Assembly (NCBI RefSeq): GCF_000400485.1
Contig: NZ_ASHR01000032.1
Location: 62,001 to 126,000 of the forward strand
Source: Agrococcus pavilionensis RW1
GTDB lineage: Bacteria; Actinomycetota; Actinomycetes; Actinomycetales; Microbacteriaceae
Reading direction: 5' to 3'
DNA length: 64,000 bases
The translations under genes were made by a program, and so were the position numbers. Position 1 is the stretch's first letter; each line of letters begins with the position of its first letter. The notes beneath the pieces were generated by a model. The model ran no database searches and was not told the DNA's origin. It saw nothing but the letters and a program-made list of their open reading frames with translations. Below are positions 1 to 64,000 of the stretch, one piece after another.

Positions 1-254
1 CGCGTCACCGGCAGGTCGTCGGGCGCGAGCGACTCGCGGAGCGCCGCGACGTCGTAGGGCGGCTCGAGGCCGAGCTCGGGCTTGGCGAACCAGAGCTTGA
101 CGTAGGCGTCGGTGAAGGCGTTGGGCGCGAAGCTCGCGAAGCCGTCGCCGCCGATCCAGAGCCGCACCATGCTCGGGGCGATCCGCTCGGTGCGGACGAC
201 CTCCATCACGTGCTGCGGACGGTTGGGACGAGGGGGACGACCAGGGTTGCTCAT
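1..254 (-). CDS. Siderophore-interacting protein (SIP/ViuB-type flavoreductase), N-terminal part
   Basis: Only the first ~85 residues are in the window; the gene runs off the left edge. They start with a Pro/Arg-rich tail and continue into a V-x-R-T-E-R-I-x-P-x-M-V-R-L-W-I-G-G segment and an F-x-D-x-Y-V-K-L-W-F segment, the first strands of the FAD-binding barrel of siderophore-interacting reductases, which release iron from ferric siderophores in the cytoplasm. The ATG at 254 is preceded by a GAGAG stretch and, 10 nt upstream, a TAGCGT hexamer on the same strand. Family assignment rests on the N-terminus only. A siderophore-type ABC ATPase end lies at the other edge of the window, but about 63 kb away. 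Confidence 0.72.
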   Translation of the reverse strand, partial: MSNPGRPPRPNRPQHVMEVVRTERIAPSMVRLWIGGDGFASFAPNAFTDAYVKLWFAKPELGLEPPYDVAALRESLAPDDLPVT

Positions 255-335
255 GTCGCTCTCGACGCTATCAGCGAGGGTGCGGACGCTCGGCCTCGGT
301 AGGCTCACGATGAGGATGCAGAGGAGGCGGTCGCG

Positions 336-680
336 GTGCTCGAGCTCGACCACGACGCGTTCGAGGCGCTCGTCACCGACGTGCTCGACGAGCTGCCCGA
401 CGAGATGGTCGAGGGCCTCGACAACGTCGTCTTCCTCGTCGAGGACGAGCATCCCGAGGAGGACCTGCTCGGCATCTACGAGGGCGTCGCGATCACCGAG
501 CGCGGTCAGTACGGGTTCGGTGAGCTGCCCGATCGGATCATGGTCTACCGGCTCCCGCATCTCGACTCCACGGACTCGCTCGAGGAGCTGCGGGCCGAGG
601 TGCGGACGACGATCGTGCACGAGATCGCGCACTTCTACGGGATCGACGACGAGCAGCTGCACGAGCTCGGCTGGGCCTAG
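336..680 (+). CDS. Small zincin-like metallopeptidase family protein (PF06262 type)
   Basis: A 114-residue acidic protein. Near the C-terminus it has H-E-I-A-H-F-Y-G-I-D-D-E-Q-L-H-E-L-G-W, which contains the HExxH zinc motif plus a downstream D/E-rich helix typical of the minimal zincin family (TTHA0227-like). The upstream L-P-D-R-I-M-V-Y-R strand also matches this family. The natural substrate is not known. I chose the GTG at 336 because GAGGAGG lies 8 nt before it and the nearby ATGs (310, 316) are out of frame. It converges on the next gene, with 5 nt between the stops. Confidence 0.82.
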   Translation: MLELDHDAFEALVTDVLDELPDEMVEGLDNVVFLVEDEHPEEDLLGIYEGVAITERGQYGFGELPDRIMVYRLPHLDSTDSLEELRAEVRTTIVHEIAHFYGIDDEQLHELGWA

Positions 681-685
681 TCGCC

Positions 686-1537
686 TCAGGCGGTCTCGCG
701 GTACAGCTCGAGCAGCAGCCGGTGGCCGAGCTGCTCGAACTCCGCGTCGCCGACGCCGTAGGCCCAGACGGCCGTTCCCACCGCTTCGGCCACGAGGGCG
801 CGCCGCCACTCCTCCGGTTCGCGGGGGTCGCTGCCGTACCCGTCCAGGAACGCCGCCTCCAGCGCCGGATCGCGCGCGAAGTCCTGTCGCGCGAGTCGGA
901 CGAAGTCGTCGGCCGCGGGGCGCAGGTCGGCGCGGCCGAAGTCGATGATCCTGACGACGCCGTCGTCGATCAGCCAGTTCCGGGGCTGCCAGTCGCCGTG
1001 CGTCGGCACCACGCGAGCCCCGCCGTCGGGCCAGGCGGACAGCTCGGCCCGCACGCGCCGCACGACCTCGGGATCGATCCGGTGCGGCAGCGCGAGGTGC
1101 CGCACGACGCGTCGGCGGAGCCGGTCGTTCCACTGCTCGTCGAAGAGCGACGCCTGGCCGTGGAAGGCGGCGAGGAGCGAGCCCGCCTGCCGGTAGACCT
1201 CCGGATCGTGCTGCGCCCCGGTCCCCTCCACGAGCGTGCCCGGGAGGTACCGCGTGACCAGCAGCTTCTCGGCGTCGTCGCCGAACAGCAGCTGCGGAGC
1301 GCGTCCGGTGGCGACCCAGGGCCGGACCCACTCCCGATGCGCCCGCAGCTCCCTTCCGATGTGGTGGTCGTCGCGGCCGCCTGCCTTCACGATGCATCGG
1401 CCCTGCGAGCTGGCCACGTCGAGCACCGTCGTCTCGACGAGCCCCCAGCCGAGATCGGCGAGGACCGTCGCGTCGGGGAGCCAGCGAGCCAGGAGCGCGC
1501 GCTGCTGCGGCCTCAACGGGTACGGCTCATCGATCAC
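686..1537 (-). CDS. Phosphotransferase-fold (APH-like) kinase family protein
   Basis: About 283 residues with the aminoglycoside-phosphotransferase/choline-kinase fold: the Brenner-type catalytic motif H-G-D-W-Q-P-R-N-W-L and the metal-binding I-D-F-G-R-A-D motif are both present, and V-K-A-G-G upstream probably holds the ATP-binding lysine. Such proteins phosphorylate small hydroxylated molecules; resistance should not be inferred. Start choice: the open frame reaches 1576, but TAGGAT lies 8 nt before the GTG at 1537, so a (near-)leaderless start there is more likely; the 13 extra residues of the longer form look unlike the family. Convergent with the metallopeptidase gene. Confidence 0.75.
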   Translation of the reverse strand: MIDEPYPLRPQQRALLARWLPDATVLADLGWGLVETTVLDVASSQGRCIVKAGGRDDHHIGRELRAHREWVRPWVATGRAPQLLFGDDAEKLLVTRYLPGTLVEGTGAQHDPEVYRQAGSLLAAFHGQASLFDEQWNDRLRRRVVRHLALPHRIDPEVVRRVRAELSAWPDGGARVVPTHGDWQPRNWLIDDGVVRIIDFGRADLRPAADDFVRLARQDFARDPALEAAFLDGYGSDPREPEEWRRALVAEAVGTAVWAYGVGDAEFEQLGHRLLLELYRETA

Positions 1538-1612
1538 GAGGAGCGATCCTAGGTGCACGACGGCGCCTTCGGGCATGCCGATGCTCGAGTGATCGCGTCG
1601 CGCTGGCGGAGG

Positions 1613-3250
1613 TCAGAACGGCAGCGGCGGAGCGTTCGGATCGCCCTGCGCGGCTGGTTCGAGCGGGGCCCCGTGCCACTCGCGCAGCACCGCGGGATCG
1701 GGCTCGGTCCAGGTCGTCGGATCATCCCAGCGGCCGAGCCGCTCGAGCGCTGCGCGCTGGTCGGCACGCCGCTCGGCGCGAGTGCGGGTGGGCGGTCTCG
1801 GCTTCGTGCGCGGCATGTCGGTGAAGACCGGGCCGGCCGGCTCCGGCAGGTCGTCGATCACCTGGCCGAGCGGTGAGGTCCAGCGCAGCACGCCACCGGG
1901 CAGCTGCTCGACGGCCCAGCGGGAGCTGTGCTTGAGCACGTGATCGCGACGGCAGACGAAGCCGAGGTTGTCGAGGCTCGTCGCGCCGCCCTCGGCCCAC
2001 GCGAGGGTGTGGTCGAGGTCAGCGCGGCGGGCTGGATGCGGACAGCCGGGTGCTCGACAGCGCTGATCGCGCCCGAGCAGGACGTGCCGCTGCGCCGCGG
2101 TCGGCGTGTACGAGTCGACCGTGACCGCGACGCCCGTGACAGGATGCGTGAACAGCCGCAGCCACGTCGGCGCCTCCCCCGCCAGCCGGCGCGCCGTGTC
2201 AAGATCGACGATCACCTTCCCGTCGAGCATCGCCGGGAACCGGTGCCCGGCCACCTCGGCCTCCGCCGCCGTGCCGTCGAAGCACAGCCCGCCCGCGGGG
2301 ATCGCGATCATCGGCTTCACCCGGATGCCGGCCGTCCCGTGCAGGTCCTCCGGCACCACACCCGACAGCAGCAGCTCCTGGAACGCATCCGCCCGGAACT
2401 GGTCGAACGAGCGAAGATCCTCCTTCGGCTTCCCGCGCGCCGCCTGCGTCAGCCGATCGTGCACCGCGTACGCCTCCAGCGCAGGCAGGAACGCGTACAG
2501 GTGCGCCATCCCATCACCCGCATCCGACACCTCCACCCGCCGCCGCTGCCGCGCCGAATCGTGCCGGACCTGCAACGGCGTCGAGAGCACGTCGTTCACG
2601 ACTTGCTTCGCCTTCGACCGCAGCCTCGCGGTGCTCGTGCGCTCGGCGACGTCTACGAGCTCGGCGACCACCCGGTCGCGATCGGCCGGAGCGACGTCCG
2701 CGTCGTCGCGCAGCGCGCGGGTCTCGGCCTCGATGATCCGCAGGTGGCTCGTGGTGATGCGCCCCTCGGCGGCTGCCTCGTGCGCGGCGGGGAGCTCGCC
2801 GACGATGGTCCACGCGTCGGTGATGTGCCGCTCGACGGTCGGGGTCGTCAGACCGAGCTCGACCGCTGCGAACGACGCGATCTCGCGCAGCATCGCGCCG
2901 GTGTCGCCGGCCTGGTCGATCATCCGCTGCATGTGCTCTGCGAGCAGCGCTCGCCGGCGGCCCTCGAGCCGCGCCGACTGCGCCTCGATCGCCACGAGCT
3001 CGCAGACGAGCTCCTCGTCGAGCCGCAAGCGCCGTTCCGCCGCCGACTCGGGCGCTCGCGGCAGCGGCGGGATCGGCGCGCCGCGCTCGGCCGCGGCCTC
3101 GACCTGCTCCGCCGACATCTCGGCCACCTGCGCCGACAGCTCGGCGAGGAACGCGTCGAGCTCCTCGTCTGCGGCGATCTCGGCCGCCGAGCGCGGCTCG
3201 AGCTGGGACGTCTCGAGCGCCTCCGCTCCGCCACCGGGCTCCGACTCCAT
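1613..3250 (-). CDS. DUF222 / HNH endonuclease signature protein (13E12-type)
   Basis: About 545 residues. The N-terminal half is the charged helical DUF222 region. The C-terminal part has the HNH/treble-clef core C-R-A-P-G-C-P-H ... A-D-L-D-H-T-L-A-W-A-E-G-G-x-T-S-L-D-N-L-x-F-V-C-R-R-D-H, with Cys pairs and the D-H catalytic pair intact. This family is multiplied in many actinobacterial genomes and often called 13E12-repeat-like; its biological role is unclear. I chose the ATG at 3250 because GGGGAG lies ~8 nt upstream; the frame extends 9 codons further. The nuclease motif is complete, so nothing suggests decay. Confidence 0.85.
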   Translation of the reverse strand: MESEPGGGAEALETSQLEPRSAAEIAADEELDAFLAELSAQVAEMSAEQVEAAAERGAPIPPLPRAPESAAERRLRLDEELVCELVAIEAQSARLEGRRRALLAEHMQRMIDQAGDTGAMLREIASFAAVELGLTTPTVERHITDAWTIVGELPAAHEAAAEGRITTSHLRIIEAETRALRDDADVAPADRDRVVAELVDVAERTSTARLRSKAKQVVNDVLSTPLQVRHDSARQRRRVEVSDAGDGMAHLYAFLPALEAYAVHDRLTQAARGKPKEDLRSFDQFRADAFQELLLSGVVPEDLHGTAGIRVKPMIAIPAGGLCFDGTAAEAEVAGHRFPAMLDGKVIVDLDTARRLAGEAPTWLRLFTHPVTGVAVTVDSYTPTAAQRHVLLGRDQRCRAPGCPHPARRADLDHTLAWAEGGATSLDNLGFVCRRDHVLKHSSRWAVEQLPGGVLRWTSPLGQVIDDLPEPAGPVFTDMPRTKPRPPTRTRAERRADQRAALERLGRWDDPTTWTEPDPAVLREWHGAPLEPAAQGDPNAPPLPF

Positions 3251-3316
3251 GCCCCGATTCTCCCCGGCACCACCCACACGCGAGGGGCCGGAGCACGCCG
3301 CTGTGGAGAGCGCGGC

Positions 3317-3784
3317 TCAGGTGCGGATGACGTCGTCGGCGAGCGCGGCGGGATCGTTCGCGGCGATGTGCGCGTCCTCCTGCTCGCGCCACAGCATCCA
3401 CCACGAGTCCTCGCCGTCGCGGGCGAGCGCGCGGGCGTGCCGCACCTCCTCCGGCGCCTCGAGCCACAGCGCCCGGTCGGCGTGCTCGCGCGACTGCAGC
3501 GTGAGCGAGCCGCAGCCCTCGACGATGAGCGGCTCGCCCGGCTCGGCGCGATCCTCGGCGCCCCAGTCGCCGATCGCCCAGTCCCACCGCCGCCACACCG
3601 CCGTGCGGCCGGCGGCGAGCGGCGCCAGGATGCCGCGCTCGAGCAGCCTCGAGCCGGTCGCGAGGCCGTGCCAGCCCGCGTAGAGGTCGTCCATGTGGAT
3701 GACGCGCGCGCCCGACTCGGCCGCGAGCCGCGCGGCGAGCTCGGTCTTGCCCGCGCCGGAGCGCCCATCGACGATCGTCAGCAT
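3317..3784 (-). CDS. P-loop nucleotide-binding kinase-like protein, last gene of the thiamine-precursor operon
   Basis: A 155-residue protein opening with L-T-I-V-D-G-R-S-G-A-G-K-T, a Walker A loop of the uridine-kinase/shikimate-kinase class, followed by H-M-D-D-L-Y-x-G-W-H (a substrate-side D-D-x-Y motif) and L-I-V-E-G-C-G as probable Walker B. It has the fold of a small-molecule kinase but I cannot name the substrate. Its ATG overlaps the ykoC stop in an ATGA, so it is translationally coupled to the riboswitch-controlled ECF transporter. A role with the imported pyrimidine or thiazole precursor is an inference from context only. Confidence 0.72.
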   Translation of the reverse strand: MLTIVDGRSGAGKTELAARLAAESGARVIHMDDLYAGWHGLATGSRLLERGILAPLAAGRTAVWRRWDWAIGDWGAEDRAEPGEPLIVEGCGSLTLQSREHADRALWLEAPEEVRHARALARDGEDSWWMLWREQEDAHIAANDPAALADDVIRT

Positions 3785-4542
3785 CACGCCCCCTCCCACA
3801 CCGGCGAGAACGATCCTGCCGCGAGCGAGACGCCGAGCGCGGTCGCCGCCACGAGGGCGACGAGCAGCACGAGCACCGCATCGCGCCAGCCGAGCGTCGA
3901 CGGCCGGGCCCACGTGCGCTCCGGCCCCCCGAAGCCGCGCGCCTCCATCGCGGTCGCGAGCGTGCCGCCCCGCCGCAGCGCGACGACGAGCAGCGCGAAC
4001 GCCGCTTGCAGCGACCGGCGCACGACGCCCGTGTCGCCGAGCCCGCGCGCCCGCCGCGCGAGCGAGATCTGCCGCCAGTCCTCCCCGAGCACGCCGAAGA
4101 GGCGCGTGCCCGCGAGCGCGGCGAGCACGAACCGGTGCGGCAGCCGGGCGACTTGCGCGAGCCCGTCGGCGAGCCGCGTCGGATCGACGCCGACGAGCGC
4201 GACGAGCGTCGGCACGCCGACCGCCAGCACGCGCAGGCCGATCGCGAGCGCGAGCTCGATCGAGCGGTCGCTGATGACGGCGAGCCAGACCTGGGCGTGG
4301 ATGCGTCCGGCCGGCTCGGCGTAGAGGAGCATGCTGACGGCCGAGAGCGGCGCGGCGACGAGCAGCGGCCACGAGCGGCGCACGACGGTGCGGGGGCCGA
4401 TCCCGACGCTCGCGAAGACGATCGCCCACGCGGCGAGCGCGACGGCCGCGCTGACGACGTCGATCGTGAGCAGCATCGGGATGGAGTAGAGCACCGCCGC
4501 GAGGATGGGCGTGACGGGGTTCACCCGCTCGAGCGCCTTCAC
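3784..4542 (-). CDS. ykoC: ECF transporter T component (YkoC/EcfT), energy-coupling transmembrane protein
   Basis: A 252-residue membrane protein with about five hydrophobic segments (near residues 10-50, 55-75, 90-115, 145-165 and 215-240). The cytoplasmic loops carry the two T-component coupling motifs, here A-x-R-A-R-G-L-G and M-E-A-R-G-F-G, the A-R-G helices that contact the ATPases. The GTG start at 4542 overlaps the ATPase stop as GTGA, and the stop overlaps the downstream kinase start as ATGA. With YkoE and YkoD it completes the ECF importer for hydroxymethylpyrimidine/thiamine. Confidence 0.9.
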   Translation of the reverse strand: MKALERVNPVTPILAAVLYSIPMLLTIDVVSAAVALAAWAIVFASVGIGPRTVVRRSWPLLVAAPLSAVSMLLYAEPAGRIHAQVWLAVISDRSIELALAIGLRVLAVGVPTLVALVGVDPTRLADGLAQVARLPHRFVLAALAGTRLFGVLGEDWRQISLARRARGLGDTGVVRRSLQAAFALLVVALRRGGTLATAMEARGFGGPERTWARPSTLGWRDAVLVLLVALVAATALGVSLAAGSFSPVWEGA

Positions 4543-5981
4543 GCGGCGCCCAGCCGCAGCACGCGATCGCCGAGCACGCGCTCGACGTCGGCGTCGTGGG
4601 TCACCGCGACGACCGCGCATCCGTCGTCGTCGACGAGCGACGCGATGAGCCGGACGAGCTCCTGCCACGTGCGGCGGTCCTGCCCGAACGTCGGCTCGTC
4701 GAGCACCATCACGCGCGGCGCGGGCGCGAGGACCGTCGCGACCGAGAGCCGCCGCTGCTCGCCGCCCGAGAGCGTGAAGGGGTTGACGTCGGCGAGGTGG
4801 GCGAGCCGCAGCGCCGCGAGCAGCGCGTCGACGCGCTCGCTCACCGCGGCGTCGCTCCGCCCGAGCGCCCGCAGCCCCGCCGCGACCTCGTCTCGCACGC
4901 GCGCCGCGACGAACTGGTGCTCGGGCTGCTGGAACACGGTGCCGATGCGGGTCGCGAGTTGCTTCGGCCGCCAGCGGATCGGCGCCTCGGCCGCTGCGCC
5001 GCCGCGCAGCGCCGTCGTCGCGCGCACCGCGCCCGCGACCGGCGGCAGGAGTCCCGCGAGAGTGAGCGCGAGGGTCGACTTGCCGGCGCCGTTCGGGCCG
5101 GTGACGACGAGCGCCTCCCCCGCGCGCACCTCGACGTCGACGGGCTCGTGCACCGCCTCGCCGGCGCGGCCGGAGCGCAGCGTCTCCGCGACGAGCAGCG
5201 CCGGCCCGGCCGCGCGGCGCGCGCGATCGACCTCGACCGGGATCCCCGGCACCCACACGCCGCCCACGGCGAGCGGCTCGGCGTGCACCTCGAGCACCGC
5301 GTGCGGCGAGCCGTCGACCGCGACGCCCGCGCCCGGCTCCAGCACGACGACGCGGTCGACGACCGGGATCCACGTGTCGACGCGGTGCTCGACGACGACG
5401 AGCGTCGCCCCGGTGTCGGCGGCCACGCGAGCCACCGCATCCCGCACCTCGGCGACGCCGACGGGATCGAGGTTCGCGGTCGGCTCGTCGAGCAGGATGA
5501 GGCCGGGCCGCATCGCGATGACCCCCGCGAGCGCGAGCCGCTGCCGCTGCCCGCCCGAGAGCGCCGCGGTCGAGCGGTCGAGGTCGACGTCGAGGCCGAC
5601 GGCGCCGAGCGCATCCAGCACGCGCGGCCAGATCTCGTCGCGCGGCACCGCGAGGTTCTCGCAGCCGAAGGCGACGTCGTCGCCGACGCGCGACATGATC
5701 GTGTTGGCCTGCGGGTCCTGCAGCACGAGCCCGGCGAGGCCGCGCCGGCTCGCGGGGTGGGCGCCGTCGACGAGCAGCTCGCCGGTCTCCTCGCCCTCCT
5801 CGTCGCCGCCGAGCACGCCGGCGAGCGCCGACAGGAGCGTCGACTTGCCCGCGCCGGAGGGCCCGAGCAGCAGCACGCGCTCGCCGGGCTCGACGTCGAG
5901 GTCGAGCCCGGCCACGGCGGACGCTTCCCGACCGGCGTGCCGCCACCCCCACCCGCGAGCGCGGATGCGGGAGCCGGTCAC
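4539..5981 (-). CDS. ykoD: Fused double ATPase of the thiamine-precursor ECF transporter (YkoD)
   Basis: A 480-residue protein with two complete ABC ATPase domains in one chain. Domain 1: Walker A G-P-S-G-A-G-K-S-T at residues ~40-48, signature L-S-G-G-Q-R-Q-R, Walker B L-I-L-L-D-E-P-T-A-N. Domain 2: Walker A G-P-N-G-A-G-K-S-T near residue 295, Q-loop with F-Q-Q-P-E-H-Q-F, signature L-S-G-G-E-Q-R-R, Walker B V-M-V-L-D-E-P-T-F-G-Q. A fused EcfA-EcfA' next to YkoE and YkoC is the YkoD arrangement. The open frame continues to 6821, but the GTG at 5981 forms a GTGA overlap with the ykoE stop and is the sensible start. Confidence 0.92.
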   Translation of the reverse strand: MTGSRIRARGWGWRHAGREASAVAGLDLDVEPGERVLLLGPSGAGKSTLLSALAGVLGGDEEGEETGELLVDGAHPASRRGLAGLVLQDPQANTIMSRVGDDVAFGCENLAVPRDEIWPRVLDALGAVGLDVDLDRSTAALSGGQRQRLALAGVIAMRPGLILLDEPTANLDPVGVAEVRDAVARVAADTGATLVVVEHRVDTWIPVVDRVVVLEPGAGVAVDGSPHAVLEVHAEPLAVGGVWVPGIPVEVDRARRAAGPALLVAETLRSGRAGEAVHEPVDVEVRAGEALVVTGPNGAGKSTLALTLAGLLPPVAGAVRATTALRGGAAAEAPIRWRPKQLATRIGTVFQQPEHQFVAARVRDEVAAGLRALGRSDAAVSERVDALLAALRLAHLADVNPFTLSGGEQRRLSVATVLAPAPRVMVLDEPTFGQDRRTWQELVRLIASLVDDDGCAVVAVTHDADVERVLGDRVLRLGAA

Positions 5982-6601
5982 CGGCCGCGCGACCGACCCG
6001 ACGCGAAGCGGTCGAGCACACCGGTCGCCGCCAGCGCCCGTGTCAGCAGCCAGCCGACCACGCCGGCGAGCAGGGCGCCCGAGACGACGAGGCAGCCGAG
6101 GTAGATCATCAGGAACTCGCCGCTCATGGCGAGGTTGCCCGAGATGAACAGCTCGATGGTCCACGCGGCGACGGCGGCGCCGATGCCGGCGAGCATCGCG
6201 ACGCCGAGGCCGAAGCGTCGGTAGGCGAACAGCAGGAAGATCAGCTCGGCGCCCAGACCCTGCGCGATGCCGGAGTAGACGGTCTCGATCGACCACTGGC
6301 TGCCGAGCAGCATCGACACGGTCGCCGCCAGCAGCTCCACGAAGAGCGCCGCGCCCGGCTTGCGGATGATGAGCCCGCCCAGCACGCCGCCGATCAGCCA
6401 GATGCCGACGGCGAGGCCGCCGAAGCCGGGTGTGAGCGCGTCCATGACGCTGAACCATGCGTAGCCGACGCTGTTCCAGAGCACGAACAGCAGGCCGGTT
6501 GCGACGCCGAGCACGGCGGCGACGACGATGTCGACGACCCGCCAGCGGCCGATGCGGCGGCGCCCGGTCGACGAAGCGGATGCAGTGGATGCAGTGGTCA
6601 T
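5978..6601 (-). CDS. ykoE: ECF transporter S component YkoE (hydroxymethylpyrimidine/thiamine specificity)
   Basis: About 207 residues with five to six hydrophobic helices after a short basic N-terminus. Segments such as G-F-G-G-L-A-V-G-I-W-L-I-G-G-V-L-G-G-L-I, G-S-Q-W, and Y-S-G-I-A-Q-G-L-G-A-E are typical of YkoE. Substrate-binding subunit of the importer formed with the fused ATPase and T protein that follow. I chose the ATG at 6601 (GAAGGG nearby upstream); the frame extends 18 codons into the riboswitch and that part would not be coding. Regulated by the TPP riboswitch directly upstream. Confidence 0.92.
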   Translation of the reverse strand: MTTASTASASSTGRRRIGRWRVVDIVVAAVLGVATGLLFVLWNSVGYAWFSVMDALTPGFGGLAVGIWLIGGVLGGLIIRKPGAALFVELLAATVSMLLGSQWSIETVYSGIAQGLGAELIFLLFAYRRFGLGVAMLAGIGAAVAAWTIELFISGNLAMSGEFLMIYLGCLVVSGALLAGVVGWLLTRALAATGVLDRFASGRSRGR

Positions 6602-6635
6602 GAAGTGCCCTTCTCGGTGGAATGGCACGGGTGCG

Positions 6636-6726
6636 TGTCCTCCCTGCGCTGGCATGATCCAGATCAGGTTTGACGGTCGAAGGCTTCAGCCTTCCTCTCA
6701 GCCCGGCGCACCGGACTCCCGTGTCG
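6636..6726 (-). promoter_or_regulatory. TPP (THI-box) riboswitch upstream of ykoE
   Basis: Read on the minus strand, this segment has the conserved THI-box blocks in order: the CTGAGA core (6701-6696), then ACCTGATCTGGATCATGCC (6669-6651) and the closing GCAGGGA block (about 6647-6641), with a variable stem carrying AAGGCTGAAGCCTT between the first two. It sits 35 nt before the ykoE ATG. It should bind thiamine pyrophosphate and turn off the operon, most likely by masking the ribosome-binding site because no clear terminator follows. Outer stem ends are approximate. Confidence 0.95.
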
Positions 6727-6765
6727 CCAGCCAGTCTAGCCGGGGCGCCGCGCGGGTGGCGCGCG

Positions 6766-6771
6766 TAGGCT
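6766..6771 (+). promoter_or_regulatory. -10 hexamer TAGGCT for leaderless SGNH hydrolase gene
   Basis: Six nucleotides separate this TANNNT hexamer from the GTG at 6778, so the expected transcription start coincides with the start codon. No Shine-Dalgarno is present. Confidence 0.55.
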
Positions 6772-6777
6772 CGACGG

Positions 6778-7539
6778 GTGCAGCACATCGGATCCTTCGT
6801 GGCCATCGGCGACAGCTTCACCGAGGGCGTGGGCGACGAGCTGCCCGACGGCTCGGTGCGCGGCTGGGCCGACTTCGTCGCCGCGGGCCTCGCGACCGCG
6901 CAGGGCGCACCGGTGCGCTACGCGAACCTCGCGATCCGCGGCCGCAAGCTCGGGCAGATCCTGCACGAGCAGCTCGACGCGGCCATCGCGCTGCGCCCCG
7001 ACGCGATCAGCATCAACGGCGGCGGCAACGACATCCTCCGGCCGAAGGTCTCGATCGACCACGTCGGGGAGCGCCTCGCGGATGCCGCGCACCGCATCGC
7101 GGCCGCAGGCATCCGCCCCATCATGCTCTCGGGCGGCAACCCCTCGGGCGTCATGCCCATCGGCGCCGTCATGCAGCGCCGCGGCGATGCGCTCGCGCGC
7201 GCCGTCGTCTCGCGCGTCGCCGACCTCGACGCGCCCTACGTCGACAACTGGTCGGACGTCGAGCTGCGGAGCCCCCGCTTCTGGTCGCGCGACCGGCTGC
7301 ACCTCAACGCCGCCGGGCACGCGCACGTCGCCCGCAACGTGCTGCGCGCGCTCGGGCACCCTGCGCCCGAGTCGTGGCGCGACCTCGCCGCGATCTCGAC
7401 GGCCGAGGGCCGCCGCGACGTCGCCTACTACCGCGAGTTCGTGCTGCCGTGGCTCGGCCGCCGCTTCACGGGCCGCTCCTCCGGCGACGGGCGCGACCCG
7501 AAGCTGCCGGGCTTCGTCGAGGTGCCGCCGATCGCCTAG
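6778..7539 (+). CDS. SGNH/GDSL-family hydrolase
   Basis: A 253-residue protein with the SGNH blocks: G-D-S-F-T-E-G (block I, nucleophile Ser near residue 13), a Gly in A-I-R-G-R-K-L (block II), G-G-G-N-D-I (block III Asn) and D-R-L-H-L-N (block V Asp-x-x-His). It has no signal peptide, so it is probably a cytoplasmic esterase or lipase-like hydrolase; the substrate is unknown. The GTG start is supported by the TAGGCT hexamer 6 nt upstream. Its stop shares a CTAG with the convergent DUF3097 gene. Confidence 0.88.
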   Translation: MQHIGSFVAIGDSFTEGVGDELPDGSVRGWADFVAAGLATAQGAPVRYANLAIRGRKLGQILHEQLDAAIALRPDAISINGGGNDILRPKVSIDHVGERLADAAHRIAAAGIRPIMLSGGNPSGVMPIGAVMQRRGDALARAVVSRVADLDAPYVDNWSDVELRSPRFWSRDRLHLNAAGHAHVARNVLRALGHPAPESWRDLAAISTAEGRRDVAYYREFVLPWLGRRFTGRSSGDGRDPKLPGFVEVPPIA

Positions 7540-8390
7540 CCGCCCGAGTGGCCCGTCGTCACGAAGTCGATGAGCTCCTCGACGCGGGCGAGCAGGGCCG
7601 GCTCGAGGTCGTTCCAGTCGCGCACGCGGCCGCGGATGCGCTGCCATGCGCGCGCGACGTCCTCCTGGGAGCCGTGCGGCATCCCGAGCCGCTTGAGCGT
7701 GCCCTGCTTCCAGCCCTCGCCTCGCGGCACGTCGGGCCAGCGCTCGATGCCGAGCCGCGCGGGCTTGACGGCCTGCCAGATGTCGATGAACGGATGCCCG
7801 ACGATGCGCACGTGCGCGGCGTGCGGACCGCGCTCGACCGTCTGGGCGATCCGGGTCTCCTTCGAGCCGGGCACGAGGTGGTCGACGAGGATGCCGAGGC
7901 GGCGCGTCGCCGTGGGCGCGAACTCCGCGACGATGCCCGCGAGGTCGTCGACGCCGTGCAGCGGCTCGACCACGACGCCCTCGACCCGCAGGTCGTGGCC
8001 CCACACCTGCTCGACGAGCTCGGCGTCGTGCGTGCCCTCGACGAGGATCCGGCTCGGGAGCGCCACGCGAGCCTTGAGCCCCTCGACCGCGCGCGAGCCC
8101 GACGCCGTGCGGGTCGGCGCGCTCCGCTCGACCGCGGGCGGCACGAGCTCGACCTCGACGCCGTCGACGAGGAAGCCGCGGCCGAGCGGGAAGAGCCGCA
8201 CCTTGCCGCGCCGGTCCTCGAGCTGCACGTGGCCGGCCTCGATGCCGACGACGGCGCCGACGTAGCCGTCGTGCCGCTCGACGACGAGGTCTCGCTCCGC
8301 CGGCACGCGCTTCGGCGGCGCTGGCTTCCTGGCCGCCTTCGCCTCCGGCGAGAGCACGTCGCCGCCCCACGAGTCCCAGTCGATCAGCAC
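7536..8390 (-). CDS. DUF3097 family protein
   Basis: A 284-residue protein beginning with W-D-S-W-G-G-D-V-L and containing G-F-L-V-D-G-V-E-V-x-L, R-I-L-V-E-G-T-H-D-A-E-L-V-E-Q-V-W-G and G-I-L-V-D-H-L-V-P-G-S-K-E. The V-E-G-x-x-D-A and L-V-D-H-x segments resemble a Toprim-like nucleotide-binding core, as is typical for the actinobacterial DUF3097 family. No function is established. GTG start at 8390; TACGAT lies 7 nt upstream, suggesting a leaderless message. Overlaps the SGNH gene tail by the shared CTAG. Confidence 0.85.
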   Translation of the reverse strand: MLIDWDSWGGDVLSPEAKAARKPAPPKRVPAERDLVVERHDGYVGAVVGIEAGHVQLEDRRGKVRLFPLGRGFLVDGVEVELVPPAVERSAPTRTASGSRAVEGLKARVALPSRILVEGTHDAELVEQVWGHDLRVEGVVVEPLHGVDDLAGIVAEFAPTATRRLGILVDHLVPGSKETRIAQTVERGPHAAHVRIVGHPFIDIWQAVKPARLGIERWPDVPRGEGWKQGTLKRLGMPHGSQEDVARAWQRIRGRVRDWNDLEPALLARVEELIDFVTTGHSGG

Positions 8391-8397
8391 TCGATCG

Positions 8398-8403
8398 ATC
8401 GTA
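8398..8403 (-). promoter_or_regulatory. -10 hexamer TACGAT for leaderless DUF3097 gene
   Basis: Seven nucleotides upstream of the GTG at 8390, with no ribosome-binding site between; fits the leaderless pattern seen across the window. Confidence 0.45.
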
Positions 8404-8418
8404 GAGGCGACCCGGTGG

Positions 8419-9453
8419 TCAAGCGCGGAGGCTCGCGACCGCCTCGAGGGTGCGGAGGTCGCCCTGCACGAGGATCCGCGTGACGACCGACTCCTCCCAG
8501 CGCGCGAGGCCGTCGCGCACGCGCTCGATCGGTCCGACGAGCGCGATCTCGTCGACGAGCCGCGTCGGCACCGCCGCGATGGCCTCGGCCTTGCGCCCGG
8601 CGAGGTAGAGCTCCTGCACGCGCACGCACTCCGCCTCGAAGCCGAGCCGCGCGACGGCGTCGAAGTGGAAGTTGGCGCCCTTCGCGCCCATCCCGCCGAC
8701 GTAGAGCGCGATCATCGGCCGCACGCGGTCGGCCGCGGCCTCGACGTCGTCGTCGACGACGATCGGCACCGGCACCGAGACCTCGAAGCGATCCGCGGGC
8801 GGCAGCGCCGCGTCGCGCTTCGCGAAGCCCTCCTCGAGCAGCGCGCGCGACGCCGCGTCCTGCGCGGGCGAGTAGAGGAACGGCAGCCAGCCGTCGGCGA
8901 TCTCGGCCGCGAGCGCCGTGTTCTTCGGCCCCTCGGCGGCGAGGTGGATGGGGATGTGCTGCCGCAGCGGGTGCAGGGTCGAGATGAGCGGCTTGCCGAG
9001 CCCCGTCGTGCCCCCGCCCGTGAGCGGGAGCGGCAGCTGCGGACCGGGCGCCGTGACGGGGGCCTCGCGGGCCATGATGCTGCGCAGGATCGCGACGTAC
9101 TCGCGCGTGCGGGCGAGCGGCTTCGGGAACGGCTGCCCGTACCAGCCCTCGACGACCTGCGGCCCGCTCACGCCGAGCCCGAGGATGACACGACCGCTCG
9201 AGAGGTGGTCGAGCGTCATCGCGGTCATCGCCGTCGAGGCGGCCGTGCGCGCCGAGAGCTGCGCGATGCCCGTCGCGAGCTGCACGCGCGAGGTCGCCGC
9301 ACCCCACCACGCGAGCGGGGTGAACGCATCCGACCCGTACGCCTCCGAGGTCCAGATCGAGTCGAAGCCGAGCCGCTCCGCCGCCTGCACCGCCTCGAGC
9401 GCCCCCGCGGGCGGCGCGGCCTTCCAGTAGCCGAGCATGTAGCCGTAGTCCAT
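8419..9453 (-). CDS. LLM class (luciferase-like) F420-type oxidoreductase
   Basis: About 344 residues starting M-D-Y-G-Y-M-L-G-Y-W. It has the luciferase-like TIM-barrel landmarks: G-F-D-S-I-W-T-S-E near residue 30, V-Q-L-A-T-G-I near 60, L-D-H-L-S-S-G-R-V-I-L-G-L-G-V-S-G-P-Q-V-V-E-G-W-Y-G near 85-110, and A-E-I-A-D-G-W-L-P-F. The G-L-G-x-S-G-P-Q-V-x-E-G-x-Y-G block is typical of F420-dependent members. The substrate cannot be inferred. An in-frame ATG three codons upstream (9462) is an alternative start. Divergent from the next LLM gene. Confidence 0.85.
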   Translation of the reverse strand: MDYGYMLGYWKAAPPAGALEAVQAAERLGFDSIWTSEAYGSDAFTPLAWWGAATSRVQLATGIAQLSARTAASTAMTAMTLDHLSSGRVILGLGVSGPQVVEGWYGQPFPKPLARTREYVAILRSIMAREAPVTAPGPQLPLPLTGGGTTGLGKPLISTLHPLRQHIPIHLAAEGPKNTALAAEIADGWLPFLYSPAQDAASRALLEEGFAKRDAALPPADRFEVSVPVPIVVDDDVEAAADRVRPMIALYVGGMGAKGANFHFDAVARLGFEAECVRVQELYLAGRKAEAIAAVPTRLVDEIALVGPIERVRDGLARWEESVVTRILVQGDLRTLEAVASLRA

Positions 9454-9528
9454 GGTGCCCATCCTGCCCACCCGGGCCCCGCGCAACCGACCGGTTGTGC
9501 CGGATGCACGAGCGGCGCGCCGCTTCCG

Positions 9529-9534
9529 TAGGCT
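9529..9534 (+). promoter_or_regulatory. -10 hexamer TAGGCT for leaderless LLM gene
   Basis: Six nucleotides upstream of the ATG at 9541; the spacing places transcription start at the start codon. Confidence 0.55.
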
Positions 9535-9540
9535 CGCTCC

Positions 9541-10470
9541 ATGGACTTCCGCATCTTCACCGAGCCCCAGCAGGGCGCGTCGTACGACGAGCTGCTCGCG
9601 GTCGCGCTGCGCACCGAGCAGCTGGGCTTCGACGGCTTCTTCCGCTCCGACCACTACCTCCGCATGGGCGACGGCGACCCGGGCTACGGGCCGACGGATG
9701 CGTGGACGACGCTCGCGGGCCTGGCGCGCGACACCGAGCGGGTGCGCCTCGGCACGCTCGTCTCGTCCATCACCTACCGGCTCCCCGGCATCCTCGCCGT
9801 GCAGGTCGCGAACGTCGACGCGATGTCGGGCGGCCGCGTCGAGCTCGGCCTCGGCACCGGCTGGTTCGAGCAGGAGCACCGCGCCTTCGGCATCCCCTTC
9901 CCCGAGCGCCGCTTCGACCTGCTCGAGGAGCAGCTCGCGATCGTGACGGGCCTGTGGCAGACGCCCGGGGGCGCGCGATTCTCGTTCGACGGCGACCACT
10001 ACCGCCTCGAGGACTCCCCCGCGCTCCCGAAGCCCGTGCAGGAGCGCATCCCCGTGATCGTCGGCGGGCTGGGCGCGAAGCGCACGCCGCGCCTCGCCGC
10101 GCAGTTCGGCGACGAGCACAACCTCTCGTTCCCGCCCCTCGAGCGCATCCGGCCGCTGTTCGCCGCGCTCGATGAGGCGATCGAGCGCGAGGAGCGCGAG
10201 CGCCCGGTCGTGCGCTCGGTCGCGCTCGTCGCGTGCGTCGGCGACGACGAGGCGACGTTCCGGCGACGGGCGGATGCGATCGGTCGCGCGCCCGAGGAGC
10301 TGCGCGAGCACGGCGTGGCCGGCTCGCGCGCCGAGGTGGAGGACCTGCTCGGCCGCCTCGCCGACGACGGCGTCGAGCGCGTCTACCTGCAGGTGCTCGA
10401 CATGACCGACCTCGACCACCTGGACGAGCTCGCCTCGTTCGCGGGCGTCGCCGCTCCCGTCGCGGGCTGA
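9541..10470 (+). CDS. LLM class F420-dependent oxidoreductase, second family member
   Basis: A 309-residue luciferase-like protein: N-terminal M-D-F-R-I-F-T-E-P-Q-Q-G, F-R-S-D-H-Y, V-R-L-G-T-L-V-S-S-I-T-Y-R, V-D-A-M-S-G-G-R-V-E-L-G-L-G-T-G-W-F-E-x-E-H and P-V-I-V-G-G. This matches the TIGR03560-like branch of probable F420-dependent oxidoreductases. Its sequence is quite different from the divergent neighbour, so the pair is not a recent tandem duplication. The ATG is supported by a TAGGCT hexamer 6 nt upstream. A strong hairpin follows its stop. Confidence 0.87.
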   Translation: MDFRIFTEPQQGASYDELLAVALRTEQLGFDGFFRSDHYLRMGDGDPGYGPTDAWTTLAGLARDTERVRLGTLVSSITYRLPGILAVQVANVDAMSGGRVELGLGTGWFEQEHRAFGIPFPERRFDLLEEQLAIVTGLWQTPGGARFSFDGDHYRLEDSPALPKPVQERIPVIVGGLGAKRTPRLAAQFGDEHNLSFPPLERIRPLFAALDEAIEREERERPVVRSVALVACVGDDEATFRRRADAIGRAPEELREHGVAGSRAEVEDLLGRLADDGVERVYLQVLDMTDLDHLDELASFAGVAAPVAG

Positions 10471-10484
10471 GACGCGGCGGCACG

Positions 10485-10518
10485 CGGAAGGGGGCTGCCC
10501 GCAGGCAGCCCCCTTCCG
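10485..10518. terminator. Bidirectional hairpin terminator between LLM and GlsB-type genes
   Basis: A perfect 15-bp stem (10485-10499 pairing with 10504-10518) with a 4-nt CGCA loop, A-rich next to G-rich on one arm. It sits between the convergent stops at 10470 and 10535 and can serve both strands. Only short T runs flank it, which is usual for high-GC actinobacteria. Confidence 0.8.
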
Positions 10519-10534
10519 TGCGTCGCGACGGCGG

Positions 10535-10807
10535 TTATGCCGTGGTGCGACCGCGGTTCTTGGTGATCAGGCCCCAGATGAGGAGCACGATGATCGAGCC
10601 GCCGATGGCCAGCAGCCACGTCGACAGGTCCCAGAACTCCTCGATGCCGACGCCGAAGATCATCGAGCCGATCCAGCCGCCGAGCAGCGCGCCGACGACG
10701 CCGAGGATCAGCGTGACGATCCAGCCGCCGCCCTGTCGGCCGGGGAGGATCAGCTTGGCGATGGCACCGGCGATGAGGCCGAGGACGATCCAACCGAGAA
10801 TGCCCAT
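10535..10807 (-). CDS. GlsB/YeaQ/YmgE family stress-associated membrane protein
   Basis: A 90-residue, three-helix membrane protein: G-W-I-V-L-G-L-I-A-G-A-I-A-K at the N-terminus, then G-G-W-I-V-T-L-I-L-G-V-V-G-A-L-L-G-G-W-I-G and a third helix ending in K-N-R-G-R. This glycine-rich pattern is diagnostic for the transglycosylase-associated/YeaQ family, which is often stress-induced; the molecular role is unknown. AGAAGGGA precedes the ATG. The upstream 115 bp carry two 11-bp AGGTTCCTGG repeats (10892-10913) of unknown meaning. Confidence 0.88.
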   Translation of the reverse strand: MGILGWIVLGLIAGAIAKLILPGRQGGGWIVTLILGVVGALLGGWIGSMIFGVGIEEFWDLSTWLLAIGGSIIVLLIWGLITKNRGRTTA

Positions 10808-10891
10808 AGTGTGGTCCCTTCTCTCTGCAGCGGTGCAAGGGTTTCACTCCGCCGAGCCCCGCCTGTGCGGAACTGGAGACAACACTCGCGC

Positions 10892-10913
10892 AGGTTCCTG
10901 GAAGGTTCCTGGG
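10892..10913. repeat. Tandem pair of 11-bp AGGTTCCTGG units upstream of the GlsB-type gene
   Basis: Two head-to-tail copies (10892-10902 and 10903-10913) of a near-palindromic 10-mer, one helical turn apart, in the 115-bp gap between the GlsB-type start and the gatB stop. This could be a regulator site; nothing in the window names the protein. Confidence 0.5.
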
Positions 10914-10923
10914 CTGTACCTGA

Positions 10924-12435
10924 CTAATCCATAGCCCGCTGAAGGACGATCTCCCGCACTCGAGCGGCGTCGGCCTGGCCGCGCATCGCCTTCATGACGG
11001 CGCCGATGACCGCGCCGGCGGCCTGCACCTTGCCGTCGCGGATCTTCTGCAGCACGTCGGGCTGGCTCGCGAGCGCCTCGTCGACCGCCGCGACGAGCGC
11101 CGACTCGTCGGTGACGACCTTGAGCCCGCGCGCCTCGACGACCTCCGCGGGAGCGCCCTCGCCGGCGATGACGCCCTCGAGCACCTGCCGCGCGAGCCTG
11201 TCGGTCAGCGCGCCCTCGTCGACGAGCGCCTGGAGCTGCGCGACGTGCTCGGGCTCGACGAGGCTCGACGCCTCGACGCCCTGCTCGTTCGCGAGCCGGG
11301 CGATCTCGCCCGTCCACCACTTGCGCGCGGCCTGGGGCGTCGCGCCCGCGACGACCGTCGCCTCGACGAGGTGCAGCATGTCGCCGTTCACGACGTCCTG
11401 GAACTCGAGGTCGGTGAAGCCCCACTCGGCCTTGAGCCGGCGGCGGTGCGCGACGGGCTGCTCCGGCAGCTGCGAGCGCAGCTCCTCGACGAGCTCGCGG
11501 CTCGGCGCGAGCGGCAGCAGGTCGGGCTCGGGGAAGTACCGGTAGTCGTCGGCGTCCGACTTCGGCCGGCCGGGGCTCGTGGCGCCCGTGTCCTCGTGCC
11601 AGTGCCGCGTCTCCTGCACGATCGTGCCGCCCGCGGCGAGGATCGCCGCCTGCCGCTGGATCTCGTAGCGCACGGCGCGCTCGACAGAGCGCAGCGAGTT
11701 GACGTTCTTGGTCTCGGTGCGGGTGCCGAGCGCCTCCTGGCCGCGCGGGCGCAGGCTCACGTTCGCGTCGCAGCGCAGGTTGCCGCGCTCCATGCGCGCC
11801 TCGGAGATGCCGAGCGAGAGCACGATGTCGCGGATCGCCGCGACGTAGCGCTTCGCGATCTCGGGCGCGTCGTGCTCGGCGCCGAAGATGGGCTTCGTGA
11901 CGATCTCGACGAGCGGCACGCCCGCGCGGTTGTAGTCGACGAGCGAGTACTCGGCGCCCTGGATGCGGCCGGTCGAGCCGCCCACGTGCGTGAGCTTGCC
12001 CGCATCCTCCTCCATGTGCGCGCGCTCGATCGGGATCGAGACCTGCCGCCCGTCGGCGAGCTCGATCTCGACGGCGCCCTCGAACGCGATGGGCTCGTCG
12101 TACTGCGAGATCTGGTAGTTCTTCGGCGTGTCCGGGTAGAAGTAGTTCTTCCGCGCGAACCGGCACGACTGCGCGATCTCGCAGCCGAGCGCGAGCCCGA
12201 GCGAGATGGAGTAGCGCACGGCCTCGGCGTTCACGACCGGCAGGCTGCCGGGCAGACCGAGGCTCAGCGGGTCGACGAGCGTGTTGGGCTCGGCGTCGTG
12301 GAAGTCCGGATGCGCGGGGTTGGGCGCGGCGGAGAACATCTTCGTGCGCGTGCCGAGCTCGACGTGCACCTCGAAGCCGAGCACGGGCTCGAAGCGCTCG
12401 AGCGCCTCGTCGAAGTCCATCAGCTTGTCCTTCAT
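10924..12435 (-). CDS. gatB: Asp-tRNA(Asn)/Glu-tRNA(Gln) amidotransferase subunit B
   Basis: A 503-residue protein. The N-terminal catalytic/kinase domain shows [14 protein letters not shown], the signature [14 protein letters not shown], and [10 protein letters not shown]. The C-terminal part is the helical tail (YqeY-like) ending in K-A-M-R-G-Q-A-D. GatB phosphorylates the misacylated Glu/Asp-tRNA with ATP and accepts ammonia from GatA. The ATG at 12435 overlaps the gatA stop as ATGA; an in-frame ATG at 12420 is a less likely start. Last gene of gatCAB. Confidence 0.96.
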
Positions 12436-13961
12436 CGGCCCGCTCCGTCCTGCTCGCGGCCGGTCAGGGCCGGCGCCTTCGTGGTGAGGATGCCGCCCCA
12501 GCGCTCGGCGAGGAGCGCCTCGATCGCGGCGCCCGCGCGGTAGAGCCGCTCGTCCTCGAACATCGGCGCGAGCAGCTGCAGCCCGACGGGGAGCCCGTCG
12601 TCGCCGAGCCCCATCGGGAGCCCCATGCCCGGGATGCCCGCGAGGTTCGCGGGGATGGTCGTGATGTCGTTGACGTACATCGCGAGCGGGTCGTCGAGCT
12701 TCTCGCCGAGCTTGAACGCCGTGGTCGGCGCGGCCGGGCTGATGAGGATGTCGGCCTGCTCGAACGCGGCGTCGAAGTCGCGCTGGATGAGCGTGCGCAC
12801 CTTCTGCGCCGAGCCGTAGTAGGCGTCGTAGTAGCCGGCGGAGAGCGCATAGGTGCCGAGGATGATGCGCCGCTTGACCTCGGCGCCGAAGCCCGCCTCG
12901 CGCGTCGCGGCCATGACGTCCTCGACCGTCTGCCCGGCCTGCTCGACCCGCAGGCCGAAGCGCACGGAGTCGAAGCGCGCGAGGTTGCTCGACGCCTCCG
13001 CGGGGAGGATGAGGTAGTACGCGGCGACCGAGTACGCGAACGACGGGCACGAGACCTCGACGACCTCCGCCCCCGCATCCGTCAGCACCCGCACGGTCTC
13101 CTGGAAGCGCGCCTGCACGTCGGCGGCGATGCCCTCGGAGTCGAGCTCCTTGACGACGCCGACCCTGAGGCCCGCGAGGTCGCCCCTCGACGCGCCCTCG
13201 CGCGCCGCCGCCGCGAACGACGGCCACTCGCGCTCGAGGCTCGTCGAGTCGAGCGGGTCGTGGCCGCCGATGACGTCGTGGATGAGCGCCGAGTCGAGCA
13301 CGGTGCGCGTCACGGGGCCGACCTGGTCGAGGCTCGAGGCGAGGGCGATCGCGCCGTAGCGGCTCACGCCGCCGTAGGTGGGCTTCATGCCGACCGTGCC
13401 CGTGACGGCCGCGGGCTGGCGGATCGAGCCGCCGGTGTCGGAGCCGAGCGCGAACGGCGCCTCGAACGCCGCGACCGCTGCCGCCGAGCCGCCGCCCGAG
13501 CCGCCCGGGATGCGCTCGAGGTCCCACGGGTTGCGGGTCGGGCCGTACGCCGAGTGCTCGGTCGACGAGCCCATCGCGAACTCGTCCATGTTGGTCTTGC
13601 CGAGCGCGACGAGGCCGGCCTGCTTGAGGCGCGCGACGACGGTCGCGTCGTAGGGCGGGATCCAGCCCTCGAGGATGCGCGAGCCCGCGGTCGAGGGCAT
13701 GCCGACCGTGCAGAGCACGTCCTTGATCGCGACCGGGGCGCCGGCGAGCTCGTGGAGCTCCTCACCGGCGGCGCGGCGCTCGTCGATCGCCCGCGCCTGC
13801 TCGAGCGCGGCCTCGTTGACGTGGAGGAACGCGTGCACGTCGCCGTCGACCTCGGCGATGCGGTCGAGGTGGGCCTGCGTCGCCTCGACCGACGAGACCT
13901 CGCCGCTGACGAGCAGCGCCGCGAGCTCGTGGCCCGCGAGGCGCGTGATGTCGGCGGTCAC
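12432..13961 (-). CDS. gatA: Asp-tRNA(Asn)/Glu-tRNA(Gln) amidotransferase subunit A
   Basis: A 509-residue amidase-signature protein that hydrolyses glutamine to supply ammonia to GatB. The Ser-cis-Ser-Lys triad context is visible: V-A-I-K-D-V-L-C-T near residue 80, [11 protein letters not shown] near 155, and [12 protein letters not shown] near 175. Length matches the family. Overlaps gatC and gatB by 4 nt each, so the three are coupled. Members with this cassette lack at least one of the direct Gln/Asn tRNA charging routes. Confidence 0.96.
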
Positions 13962-14257
13962 TGCTCCTCCCCCAGGATCGCCGAGACCCGGAAGCGCTCG
14001 CCGTCGTGGCTCGGGGCGCCAGCGAAGACCTGCTCGGCCGAGAGCGTCTCGCCGACCTCGTCGGCGCGCATGACGTTCGAGAGCGGCACGGGGTGGCTCG
14101 TGGCCGGCACGTCGGGACCGGCGATCTCGCTCACGGTCGCGATCGCGTCGACGATCGCCGACAGCTCGCTCGTGAGGCTCGTCACCTCGTCGTCGGTGAG
14201 CGCGATGCGAGCGAGTCCAGCCAGGTGCTGGACGTCCTCGCGAGTGATCTCGGACAT
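13958..14257 (-). CDS. gatC: Asp-tRNA(Asn)/Glu-tRNA(Gln) amidotransferase subunit C
   Basis: A 99-residue subunit that wraps around GatA and stabilises the complex. It starts with [21 protein letters not shown], the family's N-terminal helix, and has V-P-x-T-S-H-P-V in the middle and a C-terminal [22 protein letters not shown] precedes the ATG, so unlike many neighbours this operon head is read from a leadered mRNA. Confidence 0.94.
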
Positions 14258-14294
14258 GCGTCTCCTCGTCGGCAGCGGGGGTTCGCCCTCGATC

Positions 14295-15266
14295 CTACGG
14301 CTCGACGACGAGCGCCCAGACCGCGAGCGCCTCGATCACGAGGGCCGCCGCGAGGCACCACCGGCGCGCGTCGGCGGCGATCGCGAGCGCCTCGCGCACG
14401 ATGGCGCCGGGCCGGTACGAGGGGCGGGTCCAGGCACCGACGACGGCGCCGTCGATGCCGAGCGCGGCGAGCAGCCACGCGGTGCGATAGGCGTGGTAGC
14501 CGCTCGTGACGACCGCGAGCGGCGCGCGCTCCCCCGTGAGGAAGGGCCGCGAGAGCTCGAGGTTCTCGCGCGTCGAGGTCGACGCCTGCTCGAGGTCGAT
14601 CGCGCCGGACGGCACGCCGAGCCGCTCGGTGAGGTGCTCGGCCATCGCCGACGCCTCGGTGCGCACCTCGCCGGGCCCCTGGCCGCCGGCGACGACGATG
14701 CGGGCGTCGGGCCGGCCGGGCAGCGCTGCGCGCCAGACCTCCGCCCCCCGCTCGACGCGTCGGCGCAGCAGCGGGCCGACCTCGCGTCCCCGGAGCCCCG
14801 CGCCGAGGATGAGCACGGCGCCGGGCGGCTCGTGCAGCGGCGCGCGCGCGTGCAGCAGCATCGCGCCGACGAGCACCGCGAAGCCGAGGCCCGCCGCCCA
14901 GAGCGGCGATGCGAGCAGCAGCGCGGCGCGCGCGAGCGCCGGCTCGATCCCGACCGCGGCGACGATGCCGGCGCCGAGCAGCAGCATGCCGGCTCCGAGC
15001 GCCGCGATGAGCCGGTCGAAGAGCCGCACGCGCACGAGCCGCGTGAGCACGAGGCCGTGCCACGCCGAAGCGCCGCCGAGCGTGGTGGTCGCGACCACCG
15101 CGGCGACGACGACGGTGCTCCAGAGCGGCTCGCGAGCGTCGGCGTCGAGCCAGCGCGCGACCGGCGCAGCCACGAGGACGCCGGCGATCGCGACGATCGC
15201 GATCACGACCGCACCGGAGACGATCGCGGGAGCCAGCACGCGCATCCGCCCCCGCACCGCCGTCAC
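14295..15266 (-). CDS. YdcF/SanA-like (DUF218) membrane protein
   Basis: A 323-residue protein. The first ~140 residues hold four hydrophobic segments; the rest is the DUF218 domain, with V-L-I-L-G-A-G-L-R-G (nucleotide-loop-like), I-V-V-A-G-G-Q-G-P-G-E-V-R-T-E-A, a T-S-T-R-E-N-L motif and V-V-T-S-G-Y-H-A-Y-R-T. This is the YdcF/ElyC/SanA fold linked to envelope metabolism in other bacteria; the reaction is unknown. A further hydrophobic segment closes the C-terminus. GTG start with TAGTGT 6 nt upstream, so probably leaderless. Confidence 0.85.
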   Translation of the reverse strand: MTAVRGRMRVLAPAIVSGAVVIAIVAIAGVLVAAPVARWLDADAREPLWSTVVVAAVVATTTLGGASAWHGLVLTRLVRVRLFDRLIAALGAGMLLLGAGIVAAVGIEPALARAALLLASPLWAAGLGFAVLVGAMLLHARAPLHEPPGAVLILGAGLRGREVGPLLRRRVERGAEVWRAALPGRPDARIVVAGGQGPGEVRTEASAMAEHLTERLGVPSGAIDLEQASTSTRENLELSRPFLTGERAPLAVVTSGYHAYRTAWLLAALGIDGAVVGAWTRPSYRPGAIVREALAIAADARRWCLAAALVIEALAVWALVVEP

Positions 15267-15272
15267 GCTGCG

Positions 15273-15278
15273 ACACTA
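15273..15278 (-). promoter_or_regulatory. -10 hexamer TAGTGT for leaderless YdcF-like gene
   Basis: Six nucleotides upstream of the GTG at 15266. It lies 29 bp from the LexA box that serves the divergent gene. Confidence 0.5.
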
Positions 15279-15306
15279 ACCGGGCGGCGCGCCGCTTGCG
15301 GCGAGA

Positions 15307-15322
15307 TCGAACGTGTGTTCGA
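15307..15322. promoter_or_regulatory. LexA (SOS) box
   Basis: TCGAACGTGTGTTCGA is a perfect TCGAAC-N4-GTTCGA palindrome, the actinobacterial LexA operator with alternating purine/pyrimidine centre. It ends 9 bp before the ATG of the radical SAM gene at 15332 and lies 40 bp from the divergent YdcF-like start. It predicts DNA-damage induction of the radical SAM gene and possibly of the divergent gene. Confidence 0.85.
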
Positions 15323-15331
15323 ATGGCGGCC

Positions 15332-16405
15332 ATGCGATGGGAGACGCAAGCCGCGACGCACGTCGACGACGACGCGCTGCCGGGCCTCGAGGAGCGCTCG
15401 AGCGTGCTCGAGTCATGGCCGACTCCGGGGTTCGACGGCATGTCGTTCCTCGAGATCACGGCGAAGAGCGCGCTCAACCACGTCGCGGGCGACGGCTTCA
15501 TGGGCGGCGCGTGGACGATCAACCCCTACCGCGGCTGCCAGCACGCGTGCCGCTACTGCTTCGCGCGCAACACGCACACCTACCTCGACCTCGACGCGGG
15601 CGCCGACTTCGACTCCCGCATCGTCGTGAAGGCCAATCTCGTCGACGTGCTCGAGCGCGAGCTCGCGGGGCCGCGCCGCGACGTCGACGCCGTGCAGCTC
15701 GGCACCAACACCGACCCCTACCAGCGCGCCGAGGGCCGCTACCGGCTCATGCCCGGCGTGCTGCGCGCGCTCGCGCGGCACGGCGCCTCGATCTCGATCC
15801 TCACGAAGGGCACGCTCCTGCGGCGCGACCTGCCGCTGCTGCAGTCGATCGCGCGCGACGTGCCAGTCTCGATCGCGATGTCGATCGCGATCTTCGACGA
15901 CGAGCTGCAGCAGGAGGTCGAGCCCGGCACGCCGACGACGCGCTCCCGGCTCGAGACCGTGCGCGCGGTGCGCGAGGCGGGGCTCGACTGCGCGGTCTTC
16001 GCGATGCCGATCCTCCCCGGCCTCACCGACACGCGCGAGCACCTCGAGCGCGCGTTCGCGGCGATCGCCGAGGCGGGCGCGACGAGCGCGATCGCGAGCG
16101 CCCTGCACCTGCGACCCGGCGCGCGCGAGTGGTACCTGGAGTGGCTCCGCGCCGAGCATCCCGAGCTGCTGCCGCTCTACGACCGGGTCTACCGAGACGC
16201 GCGCGGCCGCTTCGGCTCCTACGCGCACCCCGACTACCGCTCGTGGCTGCGTGACCGCATCCGCCCGCTGCAGCGCCGCTATGGGCTCGGCCGCACCGTC
16301 GTCGCCCCCGGCACCGGCATCTCGGCCGTCGCGCCGAGCAACCGCGCGAAGCAGCTGCCGAGCACGTCGGGCGAGCCGATGCTCGCGGCGGCGACGCTCT
16401 TCTAG
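15332..16405 (+). CDS. Rv2578c-family radical SAM protein, LexA-controlled
   Basis: About 357 residues. The radical SAM cluster C-Q-H-A-C-R-Y-C (CxxxCxxC) near residue 65 follows N-P-Y-R-G-C, the arrangement of SplB-like/Rv2578c-family proteins. Further landmarks are T-N-T-D-P-Y-Q-R-A-E, I-L-T-K-G-T-L and P-I-L-P-G-L-T-D. The substrate is unknown; the SplB likeness makes a nucleic-acid repair role conceivable. The start is M-R-W-E-T-Q-A, as in the family; an in-frame ATG at 15323 abuts the LexA box and is less likely. Its stop shares CTAG with the pseudogene on the other strand. Confidence 0.88.
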   Translation: MRWETQAATHVDDDALPGLEERSSVLESWPTPGFDGMSFLEITAKSALNHVAGDGFMGGAWTINPYRGCQHACRYCFARNTHTYLDLDAGADFDSRIVVKANLVDVLERELAGPRRDVDAVQLGTNTDPYQRAEGRYRLMPGVLRALARHGASISILTKGTLLRRDLPLLQSIARDVPVSIAMSIAIFDDELQQEVEPGTPTTRSRLETVRAVREAGLDCAVFAMPILPGLTDTREHLERAFAAIAEAGATSAIASALHLRPGAREWYLEWLRAEHPELLPLYDRVYRDARGRFGSYAHPDYRSWLRDRIRPLQRRYGLGRTVVAPGTGISAVAPSNRAKQLPSTSGEPMLAAATLF

Positions 16406-16948
16406 GCGCCAGTCCCCTCGACGCTCGTGACGAAGGCGCGGATGCGCTCCGCGCAGTCGGGGTGATCGGCGACGGCGTGGCCGTGCCCGACGAGCACCTC
16501 GTGGGCGGCGCCGAGCTCGACGAGCGCCGCCGCGACCTCCTCGTACTCGGCGTTCCAGCCGCCCGTGAGCACGAGCGTGCGGGTGCGCGCGAGCGCGGCC
16601 GGGTCGACGGGATGCCGCCAGGCGCGCCGTGCACTCTCGCGCGGCGGGCGGAGCGCAGCTCCTCGGGCGAGCGCGCGGCGCCGATGTCGTCGCCGGTCAG
16701 GGCGAGCATGGGCGCGCTCGAACGACTCGTCCGAGGGGCTCGCGTCCCGGTAGACCGGCTCGACCCGCTCGATCGCGGCGGCGCACGCGGACCGGTCGCG
16801 CGACCTGGTAGAGGGCCGGCTCGATGAGCACGAGCGACCGGAACGGCACGAGGGAACGCCGCGGCCTGCAGCGGGCACGCCGCGGCGCCCGCGCGGCCCG
16901 CGCCGTGCGCGAGTGGAGCGCGGGGCCCTCACCGGATCGGGCGCTCAT
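16402..16948 (-). pseudogene. Alpha/beta hydrolase pseudogene, truncated and frameshifted
   Basis: Reading the minus strand, hydrolase-like sequence continues through changing frames: R-S-L-V-L-I-E-P-A-L-Y-Q-V (about 16857-16805), then A-A-A-I-E-R-V-E-P-V-Y-R-D-A (about 16790-16745), then L-A-L-T-G-D-D-I-G-A-A-R-S-P-E-E-L-R-S-A (about 16708-16649), then W-R-H-P-V-D-P to T-L-V-L-T-G-G-W-N-A-E-Y-E-E-V and H-G-H-A-V-A-D-H-P. At least three frame changes are needed. The N-terminal third with the nucleophile elbow is absent, because the preceding ATPase gene begins its stop at 16947. The family's C-terminal His context is still readable. Confidence 0.85.
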
Positions 16949-18096
16949 CGCGCCGGCCAGCGCCAGGCGGGCACGTCGAGCGGACCTTCGCGGCCGGCGA
17001 CGAGCGTCTCGCCGTGCTCCTTCTCGAGCTCGATCCGGAGGCCTGCGAGCGCATCGGCGAGCTGCTGCTGATGCGTGACGACGATGATCTGCGTGCGCTC
17101 AGCCGCGCGGCGGATGAGGGCGGCGAGCGGCGCGACGAGCTCGACGTGGAGGCTGCGCTCGGGCTCGTTGAGGACGATGAGCCCGGGCTGCTCGACCGAG
17201 GTGAGCGCCGCGACGAGCAGCAGGAACTGCAGCGTGCCGTCCGAGAGCTCGGCAGCCGAGAGCGTGCGCAGCACGCCCTGCTGCCGCAGCGCGGGCGTCA
17301 TGCGACCGTCGGCGGCGACGATCTCGAGCTCCGCGCCGTCGAACGCGTCGGCGATCGCGCGGGCGATCCCGTCGCCGAGACCCGCCTCGATCGAGGTGCG
17401 CAGCACCGCCGCGACGTTCGCGCCGTCGTCGTCGAGGCGGGGGCTGCGCGTGCCGATCTGGGGCTGGCGCGCGGGCGCGCCCGCATCGGTGCGGAACGCG
17501 TCGTGGAACCGCCACGAGGCCATAGCGCGCCGCACGCCCGCGATCTCGGGCGCATCCGCCGCCCCCTGGTGCTCGTCGAGCACCGACGCCCACGGCGCCA
17601 TGCTGCGGCTGAGCTCGCGCCAGCCGCCGTCGGCCTGCACCCGGGCGAGCGGGCCGGATCGCTCGACGAGCACGGCGGCCGGGCGCGGCTCGAGGCCCGC
17701 GAAGACGTGCTCCTGCTTGATGACGGGGTCGCGATCGAACATGCTCGCGGCCGCGACCGGGATCCCGAGGTCGATCGCATAGCCGAGCCCGTCCGCCGAG
17801 CCGAACCCGAGCCGCAGCGCGATGGGTCCCGACCGCACGAGCCCCTGCGTCGGGGCGCCCTCCCGCACCGCGCGCGAGATGCGCTCCGGCCCCGCCCAGC
17901 GCACGGCATCCATGCCCCCGTCAGCGGCGAGCTCGCCGACCGCCTGCGCGCGCCCGGCGGCGGCGAGCAGGCGCAGCGCGCGGTAGAGGCTCGACTTGCC
18001 CGTACCGTTGCGCCCGGTCACGACCGTGAGCGGCGCGAGGTCGACGACGAGCGAGCGGATCGAGCGGTAGCCCTCGATCGCAAGCCGGTCGATCAC
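16945..18096 (-). CDS. AAA/ABC-type ATPase (COG4637-like predicted ATPase)
   Basis: A 383-residue RecF/SMC-like ATPase: I-E-G-Y-R-S-I-R at the N-terminus, Walker A G-R-N-G-T-G-K-S-S-L near residue 30, signature E-L-S-D-G-T-L-Q-F-L near 275, Walker B G-L-I-V-L-N-E-P-E-R-S-L-H and the switch H in I-V-V-T-H-Q-Q-Q. No nuclease (Toprim) domain is evident, so it is not a clear OLD-type defence gene. GTG start overlaps the DinB-like gene as GTGA. Role unknown. Confidence 0.82.
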   Translation of the reverse strand: MIDRLAIEGYRSIRSLVVDLAPLTVVTGRNGTGKSSLYRALRLLAAAGRAQAVGELAADGGMDAVRWAGPERISRAVREGAPTQGLVRSGPIALRLGFGSADGLGYAIDLGIPVAAASMFDRDPVIKQEHVFAGLEPRPAAVLVERSGPLARVQADGGWRELSRSMAPWASVLDEHQGAADAPEIAGVRRAMASWRFHDAFRTDAGAPARQPQIGTRSPRLDDDGANVAAVLRTSIEAGLGDGIARAIADAFDGAELEIVAADGRMTPALRQQGVLRTLSAAELSDGTLQFLLLVAALTSVEQPGLIVLNEPERSLHVELVAPLAALIRRAAERTQIIVVTHQQQLADALAGLRIELEKEHGETLVAGREGPLDVPAWRWPAR

Positions 18097-18598
18097 GCGC
18101 CGAGCTGCCCGCGCGCGTAGCCCGCTTGGCCGACGTGCTGCACGCCGTCGTCGACGATGCTCACGAGCCGCACGCCGAGCGTCACCGGCGGGTCGAAGGA
18201 TGCGTCGACGACGCGGTCGAGGTCGGCCTCGGTGAGCGTGGCGAGATGCGCGCGGGTCGCCTCGACGACCGCGTCGAGGTACTCGAGGAGCGCCTCGGCC
18301 GACTCGGGCCGCACGGAGCGGACGTCGTCGGGGCCGTGCCCGTAGCCGGTGTCGTCCGGGTCGGGCGCGCGGCCGAAGCGCGCTGCCCAGTCGCCCGCGA
18401 GATAGACCTGCTCGGCGCCGGTGAGGGCCGCGACCTGCGCGTCCTGGCCGCGCCCGATGTGCCACGCGAGCCAGCCGATCGGGTTGGCGCCTTCGGTCGG
18501 CGCCGCGACGAGCTGCGCGGGCGAGAGCCCCTCGACCGCGCGCCGGAGCCCGTCGGGAATGCGTGAGAGCGCCTCGGTCAGCACGCCGACCGCATCCA

Positions 18599-18599
<1 letters not shown>
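18093..18599 (-). CDS. DinB/mycothiol-dependent-type four-helix protein (DUF664-like)
   Basis: A 168-residue helical protein with P-T-E-G-A-N-P-I-G-W-L-A-W-H-I-G-R-G-Q-D near residue 45 (first metal-ligand His) and S-I-V-D-D-G-V-Q-H-V-G-Q-A-G-Y-x-R-G near the C-terminus (second His), the layout of DinB superfamily metalloenzymes that in actinobacteria often use mycothiol. The substrate is unknown. It starts at the ATG at 18599, which overlaps the ligA stop by one base, and is followed by the ATPase gene with a 4-nt overlap. Confidence 0.8.
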
Positions 18600-21112
<2,513 letters not shown>

Positions 21113-21125
21113 TCAAGGAGGAGCC

Positions 21126-21536
21126 ATGTCCCGCTCACCGAACCGCCTCGTCGCCACGATCTTCGGCGCCGTCTACCTGCTCGTCGGCCTCCTGGGCCTC
21201 TTCGTCGCCGGCACGAACGTCGTCGGCGAGGAGGGAGCCCTGCTGCTCGGCGTCTTCCAGGTCAACCACCTCCACAACATCGTCCACCTCGCGATCGGCG
21301 CGGCGCTCCTGCTCGCGGGACTCCGCAGCACGCCCGCGGCGAAGCGCGTGAACGTCATCGTCGGCGCGGTCTACCTGCTCGTCGGCATCGTCGGCTTCTT
21401 CATCGTCGACACGCCGGCGAACATCCTCGCCCTCAACACGCCCGATCACTTCCTCCACCTCGGCTCGGCGATCGTGCTGCTCGGCGTGGGCCTCGCCCTC
21501 GACCGCGACGCGGCTCCGCGCCGCGCGGCCGTCTAG
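21126..21536 (+). CDS. DUF4383 small membrane protein
   Basis: A 136-residue protein with four hydrophobic helices in two related halves: G-A-V-Y-L-L-V-G-L-L-G-L-F then N-x-x-H-N-I-V-H-L-A-I-G, and later G-A-V-Y-L-L-V-G-I-V-G-F-F then N-x-P-D-H-F-L-H-L-G. This N-H/H internal repeat is typical of the DUF4383 family. The function is unknown. AAGGAGGAG lies 5 nt before the ATG, an unusually strong ribosome-binding site for this window. Divergent from ligA. Confidence 0.85.
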   Translation: MSRSPNRLVATIFGAVYLLVGLLGLFVAGTNVVGEEGALLLGVFQVNHLHNIVHLAIGAALLLAGLRSTPAAKRVNVIVGAVYLLVGIVGFFIVDTPANILALNTPDHFLHLGSAIVLLGVGLALDRDAAPRRAAV

Positions 21537-21544
21537 GCGCGACG

Positions 21545-22042
21545 GTGGCGTCGCTGACGCAGCTCTGCGGCGCCATCGCCGCGCTCGGGGCGGCGCTCAT
21601 CGCTCTCGCGGTGGGGGCCGCCGCTCCGCTGTGGCTCGCCGTGCCGCTCCTCGCAGCCGGCGCCGGCCAAGCGGTCGTCTCGGTGCTCGCGCTCCGCGGC
21701 GCGCGGCTCCCGCTCGCGGCCGTCGCCGCTCCGCTGCTGCTCCCGACCCTCGCGTGGCTCGCGACGCTGCTCGTCGTGCGCGATGCCGCCGCGACCCTGC
21801 CGCTCGGGCCGATGCTCGCCGAGTCGGCGCTCGCGCTCACCGCCGCCGGCCTGCTCGCGCGACGACCGCGCACGGACGACGCCCCGGGGCCGATCGCGGC
21901 GCTGCTCGTCCTCGTCGGCGCCGCAGTCGTCGTCGCTCCCGTCGCGACGATCGCGCTCACCGGCACGCACGCGGGCGCCTTCGCGCAGCCGCACGGCGAG
22001 CACGGCGCCGTGCTCGAGGTCGAGGAGCACGTCGGGCACTAG
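21545..22042 (+). CDS. Hypothetical membrane protein
   Basis: A 165-residue Ala/Leu/Val-rich protein with about five hydrophobic segments and a short polar tail containing H-G-E-H and H-V-G-H. It begins with a GTG 9 nt after the DUF4383 stop, so the two are probably co-transcribed. I do not recognise a family. Coding is supported by the hydrophobic periodicity and by the lack of another gene in the gap. Confidence 0.6.
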   Translation: MASLTQLCGAIAALGAALIALAVGAAAPLWLAVPLLAAGAGQAVVSVLALRGARLPLAAVAAPLLLPTLAWLATLLVVRDAAATLPLGPMLAESALALTAAGLLARRPRTDDAPGPIAALLVLVGAAVVVAPVATIALTGTHAGAFAQPHGEHGAVLEVEEHVGH

Positions 22043-22053
22043 CCCGAGCTCGC

Positions 22054-22425
22054 TCAGCCCTCGACGGGACCGGCGAGCGTCTGCTGGTAGAGCGCGAGCC
22101 GCCACTCGCCGTCGACGCGCACGTACGCGCTCGACATGCGGGCGACGAAGTCGGTGCCGTCGCGCCGCGCGACGCCGGTGTAGACGAGCGCAGCCGACTC
22201 CGCGCCGAGGGTGACGATGCGCGGCTCGCGGATCTCGAACGTCGCCCACGGCGGCGCCTGCCCGAGCGAGGCGACGACCGCTGCGCGGTCGAGCACCGAT
22301 CCGTCGACGAGCACCATCAGGCCGTCGTCGGTCATGAGGCGGCCGTAGAACCCATCGCCCGACGACTCGCACAGCGAGCGCCAGCCGGCGCGCTCGAGCT
22401 CGAGCAGCTCGTCGAGCACGCTCAC
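22054..22425 (-). CDS. SnoaL/DUF4440-like (NTF2 fold) protein
   Basis: A 123-residue protein: L-L-E-L-E-R-A-G-W at the N-terminus, G[14 protein letters not shown] near residue 25, then beta strands ending with [14 protein letters not shown]. This W-R-L-x-x-x-Q-x-T ending is characteristic of the SnoaL-like/DUF4440 branch of the NTF2 fold. Function unknown. GTG start at 22425 overlaps the mnmA stop as GTGA. Confidence 0.82.
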
Positions 22426-23546
22426 GCCGCGTCCGCCTCGGCGAGACGCTCGGCAGCGTCCGCCGCCACCGTGCGGTCGATCGTCACCTGCCCCAGCACG
22501 CGCGTGCCCTCGTAGAGCACCGCCGACTGCCCGGTCGCGACGCCCGAGAGCGGCTCGGCCGGATCGATGACGAGCTCGTCGCCGACCATCCGCGCGCGAG
22601 CCGGCGCGGGGTCGGCGTGGGCGCGGATCTGCACCTCGACGTCGAGGCCGTCGGCGAGCTGCGGATGCGGTGCGCCGGCGTGCGAGATCCGGGTGCCGGC
22701 GAGGCGCACGACCGCGAGCGCCTCCTTCGGGCCGACGACGAGCTGCCGCGACTGCGGCTTGACCTCGAGCACGAAGCGCGGGCGGCCGTCGGGCGAGGGC
22801 ACGCCGAGCGACATGCCGCGCCGCTGGCCGACTGTGTAGCCGTGCACGCCCTCGTGCGAGCCGACGACGCGACCCTCGCGATCGACGATCTCGCCCGGCT
22901 CGGCGCCGAGCCGCTCGGCGAGGAAGCCGCGCATGTCGCCGTCGGGGATGAAGCAGATGTCGTGGCTGTCGGGCTTCTGCGCGAGCAGGAACCCGCGCTC
23001 GGCCGCCTCGGCTCGCACCGCCGCCTTCGTCGGGGTGTCGGCGAGCGGGAACCAGCAGCGCTCGAGCTGCGCGCCTGTGAGGACCCCGAGCACGTACGAC
23101 TGGTCCTTCGCCCAGTCCGCCGCGCGGTGCAGCTCGGGTCCGCGCTCGGTGTGCTCGACGCGCGCGTAGTGGCCCGTGACGACGCGGTCGAAGCCGAGCC
23201 CGATCGCGCGGTCGAGGAGCGCCTCGAACTTGATCTTCTCGTTGCAGCGCAAGCACGGGTTGGGCGTGCGGCCCGCGGCGTACTCGTCGACGAAGTCCTG
23301 CACGACGTCGTCGTGGAAGCGCTCCGAGAAGTCCCACACGTAGAAGGGGATGCCGAGCCGGTCGGCGACGCGACGCGCATCCATCGCGTCCTCGACGGTG
23401 CAGCAGCCGCGGCTGCCCGTGCGGAGCGTGCCGGGCATGCGGCTGAGCGCGAGGTGCACGCCGACGACCTCGTGCCCGGCGTCGACGGCGCGCGCGGCAG
23501 CGACGGCGGAGTCGACCCCGCCGGACATCGCGGCCAGCACCTTCAT
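22422..23546 (-). CDS. mnmA: tRNA-specific 2-thiouridylase
   Basis: A 374-residue enzyme that thiolates U34 of tRNAs for Lys, Glu and Gln. The PP-loop [10 protein letters not shown] is at residues 7-16; the catalytic Cys pair lies in N-P-C-L-R-C-N and [19 protein letters not shown] marks the central domain. Sulfur would come through a cysteine desulfurase such as the one at 24976-26103. The ATG at 23546 has TAGCCT 7 nt upstream, so its message is probably leaderless. Confidence 0.95.
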
Positions 23547-23553
23547 CCCGACA

Positions 23554-23559
23554 AGGCTA
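23554..23559 (-). promoter_or_regulatory. -10 hexamer TAGCCT for leaderless mnmA
   Basis: Seven nucleotides upstream of the mnmA ATG at 23546; no Shine-Dalgarno in between. Confidence 0.5.
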
Positions 23560-23603
23560 TCGAGCACCAGCGATCTCGTGGCCGGAGGTGCCAGGCTGTC
23601 AGC

Positions 23604-24374
23604 GTGACCGCTGCGCCGCTCACGATCTCGGTCGTGATCCCCGTGCTCGACGACGAGCGCGCGCTCGCGCGCTGCCTCGAGCGGTTCGCCGCGCAGTCGG
23701 TCGCGCCGCTCGAGGTGGTCGTGGTCGACAACGGCAGCGCCGACGGCTCGGCCGACGTCGCGCGCGCCGCGGGCGCGCGCGTCGTGGAGGAGCCGGTGCG
23801 CGGCATCCCCGCGGCGGCGGCAGCGGGCTACGACGCGGCGGTCGGCGACGTCATCGCGCGCTGCGATGCCGACTCGGTCGTGCCGCCCGACTGGGTCGAG
23901 CGCATCCGGGACGCCTTCGCCGCCGATCCCGCGCTCGAGGGCCTCACCGGGCCCGGCCGATTCATCGACCTGCCGCGCCCGTGGCGCGGTGTCGCGAGCG
24001 TCGCCTACGCCGTCGGCACGTTCGGCGCGAGCGGCGCGGCGATCGCGAACGTGCCGCTGTGGGGCTCGAACATGGCGCTGCGCCGCACCGCGTGGGCGGC
24101 GGTCTCGGCGGAGGTGGAGCGGCTCGACGCAAGCGTGCACGACGACCTCGACCTCACGATGCGGCTCGGCCCGCGCGCCCGGCTGCGCTTCGAGCCGCGG
24201 CTGCAGGTCGGCGCCGAGGGGCGCATGTTCCACAGCCGGGATGCCGCTCGCCGACGCGTCGCGATGGCGATGCGCACCTTCCGCCGCAACTGGGCGATCG
24301 ACGGCTCGGCGGGCCGCCGCTGGCTGCACCGCGTCTCGGGCCGCGGGCTGCTCGTCGGGGAGGCGCAGCGATGA
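23604..24374 (+). CDS. Family 2 glycosyltransferase (GT-A fold)
   Basis: A 256-residue protein with the GT2 core: [17 protein letters not shown]-x-D-G-S near residue 45, [11 protein letters not shown], and the metal-binding C-D-A-D-S-V-V-P motif near 90. The acceptor and donor are unknown. GTG start; CAGGCT (a weak -10) sits 6 nt upstream. Its stop overlaps the next gene as ATGA, so the two work from one transcript; a membrane partner would fit a lipid or envelope glycan substrate. Confidence 0.87.
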
Positions 24375-24964
24375 GCTGGCTCGAGGGGCAGGACCGCTGG
24401 CTGGCGACCGACTGGCTGCGCGTCGCGATCGCCGTCTCGGTGCCGGCCGCCTACCTCGTCGCGGGCGGACCGGCGGCCGCCGCGATGCTGCTCGCGCTCG
24501 GCGGCACGATGGCGCTGCGCTTCGCGCGCATGAGCGTGCCCGCCGACGTCGTCGGGCAAGCGGTGCTCGGCGGCTCCGCCTGGTTCGCGGCGATCGGCGC
24601 GTACCAGGTCGTGCCGGGCCTCGACCTCGCGGCGCACCTCGCGAGCGGCGCCGTGCTCGCGCTGCTGACGCGCACGATCCTGCTGCGCACGGGGCTGCTG
24701 CCCGCGGAGCCAGGCGGCCGGGCGGCCCGCGTGCTCCACGTCACGACGGCGGTCGCGATGCTCGGCCTGCTGTGGGAGCTCGGCGAGTGGGCCGGCCACG
24801 CGCTCATCACGCCCGACATCGGCGTCGGCTACGAGGACACGCTCACCGACCTCGTCGCCGACGCGATCGGCGCCCTCATCACCGTGCTCGCGGTCGAGGC
24901 GGGTGAGCGGCGCGAGCGCGGCCGGGCGACCGCCGACCCCGCCGGCGAGCTGCGCGAGCGCTGA
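24371..24964 (+). CDS. Polytopic membrane protein (DUF2238/YjdF-like)
   Basis: A 197-residue protein with about five hydrophobic helices. The motif L-L-W-E-L-G-E-W near residue 137 and [19 protein letters not shown] near 155 resembles the W-E-x-x-E-x and D-T-x-x-D-L signatures of the DUF2238/YjdF family. Function unknown. Coupled to the glycosyltransferase by a 4-nt overlap. Its end faces the cysteine desulfurase gene 12 nt away. Confidence 0.72.
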
Positions 24965-24975
24965 CCCGCGCGCCC

Positions 24976-26103
24976 TCAGCCGAGCGACCGCGCGCGCTCG
25001 ATCGCGCCGGGGAGCGCCGCGAGCAGCGCGTCGACCTCGGCCGCCGTCGTCGTGCGGCCGAGCGAGAGCCGCAGCGGCGCCGCGCCCTCGACGCCGCACG
25101 CGCGCACGACGTGCGACTCGCGAGCGACGCCCGCCGAGCACGCCGAGCCGTTCGAGACGGCGAAGCCCGCCTCGTCGAGCAGGAACTGCAGCGCCTCGCC
25201 GCTCGCGCCCTCGACGACGAGGTGGGCGATGTGCGGCAGCCGCGCCTCGGCCGTGAGGATGCGCACACCCGGCAGGCTCGCGGCGGTCGAGCGGATGCGG
25301 TCGGTCATGGCCGAGAGGCGCGTCGCCTCCGCGTCGAGCTCGGCGAGCGCCTCCTCCGCGGCGAGCGCGAAGAGCGAGGCGCCGAGCGCGTCCTGCGTGC
25401 CGGAGCGCAGGCCGCGCTGCTGCCCGCCGCCGTGGTGGAGCGCCTCGATCCGCACGTCGCGGCCGACGACGAGCGCGCCGACGCCGTGCGGGCCGCCGAT
25501 CTTGTGGCTCGCGACGCTCATGAGCGATGCGCCGGAGTCCACGAACCGCAGCGGCACGTGCCCGAAGGCGCCCACGGCGTCGAGGTGGAGGGGCACGCCC
25601 GCGCGCGCCGACGCATCCGCCGCCTCGCGCACGGGCTGGAGCGAGCCGACCTCGTTGCTCGCGACGAGCATCGTCGCGACCGCGGCGCCGCCCTGCTCGA
25701 GCGCCGGGCGGAAGGCGTCGAGGTCGGTCACCGCCTGCTCGTCGACGCGCACCCAGCGCACGGGCGCGCCGTGCGCCTCGAGCCACGCGACGGCGTCGAG
25801 CGTCGCGTGGTGCTCGGCGACGGGCACGACGATCGCGCCTGCGGCCCCGGCGTCGCGAGCCGCCCACCACGCGCCCTTGAGCGCGAGGTTGATCGACTCG
25901 GTGCCGCCGGAGGTGAGCACGACCTCGGTCGGGTGGCACCCGAGGGCGATCGCGAGGCGCTCGCGCGCCTCCTCGAGCACCGCCCGGGCGCGCTGGCCCT
26001 CGCGGTGCGTCGACGCGGGGTTCGCGAGCGGCGCCGCCGTCGCGAGCGCCTGCCGCACCGACTCGCGCATCGGCGTCGAGGCCGCGTGATCGAACTGGTG
26101 CAC
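24976..26103 (-). CDS. Cysteine desulfurase (NifS/IscS-like)
   Basis: A 375-residue PLP enzyme. F-D-H-A-A-S-T-P-M at the N-terminus, A-E-H-H-A-T-L-D (His over the cofactor), the Schiff-base lysine in S-V-A-S-H-K-I-G-G-P-H-G-V-G-A-L, and the reactive Cys in N-G-S-A-C-S-A-G. It abstracts sulfur from cysteine as persulfide. Proximity to mnmA suggests tRNA thiolation as one use. GTG start at 26103; only 20 bp separate it from the divergent glgX, and its TAGGGT -10 candidate overlaps the glgX -10. Confidence 0.92.
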   Translation of the reverse strand: MHQFDHAASTPMRESVRQALATAAPLANPASTHREGQRARAVLEEARERLAIALGCHPTEVVLTSGGTESINLALKGAWWAARDAGAAGAIVVPVAEHHATLDAVAWLEAHGAPVRWVRVDEQAVTDLDAFRPALEQGGAAVATMLVASNEVGSLQPVREAADASARAGVPLHLDAVGAFGHVPLRFVDSGASLMSVASHKIGGPHGVGALVVGRDVRIEALHHGGGQQRGLRSGTQDALGASLFALAAEEALAELDAEATRLSAMTDRIRSTAASLPGVRILTAEARLPHIAHLVVEGASGEALQFLLDEAGFAVSNGSACSAGVARESHVVRACGVEGAAPLRLSLGRTTTAAEVDALLAALPGAIERARSLG

Positions 26104-26110
26104 GCTCCCC

Positions 26111-26117
26111 TACCCTA
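26111..26117. promoter_or_regulatory. Overlapping divergent -10 hexamers of glgX and the cysteine desulfurase gene
   Basis: TACCCTA reads TACCCT (26111-26116) on the plus strand, 7 nt before the glgX GTG, and TAGGGT (26117-26112) on the minus strand, 8 nt before the desulfurase GTG. The two promoters would therefore compete for the same DNA. Confidence 0.5.
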
Positions 26118-26123
26118 GAGCGC

Positions 26124-28262
26124 GTGAGTGCGGGCGACGAGCGGGTGCGGGGCATCGCGCCCACCGCGATCGGCCACCGGCTCACCGTCTGGTCGCGCCA
26201 CGCGACGGCGATGGAGCTGCGGGTGTTCGACGCGGGCGACCCCGACTGGCTGCTGCACTCGCTGCCGATGGAGCACGTCGGCGACGAGTTCACGATCGAC
26301 ACCGAGCTGCTGCAGGTCGGCACGCCGTACGCGATCGGCGTGGAGGGGCCGGTGGGGCCGGGGCACGCCTTCGATCCGGCGCGGAACGCCATCCCGCCGC
26401 ACGCGCGCGGCATCGTGCGCACGCCCCACGGCCAGCACCGCGCGACGGTCACCGACGACGCCTTCGACTGGGGCGACGCCCCGCGGCCGCGCGTCCGCCG
26501 CGACCGGCAGGTGATCTACGAGGCGCACGTCAAGGGCATGACGAAGCTCAGCCCCCACATGCCGCCCGAGCTCCGCGGCACCTACGCGGGCCTCGCGCAT
26601 CCGTCGACCATCCGGTACCTGCAGGAGCTCGGCGTCACGACCGTGCAGCTGCTGCCGATCCACCTGTTCGTCTCAGAGCAGCGCCTGATCCGCCAGGGCA
26701 GGGTCAACCACTGGGGCTACAACTCGCTCAGCTGGTTCGCGCCGCACAGCGCCTACGCCTCGCGGCAAGCGCAGTTCGACGGCACGGGCGGCGTGCTGCG
26801 CGAGGTCAAGGGCATGGTGCGCCTGCTGCACGAGGCGGGGCTGCAGGTCTTCCTCGACGTCGTCTACAACCACACGTCGGAGGAGGGCGCCGACGGCCCG
26901 CCGTCGAGCCTGCGGCTCATCGACAACGCGTCGTACTACCGCCTCGACGACGAAGGACGGCCCATCGACTGGACCGGCTGCGGCAACACCCTCGACGCCT
27001 CCGAGCCCGCCGCGCAGGAGCTCGTGCTCGACTCGCTGCGCTACTGGCACCGCGAGATGCAGATCGACGGCTTCCGCTTCGACCTCGCGGTCACGCTCGG
27101 GCGGGGCACCGACGGCGCCTTCGACCCTCGGCATCCGCTGCTGCAGCGCATCCTCGCCGACCCCGCGCTCTCGGGGGCGACGATGATCGCCGAGCCGTGG
27201 GACATCGGCCCCGACGGCTGGCAGACCGGCCGCTTCCCCACCGGCTTCTCGGAGTGGAACGACCGCTTCCGCGACACCGCCCGGCAGTTCTGGCTCAGCG
27301 ACTACCGCTCCTTCCGGCAGGGCGGCGACGGCGCGACGGGCGTCGGCCCGCTCGCGCACGCCGTCTCGGGCTCGGAGGGCCTGTTCGCCTCCGAGCGCGG
27401 ACCCGTCGAGAGCGTCAGCTTCATCACCGCGCACGACGGGTTCACGCTCGCCGACCTCGTGCGCTACGACCGCAAGCACAACGAGGCCAACGGCGAGGAC
27501 GGCCGCGACGGCGCCGACGACAACCGCTCCTTCAACCACGGCGTCGAGGGGCCGAGCGACGACATCGGCATCGAGCTCGACCGCCGGAAGTCGATGCGCA
27601 ACCTGCTCGGCACGCTGCTCGTCTCGGCCGGCCTCCCGATGCTCACGATGGGCGACGAGATCGCGCGCACTCAGCGCGGCAACAACAACGCCTACAACCA
27701 GGACTCGGCCCTGACGTGGATGCGGTGGGAGCTCGAGGACTGGCAGGTCGCGTTCCTCGAGCAGACGAAGCGCCTGGTGCGGCTGCGGCGCGAGCACCCG
27801 GCGCTGCGGCCCCGCGAGTACGGCCAGGGCGGCCAGCGCGTCGCGGGGGCCTCGCGCCTCGACTGGTACAACGCCGACGGCCTGCACATGACGATCGACG
27901 ACTGGGACCACTCCCACGACCGCACGATGCAGATGCTCGCCGAGTCGACGTCGGTCGACGAGCCCTACTCGCGCGTGCTCGTCGTCTTCCACGGCTCGCC
28001 GCGCGAGCGGATCGTCGTCGTGCCGGAGGCCGACGGCGCGACCGGCTTCGAGCTGCTGTGGGACTCGGCGCTCGACGGCGCGGGCGACGAGCTCGTCGCG
28101 CCGGGCGGCGAGATCTCGATCACGCCGATGAGCCTCCGCGTCTACGCCGTGCACGGGATGCCCGCGGCCGGAGCGCCGGAGCCGACGGTCGCGCGCTACC
28201 GCACGCCGCCGTCGGCCCCGACGACCGAGCAGGGCTCCCCGAGCGGTCAGCCCTTCGCGTAG
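26124..28262 (+). CDS. glgX: Glycogen debranching enzyme (isoamylase-type)
   Basis: A 712-residue GH13 enzyme hydrolysing alpha-1,6 branches of limit dextrins. N-terminal CBM48-like domain, then the GH13 blocks: V-F-L-D-V-V-Y-N-H-T-S-E-E (region I), G-F-R-F-D-L-A-V-T-L-G (nucleophile Asp, region II), M-I-A-E-P-W-D-I-G (acid Glu, region III) and I-T-A-H-D-G-F-T-L-A-D-L (region IV). N-N-x-N-A-Y-N-Q-D near residue 530 is a GlgX/TreX hallmark. GTG start with TACCCT 7 nt upstream. Its 3' end overlaps the convergent glgP gene by 16 nt. Confidence 0.94.
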   Translation: MSAGDERVRGIAPTAIGHRLTVWSRHATAMELRVFDAGDPDWLLHSLPMEHVGDEFTIDTELLQVGTPYAIGVEGPVGPGHAFDPARNAIPPHARGIVRTPHGQHRATVTDDAFDWGDAPRPRVRRDRQVIYEAHVKGMTKLSPHMPPELRGTYAGLAHPSTIRYLQELGVTTVQLLPIHLFVSEQRLIRQGRVNHWGYNSLSWFAPHSAYASRQAQFDGTGGVLREVKGMVRLLHEAGLQVFLDVVYNHTSEEGADGPPSSLRLIDNASYYRLDDEGRPIDWTGCGNTLDASEPAAQELVLDSLRYWHREMQIDGFRFDLAVTLGRGTDGAFDPRHPLLQRILADPALSGATMIAEPWDIGPDGWQTGRFPTGFSEWNDRFRDTARQFWLSDYRSFRQGGDGATGVGPLAHAVSGSEGLFASERGPVESVSFITAHDGFTLADLVRYDRKHNEANGEDGRDGADDNRSFNHGVEGPSDDIGIELDRRKSMRNLLGTLLVSAGLPMLTMGDEIARTQRGNNNAYNQDSALTWMRWELEDWQVAFLEQTKRLVRLRREHPALRPREYGQGGQRVAGASRLDWYNADGLHMTIDDWDHSHDRTMQMLAESTSVDEPYSRVLVVFHGSPRERIVVVPEADGATGFELLWDSALDGAGDELVAPGGEISITPMSLRVYAVHGMPAAGAPEPTVARYRTPPSAPTTEQGSPSGQPFA

Positions 28263-30787
28263 GCGACGAGGCCGAGCTCGACCTCGGAGTCGAGCAACGG
28301 GTGCTGCGGCACGACGCGCACGGTGTAGCCGAAGGTGCCGGCGACCGGGAGCTGCACCTGCACCTCGAAGCGGTGCGCGTCGCCCTCGACCGCGATGGGC
28401 TCGAGCGCGTAGCGGCGCGTGCTGCGCAGCTCCCCCTCCTCGGTGATCCTGCCGGCGACGACCTCGACCTTGACGTCCGACTCCGCGATGCCGTCGAGCG
28501 CGACGTAGGCGCGCACGAGCACGGTGTCGCCGATGATCGGGGGTGTGTCGACCCCCTCGACCTCGACGTGGCGCACCTCGATGCGCCCGAACGACTCCCG
28601 CATCCGCCCCGTGAACGCCGCGAGCTCGCGCCCCGCCCGGTGGCCGTCGGCCGTCGCGAGCGCCGAGGCGCGCGCCGCCGGCGCGTAGAGCCGCGAGACG
28701 TACTCGGCGAGCATCCGCTCGGCCGAGAGCTCGGGGCTCAGGGTCGCGAGCGTGTGCCGGATCGACTCGATCCACGCGGTCGGCAGGCCGCGCTCGTCGC
28801 GCTCGTAGAAGCGCGGCGCGACCTGGTGCTCGATGATCTCGTAGAGCGCGTTGGCCTCGAACGCGTCGCGCTGCGCCGCATCCATCTGCTCGTGCGCCGA
28901 CGGGATCGCCCAGCCGTTCTTGCCGTCGAAGTACTCGTCCCACCAGCCGTCGAGGATCGACAGGTTGAGCGAGCCGTTGAGCGCCGCCTTCATGCCCGAC
29001 GTGCCGCACGCCTCGAGCGGCCGCAGCGGGTTGTTGAGCCACACGTCGCAGCCCGGGTAGAGCGACTTCGCCATCGAGATGTCGTAGTTCTCGAGGAAGA
29101 CGATGCGGCCGCGCACCTCGGGCTCCTGCGAGAAGCGCACGAGCTCCTGGATGAGGCCCTTGCCAGCCTCGTCGGCCGGGTGCGACTTGCCCGCGATGAT
29201 GAGCTGCACGGGGCGCTCGGGGTGCGTGAGCAGCGCCCGCAGGCGGTCGCGGTCGTGGAGCATGAGCGTGAGCCGCTTGTAGGTCGGCACGCGGCGCGCG
29301 AACCCGATCGTCAGCACGTCGGGGTCGAGCATCGCGTCGATCCAGCGCGGGGCGACGCCCTCGTTGCGCTCGTGCTTGACGCGCGTGCGGGCGCGCGCAT
29401 CCTCGATCGTCTGCCGGCGCATCTCGTTGCGCGCCGCCCAGATCGTCTCGTCCGAGACGGCGTCGGAGGCCCAGTCGCAGCGCGTCGTGTCGAGCGTGCC
29501 GAGCTCGCGCTCGGCGAGGTGCTTGAGCACGGGCGAGGTCCAGGTGGATGCGTGCACGCCGTTGGTCACGGACGTGATCGGCAGCTCGTCGGTGTCGAAG
29601 CCGGGCCAGCGGTCCTGGAACATCGATCGGCTCACGGCGCCGTGGAGCTTCGAGACGCCGTTCGCGCGCTGCGCGATCGAGAAGCCGAGCTGCGCCATGT
29701 TGAAGATGTTCGGGTCGCTCTCGCGGCCGAGCGCGAGCACGCGGTCGACGTCGATGCCGGGCACGAGCTCGCCCGTGAGGTGGCTGCGCACGAGCTCGAC
29801 GTCGAAGCGGTCGATGCCCGCGGGCACGGGCGTGTGGGTCGTGAAGACCGTGCCGGCGCGCACGACCGCGAGCGCCTCGTCGAAGCCGAGGCCCTCGCGC
29901 GAGATGAGCTGCGACATGCGCTCGACGCCGAGGAAGCCGGCGTGGCCCTCGTTCGAGTGGAAGACGCCCGGCCGCGGCGCGCCCGTGAGCTCGCTGTAGA
30001 CGTCGAGGGCGCGCACGCCGCCGATGCCGAGCAGCAGCTCCTGCTGCAGCCGGTGCTCGCCGCCGCCGCCGTAGAGCCGGTCGGCGACGCCGCGCAGGTC
30101 GTCGTCGTTCTCGTGGATGTTCGTGTCGAGCAGGAGGAGCGGCACGCGGCCGATCGTGGCCTGCCAGATGCGCGCGTGGAGCGTGCGGCCGCCGGGGAGC
30201 GCGATCGACACGGTCGCGTGCTCGCCGTCGGGGCGCCGCAGGATGGTGAGCGGCAGGCCGTCGGGATCGAGCACGGGGTAGGCCTCCTGCTGCCAGCCCT
30301 CGCGCGAGATCGCCTGCTTGAAGTAGCCGGCCTGGTAGAAGAGGCCGACGCCGACGATCGGCACCCCGAGGTCGCTCGCGGCCTTGAGGTGGTCGCCCGC
30401 GAGGATGCCGAGGCCGCCGGAGTACTGCGGCAGCGCGCTCGTGATGCCGAACTCGGGCGAGAAGTACGCGATCGACTCGGGCACGTCCTCGAGCGACTGG
30501 TACCAGCGCGCTTGCGACAGGTAGTCGTCGAGCTCGTCGGCGAGCGCGTCGACGCGGGCGACGAAGGCGTCGTCGGCGGCGAGCTGGCCCAGCCGCTCGG
30601 TGCCGACCCAGCCCAGCAGCTGCAGCGGGTCGTGCCCGGTCGCGCGCCAGCCCTCGAGCGAGATCTCGCGGAAGAGCTCGCGGGTCGGCTCGTGCCACGA
30701 CCAGCGCAGGTTCGAGGCCAGCTGCTCGAGGCGGCGCAGGCGCTCGGGGAGGGACGTGCGGACGGTGAACTTGCGAATCGCTCTCAC
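28247..30787 (-). CDS. glgP: Alpha-glucan phosphorylase (short GlgP type)
   Basis: An 846-residue GT35 enzyme releasing glucose-1-phosphate from alpha-glucan. It has the PLP-anchoring lysine in C-G-T-S-G-M-K-A-A-L-N-G, followed by D-G-W-W-D-E-Y-F, and H-S-N-E-G-H-A-G-F in the middle. The N-terminal D-U-F3417-like segment with L-R-W-S-W-H-E-P-T is typical of the TIGR02094 branch common in actinobacteria. GTG start at 30787; TAGGCT lies 8 nt upstream. Divergent from glgE over a 62-bp gap. Confidence 0.94.
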   Translation of the reverse strand: MRAIRKFTVRTSLPERLRRLEQLASNLRWSWHEPTRELFREISLEGWRATGHDPLQLLGWVGTERLGQLAADDAFVARVDALADELDDYLSQARWYQSLEDVPESIAYFSPEFGITSALPQYSGGLGILAGDHLKAASDLGVPIVGVGLFYQAGYFKQAISREGWQQEAYPVLDPDGLPLTILRRPDGEHATVSIALPGGRTLHARIWQATIGRVPLLLLDTNIHENDDDLRGVADRLYGGGGEHRLQQELLLGIGGVRALDVYSELTGAPRPGVFHSNEGHAGFLGVERMSQLISREGLGFDEALAVVRAGTVFTTHTPVPAGIDRFDVELVRSHLTGELVPGIDVDRVLALGRESDPNIFNMAQLGFSIAQRANGVSKLHGAVSRSMFQDRWPGFDTDELPITSVTNGVHASTWTSPVLKHLAERELGTLDTTRCDWASDAVSDETIWAARNEMRRQTIEDARARTRVKHERNEGVAPRWIDAMLDPDVLTIGFARRVPTYKRLTLMLHDRDRLRALLTHPERPVQLIIAGKSHPADEAGKGLIQELVRFSQEPEVRGRIVFLENYDISMAKSLYPGCDVWLNNPLRPLEACGTSGMKAALNGSLNLSILDGWWDEYFDGKNGWAIPSAHEQMDAAQRDAFEANALYEIIEHQVAPRFYERDERGLPTAWIESIRHTLATLSPELSAERMLAEYVSRLYAPAARASALATADGHRAGRELAAFTGRMRESFGRIEVRHVEVEGVDTPPIIGDTVLVRAYVALDGIAESDVKVEVVAGRITEEGELRSTRRYALEPIAVEGDAHRFEVQVQLPVAGTFGYTVRVVPQHPLLDSEVELGLVAYAKG

Positions 30788-30837
30788 GAGTCCAGAGCCT
30801 AGTCGGCGACTGTCCGCGCGCTTGCAGGAGCGATGGG

Positions 30838-30843
30838 TAGGTT
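30838..30843 (+). promoter_or_regulatory. -10 hexamer TAGGTT for glgE
   Basis: Exactly 6 nt separate this hexamer from the GTG at 30850, while the upstream in-frame GTG at 30844 touches it. The spacing seen elsewhere in the window therefore favours the 30850 start. Confidence 0.55.
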
Positions 30844-30849
30844 GTGCTC

Positions 30850-32853
30850 GTGGCGAAGCAGATGGATGTCCTGTCCGGCCGGATCCCGGTGCTCGACCTG
30901 TACCCGCAGCAGCCCGGGAACACGTTCCCCGCGAAGGCGGTGGAGGGCGACGTCATCCCGTTCCGCGCGGTCGCGTTCCGCGAGGGTCACGACCGCATCG
31001 GCGTGACGCTCGTGCTGCGCTCCCCCTCCGGGCGCGAGCGGCGCGTGCCGATGGAGCCGCTCGGCGACGGCTTCGACCGCTGGCAGGCGCTCGCGCAGGT
31101 CGACGAGCGCGGCACGTGGCGATGGCACGTCGAGGCCTGGGCCGACGAGTGGGCGACGTGGCACCACAACGCCGAGATCAAGATCCCGGCCGGCATCGAC
31201 ACCGAGCTCATGGCCACGATCGGCGCGCAGCTGCTGAGCCGCGCGGCGAAGGGCGCGACCGGGGCCGACGCTACGCTCCTCGCGGGCGCGGCGAAGGCGC
31301 TCGGCGACTCGCGCACACCCATCCTGCAGCGCTGGGCGTCCGTCAACGACCCCGACATCCTCGACGCGGTCGACCGCCACCGCCCGCGGTCGCTCGAGAC
31401 CGCATCCGCCGAGCTCGAGCTGCGCGTCGAGCGCACGCGCGCGGCCGTCGGCGCCTGGTACGAGTTCTTCCCGCGCTCCGAGGGCGCCGAGCGGCGCAGC
31501 GACGGCTCCTGGCGCTCCGGCACCTTCGAGACGGCCGCCAAGCGCCTGCCGGCCGTCAAGGCCATGGGCTTCGACGTGCTCTACCTGCCGCCCGTGCACC
31601 CGATCGGCGAGGTCAACCGCAAGGGCCGCAACAACACCCTCACGCCGCAGCCGGGCGACCCGGGCAGCCCGTGGGCGATCGGCTCGAAGCACGGCGGTCA
31701 CGACGCGATCCACCCGGACCTCGGCACGATCGACGACTTCCGCGCGTTCGTGGCGAAGGCGGCGGATGCCGGGCTCGAGGTCGCGATGGACCTCGCCCTC
31801 CAGGCCGCGCCCGACCACCCGTGGGTCACCGAGCATCCGGAGTGGTTCACGACCCTCCCCGACGGGTCGATCGCGTTCGCCGAGAACCCGCCGAAGAAGT
31901 ACCAGGACATCTACCCGATCAACTTCGACAACGACCCCGAGGGGATCGTCGCCGAGGTGCGGCGCATCCTCGACCAGTGGATCGCGTGCGGCGTGCGCAT
32001 CTTCCGCGTCGACAACCCGCACACGAAGCCGCTGTGGTTCTGGGAGCGCATCATCCGCGAGGTGAACGAGGAGCACGGCGACATCGTCTTCCTCGCCGAG
32101 GCGTTCACGCGGCCCGCGGTCATGCAGGCGCTCGGCAAGGTCGGCTTCCAGCAGTCGTACACGTACTTCGCGTGGCGGAACACGAAGGCAGAGCTCGAGG
32201 AGTACCTGCAGGAGGTCTCGGGCGAGCAGGCCGCGTGGTTCAAGCCCGCGTTCTGGGTCAACACGCCCGACATCCTCACCGAGTACCTGCAGTTCGGCGG
32301 CGTGCCGGCGTTCAAGGTGCGAGCGGCGATCGCCTCGACCGCGGTGCCGACGTGGGGCATGTACGCCGGCTACGAGCTCATCGAGGCGGTCGCGCGGCCC
32401 GGCGCCGAGGAGGCGATCGACAACGAGAAGTACGAGCTCAAGCCGCGCGACTGGGAGCAGGCGGAGCGCAACGGCACGACGATCGCGCCGTACATCACGC
32501 GGCTCAACGAGATCCGCGCGCAGCACCCCGCGATCCGGCAGCTGTGGGCGCTCGACGTGCACTGGTCGGACGACGACGCGATCCTCGTCTACTCGAAGCG
32601 CGTCGAGGGCCGCTTCACCGAGTCGGGCGAGGACGACACGATCATCGTGGTCGCGAACGTCGACCCGCACTCCGCGCGGCAGACGACGGTGCACCTCGAC
32701 CTGACGAAGCTCGGTCTCAAGCCCGGCGACCGGTTCGAGGCGCACGACCTCATCACCGGCGAGAGCTGGACGTGGAGCGACCACAACTTCGTGCGGCTCG
32801 ACGCCTTCGTCGAGCCGGCGCACATCATCCACGTACGACGATCGGAGGCATGA
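30850..32853 (+). CDS. glgE: Alpha-1,4-glucan:maltose-1-phosphate maltosyltransferase
   Basis: A 667-residue GH13_3 enzyme that elongates alpha-glucan with maltosyl units from maltose-1-phosphate. N-terminal beta-sandwich, then L-P-P-V-H-P-I-G near residue 245, the nucleophile in I-F-R-V-D-N-P-H-T-K-P, the acid in F-L-A-E-A-F-T-R-P, and a C-terminal beta domain. The R-V-D-N-P-H-T-K-P motif distinguishes GlgE from other amylases. No treS, pep2 or glgM is in the window, so the source of maltose-1-phosphate lies elsewhere. Overlaps glgB, giving a glgE-glgB operon. Confidence 0.95.
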   Translation: MAKQMDVLSGRIPVLDLYPQQPGNTFPAKAVEGDVIPFRAVAFREGHDRIGVTLVLRSPSGRERRVPMEPLGDGFDRWQALAQVDERGTWRWHVEAWADEWATWHHNAEIKIPAGIDTELMATIGAQLLSRAAKGATGADATLLAGAAKALGDSRTPILQRWASVNDPDILDAVDRHRPRSLETASAELELRVERTRAAVGAWYEFFPRSEGAERRSDGSWRSGTFETAAKRLPAVKAMGFDVLYLPPVHPIGEVNRKGRNNTLTPQPGDPGSPWAIGSKHGGHDAIHPDLGTIDDFRAFVAKAADAGLEVAMDLALQAAPDHPWVTEHPEWFTTLPDGSIAFAENPPKKYQDIYPINFDNDPEGIVAEVRRILDQWIACGVRIFRVDNPHTKPLWFWERIIREVNEEHGDIVFLAEAFTRPAVMQALGKVGFQQSYTYFAWRNTKAELEEYLQEVSGEQAAWFKPAFWVNTPDILTEYLQFGGVPAFKVRAAIASTAVPTWGMYAGYELIEAVARPGAEEAIDNEKYELKPRDWEQAERNGTTIAPYITRLNEIRAQHPAIRQLWALDVHWSDDDAILVYSKRVEGRFTESGEDDTIIVVANVDPHSARQTTVHLDLTKLGLKPGDRFEAHDLITGESWTWSDHNFVRLDAFVEPAHIIHVRRSEA

Positions 32854-35051
32854 TGCTCGACGACGCAACCCTCCGCCGCCTCGCCGAGGGCGCGCATCCG
32901 CTGCCCCACGACCTGCTGGGCGCGCATCCGATCGACGGCTCCACGCACCTCGTGCGGGCCGTGCGCCACCTCGCCGACGCCGTCGCGGTCGTGGGCGAGG
33001 CCGAGACGCCCATGGAGCACCTCGGGCACGGGGTGTGGGAGGCCACGGTGACCGGGCCCATCCGCCCGTACCGCCTGCGCACGACCTACGGCGACGGCGG
33101 CTCGTGGGAGTCGGAGGACCCGTACCGCTTCACGCCGACGCTCGGCGAGCTCGACCTGCACCTGTGGCGCGAGGGCCGGCACGAGCAGGCGTGGAAGGTG
33201 CTCGGCTCGCGGCTGCGCGAGCACGAGGGGGTGCGGGGCGCGGCGTTCGCCGTCTGGGCGCCGAACGCGCACGCCGTGCGCATCATCGGCGACTTCAACG
33301 ACTGGGTGGGCCGCGGTCACGCGATGCGCTCGATGGGCGCGAGCGGCGTGTGGGAGCTGTTCGTGCCGGGCGAGCTCGAGCACGCCGCCTACAAGTACGA
33401 GATCCTCACCGACCACGGCTGGGTGACGCGCGCCGACCCGATGGCGCGCTACACCGAGGTGCCGCCCGCGACCGCGTCGAAGGTCGGCATGAGCCGCTTC
33501 GCGTGGAGCGACGACGAGTGGATGCGGTCCCGGGCCGCGAGGGACCCCCACAACACCCCGATGTCGGTCTACGAGCTGCACTTCGGCTCCTGGCGGCCGG
33601 GCCTCGACTACCGCGAGATGGCCGATGCGCTCATCGAGCACCTCGAGGTGACGGGGTTCACGCACGTCGAGTTCATGCCGCTCGCCGAGCACCCCTTCGG
33701 TGGCTCGTGGGGCTACCAGGTGACCGGCTACTACGCGCCGACGAGCCGCTTCGGCCACCCCGACGACATGCGCTACCTCATCGACCGGCTGCACCGCGCC
33801 GGCTACGGCGTGATCATGGACTGGGTGCCGGGCCACTTCCCGAAGGACGAGTGGGCGCTCGCGCGCTTCGACGGCCGGCCGCTCTACGAGCACCCCGACC
33901 CGCGCCGCGGCGACCAGCCCGACTGGGGCACGCACGTGTTCGACTTCGGCCGGCCGGAGGTGAAGAACTTCCTCGTGGCGAACGCCGTCTACTGGATGGA
34001 GGAGTTCCACATCGACGGGCTGCGCGTCGACGCGGTCGCCTCGATGCTCTACCTCGACTACTCGCGCAAGGACGGCGAGTGGCTGCCGAACGTGCACGGC
34101 GGGCGCGAGCACCTCGAGGCGATCGCGCTGCTGCAGGAGGTCAACGCGACGGTCTACCGCCGCTGCCCCGGCATCGTCATGATCGCGGAGGAGTCGACCT
34201 CGTGGCCGGGCGTCACGAAGCCGACGGACGTCGACGGGCTCGGCTTCGGGCTCAAGTGGAACATGGGCTGGATGCACGACACGCTCCAGTACATGGCGGT
34301 CGATCCGATGTACCGCTCGCACCACCACGGCGACATCACGTTCTCGTTCCTCTACGCGTTCTCGGAGCAGTTCGTGCTCCCGATCAGCCACGACGAGGTC
34401 GTGCACGGCAAGGGCTCGCTGCTGAACAAGATGCCCGGCGATCAGTGGCAGAAGCTCGCCTCGGTGCGCGCCTACCTGACCTTCATGTGGGCGCACCCGG
34501 GCAAGCAGCTGCTGTTCATGGGGCAGGAGTTCGGGCAGCCGAGCGAGTGGAGCGAGGCGCGCGGCCTCGACTGGTGGATCCTCGACCAGCCGGTGCACCG
34601 CGGCCTCATGTCGCTCGTCGGGCAGCTCAACCGCGTCTACCGCGAGACCGAGGCGCTCTGGCTGCGCGACAACGAGCCGGGCGGATTCGAGTGGATCGAC
34701 GGCGGGAACTCCTCCGACAACGTCGTGGCATTCCTGCGCTGGGGCGCGGACCGCGACCCGGTCGCGGCGATCGTCAACTTCTCGGGCCGCCCGATCGAGG
34801 GCTACCGGATGGGGCTGCCGTTCGCGGGCGAGTGGGAGGAGGTCGTGAACTCCGACGCCGTCGAGTTCGGCGGCTCGGGGGTCGGCAACCTCGGCACCGT
34901 GCACGCGACCGACGAGCCGTGGGGCGGCCGCCCCGCGTCGGCGACGATCACGATCCCGCCGCTCGCTGGCCTGCTCCTGAAGCCGAAGGCTGCGCCCACC
35001 CCGGCGCCCGCCGCTGCGACGAGCGAGGTGACCGCCTCCCCCGCGAAGTGA
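32853..35051 (+). CDS. glgB: 1,4-alpha-glucan branching enzyme
   Basis: A 732-residue GH13_9 enzyme forming alpha-1,6 branches. N1 and CBM48 domains first (A-F-A-V-W-A-P-N-A, I-G-D-F-N-D-W), then V-P-G-H-F-P-K-D, the nucleophile in G-L-R-V-D-A-V-A-S-M-L-Y-L-D-Y, the acid in M-I-A-E-E-S-T and L-P-I-S-H-D-E-V-V-H-G-K. GGAGG sits 4 nt before the ATG at 32853; the overlapping ATG at 32850 is too close to it. The last ~20 residues form a low-complexity Ala/Pro tail, and the final codons plus stop resemble units of the adjacent repeat array. Confidence 0.95.
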   Translation: MLDDATLRRLAEGAHPLPHDLLGAHPIDGSTHLVRAVRHLADAVAVVGEAETPMEHLGHGVWEATVTGPIRPYRLRTTYGDGGSWESEDPYRFTPTLGELDLHLWREGRHEQAWKVLGSRLREHEGVRGAAFAVWAPNAHAVRIIGDFNDWVGRGHAMRSMGASGVWELFVPGELEHAAYKYEILTDHGWVTRADPMARYTEVPPATASKVGMSRFAWSDDEWMRSRAARDPHNTPMSVYELHFGSWRPGLDYREMADALIEHLEVTGFTHVEFMPLAEHPFGGSWGYQVTGYYAPTSRFGHPDDMRYLIDRLHRAGYGVIMDWVPGHFPKDEWALARFDGRPLYEHPDPRRGDQPDWGTHVFDFGRPEVKNFLVANAVYWMEEFHIDGLRVDAVASMLYLDYSRKDGEWLPNVHGGREHLEAIALLQEVNATVYRRCPGIVMIAEESTSWPGVTKPTDVDGLGFGLKWNMGWMHDTLQYMAVDPMYRSHHHGDITFSFLYAFSEQFVLPISHDEVVHGKGSLLNKMPGDQWQKLASVRAYLTFMWAHPGKQLLFMGQEFGQPSEWSEARGLDWWILDQPVHRGLMSLVGQLNRVYRETEALWLRDNEPGGFEWIDGGNSSDNVVAFLRWGADRDPVAAIVNFSGRPIEGYRMGLPFAGEWEEVVNSDAVEFGGSGVGNLGTVHATDEPWGGRPASATITIPPLAGLLLKPKAAPTPAPAAATSEVTASPAK

Positions 35052-35069
35052 CCGCCGCCTCCCGCGGCT

Positions 35070-35209
35070 GAGCGGTCATTCCCGCACGTGAGTGGCGCCT
35101 CCCGCGTTCGAGTGGCGCCGCTCGCGTCTGAGTGGCGCCTCCCGCATTCGAGTGGTCACTTCCGCGTCTGAGTGGTCACTTCCGCGTCTGAGTGGTCACT
35201 CCACGCGCG
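35070..35209 (+). repeat. 20-bp repeat array A, forward half (7 units)
   Basis: Seven head-to-tail units of exactly 20 nt, all beginning GAG(T/C)GG. Units 2-4 read GAGTGGCGCC-TCCCGC plus a variable end; units 5-7 read GAGTGGTCAC-TTCCGCGTCT or variants. Degenerate copies continue leftwards to and probably into the glgB 3' end (35025-35069). No coding potential is evident. Confidence 0.93.
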
Positions 35210-35260
35210 GACGGCCGAGCGCGAACGACCGCTCAAGTGCAGGCGTGACCGAGCCCATCC

Positions 35261-35420
35261 CGGACTGACCACTCACATCCCGGAGTGACCACTCACCTGC
35301 CGGAGTGACCACTCACCCGCGGGAGTGACCACTCACCTGCCGGAGGCGCCACTCACCTGCCGGAGGCGCCACTCACCTGCCGGAGGCGCCACTCACCTGC
35401 CGGAGGCGCCACTCGAGCCG
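35261..35420 (-). repeat. 20-bp repeat array A, inverted half (8 units)
   Basis: Eight 20-nt units in the opposite orientation. Four inner ones carry GTGACCACTC (35261-35340) and four outer ones are GGCGCCACTC forms (35341-35420), three of them identical over 20 nt. The order of the two subtypes mirrors the forward half, so like faces like around a ~50-bp degenerate centre (35210-35260). Together with the forward half it fills the 388-bp gap between the convergent glgB and thioredoxin-domain genes. Confidence 0.93.
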
Positions 35421-35439
35421 CAGCGGGCCGCGGCAGGCG

Positions 35440-36378
35440 TCAGTAGAGGAGGGCCGTGAGGCGCTTGCGGGCCGCGACGACGCGCGGGTCGTCGAGGCCG
35501 ACGATCTCGAAGTGGTCGAGGAGGCGCAGCCGCACGTCCTGCTTCTCGTCGCCCGAGAGCGTCGCCATGAGCTCGAGCAGCCGCAGGAACGCATCCTCGA
35601 CGTGCCCGCCCGAGAGGTCGAGATCGGCCGCGAGCATCTGCGCGTCGATGTCGCGCGGGTCCGCGGCCGCGGCCGCGCGCACCTCGTCGGCGCTCTTGCC
35701 CTGCAGGCGCGAGAGCAGGCTCACCTGCGCGAGGCCGGCGATCGCCTCGGCGTCGCGCGGGTTCTGCGCGATCGCCTTCTCGAACGCGGCGATCGCGGCC
35801 GGCAGGTCGCCGATCTCGAGCGCGTCGTACGCCTCCTGGTGCAGCGGCGGCACCGGCTCGGGCGCGGGCTCCGCGGGAGCCTCCTCGCCGTCGCCGACGG
35901 GGACGCGCCCCGTGATGCCCTGCTGCTCGGCGAACGCGAGCACCTGCTCGAGCACGTCCTTCACCTGCTCCTCCGGCAGCGCGCCGGTGAAGAGCGGCGC
36001 CGGCCGGCCCCCGATGACAGCCGCGACCGTCGGGATCGACTGCGCGTTGAACGCCTGCACGAGCTGCGGGTTGGCGTCGGCGTCGACCTTCGCGAGCACG
36101 AGGCGGCCGCCGTGGCCCTCGATGAGGCGCTCGAGCACGGGCGAGAGCTGCTTGCACGGCCCGCACCACTCGGCCCAGATGTCGATGATGACCGGCACGC
36201 GGTTCGAGAGCTCGACGACCTGCGCGAAGTCCGCGTCGGTGACGTCGATGATCGCGCTCGGCACCCCTCCGGGCGCTCCGCCGCTCGCGGGCGCGGCCGC
36301 TGGCTGCTCGTGGCGGGCGGCGAGGGCCGACAGGTCGACCGCTCCCCCCATCGACGCTGGCAGTCGAGCCTCCGACAT
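35440..36378 (-). CDS. Thioredoxin-domain protein with TPR tail (CnoX/YbbN-like co-chaperone)
   Basis: A 312-residue cytoplasmic protein. After a ~45-residue linker comes a thioredoxin fold with I-I-D-I-W-A-E-W-C-G-P-C-K-Q (CxxC intact) and S-I-P-T-V (cis-Pro), then an Ala/Pro/Glu linker and a C-terminal TPR-like helical region (E-A-Y-D-A-L-E-I-G-D-L-P-A-A-I-A-A-F-E-K-A). This is the YbbN/CnoX architecture, a holdase that protects proteins from oxidation in other bacteria. The ATG overlaps the preceding gene's stop by one base. Confidence 0.86.
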   Translation of the reverse strand: MSEARLPASMGGAVDLSALAARHEQPAAAPASGGAPGGVPSAIIDVTDADFAQVVELSNRVPVIIDIWAEWCGPCKQLSPVLERLIEGHGGRLVLAKVDADANPQLVQAFNAQSIPTVAAVIGGRPAPLFTGALPEEQVKDVLEQVLAFAEQQGITGRVPVGDGEEAPAEPAPEPVPPLHQEAYDALEIGDLPAAIAAFEKAIAQNPRDAEAIAGLAQVSLLSRLQGKSADEVRAAAAADPRDIDAQMLAADLDLSGGHVEDAFLRLLELMATLSGDEKQDVRLRLLDHFEIVGLDDPRVVAARKRLTALLY

Positions 36379-38315
36379 CACTGGACCTCCCTTGCGCTGA
36401 CGAGCGACTGGCTGTAGCCGACGACCTGGATCTGCGTGCCCTCCGGCGCATCGGCCGGCGGCACCGAGAAGAGCACCTGGATCTGGTAGGTCGTCTCGAT
36501 CCCGGTGTCGGACTGCTGCACCCCCGCGAGGATGCCTGCGCCGGCCTGCGCCTCGATCTCGACGCCGCTCTCCGTCGGCGTCGTGCGCTGCGTCTCGAGG
36601 AACGACGTCGCGAGCAGCGCGCCGCCCTCGTTCGTGACGAGCAGCATCGGCGCCTGCTCGTCCTCGGCGACGCTCCACTCGAGGTTCGAGAGCTCGAACT
36701 CGGGCAGCGCGCGCATCGCGTCCTTCGCGGGACGGCCGATCTCGGCGCGAAGCGCATCGCCCTCCTCGCGGAACCACGCGTTGTACTGCGAATCGGTGCC
36801 GTTCAGGATGACGTCGGCGTACGCCCCCGTGATCTCGTTCGGCTGGTGCAGCAGCAGCGGGGTGTCGCCCGGCAGGCTCGCGGCGCCGATCGTCGGGCTC
36901 GCGACGGCCGGCAGCTGCACGCCCGAGGCGAGCGTCGTCATGTAGACGAGCCGGTAGTTCGAGCGCGCGTCGGGCTGCTGGAACATGAGCGCCGACTGCG
37001 CCTGCGCGCCGTCCTGCCAGCCGACGACGGCCATGACCGAGCGCGGCCACACCTCCGTCTGCTGCGGCAGCAGCAGCTCGACGTCGCCGTCCGGGATCCC
37101 GGGCGCCTCGGCGAGCTCGGCGTTCTGCGCGCGCACCTGGTAGTTCGTCCTGCGGGCCTCGAGCATCGGGCCCGCGAGCCGGCGCTCGGCGATCGCGGCG
37201 TCGAGCGCCGCGTCGGCCTCGGCGACCGTCTCGCGCGTCGACTCGAGCACGCGGTCGAACTGGTTCTCCGTGAGCGCGACGGGCGGCAGCGTCTCCTCGA
37301 GCGTCGACGGCGTCGGGGCGTCCGTCGGGGCGGCCTCCGACTCGCCGCCCGGCCAGTACTGCGGCCCGCAGCCCGTGAGGCCGACGATCGCGACGACGGG
37401 CAGCGCGACGAGGCCGAAGCGGCTGCGGCGCGAGCGCGTCCCGCGGCGCTCGCGCGTGCCCGACTCGCGCCCGGGGGCGTCGGGGGCGGATGCGGTCCCG
37501 GGCTCGGGAGCGGATGCCGCGGCATCCGGCTCGGAGGGCGTGGCCGACGCGGCGTCCTCGCCTGCCGGCGCCGACGCATCCGCCTCGATCGCACCCTGCT
37601 CACCCGCGCGGGAGGGCGAGATCGGCTTCGCGGGCAGCGGCAGCCCCTGCTGCGCCTCGCGGCGCAGCGCGCGGCGCTCGGCGCGCGAGAGCTCGCGGTG
37701 GCTGCGGCGCTGCGGGCCGCGACGGCGGCGGTGGTGGCGGAGCGCGAGCAGCAGGAACAGCAGCGCGAGCGCGAGGAAGACGAGCCCGGCGGTGATGAGC
37801 GGGCCGAACAGCGGCGTCTTCGCGTCGAACGGCCACGCGACGCCGATCGCGGCGGGCGCGGCCTCGCCGGGCGCGCCGGTGATGGCGACCGCGAAGCCGA
37901 CCGGCAGGTCGATCGTGAGCTCGAGCGATCCCTCGCCCTGCGCCTCCTCGATCCACATGTCGCTGCCGGCGATCGCGGGCAGCGGCTCCTCGTCGCCGCG
38001 CTGCTCGTCGAGCACGAGCGCGTCGGTCTCGTCGACGCTCGCGATGGCGTGGGCGCTCTCGCCCACCCAGCCCTCGACGTCGTGCGCGCGCCCGACGACC
38101 GCGGTGATGGGTCCGTCGCCCTCGACGGTGAGCGTCTGCACGCCGTCGTGCGCGTTCATGGCCTCGCCCGGGATGACGACGACCTGCGACTCGGGGGGCT
38201 CCTGCAGCTGCGCGACGATCGTCTCCGGCGGCGCCCAGATCGTGCGCTGCCCGATGCCGAGGCCGAGCAGCACGAGCGAGATCACGAGGCTCACGGCCGC
38301 GAGGATGTATCGCAC
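36378..38315 (-). CDS. Large envelope-associated protein, two-part, function unknown
   Basis: A 645-residue protein. Part 1: a transmembrane segment at residues 3-22, an extracytoplasmic ~145-residue region, a second membrane segment at ~170-192, then a strongly basic cytoplasmic stretch and an Ala/Pro/Glu-rich linker. Part 2: a hydrophobic segment at ~300-315 ending in an L-T-G-C, reminiscent of a lipobox but internal, followed by a ~325-residue extracellular domain. I do not recognise a family. AAAGGACCT precedes the GTG start. It is coupled to the thioredoxin/TPR gene, so a redox or envelope-stress link is possible but unproven. Confidence 0.7.
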   Translation of the reverse strand: MRYILAAVSLVISLVLLGLGIGQRTIWAPPETIVAQLQEPPESQVVVIPGEAMNAHDGVQTLTVEGDGPITAVVGRAHDVEGWVGESAHAIASVDETDALVLDEQRGDEEPLPAIAGSDMWIEEAQGEGSLELTIDLPVGFAVAITGAPGEAAPAAIGVAWPFDAKTPLFGPLITAGLVFLALALLFLLLALRHHRRRRGPQRRSHRELSRAERRALRREAQQGLPLPAKPISPSRAGEQGAIEADASAPAGEDAASATPSEPDAAASAPEPGTASAPDAPGRESGTRERRGTRSRRSRFGLVALPVVAIVGLTGCGPQYWPGGESEAAPTDAPTPSTLEETLPPVALTENQFDRVLESTRETVAEADAALDAAIAERRLAGPMLEARRTNYQVRAQNAELAEAPGIPDGDVELLLPQQTEVWPRSVMAVVGWQDGAQAQSALMFQQPDARSNYRLVYMTTLASGVQLPAVASPTIGAASLPGDTPLLLHQPNEITGAYADVILNGTDSQYNAWFREEGDALRAEIGRPAKDAMRALPEFELSNLEWSVAEDEQAPMLLVTNEGGALLATSFLETQRTTPTESGVEIEAQAGAGILAGVQQSDTGIETTYQIQVLFSVPPADAPEGTQIQVVGYSQSLVSAREVQ

Positions 38316-38481
38316 GGGTCAGAGGTCCTTTCACGCTCGCCGCGGGATGCGGCGGGCCGTCCGGCCGGACGACGCAGAGCAGGCAAGCCTCCAGGGTACC
38401 GACGCACCCTGGGTGCTGCCAAGCCCGCCCCTGCGCCGTCCCGGCCGCGCGCCGTGCAGGGAGCAGGCCCGGGCGTCCGCC

Positions 38482-38487
38482 TAGGAT
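38482..38487 (+). promoter_or_regulatory. -10 hexamer TAGGAT for leaderless AI-2E family gene
   Basis: Six nucleotides upstream of the GTG at 38494; no ribosome-binding site between. Confidence 0.55.
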
Positions 38488-38493
38488 TCGGAT

Positions 38494-39561
38494 GTGAAGA
38501 TCCGCAACGCCTTCGTGCTCGGCCTGCTCGGCGGCCTCGGCGTGCTCCTCGCCATCGCCATCGGCGCCGCGGTGCAGCAGATCGGCACCGTGCTCGTGTG
38601 GGCCTTCGCGGGCATCTTCCTCGCGCTCGGCCTCGAGCCGGTCATCCAGTTCCTCATCCGCCGCCGCGTGCCGCGCTGGGCGGCCGTGCTGCTGATCTTC
38701 ATCGTGATCGTCGCGGCCCTCGTGGGCGCCGGCTGGCTCATCGTGCCGACGATCATCGCGCAGTTCTCGCTGCTCGTGCAGGCGATCGTGCAGGAGGTCG
38801 AGAGCGGGCTGCTCGACAGCGTGCTCGACTGGGTGCGCGAGACGTTCCCGGCGTTCGACGTCGACGGCACCCTCGACCAGCTCGGCGGCGCGCTCACCGA
38901 CTTCAACACCTGGTCGTCGCTGCCCCCGTGGATGGCGGAGGTGGTCGGCTCGATCGTCGCGAGCATCGGGCAGGTCGCGTTCGCGATCGGCGGCGGGCTC
39001 ATCGTCGTCGTGCTCATGCTCTACTTCACGGGCTCGCTGCCGGCCATCAAGTCGGGCATGTACCGCCTCGTGCCGGCGTCGTCGCGGCCGAAGTTCATCG
39101 AGATCGCCGAGCAGATCATGAAGTCGGTCGGGCGCTTCGTGCTCGGGCAGGGCGCCCTCGGGCTGCTGAACGGCACGCTCTCGCTCATCGTGCTCTCGAT
39201 CGTCGGCTCCGAGCTCGCGGGCGTCTACGCCTTCATCGCGCTCATCGCCTCGACCATCCCGCTCGTCGGCACCATCACCGCATCCGTCGTCATCTCGTTG
39301 CTCGTGCTGCTGCTCGACGGTCCGCAGACGGCGCTGCCGGTCGCGATCTGGTACCTCGTCTACATGCAGCTCGAGGCGTACGTCATCAGCCCGCAGGTCA
39401 TGAACCGCGCGGTGAAGGTGCCGGGCGTCGTGGTCGTGCTCGCGGCCCTCACGGGCGGCACGCTGCTCGGCATCCTCGGCGCGCTCGTCGCGATCCCGGT
39501 CGCCGCGGCGATCCAGCTGATCCTGAAGGAAGTCGTGATCCCGAAGCAGGACCTCAAGTAG
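38494..39561 (+). CDS. AI-2E family transporter (PerM/TqsA-like permease)
   Basis: A 355-residue membrane protein with about seven to eight hydrophobic helices and a soluble segment around residues 90-145. Family landmarks near the C-terminus are A-S-T-I-P-L-V-G-T, Y-L-V-Y-M-Q-L-E-A-Y-V-I-S-P-Q-V-M-N-R-A-V-K-V-P and L-A-A-L-T-G-G-T-L-L-G-I-L-G-A-L-V-A-I-P. Despite the name, most members are not autoinducer exporters and some act as Na+/H+ antiporters. GTG start supported by the TAGGAT hexamer. Confidence 0.9.
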   Translation: MKIRNAFVLGLLGGLGVLLAIAIGAAVQQIGTVLVWAFAGIFLALGLEPVIQFLIRRRVPRWAAVLLIFIVIVAALVGAGWLIVPTIIAQFSLLVQAIVQEVESGLLDSVLDWVRETFPAFDVDGTLDQLGGALTDFNTWSSLPPWMAEVVGSIVASIGQVAFAIGGGLIVVVLMLYFTGSLPAIKSGMYRLVPASSRPKFIEIAEQIMKSVGRFVLGQGALGLLNGTLSLIVLSIVGSELAGVYAFIALIASTIPLVGTITASVVISLLVLLLDGPQTALPVAIWYLVYMQLEAYVISPQVMNRAVKVPGVVVVLAALTGGTLLGILGALVAIPVAAAIQLILKEVVIPKQDLK

Positions 39562-39562
39562 C

Positions 39563-39850
39563 TCAGGCGGCGCGCCAGCAGCCGGTGTGCCAGTGGCGCC
39601 GATCCTCGATCGCCCGCTCGCCGAAGATCGAGTCGGCGCGCCAGACGACGACGTGCGCGGTGCCGGCCGTGACGGACTGGCCGCAGCCGGGGCACGAGTA
39701 GTCCTTCACCGCGGCGTGCGCGGCCATCGGCTGCACGTGCCACTCCCCGCCCGCGCGGCGCTCGACGCGCCGCACGCCCTGCATGAGCCGCTCGACGTCG
39801 AGCGGCACGTGCTCGGTGGCGCGGCGACGGGACGGCCGCCGCGACGGCAT
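39563..39850 (-). CDS. Small zinc-ribbon-like protein
   Basis: A 95-residue protein: basic N-terminus, then Y-S-C-P-G-C-G-Q-S-V near residue 58 and R-R-H-W-H-T-G-C-W at the end, giving a C-x2-C ... H-x2-(G)-C metal-site pattern. Homologues in actinobacteria are often labelled ATP/GTP-binding protein, but no P-loop is present here. Function unknown. The ATG overlaps the lytic transglycosylase stop by one base. Convergent with the permease gene, with 1 nt between. Confidence 0.75.
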   Translation of the reverse strand: MPSRRPSRRRATEHVPLDVERLMQGVRRVERRAGGEWHVQPMAAHAAVKDYSCPGCGQSVTAGTAHVVVWRADSIFGERAIEDRRHWHTGCWRAA

Positions 39851-40506
39851 CAGTACCAGCCGACCCGCTGCGAGTGGCCCCAGGCGCCGCACGGGGTGCC
39901 GTAGCGGCCCGAGATGTAGCCGAGGCCCCACGTGATCTGCGTCACGGGGTTCGTCTGCCAGTCGGCGCCGGCCGAGGCCATCTTCGATCCGGGCAGCGAC
40001 TGCGGGATGCCGTACGCGCCGCTCGAGCGGTTCTGCGCGTAGACGTTCCAGTTCGACTCCTTCTGCCACAGCGAGTAGAGGCAGGAGTACTGGTCCTCGC
40101 CCCAGCCGCGGGCGAGCACCATCTGGCGCGCGATCGCCTGCGCGGAGCCGGGATCGGGCGCGGCGACCGCGGGGATCGGCAGCGCGGCGCGAGCCGCCGT
40201 GCCGCCGCTCGAGGCGGCAGCGGGTGCGGCCGCGACGGGCGCGGGCTCGGGGGTCGGGGTGGGCGTCGGGGTGTGCACGACGATCGTGTCGCGGACGAGC
40301 GACGCCTGCTCGCCCGTGACCTCGCCGAGCGCCTGCCCCGGTCGCGGCTCGCTCAGCAGCGTCGCCGGCTCGGCGGCGACCTGCGCGCCGGGGGTCGCGG
40401 CGACGGAGACGAGCACGAAGCCCGCGGCGGCGACGAGCGAGACGCCCGAGAGCACGCCGCGAGTGCGCGTCGAGCGCGCGGAAGCGGTGGCAGATCGGGT
40501 GAACAC
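39850..40506 (-). CDS. Secreted lytic transglycosylase-like (SLT/Rpf-type) protein
   Basis: About 218 residues: basic N-terminus and hydrophobic signal segment (V-L-S-G-V-S-L-V-A-A-A-G-F-V-L-V-S-V-A), a Thr/Pro/Ala linker, then a C-terminal lysozyme-like domain with L-W-x-K-E-S-N-W (catalytic Glu), S-S-G-A-Y-G-I-P-Q-S and I-T-W-G-L-G-Y-I-S-G-R-Y-G-T-P. Two Cys may form a disulfide. It should cleave peptidoglycan outside the cell. The frame can also start at the GTG at 40524, which would run through the inverted repeat upstream. Start uncertain. Confidence 0.86.
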   Translation of the reverse strand: MFTRSATASARSTRTRGVLSGVSLVAAAGFVLVSVAATPGAQVAAEPATLLSEPRPGQALGEVTGEQASLVRDTIVVHTPTPTPTPEPAPVAAAPAAASSGGTAARAALPIPAVAAPDPGSAQAIARQMVLARGWGEDQYSCLYSLWQKESNWNVYAQNRSSGAYGIPQSLPGSKMASAGADWQTNPVTQITWGLGYISGRYGTPCGAWGHSQRVGWY

Positions 40507-40516
40507 GAGGATCCAC

Positions 40517-40535
40517 GTTATCACGGAATGGTAAC
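40517..40535. promoter_or_regulatory. GTTA-type inverted/direct repeat upstream of the lytic transglycosylase
   Basis: On the plus strand GTTATCACGGAATGGTAAC, an imperfect palindrome; on the minus strand GTTAC-N6-GTGAT, two half-sites 11 bp apart. It is AT-richer than its surroundings and lies just before the GTG at 40506. It resembles the GTTAC-type repeats I recall for the actinobacterial regulator MtrA, which controls cell-wall hydrolases. Confidence 0.4.
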
Positions 40536-40554
40536 GACGCCGAGGGTGCGAGGG

Positions 40555-41103
40555 TCAGCGCACCGCCAGCATGAGCCCGACGACCGAGTCGAGCATCGCA
40601 TCCACCTCGTCCTCGTCGTAGCCGCCGAACTGGGCGTCGAACTGGGCGGTGCGCACCTCGCGGGCCGACATGTCGGGCCCGTCCTCGAGGTAGTCGGCGA
40701 TGCGGAGCGCGAACGCATCGACCTCCGCGACCCGGTAGCCGCGCGAGATGCGGCTCACGCGCCGGAACCGCTCGCCGTCGGGGCGGCGCAGCTGCTCGAG
40801 CACCTGCACGGCGCGCTCGCGGATCTGCGCGTACCAGGCCTCCTCGCCGTGCTCGGCGATGCCGCGCTCGTGCTCCCGCCGCGCGAACGCCTCCTCGAGC
40901 CGCTCGAGCGCGGCGTCGACGTGCGCGGGCGAGTAGCCGCCCTTCTGCATCGGGAAGCTCGTGCGCCGGATGCTCGACGAGTCGATCGCCGTGGCCGCGC
41001 GGGCGTCGGTCGCGTAGGCCCGTCGAGCGTCCTCGAGGAAGTCCTCGACCTGCTCGATGTCGTAGCCGGGCTGCGACCGCTTCGCCCTCGGGAACGTGCT
41101 CAT
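40555..41103 (-). CDS. DivIVA-domain repeat protein
   Basis: A 182-residue protein with three to four copies of the DivIVA N-terminal-type motif: F-P-R-A-K-R-S-Q-P-G-Y-D-I-E-Q-V-E-D-F-L, then F-P-M-Q-K-G-G-Y-S-P-A-H-V-D-A-A-L, then I-S-R-G-Y-R-V-A-E-V-D-A-F, and F-G-G-Y-D-E-D-E-V-D-A-M-L. The G-Y-x-x-x-x-V-D pattern is that of DivIVA membrane-curvature domains, but the long coiled coil of Wag31 is missing. Probably a small cell-pole or division accessory. In-frame ATGs at 41112 and 41115 are alternative starts. Confidence 0.82.
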   Translation of the reverse strand: MSTFPRAKRSQPGYDIEQVEDFLEDARRAYATDARAATAIDSSSIRRTSFPMQKGGYSPAHVDAALERLEEAFARREHERGIAEHGEEAWYAQIRERAVQVLEQLRRPDGERFRRVSRISRGYRVAEVDAFALRIADYLEDGPDMSAREVRTAQFDAQFGGYDEDEVDAMLDSVVGLMLAVR

Positions 41104-41132
41104 CGTCACCATCATGCCAGGGGCGGCTCGCG

Positions 41133-42062
41133 TCAGGCGTGCACCACCTGGAAGAGCGCCATCATGACGACCGCGCTCGGCAGGATCGAGTCGAGCCGAT
41201 CGAGGAACCCGCCGTGGCCCGGCAGGAACGACCCGATGTCCTTGATGCCGAGGTCGCGCTTGATGATCGACTCGGCGAGGTCGCCGACCGTCGCGGTGAC
41301 GACGAGGAGCGCGGCGAGGATGAAGCCGAACCACCACTCCTGCCCCAGCAGCCACACCGAGAGCGCGATGCCGGCGAGCGTCGCGGCGAGCGCGCCGCCC
41401 GCGAGGCCCTCCCACGTCTTGCCGGGGCTGATGCGCGGCGCGAGCTTGTGCTTGCCGAGCCACACGCCGGCGGCGAGTGCGCCGGTGTCGATGACGGTCG
41501 TCATCGCGATCATCGCGAGCGTCCACCACTGCCCGCCCTCCTGCGCGGTGAGCAGCACGGCGAAGCTGCCGAGCACCGCGATGTAGGCGATGCAGAGCGC
41601 GCCGCCCGTGACGTCGGCGAAGACGGCGGATGCGCCGGTGCGGGTGCGCACGTCGGCGAGCTCGAGCACGCGCACGAGCGCGACGAGCGCGATCGCGCCG
41701 AGCGTGGACCACCACAGGCCCGCGGCGCCGAAGTACCACGTGATCGGGACGATCGCGCTGCCGAGCAGCACGAGCGGGATGCGCGGCACGTCGCGGCCGG
41801 CGAACCGCAGGGCGCTCGCGAGCTCGTAGAGCGCGAAGCCCACCATGACGGTGCCGAGGAGCATGAAGAGGGTCTTGACCCACAGCAGGCTCGCGAGCAG
41901 CAGCCCGCCGAGCAGGAGGCCGATGCCGATCGCGGCCGCGAGGTCGCGCCCCGTGCGCTTGTTGACGCGCGCGCGGGCCGCCTCGATCTGATCCCTGGCC
42001 GCGTGGATCTGCGCCTGGATCTGGGCGTCGATCTCGGCGGCGCTGCGATGCTCCTTGCGCAT
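41133..42062 (-). CDS. cdsA: Phosphatidate cytidylyltransferase
   Basis: A 309-residue enzyme making CDP-diacylglycerol. Residues 1-40 are a charged helical cytoplasmic extension, then about eight membrane helices. The CDP-DAG synthase signature is present near the C-terminus: G-D-L-A-E-S-I-I-K-R-D-L-G-I-K-D-I-G followed by P-G-H-G-G-F-L-D-R-L-D-S, with the metal-binding Asp residues intact. It follows frr by 22 nt, in the usual frr-cdsA order. Confidence 0.95.
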   Translation of the reverse strand: MRKEHRSAAEIDAQIQAQIHAARDQIEAARARVNKRTGRDLAAAIGIGLLLGGLLLASLLWVKTLFMLLGTVMVGFALYELASALRFAGRDVPRIPLVLLGSAIVPITWYFGAAGLWWSTLGAIALVALVRVLELADVRTRTGASAVFADVTGGALCIAYIAVLGSFAVLLTAQEGGQWWTLAMIAMTTVIDTGALAAGVWLGKHKLAPRISPGKTWEGLAGGALAATLAGIALSVWLLGQEWWFGFILAALLVVTATVGDLAESIIKRDLGIKDIGSFLPGHGGFLDRLDSILPSAVVMMALFQVVHA

Positions 42063-42084
42063 CCGTCGCCTCCCGAGCCCTCGA

Positions 42085-42639
42085 TCAGACCTCGAGGAGC
42101 TCGGCCTCCTTCTTCTTGAGCGCCTCGTCGACGCCCTCGATCGACTGCTTCGTGATCTGCTCGAGCTCCTTCTCGGCGCGCGCGATCTCGTCGTCGCCGA
42201 CCTCGCCGGTGAGCTTGTCGAGGTCGGTCATCGCCTGGCGGCGCACGTTGCGGATCGCGACGCGGGCCTGCTCGGCCTTGTCCTTGACGATCTTCACGTA
42301 GTCCTTGCGGCGCTCGGCCGTGAGCTCGGGCATCGTGATGCGCACGATCTGGCCGTCGTTCGAGGGCGTGACGCCGAGGTGCGGCGCGTTGACGATCGCG
42401 CGCTCGATGTCCTTGAGCGCCGACTTGTCGAAGGGCGTGATGACGAGCACGCGGGCCTCGGGCTGCTGGAACGACGCGAGCTGCATGAGCGGCGTCGGCG
42501 TGCCGTAGTACTCGACGTTGAGGCGCTGGAACAGCGCGGGGTTCGCGCGGCCGGCGCTCACCGTCTGGAAGTCGTCCTTCGCGACCTCGATCGACTGCGT
42601 CATCTTCTCCTTGGCCGAAGCCAGAACGTCGCTGATCAC
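42085..42639 (-). CDS. frr: Ribosome recycling factor
   Basis: A 184-residue RRF that splits post-termination ribosomes with EF-G. F-Q-T-V-S-A-G-R-A-N-P-A-L-F near residue 25, Y-Y-G-T-P-T-P-L-M-Q-L-A and V-R-I-T-M-P-E-L-T-A-E-R-R-K-D are diagnostic; length is the family norm. Lies between pyrH (45 nt away) and cdsA. Confidence 0.97.
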   Translation of the reverse strand: MISDVLASAKEKMTQSIEVAKDDFQTVSAGRANPALFQRLNVEYYGTPTPLMQLASFQQPEARVLVITPFDKSALKDIERAIVNAPHLGVTPSNDGQIVRITMPELTAERRKDYVKIVKDKAEQARVAIRNVRRQAMTDLDKLTGEVGDDEIARAEKELEQITKQSIEGVDEALKKKEAELLEV

Positions 42640-42684
42640 GTGGTTCCTTCCGTTGCTGTGGATTCTAGTGCGCGGATCGCGCGA

Positions 42685-43398
42685 TCAGGCGCGCACGAGC
42701 GTGCCGACCGGCTCGCCGAGGATCGCCTTGGCGAGCGCGCCGTCGCCGTCCATGCCGAAGACGCGCATCGGCATCCGGTTGTCCATGCACAGGCTGAACG
42801 CGGTCGAGTCGACGACCTTGAGGCCGCGCACGAGTGCGTCCTGGTACGTGATCTCGTCGAAGCGGGTCGCGCTCGCGTCGAGCTTGGGGTCGGCGCTGTA
42901 GACGCCGTCGACGCCGTTCTTGGCGACGAGCACCTGATCGGCGTCGATCTCGAGGGCGCGCTGCGCCGCGACGGTGTCGGTCGAGAAGTAGGGCAGGCCG
43001 GCGCCCGCGCCGAAGATCACGACGCGGCCCTTCTCGAGGTGGCGCTCGGCGCGGCGCGGGATGTACGGCTCGGCGACCTGCGTCATCTGGATGGCCGACT
43101 GCACGCGCGTCTCGGCGCCCGCCTGCTCGAGGAAGTCCTGCAGCGCGAGCGAGTTCATGACCGTGCCGAGCATGCCCATGTAGTCGGCGCGGCCGCGGTC
43201 CATGCCGCGCTGGCTCAGCTCGGCGCCGCGGAAGAAGTTGCCGCCGCCGACGACGATCGCGATCTCGACGGTCTCCGCCGCCTCGGCGATCTGCTTCGCG
43301 ATCGCGGAGACGACGTCGGGGTTCACGCCGAGGCTGCCGCCGCCGAACGACTCGCCCGAGAGCTTCAGGAGGACTCGGCGGCGCGACTGTGCTGGCAT
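42685..43398 (-). CDS. pyrH: UMP kinase
   Basis: A 237-residue amino-acid-kinase-fold enzyme converting UMP to [14 protein letters not shown] at the N-terminus, [25 protein letters not shown] and N-G-V-D-G-V-Y are the nucleotide-binding segments. GGAGGAGT lies ~3-8 nt upstream of the ATG, so it has a leadered mRNA. The gene starts a new unit after the tsf terminator. Confidence 0.97.
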
Positions 43399-43495
43399 GG
43401 ACTCCTCCTGGATCGTGACCCCCGGCGGGCCTCCAGAAGCCTACCGCGACCGCCGGACGGCGCGGTCCGGGCACTGCTCCGTGCCGGGGGACGAC

Positions 43496-43523
43496 GGAGG
43501 GCCGGGGTCTCCCCCGGCCCTCC
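43496..43523 (-). terminator. Hairpin terminator after the rpsB-tsf operon
   Basis: A 12-bp perfect GC-rich stem (43496-43507 with 43512-43523) and a TCTC loop, starting 14 nt after the tsf stop and before pyrH. No T tract follows. Confidence 0.75.
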
Positions 43524-43537
43524 TGTCGAGCGTGCTG

Positions 43538-44365
43538 CTACGCGCCGACCTTGAAGCGCGCGAAGCCGGTGACCGTGAGGCCGGCGGCCTCGAGGACCTT
43601 GCCGACGGTCTGCTTGCTGTCGCGGGCGTAGTCCTGGTCGAGCAGGACGATCTGCTTGAAGAAGCCGTTGAGGCGGCCCTCGATGATCTTCGGCAGGGCG
43701 CCCTCGGGCTTGCCCTCGCCGCGAGCGATCTCCGAGACGAGCTCGCGCTCCTTCTCGACCTGCTCGGCCGGCACCTCGTCGCGCGAGACGAAGGTCGGGT
43801 CGAACATCGCGATGTGCTGCGCGACGGCGCGCGCCGTCTCCGCGTCGTCGCCCGAGTAGGCGACCACGACGCCGACCTGCGGGGGCAGGTCCTTCGACGT
43901 GCGGTGCAGGTAGACGGCGTGCTGCTGGCCCTCGACGCGCGTGACCTTCGTGAGCTCGACCTTCTCGCCGATGGTGGCGGCCTGCTCCTCGATGATCGAC
44001 TTGACGGTGCCCGACTCGGCCGGCGCGGCGAGCGCCGACTCGAGGTCGGTCGCGCCCGCGGCGGCGACCGCTGCGACGACGCGCTCCGAGAGCGCGATGA
44101 ACTTCTCGTTCTTCGCGACGAAGTCGGTCTCGCAGCCAAGCGCGATCATCGTGACGGCGCCCTCGCCCTCGGCGACGGCGACGAGGCCCTCGCTCGTGGA
44201 GCGGTCGGCGCGCTTCGCGTTGCCCTTCGCGCCCTTGAGGCGGAGGATCTCGGTCGCCTTCTCGACGTCGCCGCCGGCCTCCTCGAGGGCGGCCTTCGTG
44301 TCGCTCATGCCGGTGCCGAGCTGCTCGCGCAGCATCTTGAGGTCGGCGATGCTGATGTTGGCCAT
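43538..44365 (-). CDS. tsf: Translation elongation factor Ts
   Basis: A 275-residue nucleotide exchange factor for EF-Tu. N-terminal UBA-like domain L-R-E-Q-L-G-T-G-M-S-D-T-K-A-A-L, the T-D-F-V-A-K-N contact motif (C-E-T-D-F-V-A-K-N) near residue 80, and a C-terminal V-L-L-D-Q-D-Y. Follows rpsB by 10 nt. Confidence 0.97.
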   Translation of the reverse strand: MANISIADLKMLREQLGTGMSDTKAALEEAGGDVEKATEILRLKGAKGNAKRADRSTSEGLVAVAEGEGAVTMIALGCETDFVAKNEKFIALSERVVAAVAAAGATDLESALAAPAESGTVKSIIEEQAATIGEKVELTKVTRVEGQQHAVYLHRTSKDLPPQVGVVVAYSGDDAETARAVAQHIAMFDPTFVSRDEVPAEQVEKERELVSEIARGEGKPEGALPKIIEGRLNGFFKQIVLLDQDYARDSKQTVGKVLEAAGLTVTGFARFKVGA

Positions 44366-44375
44366 GCGCTGCTCC

Positions 44376-45272
44376 TTAGTTCGACTCGGACGCGGTGGCG
44401 TCCTCGGTGGTCTCGGCGGCGGGCGCCTCCTCGGCCGGAGCCTCGGCGGCGGCCTCGGCCGGCGCCTCCTCCGCGGCGGGCGCGGCGTCGGCGGCGGGCG
44501 CGGCGGCCTGCTCGGCGTTCGCCTGCTCGAGGAGCTCGCGCTCCCACTCGGCCATCGGCTCGACCTCGCCGTCGGCACCGCCGCCGTGGCGCTGCATGAG
44601 GCCCTCGGCGGCCGCGTCGGCCACGATCTTCGTCAGCAGCGCGACCGAGCGGATCGCGTCGTCGTTGCCCGGGATCGGGTAGGCGACGTCGTCGGGGTCG
44701 CAGTTCGTGTCGAGGATGGCGATGATCGGGATGCCGAGCTTCTTCGCCTCGTCGACCGCGAGGTGCTCCTTGTTCGTGTCGACGATCCACAGCGCGGACG
44801 GCGTGCGCTGCAGGTTGCGGATGCCGCCGAGCGACTTCTGCAGCTTGAGGAGCTCGCGCTTCTTGAGCAGCAGCTCCTTCTTCGTGTAGCCCTGCGTCGT
44901 GTCGTCGAAGTCGAGCTCCTCGAGCTCCTTCATGCGGCTCAGTCGCTTCGAGACCGTGTTGAAGTTCGTGAGCAGGCCACCGAGCCAGCGCTGGTTGACG
45001 TAGGGCTGGCCCACGCGCGTCGCCTGCTCGGCGATCGACTCCTGCGCCTGCTTCTTGGTGCCGACGAAGAGCACGCTGCCGCCGTGGGCGACGGTCTCCT
45101 TGACGAAGTCGTACGCCTTGTCGATGTGGGCGAGCGACTGCTGCAGGTCGATGATGTAGATGCCGGAGCGCTCCGTGAAGATGAATCGCTTCATCTTGGG
45201 GTTCCAGCGTCGGGTCTGGTGCCCGAAGTGCACGCCGCTGTCGAGCAGCTGGCGAGTCGTGACGACGGCCAT
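44376..45272 (-). CDS. rpsB: 30S ribosomal protein S2
   Basis: A 298-residue S2. [23 protein letters not shown] at the N-terminus, [11 protein letters not shown] and the D-T-N-C-D-P-D region mark the family. The last ~55 residues are an Ala/Glu/Pro low-complexity acidic tail, as in several Microbacteriaceae. Upstream 45273-45551 has no gene; it should carry the operon promoter. Confidence 0.97.
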
Positions 45273-45551
45273 GGCCGCCTCCTTCTTCTGTTCTGGTTGC
45301 CGGCTCGACCGGTCGGCCGAGCCCCTGGCGCCCTGACGCACCCCCACCAGGCGTTCGAGCACGGAGCGTGCAGGCTCTGTGCTCGAGAGCTGGACCAACG
45401 GAGGTGTCGTCGCGACGGGCGCGCGTAGTCATCGCCGAGAGGCGACGCCCTCCCATGCTACACGCCGCGGGGCCCGCCGTCGCGGGCGCGTTCTCCACCG
45501 GTGCCGCGCGCATCCGCCCCGCCCCGCCGCCCTCCGCGGCACGCTGTCGGG

Positions 45552-46100
45552 ATGCGCGCCCTCGCGATCCTGCTCGCGCTCGCCGTCGCGCCGTGGGTGT
45601 GGCCGGTCGAGCCGGCGGTCGTGGCGCGCGCGTTCGACATGGCGGCCGGGCCCTACGGTCCCGGGCATCGCGGCATCGACCTCGAAGCGGCACCGGGGTC
45701 GGCGGTCGTCGCGCCCGACGACGGCACGGTGCGGTTCGCCGGCCCGGTCGCCGGCCGGCCGGTCGTCTCGATCGAGCACGCGGGCGGGCTCGTGTCGAGC
45801 TTCGAGCCGGTCGAGCCCGCCGTCGCGCGCGGCGATGCCGTGCGCCGGGGCGAGCGGATCGGCACGCTGCTGCCCGGCCACGTGCCGGGCGCGACGAGGC
45901 TGCACGTCGGGGCGCGGCTCGCCGGGCAGTACGTCGACCCGCTGCCGCTCCTCGGCGTCGAGCGGCCGGTGCTGCTGCCCATGCGGGGCGGCAAGCGCAC
46001 CCTGGCACGCGGATGCGCTCGGGCGCGCGGGTGCGCTCAAGCGCGCGGGTGGGCGGTGCGGTACGCCTCGGCGAGGCGCTCGAGCGAGACGTGCGTGTAG
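45552..46100 (+). CDS. M23-like (LytM-fold) peptidase-family protein
   Basis: About 182 residues: a hydrophobic N-terminal signal (A-L-A-I-L-L-A-L-A-V-A), then G-P-G-H-R-G-I-D-L-E-A-A-P-G (H-x3-D zinc motif), F-A-G-P-V-A-G-R-P-V-V-S-I-E-H and T-R-L-H-V-G-A-R-L. The first ligand motif is clear; the usual H-x-H is L-H-V here, so the metal site may be incomplete. The last ~25 residues read into the 3' end of xerC through an 18-bp tandem duplication and look like acquired sequence. CACGCT sits 6 nt before the ATG. Confidence 0.72.
   Translation: MRALAILLALAVAPWVWPVEPAVVARAFDMAAGPYGPGHRGIDLEAAPGSAVVAPDDGTVRFAGPVAGRPVVSIEHAGGLVSSFEPVEPAVARGDAVRRGERIGTLLPGHVPGATRLHVGARLAGQYVDPLPLLGVERPVLLPMRGGKRTLARGCARARGCAQARGWAVRYASARRSSETCV
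46013..46048. repeat. 18-bp tandem duplication across the M23/xerC 3' ends
   Basis: Two adjacent 18-nt units (46013-46030, 46031-46048), 15 of 18 positions identical, both containing TGCGCTC and GCGCGCGG. The xerC stop codon lies in the second unit; on the other strand they encode C-A-R-A-R-G and C-A-Q-A-R-G. Confidence 0.75.
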
Positions 46101-46939
46101 ATCTGCGTCGTGCCGAGGCTCGAGTGGCCGAGCATCTCCTGCACCGCGCGGAGGTCGGCGCCCCCGTCGAGGAGGTGCGTCGCCGCGGTGTGGCGGAGGG
46201 TGTGCGGCCCGTGCGGGCCCGAGCCCGGCGTCGCCTCGAGCAGCGACGTCACGAGCTCGTGCACGCGCCGCTGCCCGAGGCGCCCGCCCCGCGCGCCGAG
46301 GAAGAGCGCCGGCTGCGAGCGCGCGGCGCTCACGAGCCGCGGCCGGCCGCTGCGGAGCCAGTCGACGATCGCGTCGAGCGCGGGCCGGCCGAAGGGGACG
46401 ACGCGCTCCTTCGACCCCTTGCCCGTGACGCGCACGGTGAGCCGCTCGAGATCGACGTCGTCGACGTCGAGCCCGACGAGCTCGCTGACCCGCAGCGCGC
46501 TCGCGTAGAGCAGCTCGACGACGGCGACGTCGCGGAGCGCCGTCGCGTCGCCCTCGGCAGCCGCTGCGTGGAGCGACGCCAGCACGGCGTCGATCGCTTG
46601 CCGGGAGAGCACGCGCGGCAAGTGGCGATCGCGCTTCGGCGTGCGCAGCCGCGCCGCGACGTCGTCGCCGCCGTGCGCGGCGAGCCACCGGCTGAACCCG
46701 CGCGCCGCGGCCGAGCGCCGGGCGATCGTCGACTTGCCCATGCCCGACTCCGCGCTCGCGTAGAGCCAGTCGCGGAGCGCGTCGAGGTCGACGTCGGCGG
46801 CGTCGCGGATGCCCGAGCGCTCGCAGTGCTCCTCGAGGCTGCGGAGGTCGCCGCGGTAGCCGCGCACGGTGTTGGCCGAGTAGCCGCGCTCGCGCTCGAG
46901 GTGGGCGAGGTAGCCCTCGATGCCCTCGGCGAGCAGCAC
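46037..46939 (-). CDS. xerC: Tyrosine recombinase XerC
   Basis: A 300-residue site-specific recombinase that resolves chromosome dimers with XerD. SAM-like N-terminal domain, then the catalytic set: Arg in L-Y-A-S-A-L-R-V-S-E-L, Lys in T-G-K-G-S-K-E-R-V-V-P, H-x-x-R in H-T-L-R-H-T-A-A-T-H-L-L, His in L-G-H-S-S-L-G-T-T-Q and Tyr in I-Y-T-H-V. GTG start directly after the phosphoesterase stop. Location next to dprA and rpsB is standard for housekeeping XerC rather than an integrase. Confidence 0.94.
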   Translation of the reverse strand: MLLAEGIEGYLAHLERERGYSANTVRGYRGDLRSLEEHCERSGIRDAADVDLDALRDWLYASAESGMGKSTIARRSAAARGFSRWLAAHGGDDVAARLRTPKRDRHLPRVLSRQAIDAVLASLHAAAAEGDATALRDVAVVELLYASALRVSELVGLDVDDVDLERLTVRVTGKGSKERVVPFGRPALDAIVDWLRSGRPRLVSAARSQPALFLGARGGRLGQRRVHELVTSLLEATPGSGPHGPHTLRHTAATHLLDGGADLRAVQEMLGHSSLGTTQIYTHVSLERLAEAYRTAHPRA

Positions 46940-47848
46940 TCAGGCCTCGTCGGCGGGAGCGGGCTTGCGGCTGAAGCGGTCGAGCCGTTCGGCGGGCTCG
47001 AGCGCGTCGACGGCGCGCGCGAGCTCGGCGGGCACCGTCTCGCGCGAGTCGTGCGGCAGCGCCGGCACGACCGAGTGGGCGATCGCGTCGGCGTACACCT
47101 CGACGAGGTTGAACGACTGGGTCGCGTCGATGCCGTGCATCGCCGGCGGCGGGCCGGCGAGGTCGTCGGCGTAGCTCGTCGCGCTCGCGAGCACGACGGG
47201 CACCTCGGCGAAGGTGCCCGAGCCGCCGATGTGGAGGTGGCCGGAGAGGATCGCGCGCACGTCGGCGCCGTCGACGACCTCGCGCAGGCGCTGCTCGTCG
47301 CGGAACTCGAGCAGCCGCATCAGGCGCGTCCGGTACGGCAGCGGCGGGTGGTGCATGACGAGCACGCAGCCGAGCGCGGGCGGGTCGGCGAGCGCGTCGG
47401 CGAGCCACGCCGCCTGGCCCTCGTCGAAGCCGCCGTGGTGCCAGCCGGGCAGGCTCGAGTCGAGCGCGACGATCCGCAGCCCGCCCACCTCGACGATCGA
47501 GTCGATCGGGTCGAGGGGCCCGCCGCCGAGGCCGAGCGCCTCGCGCATCGCGGGCCGCTCGTCGTGGTTGCCGGCGGTCCAGACGATCGGTGCGCCGATC
47601 TCGGCGGCGACGGGCTCGAGGATCTCGCGCGCGAGCGCGTACGCGCCGGGCTCCCCGAGGTCGGCGACGTCGCCCGAGACGACGATGACGTCGGCGTCCG
47701 CGGCCGCGACGCGCAGCCGCGCCGCGGTGTCGCGGAGGTGTGCCTCGGTGTCGACGAGGTCGGCGAGCGGCGCGCCGCCCGCGAGCAGGTGCGTGTCGCT
47801 GAGGTGCGCGATGACGACCGCCGCGTCCGGGTGCATGCCGTAGGTCAC
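46940..47848 (-). CDS. Calcineurin-like metallophosphoesterase (CpdA-like)
   Basis: A 302-residue protein with the full metallophosphoesterase motif set: L-S-D-T-H-L (residues ~16-21), V-S-G-D-V-A-D-L-G, T-A-G-N-H-D-E-R, M-H-H-P-P and S-G-H-L-H-I. It resembles the 3',5'-cyclic-nucleotide phosphodiesterase (CpdA/Rv0805) group but the substrate is not proven. GTG start at 47848 with TAGCCT 4 nt upstream; the ATG four codons downstream is another possible start. The stop codon abuts the xerC GTG, suggesting co-transcription. Confidence 0.87.
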   Translation of the reverse strand: MTYGMHPDAAVVIAHLSDTHLLAGGAPLADLVDTEAHLRDTAARLRVAAADADVIVVSGDVADLGEPGAYALAREILEPVAAEIGAPIVWTAGNHDERPAMREALGLGGGPLDPIDSIVEVGGLRIVALDSSLPGWHHGGFDEGQAAWLADALADPPALGCVLVMHHPPLPYRTRLMRLLEFRDEQRLREVVDGADVRAILSGHLHIGGSGTFAEVPVVLASATSYADDLAGPPPAMHGIDATQSFNLVEVYADAIAHSVVPALPHDSRETVPAELARAVDALEPAERLDRFSRKPAPADEA

Positions 47849-47912
47849 GCGCTCAGGCTAGTCACGCGCGGCGCGCGGCTCCGGCGAACGCGCCGGACGG
47901 CACCGCCACCGC

Positions 47913-49118
47913 CTACCGCGCCGCTTTCACCCAACCACCCGCGCGCTCGACGGCTCGCGCGCCGAGCTCGAGGAGCGAGAGCGACGCGACGACGTCGCCG
48001 CGCGCCATGCCGGTGCGCACGGCGAGTTCGTCGACGTCGCGCGCCGCCCTCGCGCTCAGCGCGTCGAGCACCCGCAGCTCGTCGCTCGAGAGCCCGCCGA
48101 TCGGCGGCTGCTCCTCCCCCGGCCCGTCGACGAGCTCGACGATGTGCTCGGCGCGCTCGATCACCGCCGCGCCGTAGTCGCGCAGCAGCCGGTGGCAGCC
48201 GGTGCTCGCGCCCGAGGTGACGGGGCCGGGCACGGCGCCGAGCGGCCGCCCGAGCGCCGCGGCGTGCCCCGCGGTGTTGATCGACCCGGAGCGGCTCCCC
48301 GCCTCGACGACGACGGTCGCGCTCGCGAGCGCCGCGATGAGCCGGTTGCGCGCGAGGAACCGCCAGCGGGTGGGCGGCACGCCGCTCGGCGCCTCGGCGA
48401 TGACGCAACCGGTCGCGGCGACGCGCTGCAGCAGCTCGTCGTGCCCCGCCGGGTAGAAGCGATCGAGTCCGCCGGCGAGCACGGCGACGGTCGTGCCCCC
48501 GGCGGCCATCGCGGCGCGATGCGCGGTGCCGTCGATGCCGTACGCGCCGCCGGAGACGACGGCGAACCCGCGGTCGACGAGCCCGGCGGCGAGCTGCCCG
48601 GTGACGAGCTCGCCGTAGCCCGACGAGGCGCGCGAGCCGACGAGCGCGGCCGAGCGCGCGCACCGCGCGAGCGTCGCCGGATCGCCGCGGACCCACAGCC
48701 CGGCCGGCGCGTGCGGACCGAGGTCGTCGATGGCCGTCGGCCAGCTCGCGTCGGCTCTCGTGAGCAGCAGCTGCCCGAACGCCGCGCCTTGCGTGAACGC
48801 CGAGAGGATCCGCTCCGCCTCGAGCCGCGGCCGCCAGCGCTCGACGCCCGCCGAGACCGCTCGTGCCGCCTCGGCGTCGCCGAGCTCGTCCGCCCACGTG
48901 CTCGCGCCGGCGCCCTCGACGAGCAGCTCGAGCGCTCGCACGTCGCCGATGAGCTCGCGAGCGACGCCGACCGCGCCGTCGCCGGGCTCGGGCAGCACCG
49001 TCCAGGCGCCGGCCGCGAAGCGCGCCACGACCTCGGCGTCGGTCGGCTCGACGCCAGGGGGCATGGTCGGGATCACGGCCGCCCTCAGCCGCTCGAGCGG
49101 GATGCGGTACGGCTTCAT
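47913..49118 (-). CDS. dprA: DNA-processing protein DprA (Smf)
   Basis: A 401-residue single-strand DNA-binding protein that loads RecA in transformation. Rossmann-type core with V-G-S-R-A-S-S-G-Y-G, V-V-S-G-G-A-Y-G-I-D-G-T-A-H, V-L-A-G-G-L-D-R-F-Y-P and A-R-N-R-L-I-A-A-L; the C-terminal ~70 residues form a winged-helix domain (L-S-S-D-E-L-R-V-L-D-A-L). The ATG overlaps the comM stop as ATGA. No other competence genes are in the window. Confidence 0.93.
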   Translation of the reverse strand: MKPYRIPLERLRAAVIPTMPPGVEPTDAEVVARFAAGAWTVLPEPGDGAVGVARELIGDVRALELLVEGAGASTWADELGDAEAARAVSAGVERWRPRLEAERILSAFTQGAAFGQLLLTRADASWPTAIDDLGPHAPAGLWVRGDPATLARCARSAALVGSRASSGYGELVTGQLAAGLVDRGFAVVSGGAYGIDGTAHRAAMAAGGTTVAVLAGGLDRFYPAGHDELLQRVAATGCVIAEAPSGVPPTRWRFLARNRLIAALASATVVVEAGSRSGSINTAGHAAALGRPLGAVPGPVTSGASTGCHRLLRDYGAAVIERAEHIVELVDGPGEEQPPIGGLSSDELRVLDALSARAARDVDELAVRTGMARGDVVASLSLLELGARAVERAGGWVKAAR

Positions 49119-50626
49119 GCGGGGATCCCCTTCCGGAGCGCGAGCGCTCGACCGATGTGGGTGCGCGACGGCGCGTCGACGCCATCGAGGTCGGCCATCG
49201 TCCACGCGACGCGAACGGCGCGATCGAGCCCGCGCATCGTGAGCGCGCCGCGCTCGACGGCCTGCTCGAGCGGCAGCAGCAGCTCGCGGCCGAGCGGCAG
49301 GTTCCGCCGCAGCCACGGCCCCGGCACGTGGCCCATCGCGCGCCACTCGGTGCCCTCGAGCCGGCGCTCGGCGCGCGCCCTCGCCTCCGCGACCCTCGCG
49401 GCAGCCTCGGCGCTCGAGCGCCGCGCGCCGTCGGCGCCGGGCAGCACGCGATCGACCCGCACCTGCAGGTCGACGCGGTCGAGCAGCGGCCCGGAGAGGC
49501 GGCTGAAGTAGCGGCGCCTCTGCTGCGGCGGGCACGTGCACTCGCCGCTGCCGAAGAGCCCGCACGGGCACGGGTTCGCGGCGAGCAGGAGCTGGAAGCG
49601 CGCGGGGAACGTCGCGACACCCGCCGCGCGGTGGATCGTGATCGTGCCCGATTCGAGCGGCTGGCGCAGCATGTCGAGCACGGTGCGCGGGAACTCCGGC
49701 GCCTCGTCCAAGAAGAGCACGCCGTGCGTGGCTCGAGCCGCCGCGCCGGGGCGGATGGTGCCCGACCCACCGCCCACGAGCGAGACAGCCGTCGCGGAGT
49801 GGTGCGGGTGCTCGAACGGCGGCAGCACGTCGAGGGTCGAGGGCGGCGGCTCGCCCGCGAGCGAGCGCAGCGACGCGACCTCGAGCGCCTCCTGCTCGGT
49901 GAGCGCCGGGAGGATCCCGGGCAGCCGCATCGCGAGCATCGTCTTGCCCGCGCCGGGCGGGCCGACCATGAGCAGGTGGTGGGAGCCGGCGGCCGCGATC
50001 TCGAGCGCCTCGACGGCGTCGCGGTTGCCGACGACGTCGGCGAGGTCGAGGTCGGCGTGGGCGCGCGGCACGGGGGCGGCCGCCGGGACGGGCTCGACGG
50101 GTTCCGGGTCGAGGTCGGCGCCGAGCAGCGCCGCCGCGTGCGCGAGGCTCGGCGCTCCGAGCACGCGGATGCCCGCGACGAGCGACGCCTCGTCGACGGA
50201 CGCGGTCGGCACCACGACGCGCGTCATGCCGGCCTCGGCCGCAGCTCGCGCGAGCGGCAGCGTGCCCGCGACGGGTCGCAGGCGGCCGTCGAGCCCGAGC
50301 TCGCCGAGCAGCGCCGTCTCGCCGTCGTCGGGCGGTACGACCCGCATGGCGCGCAGCACCGCGACGCCCATCGCGAGGTCGAAGTGCGTGCCGGCCTTCG
50401 GCAGCGACGCGGGCGTGAGGTTGATGACCGTCTTCCCGTGCGGCGGGGTGAGCCCCGCTCGAGCGATCGCGCTCCAGGTGCGGTGCTGCGCCTGCTGCAC
50501 GGCGCGATCAGGCAGCCCGACGATGTGCACGCGCGGCAGCCCGCTCGAGGCGTGCACCTCGATCTGCACGCCGACGCCCGCCAGTCCCTGCAGCGCCACG
50601 CACGCCGCCCGCCCGAAGCCGCTCAC
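49115..50626 (-). CDS. comM: YifB/ComM-family AAA+ Mg-chelatase-like ATPase
   Basis: A 503-residue hexameric helicase homologue. N-terminal Lon-like fold with L-P-R-V-H-I-V-G-L-P-D-R-A-V, Walker A V-G-P-P-G-A-G-K-T-M-L near residue 215, Walker B G-V-L-F-L-D-E-A-P-E-F, then a Cys-rich A-N-P-C-P-C-G-L-F-G motif and a C-terminal Mg-chelatase helical domain. ComM aids branch migration during transformation in other bacteria. The GTG start at 50626 overlaps yraN as GTGA, so yraN-comM-dprA is one coupled unit. Confidence 0.92.
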   Translation of the reverse strand: MSGFGRAACVALQGLAGVGVQIEVHASSGLPRVHIVGLPDRAVQQAQHRTWSAIARAGLTPPHGKTVINLTPASLPKAGTHFDLAMGVAVLRAMRVVPPDDGETALLGELGLDGRLRPVAGTLPLARAAAEAGMTRVVVPTASVDEASLVAGIRVLGAPSLAHAAALLGADLDPEPVEPVPAAAPVPRAHADLDLADVVGNRDAVEALEIAAAGSHHLLMVGPPGAGKTMLAMRLPGILPALTEQEALEVASLRSLAGEPPPSTLDVLPPFEHPHHSATAVSLVGGGSGTIRPGAAARATHGVLFLDEAPEFPRTVLDMLRQPLESGTITIHRAAGVATFPARFQLLLAANPCPCGLFGSGECTCPPQQRRRYFSRLSGPLLDRVDLQVRVDRVLPGADGARRSSAEAAARVAEARARAERRLEGTEWRAMGHVPGPWLRRNLPLGRELLLPLEQAVERGALTMRGLDRAVRVAWTMADLDGVDAPSRTHIGRALALRKGIPA

Positions 50627-50976
50627 TCGATGCCCCGCAGGTGCTCGACGCGCCAGCGACCGGAGCGCGGCGCGATGACCGCGACGGCGTCCATGCGGAT
50701 CGGCCCGCGATGGCGGTGCTCGCCGAGCCACACGCCCGCGAGCGTGCGCAGGCGCCTCACCTTCTCGGGCGTGATCGCCTCGAACGGATGCCCGAACTCG
50801 GTGCCGCGGCGCGTCTTCACCTCGACGAAGACGAGCGTCTCGCCGTCGAGGGCGATGATGTCGACCTCCCCGTGCGGGCAGCGCCAGCGCCGGTCGACGA
50901 TGCGCATCCCCGCGCGCTCGAGGTGCACGCTCGCGGCCGCCTCGCCGTCGAGCCCCAGCTCATCCTTCGCCCGCAT
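50623..50976 (-). CDS. yraN: YraN/UPF0102 nuclease-fold protein
   Basis: A 117-residue protein of the restriction-endonuclease-like fold: G-E-A-A-A-S-V-H-L at the N-terminus, W-R-C-P-H-G-E-V-D-I-I-A-L-D (Asp of the E-x-D core), L-V-F-V-E-V-K-T-R-R-G (E-x-K) and I-R-M-D-A-V-A-V. The nuclease signature is complete but the cellular role is unknown. First gene of the yraN-comM-dprA unit. Confidence 0.92.
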   Translation of the reverse strand: MRAKDELGLDGEAAASVHLERAGMRIVDRRWRCPHGEVDIIALDGETLVFVEVKTRRGTEFGHPFEAITPEKVRRLRTLAGVWLGEHRHRGPIRMDAVAVIAPRSGRWRVEHLRGIE

Positions 50977-51061
50977 GGGGCAGAGGAAAGCGGATGCGGC
51001 AGCTCGCGCGCGCGACGCGGGCGCGGCGCTGTGGAGAACGAGCGGGCAGCGCCCGCCTGCG

Positions 51062-51385
51062 TCACTCCTCGATCGCGAGGTCCTTCGGCAGCTCGAGGTC
51101 GCGGGAGGCGAGCTCCTCGACGTTGACGTCCTTGAAGGTCAGGATGCGCGCCGACTTGATGAAGCGGTCGGAGCGGTAGATGTCCCACACCCAGACGTCG
51201 GTGAGCTCGAGCTCGAAGTAGAAGTCGGTGCCTGCGTCGTGGCGCGTGACCTTGACGTCGTTCGCGAGGTAGAACCGTCGCTCGGTCTCGACGACGTGCT
51301 TGAACATGCCGACGACGTCGCGGTACTCCTTGAAGAGGGCCAGCTCGACTTCGCGGTCGTAGTCCTCGATGTCCTCGGGTTCCAC
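51062..51385 (-). CDS. DUF2469 protein (short acidic actinobacterial protein)
   Basis: A 107-residue protein, acidic, with E-D-Y-D-R-E-V-E-L-A-L-F-K-E-Y-R-D-V-V, V-V-E-T-E-R-R-F-Y-L-A-N and a V-W-V-W-D-M/I-Y-R-x-x-R-F pattern. This is the highly conserved actinobacterial DUF2469 family, usually located between rnhB and yraN as here. No function known. GTG start with TAGGAT 6 nt upstream, so likely leaderless. Confidence 0.92.
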   Translation of the reverse strand: MEPEDIEDYDREVELALFKEYRDVVGMFKHVVETERRFYLANDVKVTRHDAGTDFYFELELTDVWVWDIYRSDRFIKSARILTFKDVNVEELASRDLELPKDLAIEE

Positions 51386-51391
51386 GCATCC

Positions 51392-51397
51392 ATCCTA
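51392..51397 (-). promoter_or_regulatory. -10 hexamer TAGGAT for leaderless DUF2469 gene
   Basis: Six nucleotides upstream of the GTG at 51385. The divergent kinase gene has an identical hexamer 43 bp away on the other strand. Confidence 0.55.
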
Positions 51398-51439
51398 TGC
51401 CGCCCCGGCGCGCGGGCGGACCGGTGGCCGAGCCCTGCC

Positions 51440-51445
51440 TAGGAT
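51440..51445 (+). promoter_or_regulatory. -10 hexamer TAGGAT for leaderless kinase gene
   Basis: Six nucleotides upstream of the GTG at 51452; same spacing as the divergent DUF2469 promoter. Confidence 0.55.
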
Positions 51446-51451
51446 CGGGGT

Positions 51452-52402
51452 GTGGCTGTGGCATTCGCGGGGCGGTTCGCGCTCGTCGACCCGCTCGCGG
51501 AGGGCGGTTCAGGGGTCGTCTGGCGCGCGTGGGACCTGCGCGAGCGGCAGTACGTCGCGGCGAAGGTGCTCCGCCAGGTCGACGCGGCCTCGCTCGTGCG
51601 CTTCGCGCGCGAGCAGGCCACGCGCATCCGGCACCCGCACGTGCTCACCCCCACGGGCTGGGCGGGCGAGGACGACCGCGTGCTGCTCGCGATGCCGCTC
51701 GTCGACGGCGGCTCGCTCGCGACCCTCGCCGGCGACTTCGCGCCGCTGCCGGCACCGTGGATCGCGCGCATCGCCGACCAGGCGCTGCAAGCGCTCGAGG
51801 CGGTCCACGCGGCTGGCGTCGTGCACCGCGACGTCACCCCGGCGAACCTGCTGCTCGACGCGACGGGCACGGGCGAGCCGCGGTTGCGGCTCACCGACTT
51901 CGGCATCGCCGCGCGCATCGGCGGCCCTCGGCTCACGACCGGGCCGTTCGCCGTCGGCACCGCGGGCTTCCGCGCCCCCGAGGCGCACGACGCCGATCCG
52001 CACCCGTCGGCGGACGTCTACGCGCTCGGCATGACCCTGGATGCGCTCGGCCCTGGCGGCGTGCTGCGAGCGCTCGTCGACGAGATGCTCGCCGAGGCGC
52101 CCGGCGAGCGCCCGTCGCCCGGGTCGCTGCGCGAGCGGCTCCACGCCACCGGATTGCTCGAGCGCCCGCTCGGCGACGACGTCGAGGTCTTCCGGCAGCT
52201 CCCCGAGCTGCCGCCGGCATGGGGGCCTCGTGGCCCGGCTCCGGATGCATCGATGCCGACCGAGAGCGCCCGCCCGGTCCCAGCGGTGGACGACCCTCCG
52301 GATCGGGCGTCGTCGCGTCGCGCGGGCGCGCTGCTCGCCGGATCGCTCGCGATGCTCGCCGTGGGAGCCACGAGCATCGTCGCCGCACTGCTGCTCGCAT
52401 GA
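51452..52402 (+). CDS. Membrane-anchored Ser/Thr protein kinase
   Basis: A 316-residue Hanks-type kinase. Gly-rich loop A-E-G-G-S-G-V-V-W-R-A at residues ~14-24, V-A-A-K-V-L (ATP lysine), catalytic loop V-V-H-R-D-V-T-P-A-N-L-L near 130, D-F-G-I-A and the APE-like R-A-P-E-A near 170. The kinase domain ends about residue 240; a Pro-rich linker leads to one membrane helix (A-G-S-L-A-M-L-A-V-G-A-T-S-I-V-A-A-L-L-L-A) at the very C-terminus, with no PASTA or other sensor outside. It is followed by the VWA gene, 82 nt away, which has its own promoter. Confidence 0.9.
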   Translation: MAVAFAGRFALVDPLAEGGSGVVWRAWDLRERQYVAAKVLRQVDAASLVRFAREQATRIRHPHVLTPTGWAGEDDRVLLAMPLVDGGSLATLAGDFAPLPAPWIARIADQALQALEAVHAAGVVHRDVTPANLLLDATGTGEPRLRLTDFGIAARIGGPRLTTGPFAVGTAGFRAPEAHDADPHPSADVYALGMTLDALGPGGVLRALVDEMLAEAPGERPSPGSLRERLHATGLLERPLGDDVEVFRQLPELPPAWGPRGPAPDASMPTESARPVPAVDDPPDRASSRRAGALLAGSLAMLAVGATSIVAALLLA

Positions 52403-52405
52403 GCC

Positions 52406-52446
52406 TTGACTTCGCGATCGCAAACCCATAGATTCGCAATCGCAAA
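52406..52446 (+). promoter_or_regulatory. VWA-gene promoter with two operator-like palindromes
   Basis: TTGACT (52406-52411) and TAGATT (52429-52434) are 17 nt apart, a strong sigma-70-type promoter. TTCGCGATCGCAAA (52411-52424) fills the spacer and TTCGCAATCGCAAA (52433-52446) runs from inside the -10 over the expected start. The copies are 22 bp apart (two turns) and 13/14 identical; the first is 12/14 palindromic. This geometry fits repression by a dimeric regulator, most simply the XRE protein encoded at 54290-54748. Confidence 0.72.
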
Positions 52447-52484
52447 GATTGCCGGGCCTGCCGCCCCGACCGAGGGAGACCACC

Positions 52485-54293
52485 TTGCTCCGACGCATCC
52501 GCCTCGCGACCGCGCTCGTCGCCGTGCTCGCCGTCGCGAGCTCGCTCAGCGCGGCACCCGCGCTCGCGGCGAGCCCGCGCGACGACGCCTCGCTCATGCT
52601 GGTGCTCGACGCGAGCGGCTCGATGGCGATGCCCGACGCGACGGGCGCCCCGCGCATCGACGCCGCCCGTACCGCCATCGACCGCGCCCTCGACGGCCTC
52701 GACGACGAGCAGCGCGTGGGCCTGCGGGTCTTCGGCGCGACCGTGCTCGGCCAGGAGTCCCCCGGCGCGTGCACCGACTCGCAGCGCGTCGTGCCGGTCG
52801 GCGCCGGGAACCGCGACGCCCTCCGCGCCGCGGCCGTCGCCTACGCGCCCTACGGCGAGACACCCATCGGCTTCGCGCTCCAGGAGGCCGCCGCGGATCT
52901 CGGCACCGATGGCCCGCGGTCCATCCTGCTGGTCTCGGACGGCCTCGCGAACTGCGATCCCGACCCGTGCACCGTCGCCGCGGAGCTCGCTGGCGGCGGC
53001 ATCGACCTCATGATCAACGTCGTCGGCTTCGACGTCGACCCCGCTGCGCGCGAACAGCTGCGGTGCGTCGCCGACGCCGGCCGAGGCGCGTACGTCGACG
53101 CCGCCGACGCCGCTGGGCTCGAGCACGCGCTCACGGCGCTCGCGGCCCGCGCCTTCCGACCCTTCTCCGTCGTCGGCAACCCGGTCACCGGCACGCCGGA
53201 TGCGTCGGACGCGCCCGCCATCCGCGCCGGCACGCAGTGGGTCGACGAGCTCGACGGCTCCGGCGCCGAGCGCCACTACGTCGTCGAGCGCGACATCCCC
53301 GGCTCGACGCTGCTCGTCGGCATGCTCGGGGTGCTCCCCGCGAACCACCGCGGCGGTGCCGTGACGATCCGGCTCGAGGCCGAAGGCGCGCTGTGCGGCT
53401 ACGAGACCGTGTCGGCCGACGGCTCGACCCAGGCGTCGCTCATCGCGCTGAGCGCCGGTGCGCTCGAAGCCGCGGACGACGCGTGCATGACCGCGGACGC
53501 GCTCGAGCTCTCGGTCACCGACCTCGGCTCCCCCGCGGGGGCTGTGCCCTTCGAGCTGCGCCTCGTCGAGCAGCCGCTGCCCGCGAACCTCGACGCGCTC
53601 CCCGCGGCCGTCTCAGCCGAGCGCGACTGGACGCTCGGCCTCGCGGAGGACGCGGCCGGCGGCGAGCTCGAGCCGGGATCGAGCCTCAACGATCCCGCCG
53701 GCATCGAGCCGGGTTCCTACCGGGTCGACATCCTGCCGGGCGAGACGCAGTTCTTCTCCGTCCCGGTCGACTGGGGCCAGTCGGTGCGCGCGGTCGCATC
53801 GTTCGAGAACGACACCGATCATCCGTACGAAGCGGGCAGGCTGCACATCCTGGACCCGGTCGGCGGGATCGCGAGCGACCTCCTCGCGCGTGCCGCGGAC
53901 GGCGCGCGCTGGGCTGACGTGGCTGCGGACACGCGGCTGCGGCTCGCGAACGCCACCCCGCCGATCGCGCTGCCCGCGCGGCGCTCCGGGGAGGCGAGCC
54001 TCGCCGGGGAGCACACCGTCGTGGTCTCGCTCGCCCCGATGGAGGAGCCGCGGATCATCCCCTACACGCTCACCGTCGAAGTGGTCGGCGACCCGAGCGG
54101 CACCCCGGAGCTCGCCGCCGCGCCCTCGGCGATGCCGACCCCGGGCGCGGCGCCCGTCGAGACCGCCCCCTTGGACGACGGCGCGACGGGCGCCGGCCCG
54201 CTCGCCATCGGGCTCGGCGTCGCGGGCGGCCTGCTCGTGGCAACGGGGCTCGTCGGGCTCGCCGTCTGGCTCCGCGCGCGGCGTCGCGCCTAG
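52485..54293 (+). CDS. Secreted, membrane-tethered von Willebrand factor A (VWA) protein
   Basis: A 602-residue protein: signal peptide (L-A-T-A-L-V-A-V-L-A-V-A-S-S-L-S-A-A-P-A), VWA domain with the MIDAS motif L-D-A-S-G-S-M near residue 41, the T-P-I-G-F threonine and V-S-D-G, then ~350 residues of beta-rich extracellular sequence, an Ala/Pro linker and one C-terminal membrane helix with a basic tail (type I topology). The VWA part has four Cys that may pair outside. The TTG start at 52485 is set by GAGGGAGA just upstream. Ligand unknown. Confidence 0.87.
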   Translation: MLRRIRLATALVAVLAVASSLSAAPALAASPRDDASLMLVLDASGSMAMPDATGAPRIDAARTAIDRALDGLDDEQRVGLRVFGATVLGQESPGACTDSQRVVPVGAGNRDALRAAAVAYAPYGETPIGFALQEAAADLGTDGPRSILLVSDGLANCDPDPCTVAAELAGGGIDLMINVVGFDVDPAAREQLRCVADAGRGAYVDAADAAGLEHALTALAARAFRPFSVVGNPVTGTPDASDAPAIRAGTQWVDELDGSGAERHYVVERDIPGSTLLVGMLGVLPANHRGGAVTIRLEAEGALCGYETVSADGSTQASLIALSAGALEAADDACMTADALELSVTDLGSPAGAVPFELRLVEQPLPANLDALPAAVSAERDWTLGLAEDAAGGELEPGSSLNDPAGIEPGSYRVDILPGETQFFSVPVDWGQSVRAVASFENDTDHPYEAGRLHILDPVGGIASDLLARAADGARWADVAADTRLRLANATPPIALPARRSGEASLAGEHTVVVSLAPMEEPRIIPYTLTVEVVGDPSGTPELAAAPSAMPTPGAAPVETAPLDDGATGAGPLAIGLGVAGGLLVATGLVGLAVWLRARRRA

Positions 54294-54748
54294 CGCGGGC
54301 CTGCCAGCAGCGCCGCGAGGCCGTCGGCCACTCGCGGGTAGCCGGTCCGGAGCTGCTCGATCGCGGCCTCGAGCTCCGCCCGCGGCGCGATCGCGAGCAG
54401 TGCGTCGCGGAGTGCCTCCGCCGGCGCGCCCGCGTGCGTCGAGCGCACGGTCGACGCGGCGATCTCTTGCGCGCGACGCGCGACCTCGGCCGCGGGCAGC
54501 CCCGCCCGGGCATCCGCCTCGAGCGCGATGAGCGCATCCATCCGCGCGAGCACGACGGGGTTGCCGATCTTGACCCGCTGGCCCTGCAGCAGCTGCGAGA
54601 GCATCGGCGCGGAGAGCCCCATCGCCTGCGCGAGCCGCGCTTGCGTCATCCCGAGCGATTCGCGCACCGGCGCGAGCAGCTCGGCGAGCGGGGCTCCGTA
54701 GAGCGCCGCCTGCTCGACGAGGTTGCGCTCCACCTGCGCTCGATCCAT
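54290..54748 (-). CDS. XRE-family helix-turn-helix regulator
   Basis: A 152-residue protein. N-terminal helices (V-E-R-N-L-V-E-Q-A-A-L-Y-G-A-P-L), then an XRE HTH: R-E-S-L-G-M-T-Q-A-R-L-A-Q-A-M-G-L-S-A-P-M-L-S-Q-L near residues 29-53, followed by G-Q-R-V-K-I-G-N-P and a helical C-terminal half of unknown role. GGGAGG precedes the ATG; TAGGCT lies 19 nt upstream. Convergent with the VWA gene, their stops sharing CTAG. It is the best candidate to bind the palindromes before the VWA gene. Confidence 0.85.
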   Translation of the reverse strand: MDRAQVERNLVEQAALYGAPLAELLAPVRESLGMTQARLAQAMGLSAPMLSQLLQGQRVKIGNPVVLARMDALIALEADARAGLPAAEVARRAQEIAASTVRSTHAGAPAEALRDALLAIAPRAELEAAIEQLRTGYPRVADGLAALLAGPR

Positions 54749-54770
54749 GCCCGGCCTCCCTGCCGCGAGC

Positions 54771-55466
54771 CTAGCCCGCGGCGGGCACGAGCCCGGTCGC
54801 GGCCGGCATGCTCGCGTCGGCGGTCGGCCGCTGGAGCGAGCGCAGCCAGGTGCGCCGGTGCAGCGCCGTGGGCCCGAGCTCGGCGATCGCCGCGAGGTGC
54901 TCGGCCGAGCCGTAGCCCTTGTTGGACGCCCAGGCATAGCCCGCGTGCACCGCGTCGGCCTCGACCATCCGCTCGTCGCGCTCGACCTTCGCGACGAGCG
55001 CGGCGCCCGAGACGGATGCGCAGTCGCGGTCGGCCTTCGCGCGCAGCACCGTGCGCACGGGCACGCGGAGGGCCGGCGCGAGCCAGTCGTGCGTGCCGTC
55101 GAGCAGGATCGCGGCGCTCGGCACGTGCACGCCGAGCGCGTGGAGGGCGACGAGCGCGCGGCGGCCGGCGAGGCCCAGCGCGACCTGGATGCCGAAGCGG
55201 TCGATCTCGTCGTTCGAGGCGTGCCCGACGGCGCTCACGCCCCACTCGCGCACCAGCGGGGCCGTCGCCGTGCGGCGGAGCGCCGTCATGGCCTTCGAGT
55301 CGCGGAGGTGCTCGGGGTGCGGCCCGCAGCCGTCGCGGAGGGCGAGCGCGCCGACGCTCACGGGACCGGCGAGCGCGCCGCGACCCACCTCATCCATGCC
55401 GATGACGACGGGCGCATCCGCCCAGAGCTCGCGCTCGTGGTCGAGCGTCGGCGACACGACCGTCAT
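54771..55466 (-). CDS. rnhB: Ribonuclease HII
   Basis: A 231-residue RNase HII that removes ribonucleotides from DNA-RNA hybrids. Active-site Asp-Glu in V-I-G-M-D-E-V-G-R-G-A-L-A-G-P-V, Asp in I-L-L-D-G-T-H-D-W-L and Asp in the D-E-R-M helix (A-A-L-V-A-K-V-E-R-D). The ATG overlaps the lepB stop as ATGA. Confidence 0.95.
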   Translation of the reverse strand: MTVVSPTLDHERELWADAPVVIGMDEVGRGALAGPVSVGALALRDGCGPHPEHLRDSKAMTALRRTATAPLVREWGVSAVGHASNDEIDRFGIQVALGLAGRRALVALHALGVHVPSAAILLDGTHDWLAPALRVPVRTVLRAKADRDCASVSGAALVAKVERDERMVEADAVHAGYAWASNKGYGSAEHLAAIAELGPTALHRRTWLRSLQRPTADASMPAATGLVPAAG

Positions 55467-56245
55467 GCCGCCGGCACCGCCTCGGCGCTCACCGGCCCGA
55501 GCTCCGCCGCGCCCTGCGGCTCGACGCCCACGAACGTCGACTCGAAGTCGTCGAGCCACGCCCAGCGCTCGAGCGGCCAGGAGACGAGGATCGCGCGGCC
55601 GACGAGCGACTGCATCGGCACGAAGCCGCCGCCCGGCGCGTCGATGTGCGCGCGGGAGTCGCCCGAGTGGTTGCGGTTGTCGCCCATCACCCACACGTGG
55701 CCCTCGGGCACGGTGACGTCGAAGCCCTGCGCGCTCGCGGGCTGGCCTTCGGCGTCGAGGTGGAGGTAGGGCTCGTCGAGCGGCACACCGTTGACCGTGA
55801 GCTGGCCGAAGTCGTTGCAGCACTGCACGCGGTCGCCGGGGAGGCCGATGACGCGCTTGATGAGGTAGCCGTGGTCGTCCTCGGGCGCGAGGCCGACGAA
55901 GGTGAGGAACCAGTCGATCGCGCCGACGATGCCGCTCTCCTCCGGCTCGGCCGCCGGCTCGGGGAGCCAGCCGCCCGGGTCCTCGAAGACGACGATCTCG
56001 CCGCGGTCGACGGGCACGAGCGTCGGCGTGAGGAGGCTCACGATGATGCGGTCGTCGACCTGCAGGGTGTCGTTCATCGACTCCGACGGGATCCAGAAGG
56101 GCCGGATGAGGAACGTCTTGACGAGGAACGAGACGAGCAGCGCGACGAGGAAGATGACGACGATGTCGCGCAGGAACAGCAGCGCGCCGCGTCGTCGGGA
56201 CGGCCCCGCGGCACGGCTCTCCCCCGTGTCGACCGTGTCCGTCAT
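55463..56245 (-). CDS. lepB: Type I signal peptidase
   Basis: A 260-residue membrane enzyme. One N-terminal membrane helix (I-V-V-I-F-L-V-A-L-L-V-S-F-L-V) near residues 28-45, the nucleophile in W-I-P-S-E-S-M-N-D-T, the general-base lysine in L-I-K-R-V-I-G-L-P-G-D-R-V, and G-D-N-R-N-H-S-G-D-S-R. It removes signal peptides from exported proteins on the outer face of the membrane. The ATG at 56245 has AAAGGG upstream; the open frame extends further without support. Confidence 0.95.
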   Translation of the reverse strand: MTDTVDTGESRAAGPSRRRGALLFLRDIVVIFLVALLVSFLVKTFLIRPFWIPSESMNDTLQVDDRIIVSLLTPTLVPVDRGEIVVFEDPGGWLPEPAAEPEESGIVGAIDWFLTFVGLAPEDDHGYLIKRVIGLPGDRVQCCNDFGQLTVNGVPLDEPYLHLDAEGQPASAQGFDVTVPEGHVWVMGDNRNHSGDSRAHIDAPGGGFVPMQSLVGRAILVSWPLERWAWLDDFESTFVGVEPQGAAELGPVSAEAVPAA

Positions 56246-56352
56246 CCCGCGCCCTTTCGCCTCGGCAAGTCTAGGCGAGCGGGGGTGCCGCCAGCCGCTG
56301 GACGCGTCGCGCGAGATCACGATTCCGTGACGAACCGCCCGGCGCGAACGCG

Positions 56353-56382
56353 GAAGCGGGGCCGGCAAGCCGGCCCCGCTTC
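56353..56382 (-). terminator. Hairpin terminator after rplS
   Basis: A 14-bp perfect stem (56353-56366 with 56369-56382), starting 10 nt past the rplS stop at 56392. The formal loop is only AA, so the top pairs would open. No T run follows. Confidence 0.75.
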
Positions 56383-56391
56383 GTGCTCAGA

Positions 56392-56742
56392 TCAGGAGAA
56401 GTCGCGCTTCTCGCGGATCTTGGCGGCCTTGCCGCGCAGACCGCGGAGGTAGTAGAGCTTCGCGCGGCGCACGTCGCCGCGGCTCACGACCTCGATCTTG
56501 TCGATCACCGGCGAGTGCACCGGGAAGGTGCGCTCGACGCCGACCTGGAACGAGACCTTGCGGACCGTGAAGGTCTCGCGCACGCCGTGGCCCGAGCGGC
56601 CGATGACGACGCCCTGGAAGATCTGCACGCGCGAGCGCGAGCCTTCGATGATGTTGACGTGGACCTTGACGTTGTCGCCGGGGCGGAAGTCGGGGACGTC
56701 GGAACGGAGGCTGGCTGCGTCGACCTTGTCGAGGATGTGCAT
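56392..56742 (-). CDS. rplS: 50S ribosomal protein L19
   Basis: A 116-residue L19. M-H-I-L-D-K-V-D at the N-terminus, [15 protein letters not shown]-x-F-Q-G-V-V-I and [10 protein letters not shown] are the family blocks, and [11 protein letters not shown] is the C-terminal rRNA-binding tail. The frame opens 9 codons earlier but M-H-I-L-D is the conserved start. The 169-bp gap upstream (56743-56911) should hold the promoter; I see no gene there. Confidence 0.97.
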
Positions 56743-56911
56743 GGCGGTATCGCTCTCTGCAGCCGCCACAGGTCGGCCGCGTCATGGGTTCGGGGTTGCG
56801 GTGCTCGCTCTCTCCCCTGTGGCAGAGGCCGCGCTCAGGCGGAAGCCGTGCGAGGCACCAACGAGCAATCTTGCCACAACCGGGGCCCGCGCGCCAACGC
56901 CGGCGGCCGGA

Positions 56912-57538
56912 TCAGCGCTTGTCGTCGCCCTCGAGGCCGATGACGCGACCCGACTGCGGCCCCTCGATGCGCTCGAACGACGCGTCCGCCTGCCGCGCCT
57001 GCTGCTCGAGCAGCGGCGCCTGCAGGTCGTTCACGGCGCGCTCGACGCGGGCGCGCGTCTCGCGGCCGAGCTCGAGCACCTGGAGCCAGAAGAGCACGAC
57101 GCCGCCGATGATCGTCGCCATGATGCCGATCGCGGTGAACGACTGCGACGCGGTGAGCCAGCCGTCGCCGAACCACGCGGTGAGGGCGCTCCCCGTGCGG
57201 CCGCCGCCTGTGTCGACGACCGTGACGCCGAGCAGCGCGATCACGAGCAGCCACGGGCCGAGCAGCTTCACGTCGCGCCACTGCGCCGCGCGGGGCTTCC
57301 GCACCTGCTTGCGCGCGATCGTGATGCCGACGACCGCGCCGATGAGGATCGCGAGCCCCGGGCCGAGGAAGGCCTGCAGCAGCAGCGCATCGCCGAGCGG
57401 CGCGCCCGCGAGCGCGCGGCCGAACATGATCCACACCGGCAGCACGACGATCGCGCCGATCATCACCCAGAAGAACGCGCGCAGCGCCCAGTGCCGTTGC
57501 GCCCGAGGACGCTGCGTGGAGGAGGCGGTGGGGGCCAT
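56912..57538 (-). CDS. Hypothetical four-helix membrane protein with cytoplasmic tail
   Basis: A 208-residue protein: short Thr/Arg-rich N-terminus, hydrophobic segments near residues 20-42, 52-72, 92-107 and 130-152, then a ~55-residue charged helical tail (R-E-T-R-A-R-V-E-R-A-V-N-D-L). I do not recognise a family. The ATG has TAGATT 6 nt upstream, a good leaderless promoter, which also supports coding. It separates rplS from trmD, an insertion in an otherwise standard ribosomal block. Confidence 0.72.
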   Translation of the reverse strand: MAPTASSTQRPRAQRHWALRAFFWVMIGAIVVLPVWIMFGRALAGAPLGDALLLQAFLGPGLAILIGAVVGITIARKQVRKPRAAQWRDVKLLGPWLLVIALLGVTVVDTGGGRTGSALTAWFGDGWLTASQSFTAIGIMATIIGGVVLFWLQVLELGRETRARVERAVNDLQAPLLEQQARQADASFERIEGPQSGRVIGLEGDDKR

Positions 57539-57544
57539 GGCTCG

Positions 57545-57550
57545 AATCTA
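57545..57550 (-). promoter_or_regulatory. -10 hexamer TAGATT for leaderless membrane-protein gene
   Basis: Six nucleotides upstream of the ATG at 57538, the closest match to a consensus -10 in this group. Confidence 0.55.
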
Positions 57551-57589
57551 CCGACCGGGCCCGGGCGACGCTCGCGTGTTCGCTGAGGG

Positions 57590-58294
57590 CTACGCGTCGG
57601 CGCCGTCGGCCGGCAGCAGATCCGGCCGCACGCGCCGCGTGCGCTCGAGCGCCTGCTCGCGCCGCCAGGCGGCGATCGCCCCGTGGTTGCCGCCGCGCAG
57701 CACCTCCGGCACGTCGAGCCCGCGCCACGTGGCGGGCTTCGTGTAGGAGGGGTGCTCGAGCAGCCCCTCCTCGTGGCTCTCCTCGACGAGCGAGGCGGGG
57801 TTCCCGACGACGCCCGGCACGAGCCGGCCGATGGCCTCGATCATCGCCATCGCGGCGACCTCGCCGCCGTTGAGCACGTAGTCGCCGAGGCTCACCTCGA
57901 TGACGCGCGCCCGGGTGGCGACGTGCTCGGCGACGCGCGCGTCGATCCCCTCGTAGCGGCCGCACGCGAAGATGAGCCGCCGCTCCTCGGCGAGCTCGCG
58001 CGCGAGCGACTGCGTGAAGGGCACGCCCGCCGGCGTCGGGAAGACGACCACGGCATCCGCCGCGCCCTCCCCCAGCAGCTCGTCGAACGCCTCGCCCCAC
58101 GGCTCGGGCCGCATGACCATGCCGGCGCCGCCGCCGTAGGGGGTGTCGTCGACGGTGCGGTGCCGGTCGTGCGTGTGGTCGCGCAGGTCGTGCACGTGCA
58201 GCTCGAGCAGCTGCTCGCGGCGCGCGCGGCCGAGCAGCGAGACGTCGAGGACGCCGAAGAACTCGGGGAAGATCGTGACGATGTCGACGCGCAC
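57590..58294 (-). CDS. trmD: tRNA (guanine-N1)-methyltransferase
   Basis: A 234-residue SPOUT methyltransferase making m1G37. [31 protein letters not shown]-x-R and the knot motif [14 protein letters not shown] are all present. It starts with a GTG 3 nt after the rimM stop. Confidence 0.96.
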
Positions 58295-58297
58295 GGG

Positions 58298-58963
58298 CTA
58301 CGCCCGCTCGTCGTCGGCGGTCTCCGAGGTGTCGGGGGCGGATGCGTCGTCGGCCTCCGCGGGCGCGCTCGGCTCGGCGTCGGCAACCTCGGGCTCGGTC
58401 GCGGCGGGCGCCTCGGTCGGCGCCTCCTCCTCGAGGTCCTCGAGGAGCCCCAGCGGCGGGGTGATGACGATGCGGCCCGCGCGCAGGTCGACCTCGGGCA
58501 CGATCGCCTTGACGAAGGGGATCATGACCTCGTCGCCGGCGATCTCGACGATGAGCATGTCCTGCGCGGGCATCGCGTCGACGCGCACGACGCGGCCGAC
58601 GCGCTCGCCCTCGCGCCAGACCTCGAGGCCGGCGAGCTGGTGCACGTACCAGGCGTCGGGCTCGGTCGGCAGCTCGGTCGCGTCCTGCTCGACCCACAGC
58701 ACGGCCTTGACGAGCGTCTCGGCCTCGGTGCGGTCGCCAACGCCCTTGAAGAAGGCGACGGGGCTGCCGTTGTAGACGCGCAGCTCGACGAGCTCGATCG
58801 ACTTGCCGTGCCACTTCGACGACGTCGGCACCTGCAGCGCGAAGCGCGCGCCGGGCACGAACCGTCGGCCGGGGTCGTCGGTGTAGAGCTCGATCTTGAG
58901 AGCACCCTTGAGCCCGTGGGCTCTCGCTATCCGTCCGACGCGCAGCTGGGTGCGGGCCGGCAC
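58298..58963 (-). CDS. rimM: 16S rRNA processing protein RimM
   Basis: A 221-residue S19-associated maturation factor. R-V-G-R-I-A-R-A-H-G-L-K-G-A-L-K-I at the N-terminus, E-A-E-x-L-V-K and the PRC-barrel segment with D-A-W-Y-V-H-Q-L-A-G-L-E-V, I-P-F-V-K-A-I-V-P-E-V-D. The last ~50 residues are an Ala/Glu-rich acidic extension. I chose the GTG at 58963, 7 nt after the KH-gene stop; the open frame starts earlier inside that gene. Confidence 0.94.
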   Translation of the reverse strand: MPARTQLRVGRIARAHGLKGALKIELYTDDPGRRFVPGARFALQVPTSSKWHGKSIELVELRVYNGSPVAFFKGVGDRTEAETLVKAVLWVEQDATELPTEPDAWYVHQLAGLEVWREGERVGRVVRVDAMPAQDMLIVEIAGDEVMIPFVKAIVPEVDLRAGRIVITPPLGLLEDLEEEAPTEAPAATEPEVADAEPSAPAEADDASAPDTSETADDERA

Positions 58964-58970
58964 GGCGGGC

Positions 58971-59207
58971 CTAGCGATCGGTGTCCACCACGTCCACGCG
59001 GACGCGGCGTCCTCCGGGGAGCGCACCGATCACGGTGCGCAGGGCGCCGGCGGTGCGACCGCCGCGCCCGATGACGCGGCCGAGGTCCTCGGGGTGCACC
59101 CGCACCTCGAGGACCTCGCCGCGCTGCGAGTCGCGCGCGCCGACGCGCACGTCGTCAGGGCGATCGACGATCCCCTTGACCAGGTGCTCGAGAGCGTCGC
59201 GCAGCAT
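58971..59207 (-). CDS. khpA: KH-domain RNA-binding protein (KhpA/YlqC-like)
   Basis: A 78-residue single KH domain. L-E-H-L-V-K-G-I-V-D-R-P-D-D-V at the N-terminus and V-H-P-E-D-L-G-R-V-I-G-R-G-G-R-T, the G-x-x-G RNA-binding loop. Sits between rpsP and rimM, the usual place. It starts one base after the rpsP stop region. Confidence 0.93.
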   Translation of the reverse strand: MLRDALEHLVKGIVDRPDDVRVGARDSQRGEVLEVRVHPEDLGRVIGRGGRTAGALRTVIGALPGGRRVRVDVVDTDR

Positions 59208-59208
59208 C

Positions 59209-59634
59209 TCAGGACTCGGTCGACTCGGCCGAGGCGTCAGCCTCGGTCTCGGCGGCCTCGGCCGCGGGGGCCGCGGCCGGCTTCTCGGCCTTGGGCTTGA
59301 GCACCGGCTTCTTGGCCTCGTCGGCGACGAAGGCCTTCTTGCCCTCGGGCTGCTTGACCTGGTTCTCGGTCGAGCCCTCGCCCGTGTGCTTGCCCCAGTC
59401 GCCCGTGAGCTTGAGGAGCGCGGCGACCTGCTCGGTCGGCTGCGCGCCGACGCCGAGCCAGTACTGCGCCCGCTCGCTGTCGATCTCGATGAGCGAAGGG
59501 TTCTCGGTCGGGTGGTACTTGCCGATCTCCTCGATGACGCGACCGTCGCGCTTGGTGCGCGAGTCGGCCACGACGACGCGGTAGAAGGGCGCGCGGATCT
59601 TGCCGAAGCGCTTCAGACGGATCTTGACTGCCAC
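59209..59634 (-). CDS. rpsP: 30S ribosomal protein S16
   Basis: A 141-residue S16: [24 protein letters not shown]-x-x-R-D-G and L-G-V-G-A-Q-P-T-E. The normal domain is ~85 residues; the rest is an Ala/Lys/Glu extension seen in many actinobacteria. The GTG at 59634 gives the conserved start V-K-I-R-L after M-A; CAGGAGAA precedes it. Confidence 0.96.
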
Positions 59635-59805
59635 AGTTCTCCTGCTTTGTTCTCTCGTGATTGCACCGCGGCCTGCGCACGTGGGAGATGCGCGACCCGT
59701 AGAGCTGGGAGAGCGACGCGCGCCGGATAGAGGGTCGGGCGCGTGCTCGACCCCCCATTCTGTCACATCCTCGATCCGCTCGCGCGCCACTCAGGTTCGC
59801 GGTCC

Positions 59806-59811
59806 TACGCT
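59806..59811 (+). promoter_or_regulatory. -10 hexamer TACGCT for leaderless carboxylate-amine ligase gene
   Basis: Six nucleotides upstream of the ATG at 59818; no ribosome-binding site between. Confidence 0.5.
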
Positions 59812-59817
59812 TCCCGC

Positions 59818-60912
59818 ATGGACTTCGCCTCCTCGAAGCGCTCGACCCTCGGCGTCGAGTGGGAGCTCGCCCTCATCGACCCCTCGACGGGCGACATCGC
59901 GCCGCACGCGAAGGAGCTGCTCGCCGCGATCGACGACCCGCGCTTCGACAAGGAGTTCCTGCGCGGCATGATCGAGCTCATCACGGGCGTGCACGAGACG
60001 ACGGATGCGGCGGTCGACGAGCTGCGCGGCATGCGCGACCGCGCGGTCGCCGAGGCCGATCGCATGGGGCTCGCGCTCGTGGGCACCGGCACGCACCCCA
60101 CGAGCCGCTGGCGGCAGCAGGAGCAGGCGGACGACCCGCGCTACCGGCGCGTCGTCGAGAAGGCGGGCGACTGGGGCCGCCGGCTCATCATCTTCGGCGT
60201 GCACAACCACGTCGGCGTCGAGGATCGCGCGAAGGCCGTGCCGCTCCTGCGCACGATGCTCGACAAGCTGCCGCTCATCCTCGCGCTCTCGGCCTCGAGC
60301 CCGTTCTGGCAAGGCGTCGACACGGGATTCGCCTCCCACCGCACGATGCTGTTCCAGCAGCTGCCGACCGGCGGGCTGCCGCCGATGCTCGTCGACTGGC
60401 CCGAGTACGAGCGCACGCTCGAGGACATGCTGCGCGCCGGCGTCATCGACGAGCTCGGCGAGCTGCGCTGGGACGTGCGGCCCTCCCCCGAGATCGGCAC
60501 GATCGAGGTGCGGGTCGCCGACGGCGCGCCGTCGATCGACGACCTCGCCGCCGTCACGGCACTCACCCACTGCCTCATCGAGGAGGCGTCGCGCGACCTC
60601 GACGAGGGCAAGGCGCAGCTGCACCTGCCCTACTGGCTCGTGAAGGAGAACAAGTGGCGCGCGGCGCGCGACGGCCTCGAGGCGACCGTCATCGTCGACG
60701 AGCAGGGCACGCTGCAGCGCGCCGCCGACGCGATCGCCGAGGCGGCCGACCGGCTCGCGCCGATCGCCGCCGACCTCGGCGCGACGCGCTCGCTCGGCGC
60801 CGTCGAGCGCGTGCTCGCGACCGGCGGCTGGCCCGCGCGGCAGCGCGCCGCCTTCGAGCGCGGCGGGCACGCGGTCGTGATGGCCGAGCTCGCCGAGGCG
60901 ATGCGCGCGTAG
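59818..60912 (+). CDS. YbdK-family carboxylate-amine ligase (glutamate-cysteine ligase-like, GCS2)
   Basis: A 364-residue ATP-grasp-like GCS2 protein. L-G-V-E-W-E-L-A-L-I-D near residue 12, F-L-R-G-M-I-E-L-I-T-G-V-H-E, G-T-G-T-H-P, R-R-L-I-I-F-G-V-H-N-H-V-G-V (metal/ATP site) and T-I-E-V-R-V-A-D are family landmarks. E. coli YbdK has weak gamma-glutamylcysteine ligase activity; the physiological substrate in actinobacteria, which use mycothiol, is unsettled. The ATG is supported by the TACGCT hexamer rather than the upstream open frame. Confidence 0.9.
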   Translation: MDFASSKRSTLGVEWELALIDPSTGDIAPHAKELLAAIDDPRFDKEFLRGMIELITGVHETTDAAVDELRGMRDRAVAEADRMGLALVGTGTHPTSRWRQQEQADDPRYRRVVEKAGDWGRRLIIFGVHNHVGVEDRAKAVPLLRTMLDKLPLILALSASSPFWQGVDTGFASHRTMLFQQLPTGGLPPMLVDWPEYERTLEDMLRAGVIDELGELRWDVRPSPEIGTIEVRVADGAPSIDDLAAVTALTHCLIEEASRDLDEGKAQLHLPYWLVKENKWRAARDGLEATVIVDEQGTLQRAADAIAEAADRLAPIAADLGATRSLGAVERVLATGGWPARQRAAFERGGHAVVMAELAEAMRA

Positions 60913-60916
60913 CCCT

Positions 60917-61726
60917 CTAGGCGTCCTTGCCGTCGCGCCAGCGGAGGAACGACTCGACGCGCTCGAGGTCGTAGCCGTCCGGGGTGTCGTCGCCCGAGAG
61001 CGGGATCGTGAACAGCCGCGTGCCGACCGCGTGCAGCGCGTCGAGCCGGTCGAAGCCCACGCCGCCGACCCCGTCGCGCACGCTCGCGCCGTTCGAGACC
61101 TCGATCTCGGCGATGTCGCGGCCGCGCGCCTCGCACGCGCGCCGCAGCACGTCGAGCTTGTGCGGCAGCTCGTCGGGACCGACGAACGAGTGCCAGATGT
61201 CGGCGTGCTCCGCGACCATCGGCAGCGTCTTCTGCTCGCCCTTTCCGCCGATGAGGATCGGCATGGCGCCGACGGGCGGCGGGTTGAGCCTCTCCCAGCG
61301 CGCGCGGATGCGCGGGAGCGCCGCGGCGAGGTCGTTGAGCCGCGAGCCCACGGTGCCGAAGTCGTAGCCGTACTCCAGGTAGTCGCGCTCGAACCATCCG
61401 CTGCCGATGCCGAAGATGAAGCGGCCGTTCGAGATGTGGTCGATCGTGCGGGCGACGTCGGCGAGCAGATCGGGGTTGCGGTACGAGTTGCAGAACACGA
61501 GCGGGCCGAGCTGCACGCGCTCAGTCGATGCCGCCCACGCCGCGAGCTGCGTCGTCGCCTCGAAGTGCGCGCCGTCGGGGTCCCCCGTGAGCGGGAAGAA
61601 GTGGTCCCAGCCGAAGACGGCGTCGACGCCCATCTCCTCGAGCCGGCGGGCCGCGTCGATCGTCTGCTGCATCGTGACGTGCTGCGGCGAGAGCTGCACG
61701 CCGATCCTCGTGGGTCGATCCGTCAT
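60917..61726 (-). CDS. LLM class F420-dependent oxidoreductase, third in the window
   Basis: A 269-residue luciferase-like protein. I-G-V-Q-L-S-P-Q-H-V, V-F-G-W-D-H-F-F-P-L, V-Q-L-G-P-L-V-F-C-N-S-Y-R-N-P near residue 75, I-D-H-I-S-N-G-R-F-I-F-G-I-G-S-G-W-F-E-R-D-Y and M-P-I-L-I-G-G-K-G. The G-I-G-S-G-W segment marks the F420-type branch. Substrate unknown. ATG start with TAGGGT 7 nt upstream; divergent from the GNAT gene over 40 bp. Confidence 0.88.
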   Translation of the reverse strand: MTDRPTRIGVQLSPQHVTMQQTIDAARRLEEMGVDAVFGWDHFFPLTGDPDGAHFEATTQLAAWAASTERVQLGPLVFCNSYRNPDLLADVARTIDHISNGRFIFGIGSGWFERDYLEYGYDFGTVGSRLNDLAAALPRIRARWERLNPPPVGAMPILIGGKGEQKTLPMVAEHADIWHSFVGPDELPHKLDVLRRACEARGRDIAEIEVSNGASVRDGVGGVGFDRLDALHAVGTRLFTIPLSGDDTPDGYDLERVESFLRWRDGKDA

Positions 61727-61733
61727 GGACTCG

Positions 61734-61739
61734 ACCCTA
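61734..61739 (-). promoter_or_regulatory. -10 hexamer TAGGGT for leaderless LLM gene
   Basis: Seven nucleotides upstream of the ATG at 61726, back to back with the GNAT promoter. Confidence 0.5.
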
Positions 61740-61754
61740 CGGCCCGTCGCGCCC

Positions 61755-61760
61755 TACCCT
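61755..61760 (+). promoter_or_regulatory. -10 hexamer TACCCT for leaderless tandem-GNAT gene
   Basis: Six nucleotides upstream of the GTG at 61767; identical in sequence and setting to the glgX hexamer. Confidence 0.5.
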
Positions 61761-61766
61761 GAGCGG

Positions 61767-62867
61767 GTGCCTGACCTCTCCCCCATCGCCGAGCGCGCCG
61801 AGGCGCCCGAGACCCTGCCCGAGATCACCGCGGGCGAGCTGTCGTGGCGCGCCGCGACGGTCGACGACGCGCAGCTCGTGACCGACTTCAACAACGCGAT
61901 CGCCGAGGCCGGCGACTTCCCGTTCCGCGAGACGGTCGACGAGGTGCGCGACGAGCTCTCGGCAGCGTGGGTCGACCTCTCGACCCAGTCGATGCTCGGC
62001 TTCGACGCCGAGGGGCGGCTGCGCGCGGCGGGCTTCGCGACGACGGCGCCCGGCGACGTCCGCACGGTGCGCGCCTTCGTCTTCGGCGGCGTGCATCCCG
62101 AGCGGCGCGGCGAGGGCATCGGCCGCGAGCTGCTCGCGTGGCAGGTCGCGCGCGCCCGGCAGCTGCTCGCGGCTTCCGGCAAGGAGCTCCCCGCTCGCAT
62201 CGCCGCCTACGCCGAGGACACCGACGCGGTGCGGCACCGCCTCCTCGAGCGCGCCGGCTTCGCCGCGCGCCGCTTCTTCGCCGACCTCAAGCGCCCGCTC
62301 GGCGCGGGCGCGCCGCCCATCCCCGAGGTCGAGCTCGCCGGCTCCCTGCGGCTCGCGCCCTTCTCCCCCGAGCTCGACGACGCCACCCGGCTCGCCCACA
62401 ACGACGCGTTCCGCGACCACTGGGGCAGCGAGCCGCAGACCCTCGAGCAGTGGCAGAGCGGGCGCAGCGAGTTCGCGCCCGAGTGGTCGCACGTCGTCGT
62501 CGACGACGCGCCCGACGTCGACGCCCTGCTCGCGGACGAGCGCACGGATGCGTCGACGGCCGAAGCGCTGCGCGCCGGCGAGCCGCTCGTGGTCGCGTAC
62601 GCGTACAACAGCCGCTACGAGGCCGACTTCCCCGTGCGGGGCTACTCGTTCGGCTACACGGGCCTGCTCGGCACGCGCCGCGCGTACCGCGGGCGGAAGG
62701 CCGCGATCGCCGCGCTCGCCGCGAGCATGCGCTCGTTCGAGGACGCGGGCATGGAGGCTGCGGTGCTCGACGTCGACACCGAGAACCCGAGCGGCGCGCA
62801 CGGCCTCTACGCGAGCCTCGGCTACGTGAAGGAGCACGGCTCGCGGATGTACAGCATCGAGCTGTAG
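61767..62867 (+). CDS. Tandem GNAT acetyltransferase (MshD-like architecture)
   Basis: A 366-residue protein with two GNAT folds. Domain 1 has the acetyl-CoA loop V-H-P-E-R-R-G-E-G-I-G-R-E-L-L near residue 115. Domain 2 ends with G-T-R-R-A-Y-R-G-R-K-A-A-I-A-A-L-A and a D-T-E-N-P-S-G-A-H-G-L-Y-A-S-L-G-Y-V motif. The twin arrangement recalls mycothiol synthase MshD, but I would not assign mycothiol synthesis from this alone. GTG start set by TACCCT 6 nt upstream. The first unit of repeat array B begins 3 nt after its stop. Confidence 0.85.
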   Translation: MPDLSPIAERAEAPETLPEITAGELSWRAATVDDAQLVTDFNNAIAEAGDFPFRETVDEVRDELSAAWVDLSTQSMLGFDAEGRLRAAGFATTAPGDVRTVRAFVFGGVHPERRGEGIGRELLAWQVARARQLLAASGKELPARIAAYAEDTDAVRHRLLERAGFAARRFFADLKRPLGAGAPPIPEVELAGSLRLAPFSPELDDATRLAHNDAFRDHWGSEPQTLEQWQSGRSEFAPEWSHVVVDDAPDVDALLADERTDASTAEALRAGEPLVVAYAYNSRYEADFPVRGYSFGYTGLLGTRRAYRGRKAAIAALAASMRSFEDAGMEAAVLDVDTENPSGAHGLYASLGYVKEHGSRMYSIEL

Positions 62868-62870
62868 CCC

Positions 62871-63050
62871 GAGCGGCGGCTCCCGCGCCTGAGTGGCGGC
62901 TCCCGCACCCGAGTGGCGGCTTCCGCACCTGAGTGGCGGCTCCCGCACATGAGTGGCGGCTCCCGCACATGAGTGGCGGCTCCCGCACGTGAGTGGCGGC
63001 TCCCGCACGTGAGTGGCGGCTTCCGCACGTGAGTGGCGAATCTCCGCGTG
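62871..63050 (+). repeat. 20-bp repeat array B, forward half (8 units plus one degenerate)
   Basis: Nine 20-nt blocks in perfect register from 62871. Units 2-8 share GAGTGGCGGC followed by T(C/T)CCGCAC and two variable bases; units 4 and 5 are identical, as are 6 and 7. Unit 9 (63031-63050) has lost the pattern after GAGTGGCG. The core is the same as in array A (35070-35420), 27 kb away. Confidence 0.93.
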
Positions 63051-63102
63051 CGGCGCCACTCACCCGCCGCAGGCGCCACTCACCCGCCGCAGGCGCCACT
63101 CG
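63051..63102 (-). repeat. 20-bp repeat array B, inverted half (3 cores)
   Basis: Three GGCGCCACTC cores 20 nt apart, reading GAGTGGCGCC on the minus strand as in array A. The internal units run GAGTGGCGCCTGCGGCGGGT. The half stops 15 nt short of the end of the NAD(P)-binding gene. As in array A, the two halves face each other between convergent genes. Confidence 0.9.
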
Positions 63103-63117
63103 GCGCGAGGGCGCAGG

Positions 63118-63777
63118 TCAGGCGGGGAGCGACGCGAGCGCCTCGCGCACCGGGGTCTCGCCGCCGTTGCAGCGGATCGTGAGGCCCGAGACGGCCGGAT
63201 GGGCGACGGTCTCGGCGATGAGGCGCGCGACGGTCGCGCGCGGGATCTCGCCCGACTCGATCGAGCCCTGCGGCTCGTCGAGCTCGATGCCGGACTCCTC
63301 GTCGAGCGTCAGGCCCGACGGCTGCAGGATGACCCAGTCGGCGACGCGCTCGCGGATCGCCTCGTCGACGAGCGCCTTGGCCTCGGCGTACGCGTAGAAC
63401 GGCTCGTCGGGCGAGACGCCGTGCTCGAGGCTCGCGCCGAAGTACGAGACCATCACGAGCCGCGCGCCCGAGCGGGCCACCGCATCCACGACCTTCATCG
63501 CCGCGTCGCGGTCGACCGCCCACGTGCGCTCGGGATCGCCGCCGCCGGCGCCGGCCGACCACACGACGACGTCGAAGCCGTCGAGCAGCGCGTCGATGCC
63601 CGCCTGGTCGAGCGACTCGAGGTCGGCGACGACCGGCTCGGCGCCCGCCTGCCGGACGTCGGCGACGTGGTCGGGGTTGCGGATGACCGCGTGGACGGAG
63701 TGACCGGCCTCGGCGAGCATCGGCTCCGCGAGGAGCGCGACCTTGCCGTGACCGCCGAGGATCAGGATGCGTGCCAT
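63118..63777 (-). CDS. NAD(P)-binding atypical SDR (NmrA/YwnB-like)
   Basis: A 219-residue Rossmann protein. I-L-I-L-G-G-H-G-K-V-A near residues 4-14 is the dinucleotide loop, V-V-A-D-L-E follows strand 3, V-V-W-S-A-G-A-G-G and Y-A-Y-A-E-A-K (YxxxK) complete the SDR pattern, and L-Q-P-S-G-L precedes a short C-terminal domain. Atypical SDRs of this size act as flavin/biliverdin-type reductases or NAD(P)H sensors; the substrate is unknown. ATG with TAGCGT 6 nt upstream. Confidence 0.87.
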   Translation of the reverse strand: MARILILGGHGKVALLAEPMLAEAGHSVHAVIRNPDHVADVRQAGAEPVVADLESLDQAGIDALLDGFDVVVWSAGAGGGDPERTWAVDRDAAMKVVDAVARSGARLVMVSYFGASLEHGVSPDEPFYAYAEAKALVDEAIRERVADWVILQPSGLTLDEESGIELDEPQGSIESGEIPRATVARLIAETVAHPAVSGLTIRCNGGETPVREALASLPA

Positions 63778-63783
63778 GCCGTC

Positions 63784-63789
63784 ACGCTA
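63784..63789 (-). promoter_or_regulatory. -10 hexamer TAGCGT for leaderless NAD(P)-binding gene
   Basis: Six nucleotides upstream of the ATG at 63777; no ribosome-binding site between. Confidence 0.5.
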
Positions 63790-63809
63790 CGGGCCTCACC
63801 TGGACGGAG

Positions 63810-64000
63810 TCAGGGCGTGAAGACCGCGAAGGGGCGGTCGTCGATGCGGTGCACGCGCACGGGTGTGTCGAAGACGCGCTCGAGCACGGCGTCCTGCATG
63901 ACCTCGTCGACCGTGCCCTCGACGCAGATCTGCCCCTCCTTGAGGGCGAGGATGCGGTCGGCGAAGGCCGCGGCCATGTTGAGGTCGTGGAGCACGATGA
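63810..64000 (-). CDS. Iron-siderophore ABC transporter ATPase (FecE/FepC-like), C-terminal end
   Basis: Only the last ~63 residues are present; the gene continues past the right edge. V-L-H-D-L-N-M-A-A-A-F-A-D-R-I-L-A-L-K-E-G-Q-I contains the switch His and following helix of ABC ATPases; H-D-L-N-x-A and the V-F-D-T-P-V-R-V-H ending are typical of the FecE/FepC/BtuD subgroup for Fe3+-siderophore or B12 import. The Walker motifs are outside the window. Confidence 0.82.
   Translation of the reverse strand, partial: IVLHDLNMAAAFADRILALKEGQICVEGTVDEVMQDAVLERVFDTPVRVHRIDDRPFAVFTP

Follow-up and report, generated by a model that had tools for sequence, protein, structure and literature searches.

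The window analysed here is a 64,000-nt stretch of Agrococcus pavilionensis RW1 DNA. Within it, glgB converges on a gene for a protein with thioredoxin and TPR domains, which we take to be CnoX-like, and the space between the two is filled by an inverted array of 20-nt units (array A, Table 1; genes were called with a codon-usage predictor made for this analysis). The stop codon of glgB is at 35049-35051. The forward cores of array A start at 35070 (GAGCGG) and at 35090, 35110, 35130, 35150, 35170, and 35190 (GAGTGG), and the inverted cores (CCACTC) end at 35274, 35294, 35314, 35334, 35354, 35374, 35394, and 35414; the exact register of seven forward and eight inverted units described in the first-pass annotation is thus borne out. 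The same annotation described the subtype order as mirrored across the centre, which holds for array A, with CGCC outside and TCAC inside apart from the first unit (TCAT type), and for the same junction in two other genomes (G265 and G308), but not as a general rule, other arrays (L133 and L128) being ordered otherwise. The 20-mers stand head-to-tail without unique spacers, so array A is not a CRISPR, and Rfam matches none of the arrays at the gathering threshold. The sole Rfam match within the window is a TPP riboswitch. A second array (array B, 62871-63101) has the same plan.

Table 1. Positions, within the window, of the arrays and of the genes beside array A.
Feature	Position	Strand	Description
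glgB, convergent neighbour	32850..35051 (L137:851-3052)	+	733 aa; gene prediction; Pfam GlgB_N, CBM_48, Alpha-amylase_C
About two degenerate period-20 copies	35023..35066	+	Across glgB stop; TRF period 20, 2.1 copies
Array A, forward arm	35070..35209	+	7 units x 20 nt; subtypes TCAT, CGCC x3, TCAC x3
Array A, centre	35210..35254		Between arms; holds degenerate inverted units
Array A, inverted arm	35255..35414	-	8 exact-core units; TCAC inside, CGCC outside
Thioredoxin and TPR protein gene, convergent neighbour	35440..36351 (L137:3441-4352)	-	Gene prediction; Pfam Thioredoxin, TPR_20
Array B, forward arm	62871..63050	+	9 units, CGGC subtype; first core GAGCGG
Array B, inverted arm	63042..63101	-	3 units, CGCC subtype; first unit overlaps last of forward arm

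In the 20-nt unit the head, GA(G/N)(T/C)GG(C/T)N, is conserved, whereas the tail varies. Exact GAGTGG triplet arrays are present in 16 of 24 Agrococcus genomes, absence being scored by the exact GAGTGG pattern only; arrays of GAGCGG units are found in G301, and variant arrays in G303 and G304 lie beside these genomes' own homologs of the nuclease described below. Exact GAGTGG-N14-GAGTGG pairs number 36+32 in this 2.88-Mb genome and 0+0 in the congener G119, so that the pattern exceeds chance by a wide margin, as the first-pass annotation judged of array A. The backwards-pattern control gives 7+17 in this genome and is not clean in array genomes because the array units also hold the reversed motif. 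Among the 72 loci studied, 718 of 747 unit-to-unit steps are exactly 20 nt, and arms hold up to 16 units. The genome-wide search and the tabulation of gene orientation proposed in the first-pass annotation found dispersed copies lying between predicted genes and with a preference for convergent sites: of the orthologous junction groups that could be classified, 24 of 45 are convergent, compared with 46 of 323 junctions in the background. These classes retain one misplaced junction (L131, whose left neighbour is on the + strand in another prediction) and one with a missed + gene (L151, where the gene was recognised by eye in the sequence). Two of the 18 genome labels that the junctions bear, HG114 and sediminis, may stand for genomes that also have a G label, and five non-Agrococcus loci were dropped ahead of the counts. 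The units are REP-like in being short, dispersed, intergenic, arranged in inverted pairs, and near 3' ends.

At G000:C1:16171-17671, arms of the array A type enclose a gene for a DUF559/Vsr-like nuclease of about 296 aa, which is invisible within the 64-kb window because it sits on another contig. Whether a locus has the gene or not, a + arm comes first, then the centre or the gene, then a - arm, with the heads pointing inward; this order is kept at 33 of 33 two-arm junctions. A one-piece ortholog (61-100% identity) is found in 15 of the 16 array genomes, the copy in G301 being broken, and in none of the eight non-array genomes, where the best match has 32-55% identity. As the genomes are related, the number of independent events behind the 16:8 split is much smaller; losses are suggested for G119 and G312, with moderate tree support and G312 being 65% complete. 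The nuclease locus has the right-hand - arm in all 16 array genomes and the left-hand + arm in 15. In G311 a - chain stands in place of the missing left + arm, and in G223 two short - chains lie within the left arm as well. The unit type beside the nuclease gene co-varies with that of the dispersed arrays (16 genomes, permutation p=5e-5, in a test that ignores phylogeny and in which six of the 16 genomes had one dispersed arm). The gene looks vertically inherited, since it is mostly at one conserved junction (nine genomes grouped by flanking genes, with similar neighbours in others).

The C-terminal part of the nuclease matches DUF559 above the Pfam cut-off and REase_MTES_1575 below it. Residues E192, D224, E235, H241, and D250 are invariant over nine nuclease sequences and include the acidic and His/Asp residues conserved in a PD-(D/E)XK-like core; the catalytic residues are presumably among them. 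The N-terminal part could, as a guess, be a DNA-binding winged helix. The AlphaFold model, with a pLDDT of 39.8, is of too low a quality to be used, and the nearest solved sequence is a weak match (3r3p, “Mobile intron protein”, E=0.0054), presumably the EDxHD homing endonuclease I-Bth0305I. The RAYT/Y1 domain (PF01797) is absent in all 24 Agrococcus genomes, with the control detected in 5 of 14 named genomes, so a RAYT was rejected as the enzyme of these repeats.

Other members of the nuclease family have repeats of their own. A repeat shared by the left and right flanks is found at 36 of 48 Agrococcus family genes, including 21 of the 33 with less than 60% identity, and none above threshold is found at the other 12; the controls give 2 of 56, a separate set of controls matched for intergenic space to the left and right gives 0 of 24, and genes outside the family that adjoin an array give 0 of 32. 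The 48 genes, from 98 match rows, are a non-random sample (28 from search loci and 20 hand-picked) that excludes the broken G301 copy. The palindrome GCAGAGTKCCGGMACTCTGC flanks a nuclease paralog in G265 and G308 and occurs in three of the 24 genomes (14, 18, and 20 copies; control 0). The G000 genome bears the GCAGAG repeat, but the matching paralog was not found there. The exact 16-mer GATTGGTCACTTCTGC shows no dispersal, all three of its copies bounding homologs in G304 and G307. Outside Agrococcus, flank-shared repeats are present at 10 of 26 homolog loci, compared to 0 of 49 shifted controls, after L286 (short flank) and L297 (no ORF) were dropped; no repeat above threshold was found at the other 16. 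Such repeats are present at three of three loci in Arthrobacter and three of three in Tsukamurella, and none above threshold was found in Nonomuraea or at E. coli YcjD. One Tsukamurella flank hairpin is dispersed over 20 places in eight records, all Tsukamurella, and one of Arthrobacter over 11 places in two records of one strain, although in both counts a palindrome may count twice. One copy of the Tsukamurella repeat lies under an annotated gene, and one nuclease homolog was found in a phage record.

Taken together, array A is probably a non-autonomous, REP/MITE-like copy of the dispersed family, served by the Vsr-like nuclease and not by a RAYT. Of three roles proposed earlier, the selfish repeat comes close to this reading. 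The solitary nuclease would recognise its own repeat type and nick or cut it; repair copying would then lengthen the arms as tandem 20-mers and seed new arrays where the space behind genes tolerates them. Binding, cutting, and copying by the nuclease, and the direction of causation, are assumed in this scheme, and the nuclease may likewise mobilise the arrays, of which no event was seen. Copies lacking the nuclease gene would be MITE/REPIN-like. REPINs and MITEs are inverted two-arm copies without a gene, their enzyme being encoded elsewhere. The Agrococcus copies resemble them in having two inverted arms and no gene, but differ in that each arm is a tandem array instead of a single REP and in that close facing arms are kept unlike.

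This unlikeness bears on how the arms grow. Foldback or mirror copying, suggested in the first-pass annotation, is not supported, because close facing arms show less likeness (0.552) than arms exchanged among the loci of one genome (0.578; p=0.0008) and would pair less well. Arms with fewer than three units were dropped from the unit comparisons and logo, fewer than two from the facing-arm likeness, and fewer than four from the pairing. All six arm pairs separated by about 1 kb come from the nuclease locus of different species, which confounds spacing with locus. A reference is available for five of them: four show a likeness equal to or above that of other loci, and one falls below it.

A gene enclosed by repeats could also arise if the repeats had an origin or function of their own and the nuclease gene were a homing-type parasite that inserted into its recognition repeats. 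The enclosed gene and the paralog-specific flanks fit a gene within its own target, and the weak similarity to a mobile-intron endonuclease fits as well. EDxHD homing endonucleases such as I-Bth0305I, as described in the available text of PMC3943268, share with the Agrococcus nuclease the 3r3p match and a gene inside the presumed recognition repeat; in Agrococcus, however, there is no sign of an intron or intein and the repeat is at many loci without the gene. The homing explanation is unlikely, since it leaves unexplained both the different repeats at paralogs and the lack of exact-unit arrays where the ortholog is absent or replaced, and array-only loci outnumber the gene locus.

The transcription barrier and protein-binding array proposed earlier would make each arm a directional 3'-end device under selection, with the nuclease link secondary, a proposal that we regard as quite doubtful. 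Several features would suit such a host element besides the enrichment at convergent junctions. An arm that reads away from the gene is faced by 91 gene ends and the back of an arm by 21, single arms follow the gene at 18 of 20 co-directional junctions (nine of the 18 being the nuclease locus in different species), and unit positions 7-8, unused in detection, vary less within arms than positions 9-20. The predicted RNA fold of the whole of array A is strong (z=-12.3; single arms, z=-3.3 and -1.4). However, REPs in general also favour 3' ends, according to the available text of PMC3733652, and the glgB/thioredoxin junction is without such an array in 18 of 23 Agrococcus genomes examined, and in four only 2-8 bp separate the thioredoxin stop from where the GlgB alignment ends (G306, a partial match of only 38%, was left out). 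Two array junctions are divergent (L091 and L227), close facing arms pair worse than swapped ones, and the arms have no excess of C over G of the kind that marks a classical Rho site. As to whether arrays replace terminator hairpins, a hairpin of ≤-16 kcal precedes the array at 21 of 91 gene ends that face an arm reading away and at 10 of 21 that face its back, a comparison confounded by length. A scan of 30000-40000 of the window found no terminator-like structure (shuffles 1.4).

More specific forms of this proposal were rejected. A Rho-type site does not agree with the lack of C>G bias, and a long RNA hairpin as the functional unit has the strong fold in its favour, yet complementarity is lower between close facing arms than between swapped arms. 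A strict rule of one arm per gene 3' end has exceptions, namely two-arm arrays at junctions that are co-directional or divergent and a single arm in reversed orientation (L215). Nor is the array a fixed part of the glgB/thioredoxin locus, since glgB sites with and without it occur across species. An array origin of the GlgB C-terminal tail is disfavoured because GlgB of some array-free congeners (G174 and G307) also aligns through the last residue.

A neutral minisatellite, its 20-mers multiplied by slippage wherever there is room and lacking both enzyme and function, would account for the homogenisation within arms (unit likeness 0.73, decaying with the distance between units) and for arrays gained or lost at glgB, but is very improbable, as slippage alone explains neither the dispersal with fixed inward polarity nor why the arms enclose a nuclease gene, and the flank repeats at family nucleases in other genera also speak against it.

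The reading as a nuclease-served REP/MITE-like family invites comparison with known repeats. The GTAG REPs, BIMEs, and REPtrons that are paired with RAYT (Y1 HUH) are likewise short, palindrome-forming, dispersed intergenic repeats, often in inverted pairs and mostly at 3' ends. As in REPtrons, the enzyme gene has its own repeat on either side; here, however, the enzyme is a DUF559/Vsr-like nuclease of another superfamily and the repeats are exact-register tandem 20-mers. Neither the GTAG tag nor a variant was found at the unit end, and Agrococcus units begin GA(G/N)(T/C)GG. The available text of PMC3733652 ties only GTAG REPs to an enzyme, the RAYT, and reports CGTC REPs as having no dedicated transposase and no association with transposase genes; no statement on DUF559 was noticed in its account of them. 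CGTC REPs share the bias to convergent and unidirectional junctions (PMC3733652, available text), but the Agrococcus unit and tag differ, and the CGTC tag was not found at unit ends. The TAACTGA repeats of Beggiatoaceae, in the available text of PMC4679880, are also intergenic short direct repeats of unknown role; their units are 7 nt long and mostly sit a short way ahead of start codons, with one indirect repeat only and no nuclease partner named there. In the main text of RepRanger (PMC12306157), as available, neither the word transposase nor the word endonuclease appears. Among the matches listed from the open literature (most subscription journals lying outside it), none links a DUF559/Vsr-like nuclease to such repeats, and the letters of the unit matched primate MHC papers only.

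The flank repeats in several genera raise the possibility, put forward tentatively, of RAYT-free REP systems throughout the phylum. Solitary DUF559/Vsr-like nucleases of Actinomycetota, often with several paralogs per genome, would each have a private, palindromic, lineage-only repeat flanking the gene and would drive both its spread by nick-and-copy and the growth of arrays. Bacteria commonly carry REP-like repeats, and a phylum-wide class, if true, would supply an enzyme for those without an assigned one. DUF559 nucleases enclosed by and matched to their own repeat would, if true, give a testable role to a repeat class that is so far unassigned and to a protein family that has received little study. 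The Agrococcus arrays would be a convenient model, with the presumed recognition site repeated as many as 16 times per arm among the loci studied. In another genus of Microbacteriaceae, GAGTGG 20-mers are present at two loci, adjoining a TTCGACAAGCTCAGGGACCG repeat.

The gap between glgB and the thioredoxin/TPR gene holds array A, 20-nt units in exact register with seven forward and eight inverted around a degenerate centre, and inspection of the sequence bears out the first-pass annotation on this arrangement. Array B repeats the plan. The annotation also described a mirrored order of the CGCC and TCAC unit subtypes, which is common to A. pavilionensis RW1 (G000) and two relatives (G265, G308) at the glgB/thioredoxin junction but is not a general rule, as other loci differ. 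The TPP riboswitch was the sole match in an Rfam scan of the window at gathering threshold.

Coordinates of the features discussed (positions in the window, G000:C32:62001-126000, unless a genome and contig are named)
Feature	Position	Strand	Remark
TPP riboswitch	6623-6732	-	Rfam RF00059, 56 bits
glgB	stop 35049-35051	+	neighbour of array A
Array A	35070-35414		
Thioredoxin/TPR gene	stop 35440-35442	-	neighbour of array A
Array B	62871-63101		flanked by GNAT gene and NAD(P)-binding protein gene
Nuclease gene, ~296 aa	between two arms at G000:C1:16171-17671		DUF559 above Pfam cut-off

Scanning 84,980 species for the two-unit pattern turned up 39 stretches; 34 are in Agrococcus records, and the five elsewhere have a single match each. 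In the family (299 genomes), no genome outside Agrococcus has more than five copies of the pair pattern. Exact triplet arrays are present in 16 of 24 Agrococcus genomes, with few in G301 (one) and G316 (four), and eleven array loci were examined in G000. Genomes "without arrays" are those without an exact GAGTGG triplet: GAGCGG arrays are present in G301, and GATTGG or GACTGG units adjoin the nuclease homologs of G303 and G304. Because arrays in draft assemblies often end contigs (L096, L105, L108, L119, L125; G223:C5, C7; G299:C5, C7, C16), their lengths and numbers there are likely underestimates. At two loci from another genus of the family (L169 in G050, L178 in G120), GAGTGG 20-mers continue straight from a TTCGACAAGCTCAGGGACCG repeat between genes predicted to be convergent; such arrays possibly originated independently.

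Gene calls are codon-usage model predictions, among which L131 is misplaced, and arrays overlap predicted genes by 22 bp at most. The 78 array junctions comprise 41 convergent, 27 co-directional, 2 divergent and 8 unclear cases, which reduce to 46 orthologous groups (24, 19, 2 and 1, respectively). Convergent junctions are thus enriched (24 of the 45 classified groups versus 46 of 323 background junctions, p=2e-8): the arrays at large lie between predicted genes and favour the convergent setting reported for array A. In all 33 two-arm junctions the heads point inward, with the forward arm on the left and the inverted arm on the right; stray single heads of opposite polarity were seen at L133 and L134. 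An arm reading away from the gene faces 91 gene ends, while the back of an arm faces 21. Of 20 single arms at co-directional junctions, 18 lie downstream of the gene; nine of the 18 come from the nuclease locus of different species, and another is the misplaced L131 call. Arrays directly follow tRNA-Tyr at L116 and L220 (two species), and one adjoins the tmRNA gene at L103 (one genome).

The nuclease gene has a left forward arm in 15 of 16 genomes and a right inverted arm in 16 of 16, of each genome's own unit type. This type co-varies with the dispersed arrays (p=5e-5, 16 genomes, phylogeny not controlled, six contributing one dispersed arm). The protein also matches REase_MTES_1575 below the Pfam cut-off, a domain described as Vsr-fold (PMC3710099); its core residues are invariant over nine sequences, and the closest solved chains, a mobile intron protein and an endonuclease-like protein, are both weak matches. 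In G000 the gene has a thioesterase and an ANTAR response regulator as neighbours; nine genomes group by these flanking genes, and the neighbours in the remaining genomes are similar in size and orientation. Among the array genomes, 15 carry a one-piece ortholog (61-100% identity) and the 16th, G301, a copy in two pieces with an internal stop; the best match in the eight genomes without exact arrays is 32-55%.

An enclosed gene, private repeats and a fixed polarity would all be expected of an element that has the two arms as its ends, and array-only loci would then be copies without the nuclease gene. The nuclease may cut its own repeat, with repair then copying repeat units. That the nuclease merely rides in the repeats is less favoured, since genomes lacking the ortholog lack exact arrays as well; a nuclease that spreads the repeats is the favoured reading.

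Paralogs of 30-55% identity lie elsewhere, or at the nuclease junction in more distant species, and most have other repeats or hairpins on their flanks. When 350 bp left and right of each gene were compared (a pass being above the 97.5th percentile of controls), 36 of 48 Agrococcus family genes passed (28 search loci and 20 hand-picked, from 98 match rows), versus 2 of 56 controls, none of 24 controls that had intergenic space to either side and none of 32 other genes adjoining an array. Outside Agrococcus, 10 of 26 loci passed versus 0 of 49 shifted controls. Among named records, Arthrobacter (3/3) and Tsukamurella (3/3) passed, the single genes from Nonomuraea and E. coli (YcjD) did not, and other genes gave 0 of 8. 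Three Tsukamurella homologs in one strain have three different flank repeats, and for one Tsukamurella and one Arthrobacter gene the flanking hairpins also occur dispersed, in the plasmid collection only in that species or strain. A second Agrococcus pair follows the same pattern, G000 excepted; it involves GCAGAGTKCCGGMACTCTGC, a dispersed 20-bp palindrome of three of 24 genomes (14 copies in G000, 18 in G265, 20 in G308), often in 40-bp steps and adjoining a paralog in two; a nuclease-homolog search of G000 found no cognate paralog, so the repeat is perhaps orphaned there. Three genomes of one genus in another family (G354, G390, G412) have 10 to 12 DUF559/Vsr-like matches each in the phylum search, and the one copy per genome that was flank-tested had no shared repeat above threshold.

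Array and nuclease work like a REPtron, an enzyme gene flanked by its own repeats, but are not a REPtron of the described kind, because both hallmarks were tested and neither was found: known REPtrons have a RAYT (Y1 transposase) and a GTAG tag, whereas no RAYT was found in 24 Agrococcus genomes and the array units lack the tag. In the open literature searched, no publication was found on DUF559 together with "inverted repeat", none of the 14 DUF559 papers found concerns REPs by its title, and no title among the matches listed links REPs to Vsr-like enzymes. For I-Bth0305I, a homing endonuclease of the EDxHD type, the target spans nearly 60 bp (PMC3943268).

Unit likeness over 14 non-core positions is 0.73 within an arm, 0.60 between loci and 0.57 between facing arms. 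When the spacer is below 400 bp, facing arms resemble each other less than arms exchanged between loci of one genome do (0.552 versus 0.578, p=0.0008, n=31), which does not support the proposed growth by foldback or mirror copying, and 27 of 32 close pairs score below their own reference. Predicted duplex energy over four units is -103 kcal for close facing arms versus -108 for swapped ones, and 0.9% of swaps pair as weakly. The nuclease locus supplies all arm pairs with a spacing of about 1 kb, and most of these equal or exceed their swapped references in likeness, with stronger predicted pairing. From these comparisons, every arm homogenises on its own, and a perfect hairpin is avoided where facing arms lie close, as fits the known instability of long palindromes. 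As to the long imperfect hairpin suggested earlier, the whole of array A still has a strong predicted RNA fold (z=-12.3).

The array occupies the glgB/thioredoxin junction in 4 of 23 genomes (G000, G265, G308, G305), and in G312 one of two copies carries a degenerate relative of the array. In the other 18, 2 to 560 bp separate the thioredoxin stop from the point where the GlgB alignment ends, and some hold hairpins, other palindromes or an additional gene; the array has therefore been gained and lost, and neither gene needs it. Other palindromic repeats, ending CTCGACC or GGTCTCG, occur at this junction in G299, G301, G309, G119 and G314 and near 2880-2920 of L131, and by the flank-repeat rule each may have its own nuclease. 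An extra small gene, by eye similar to the DinB/mycothiol-dependent family, seems to fill the 520-560 bp between glgB and thioredoxin in G303 and G307.
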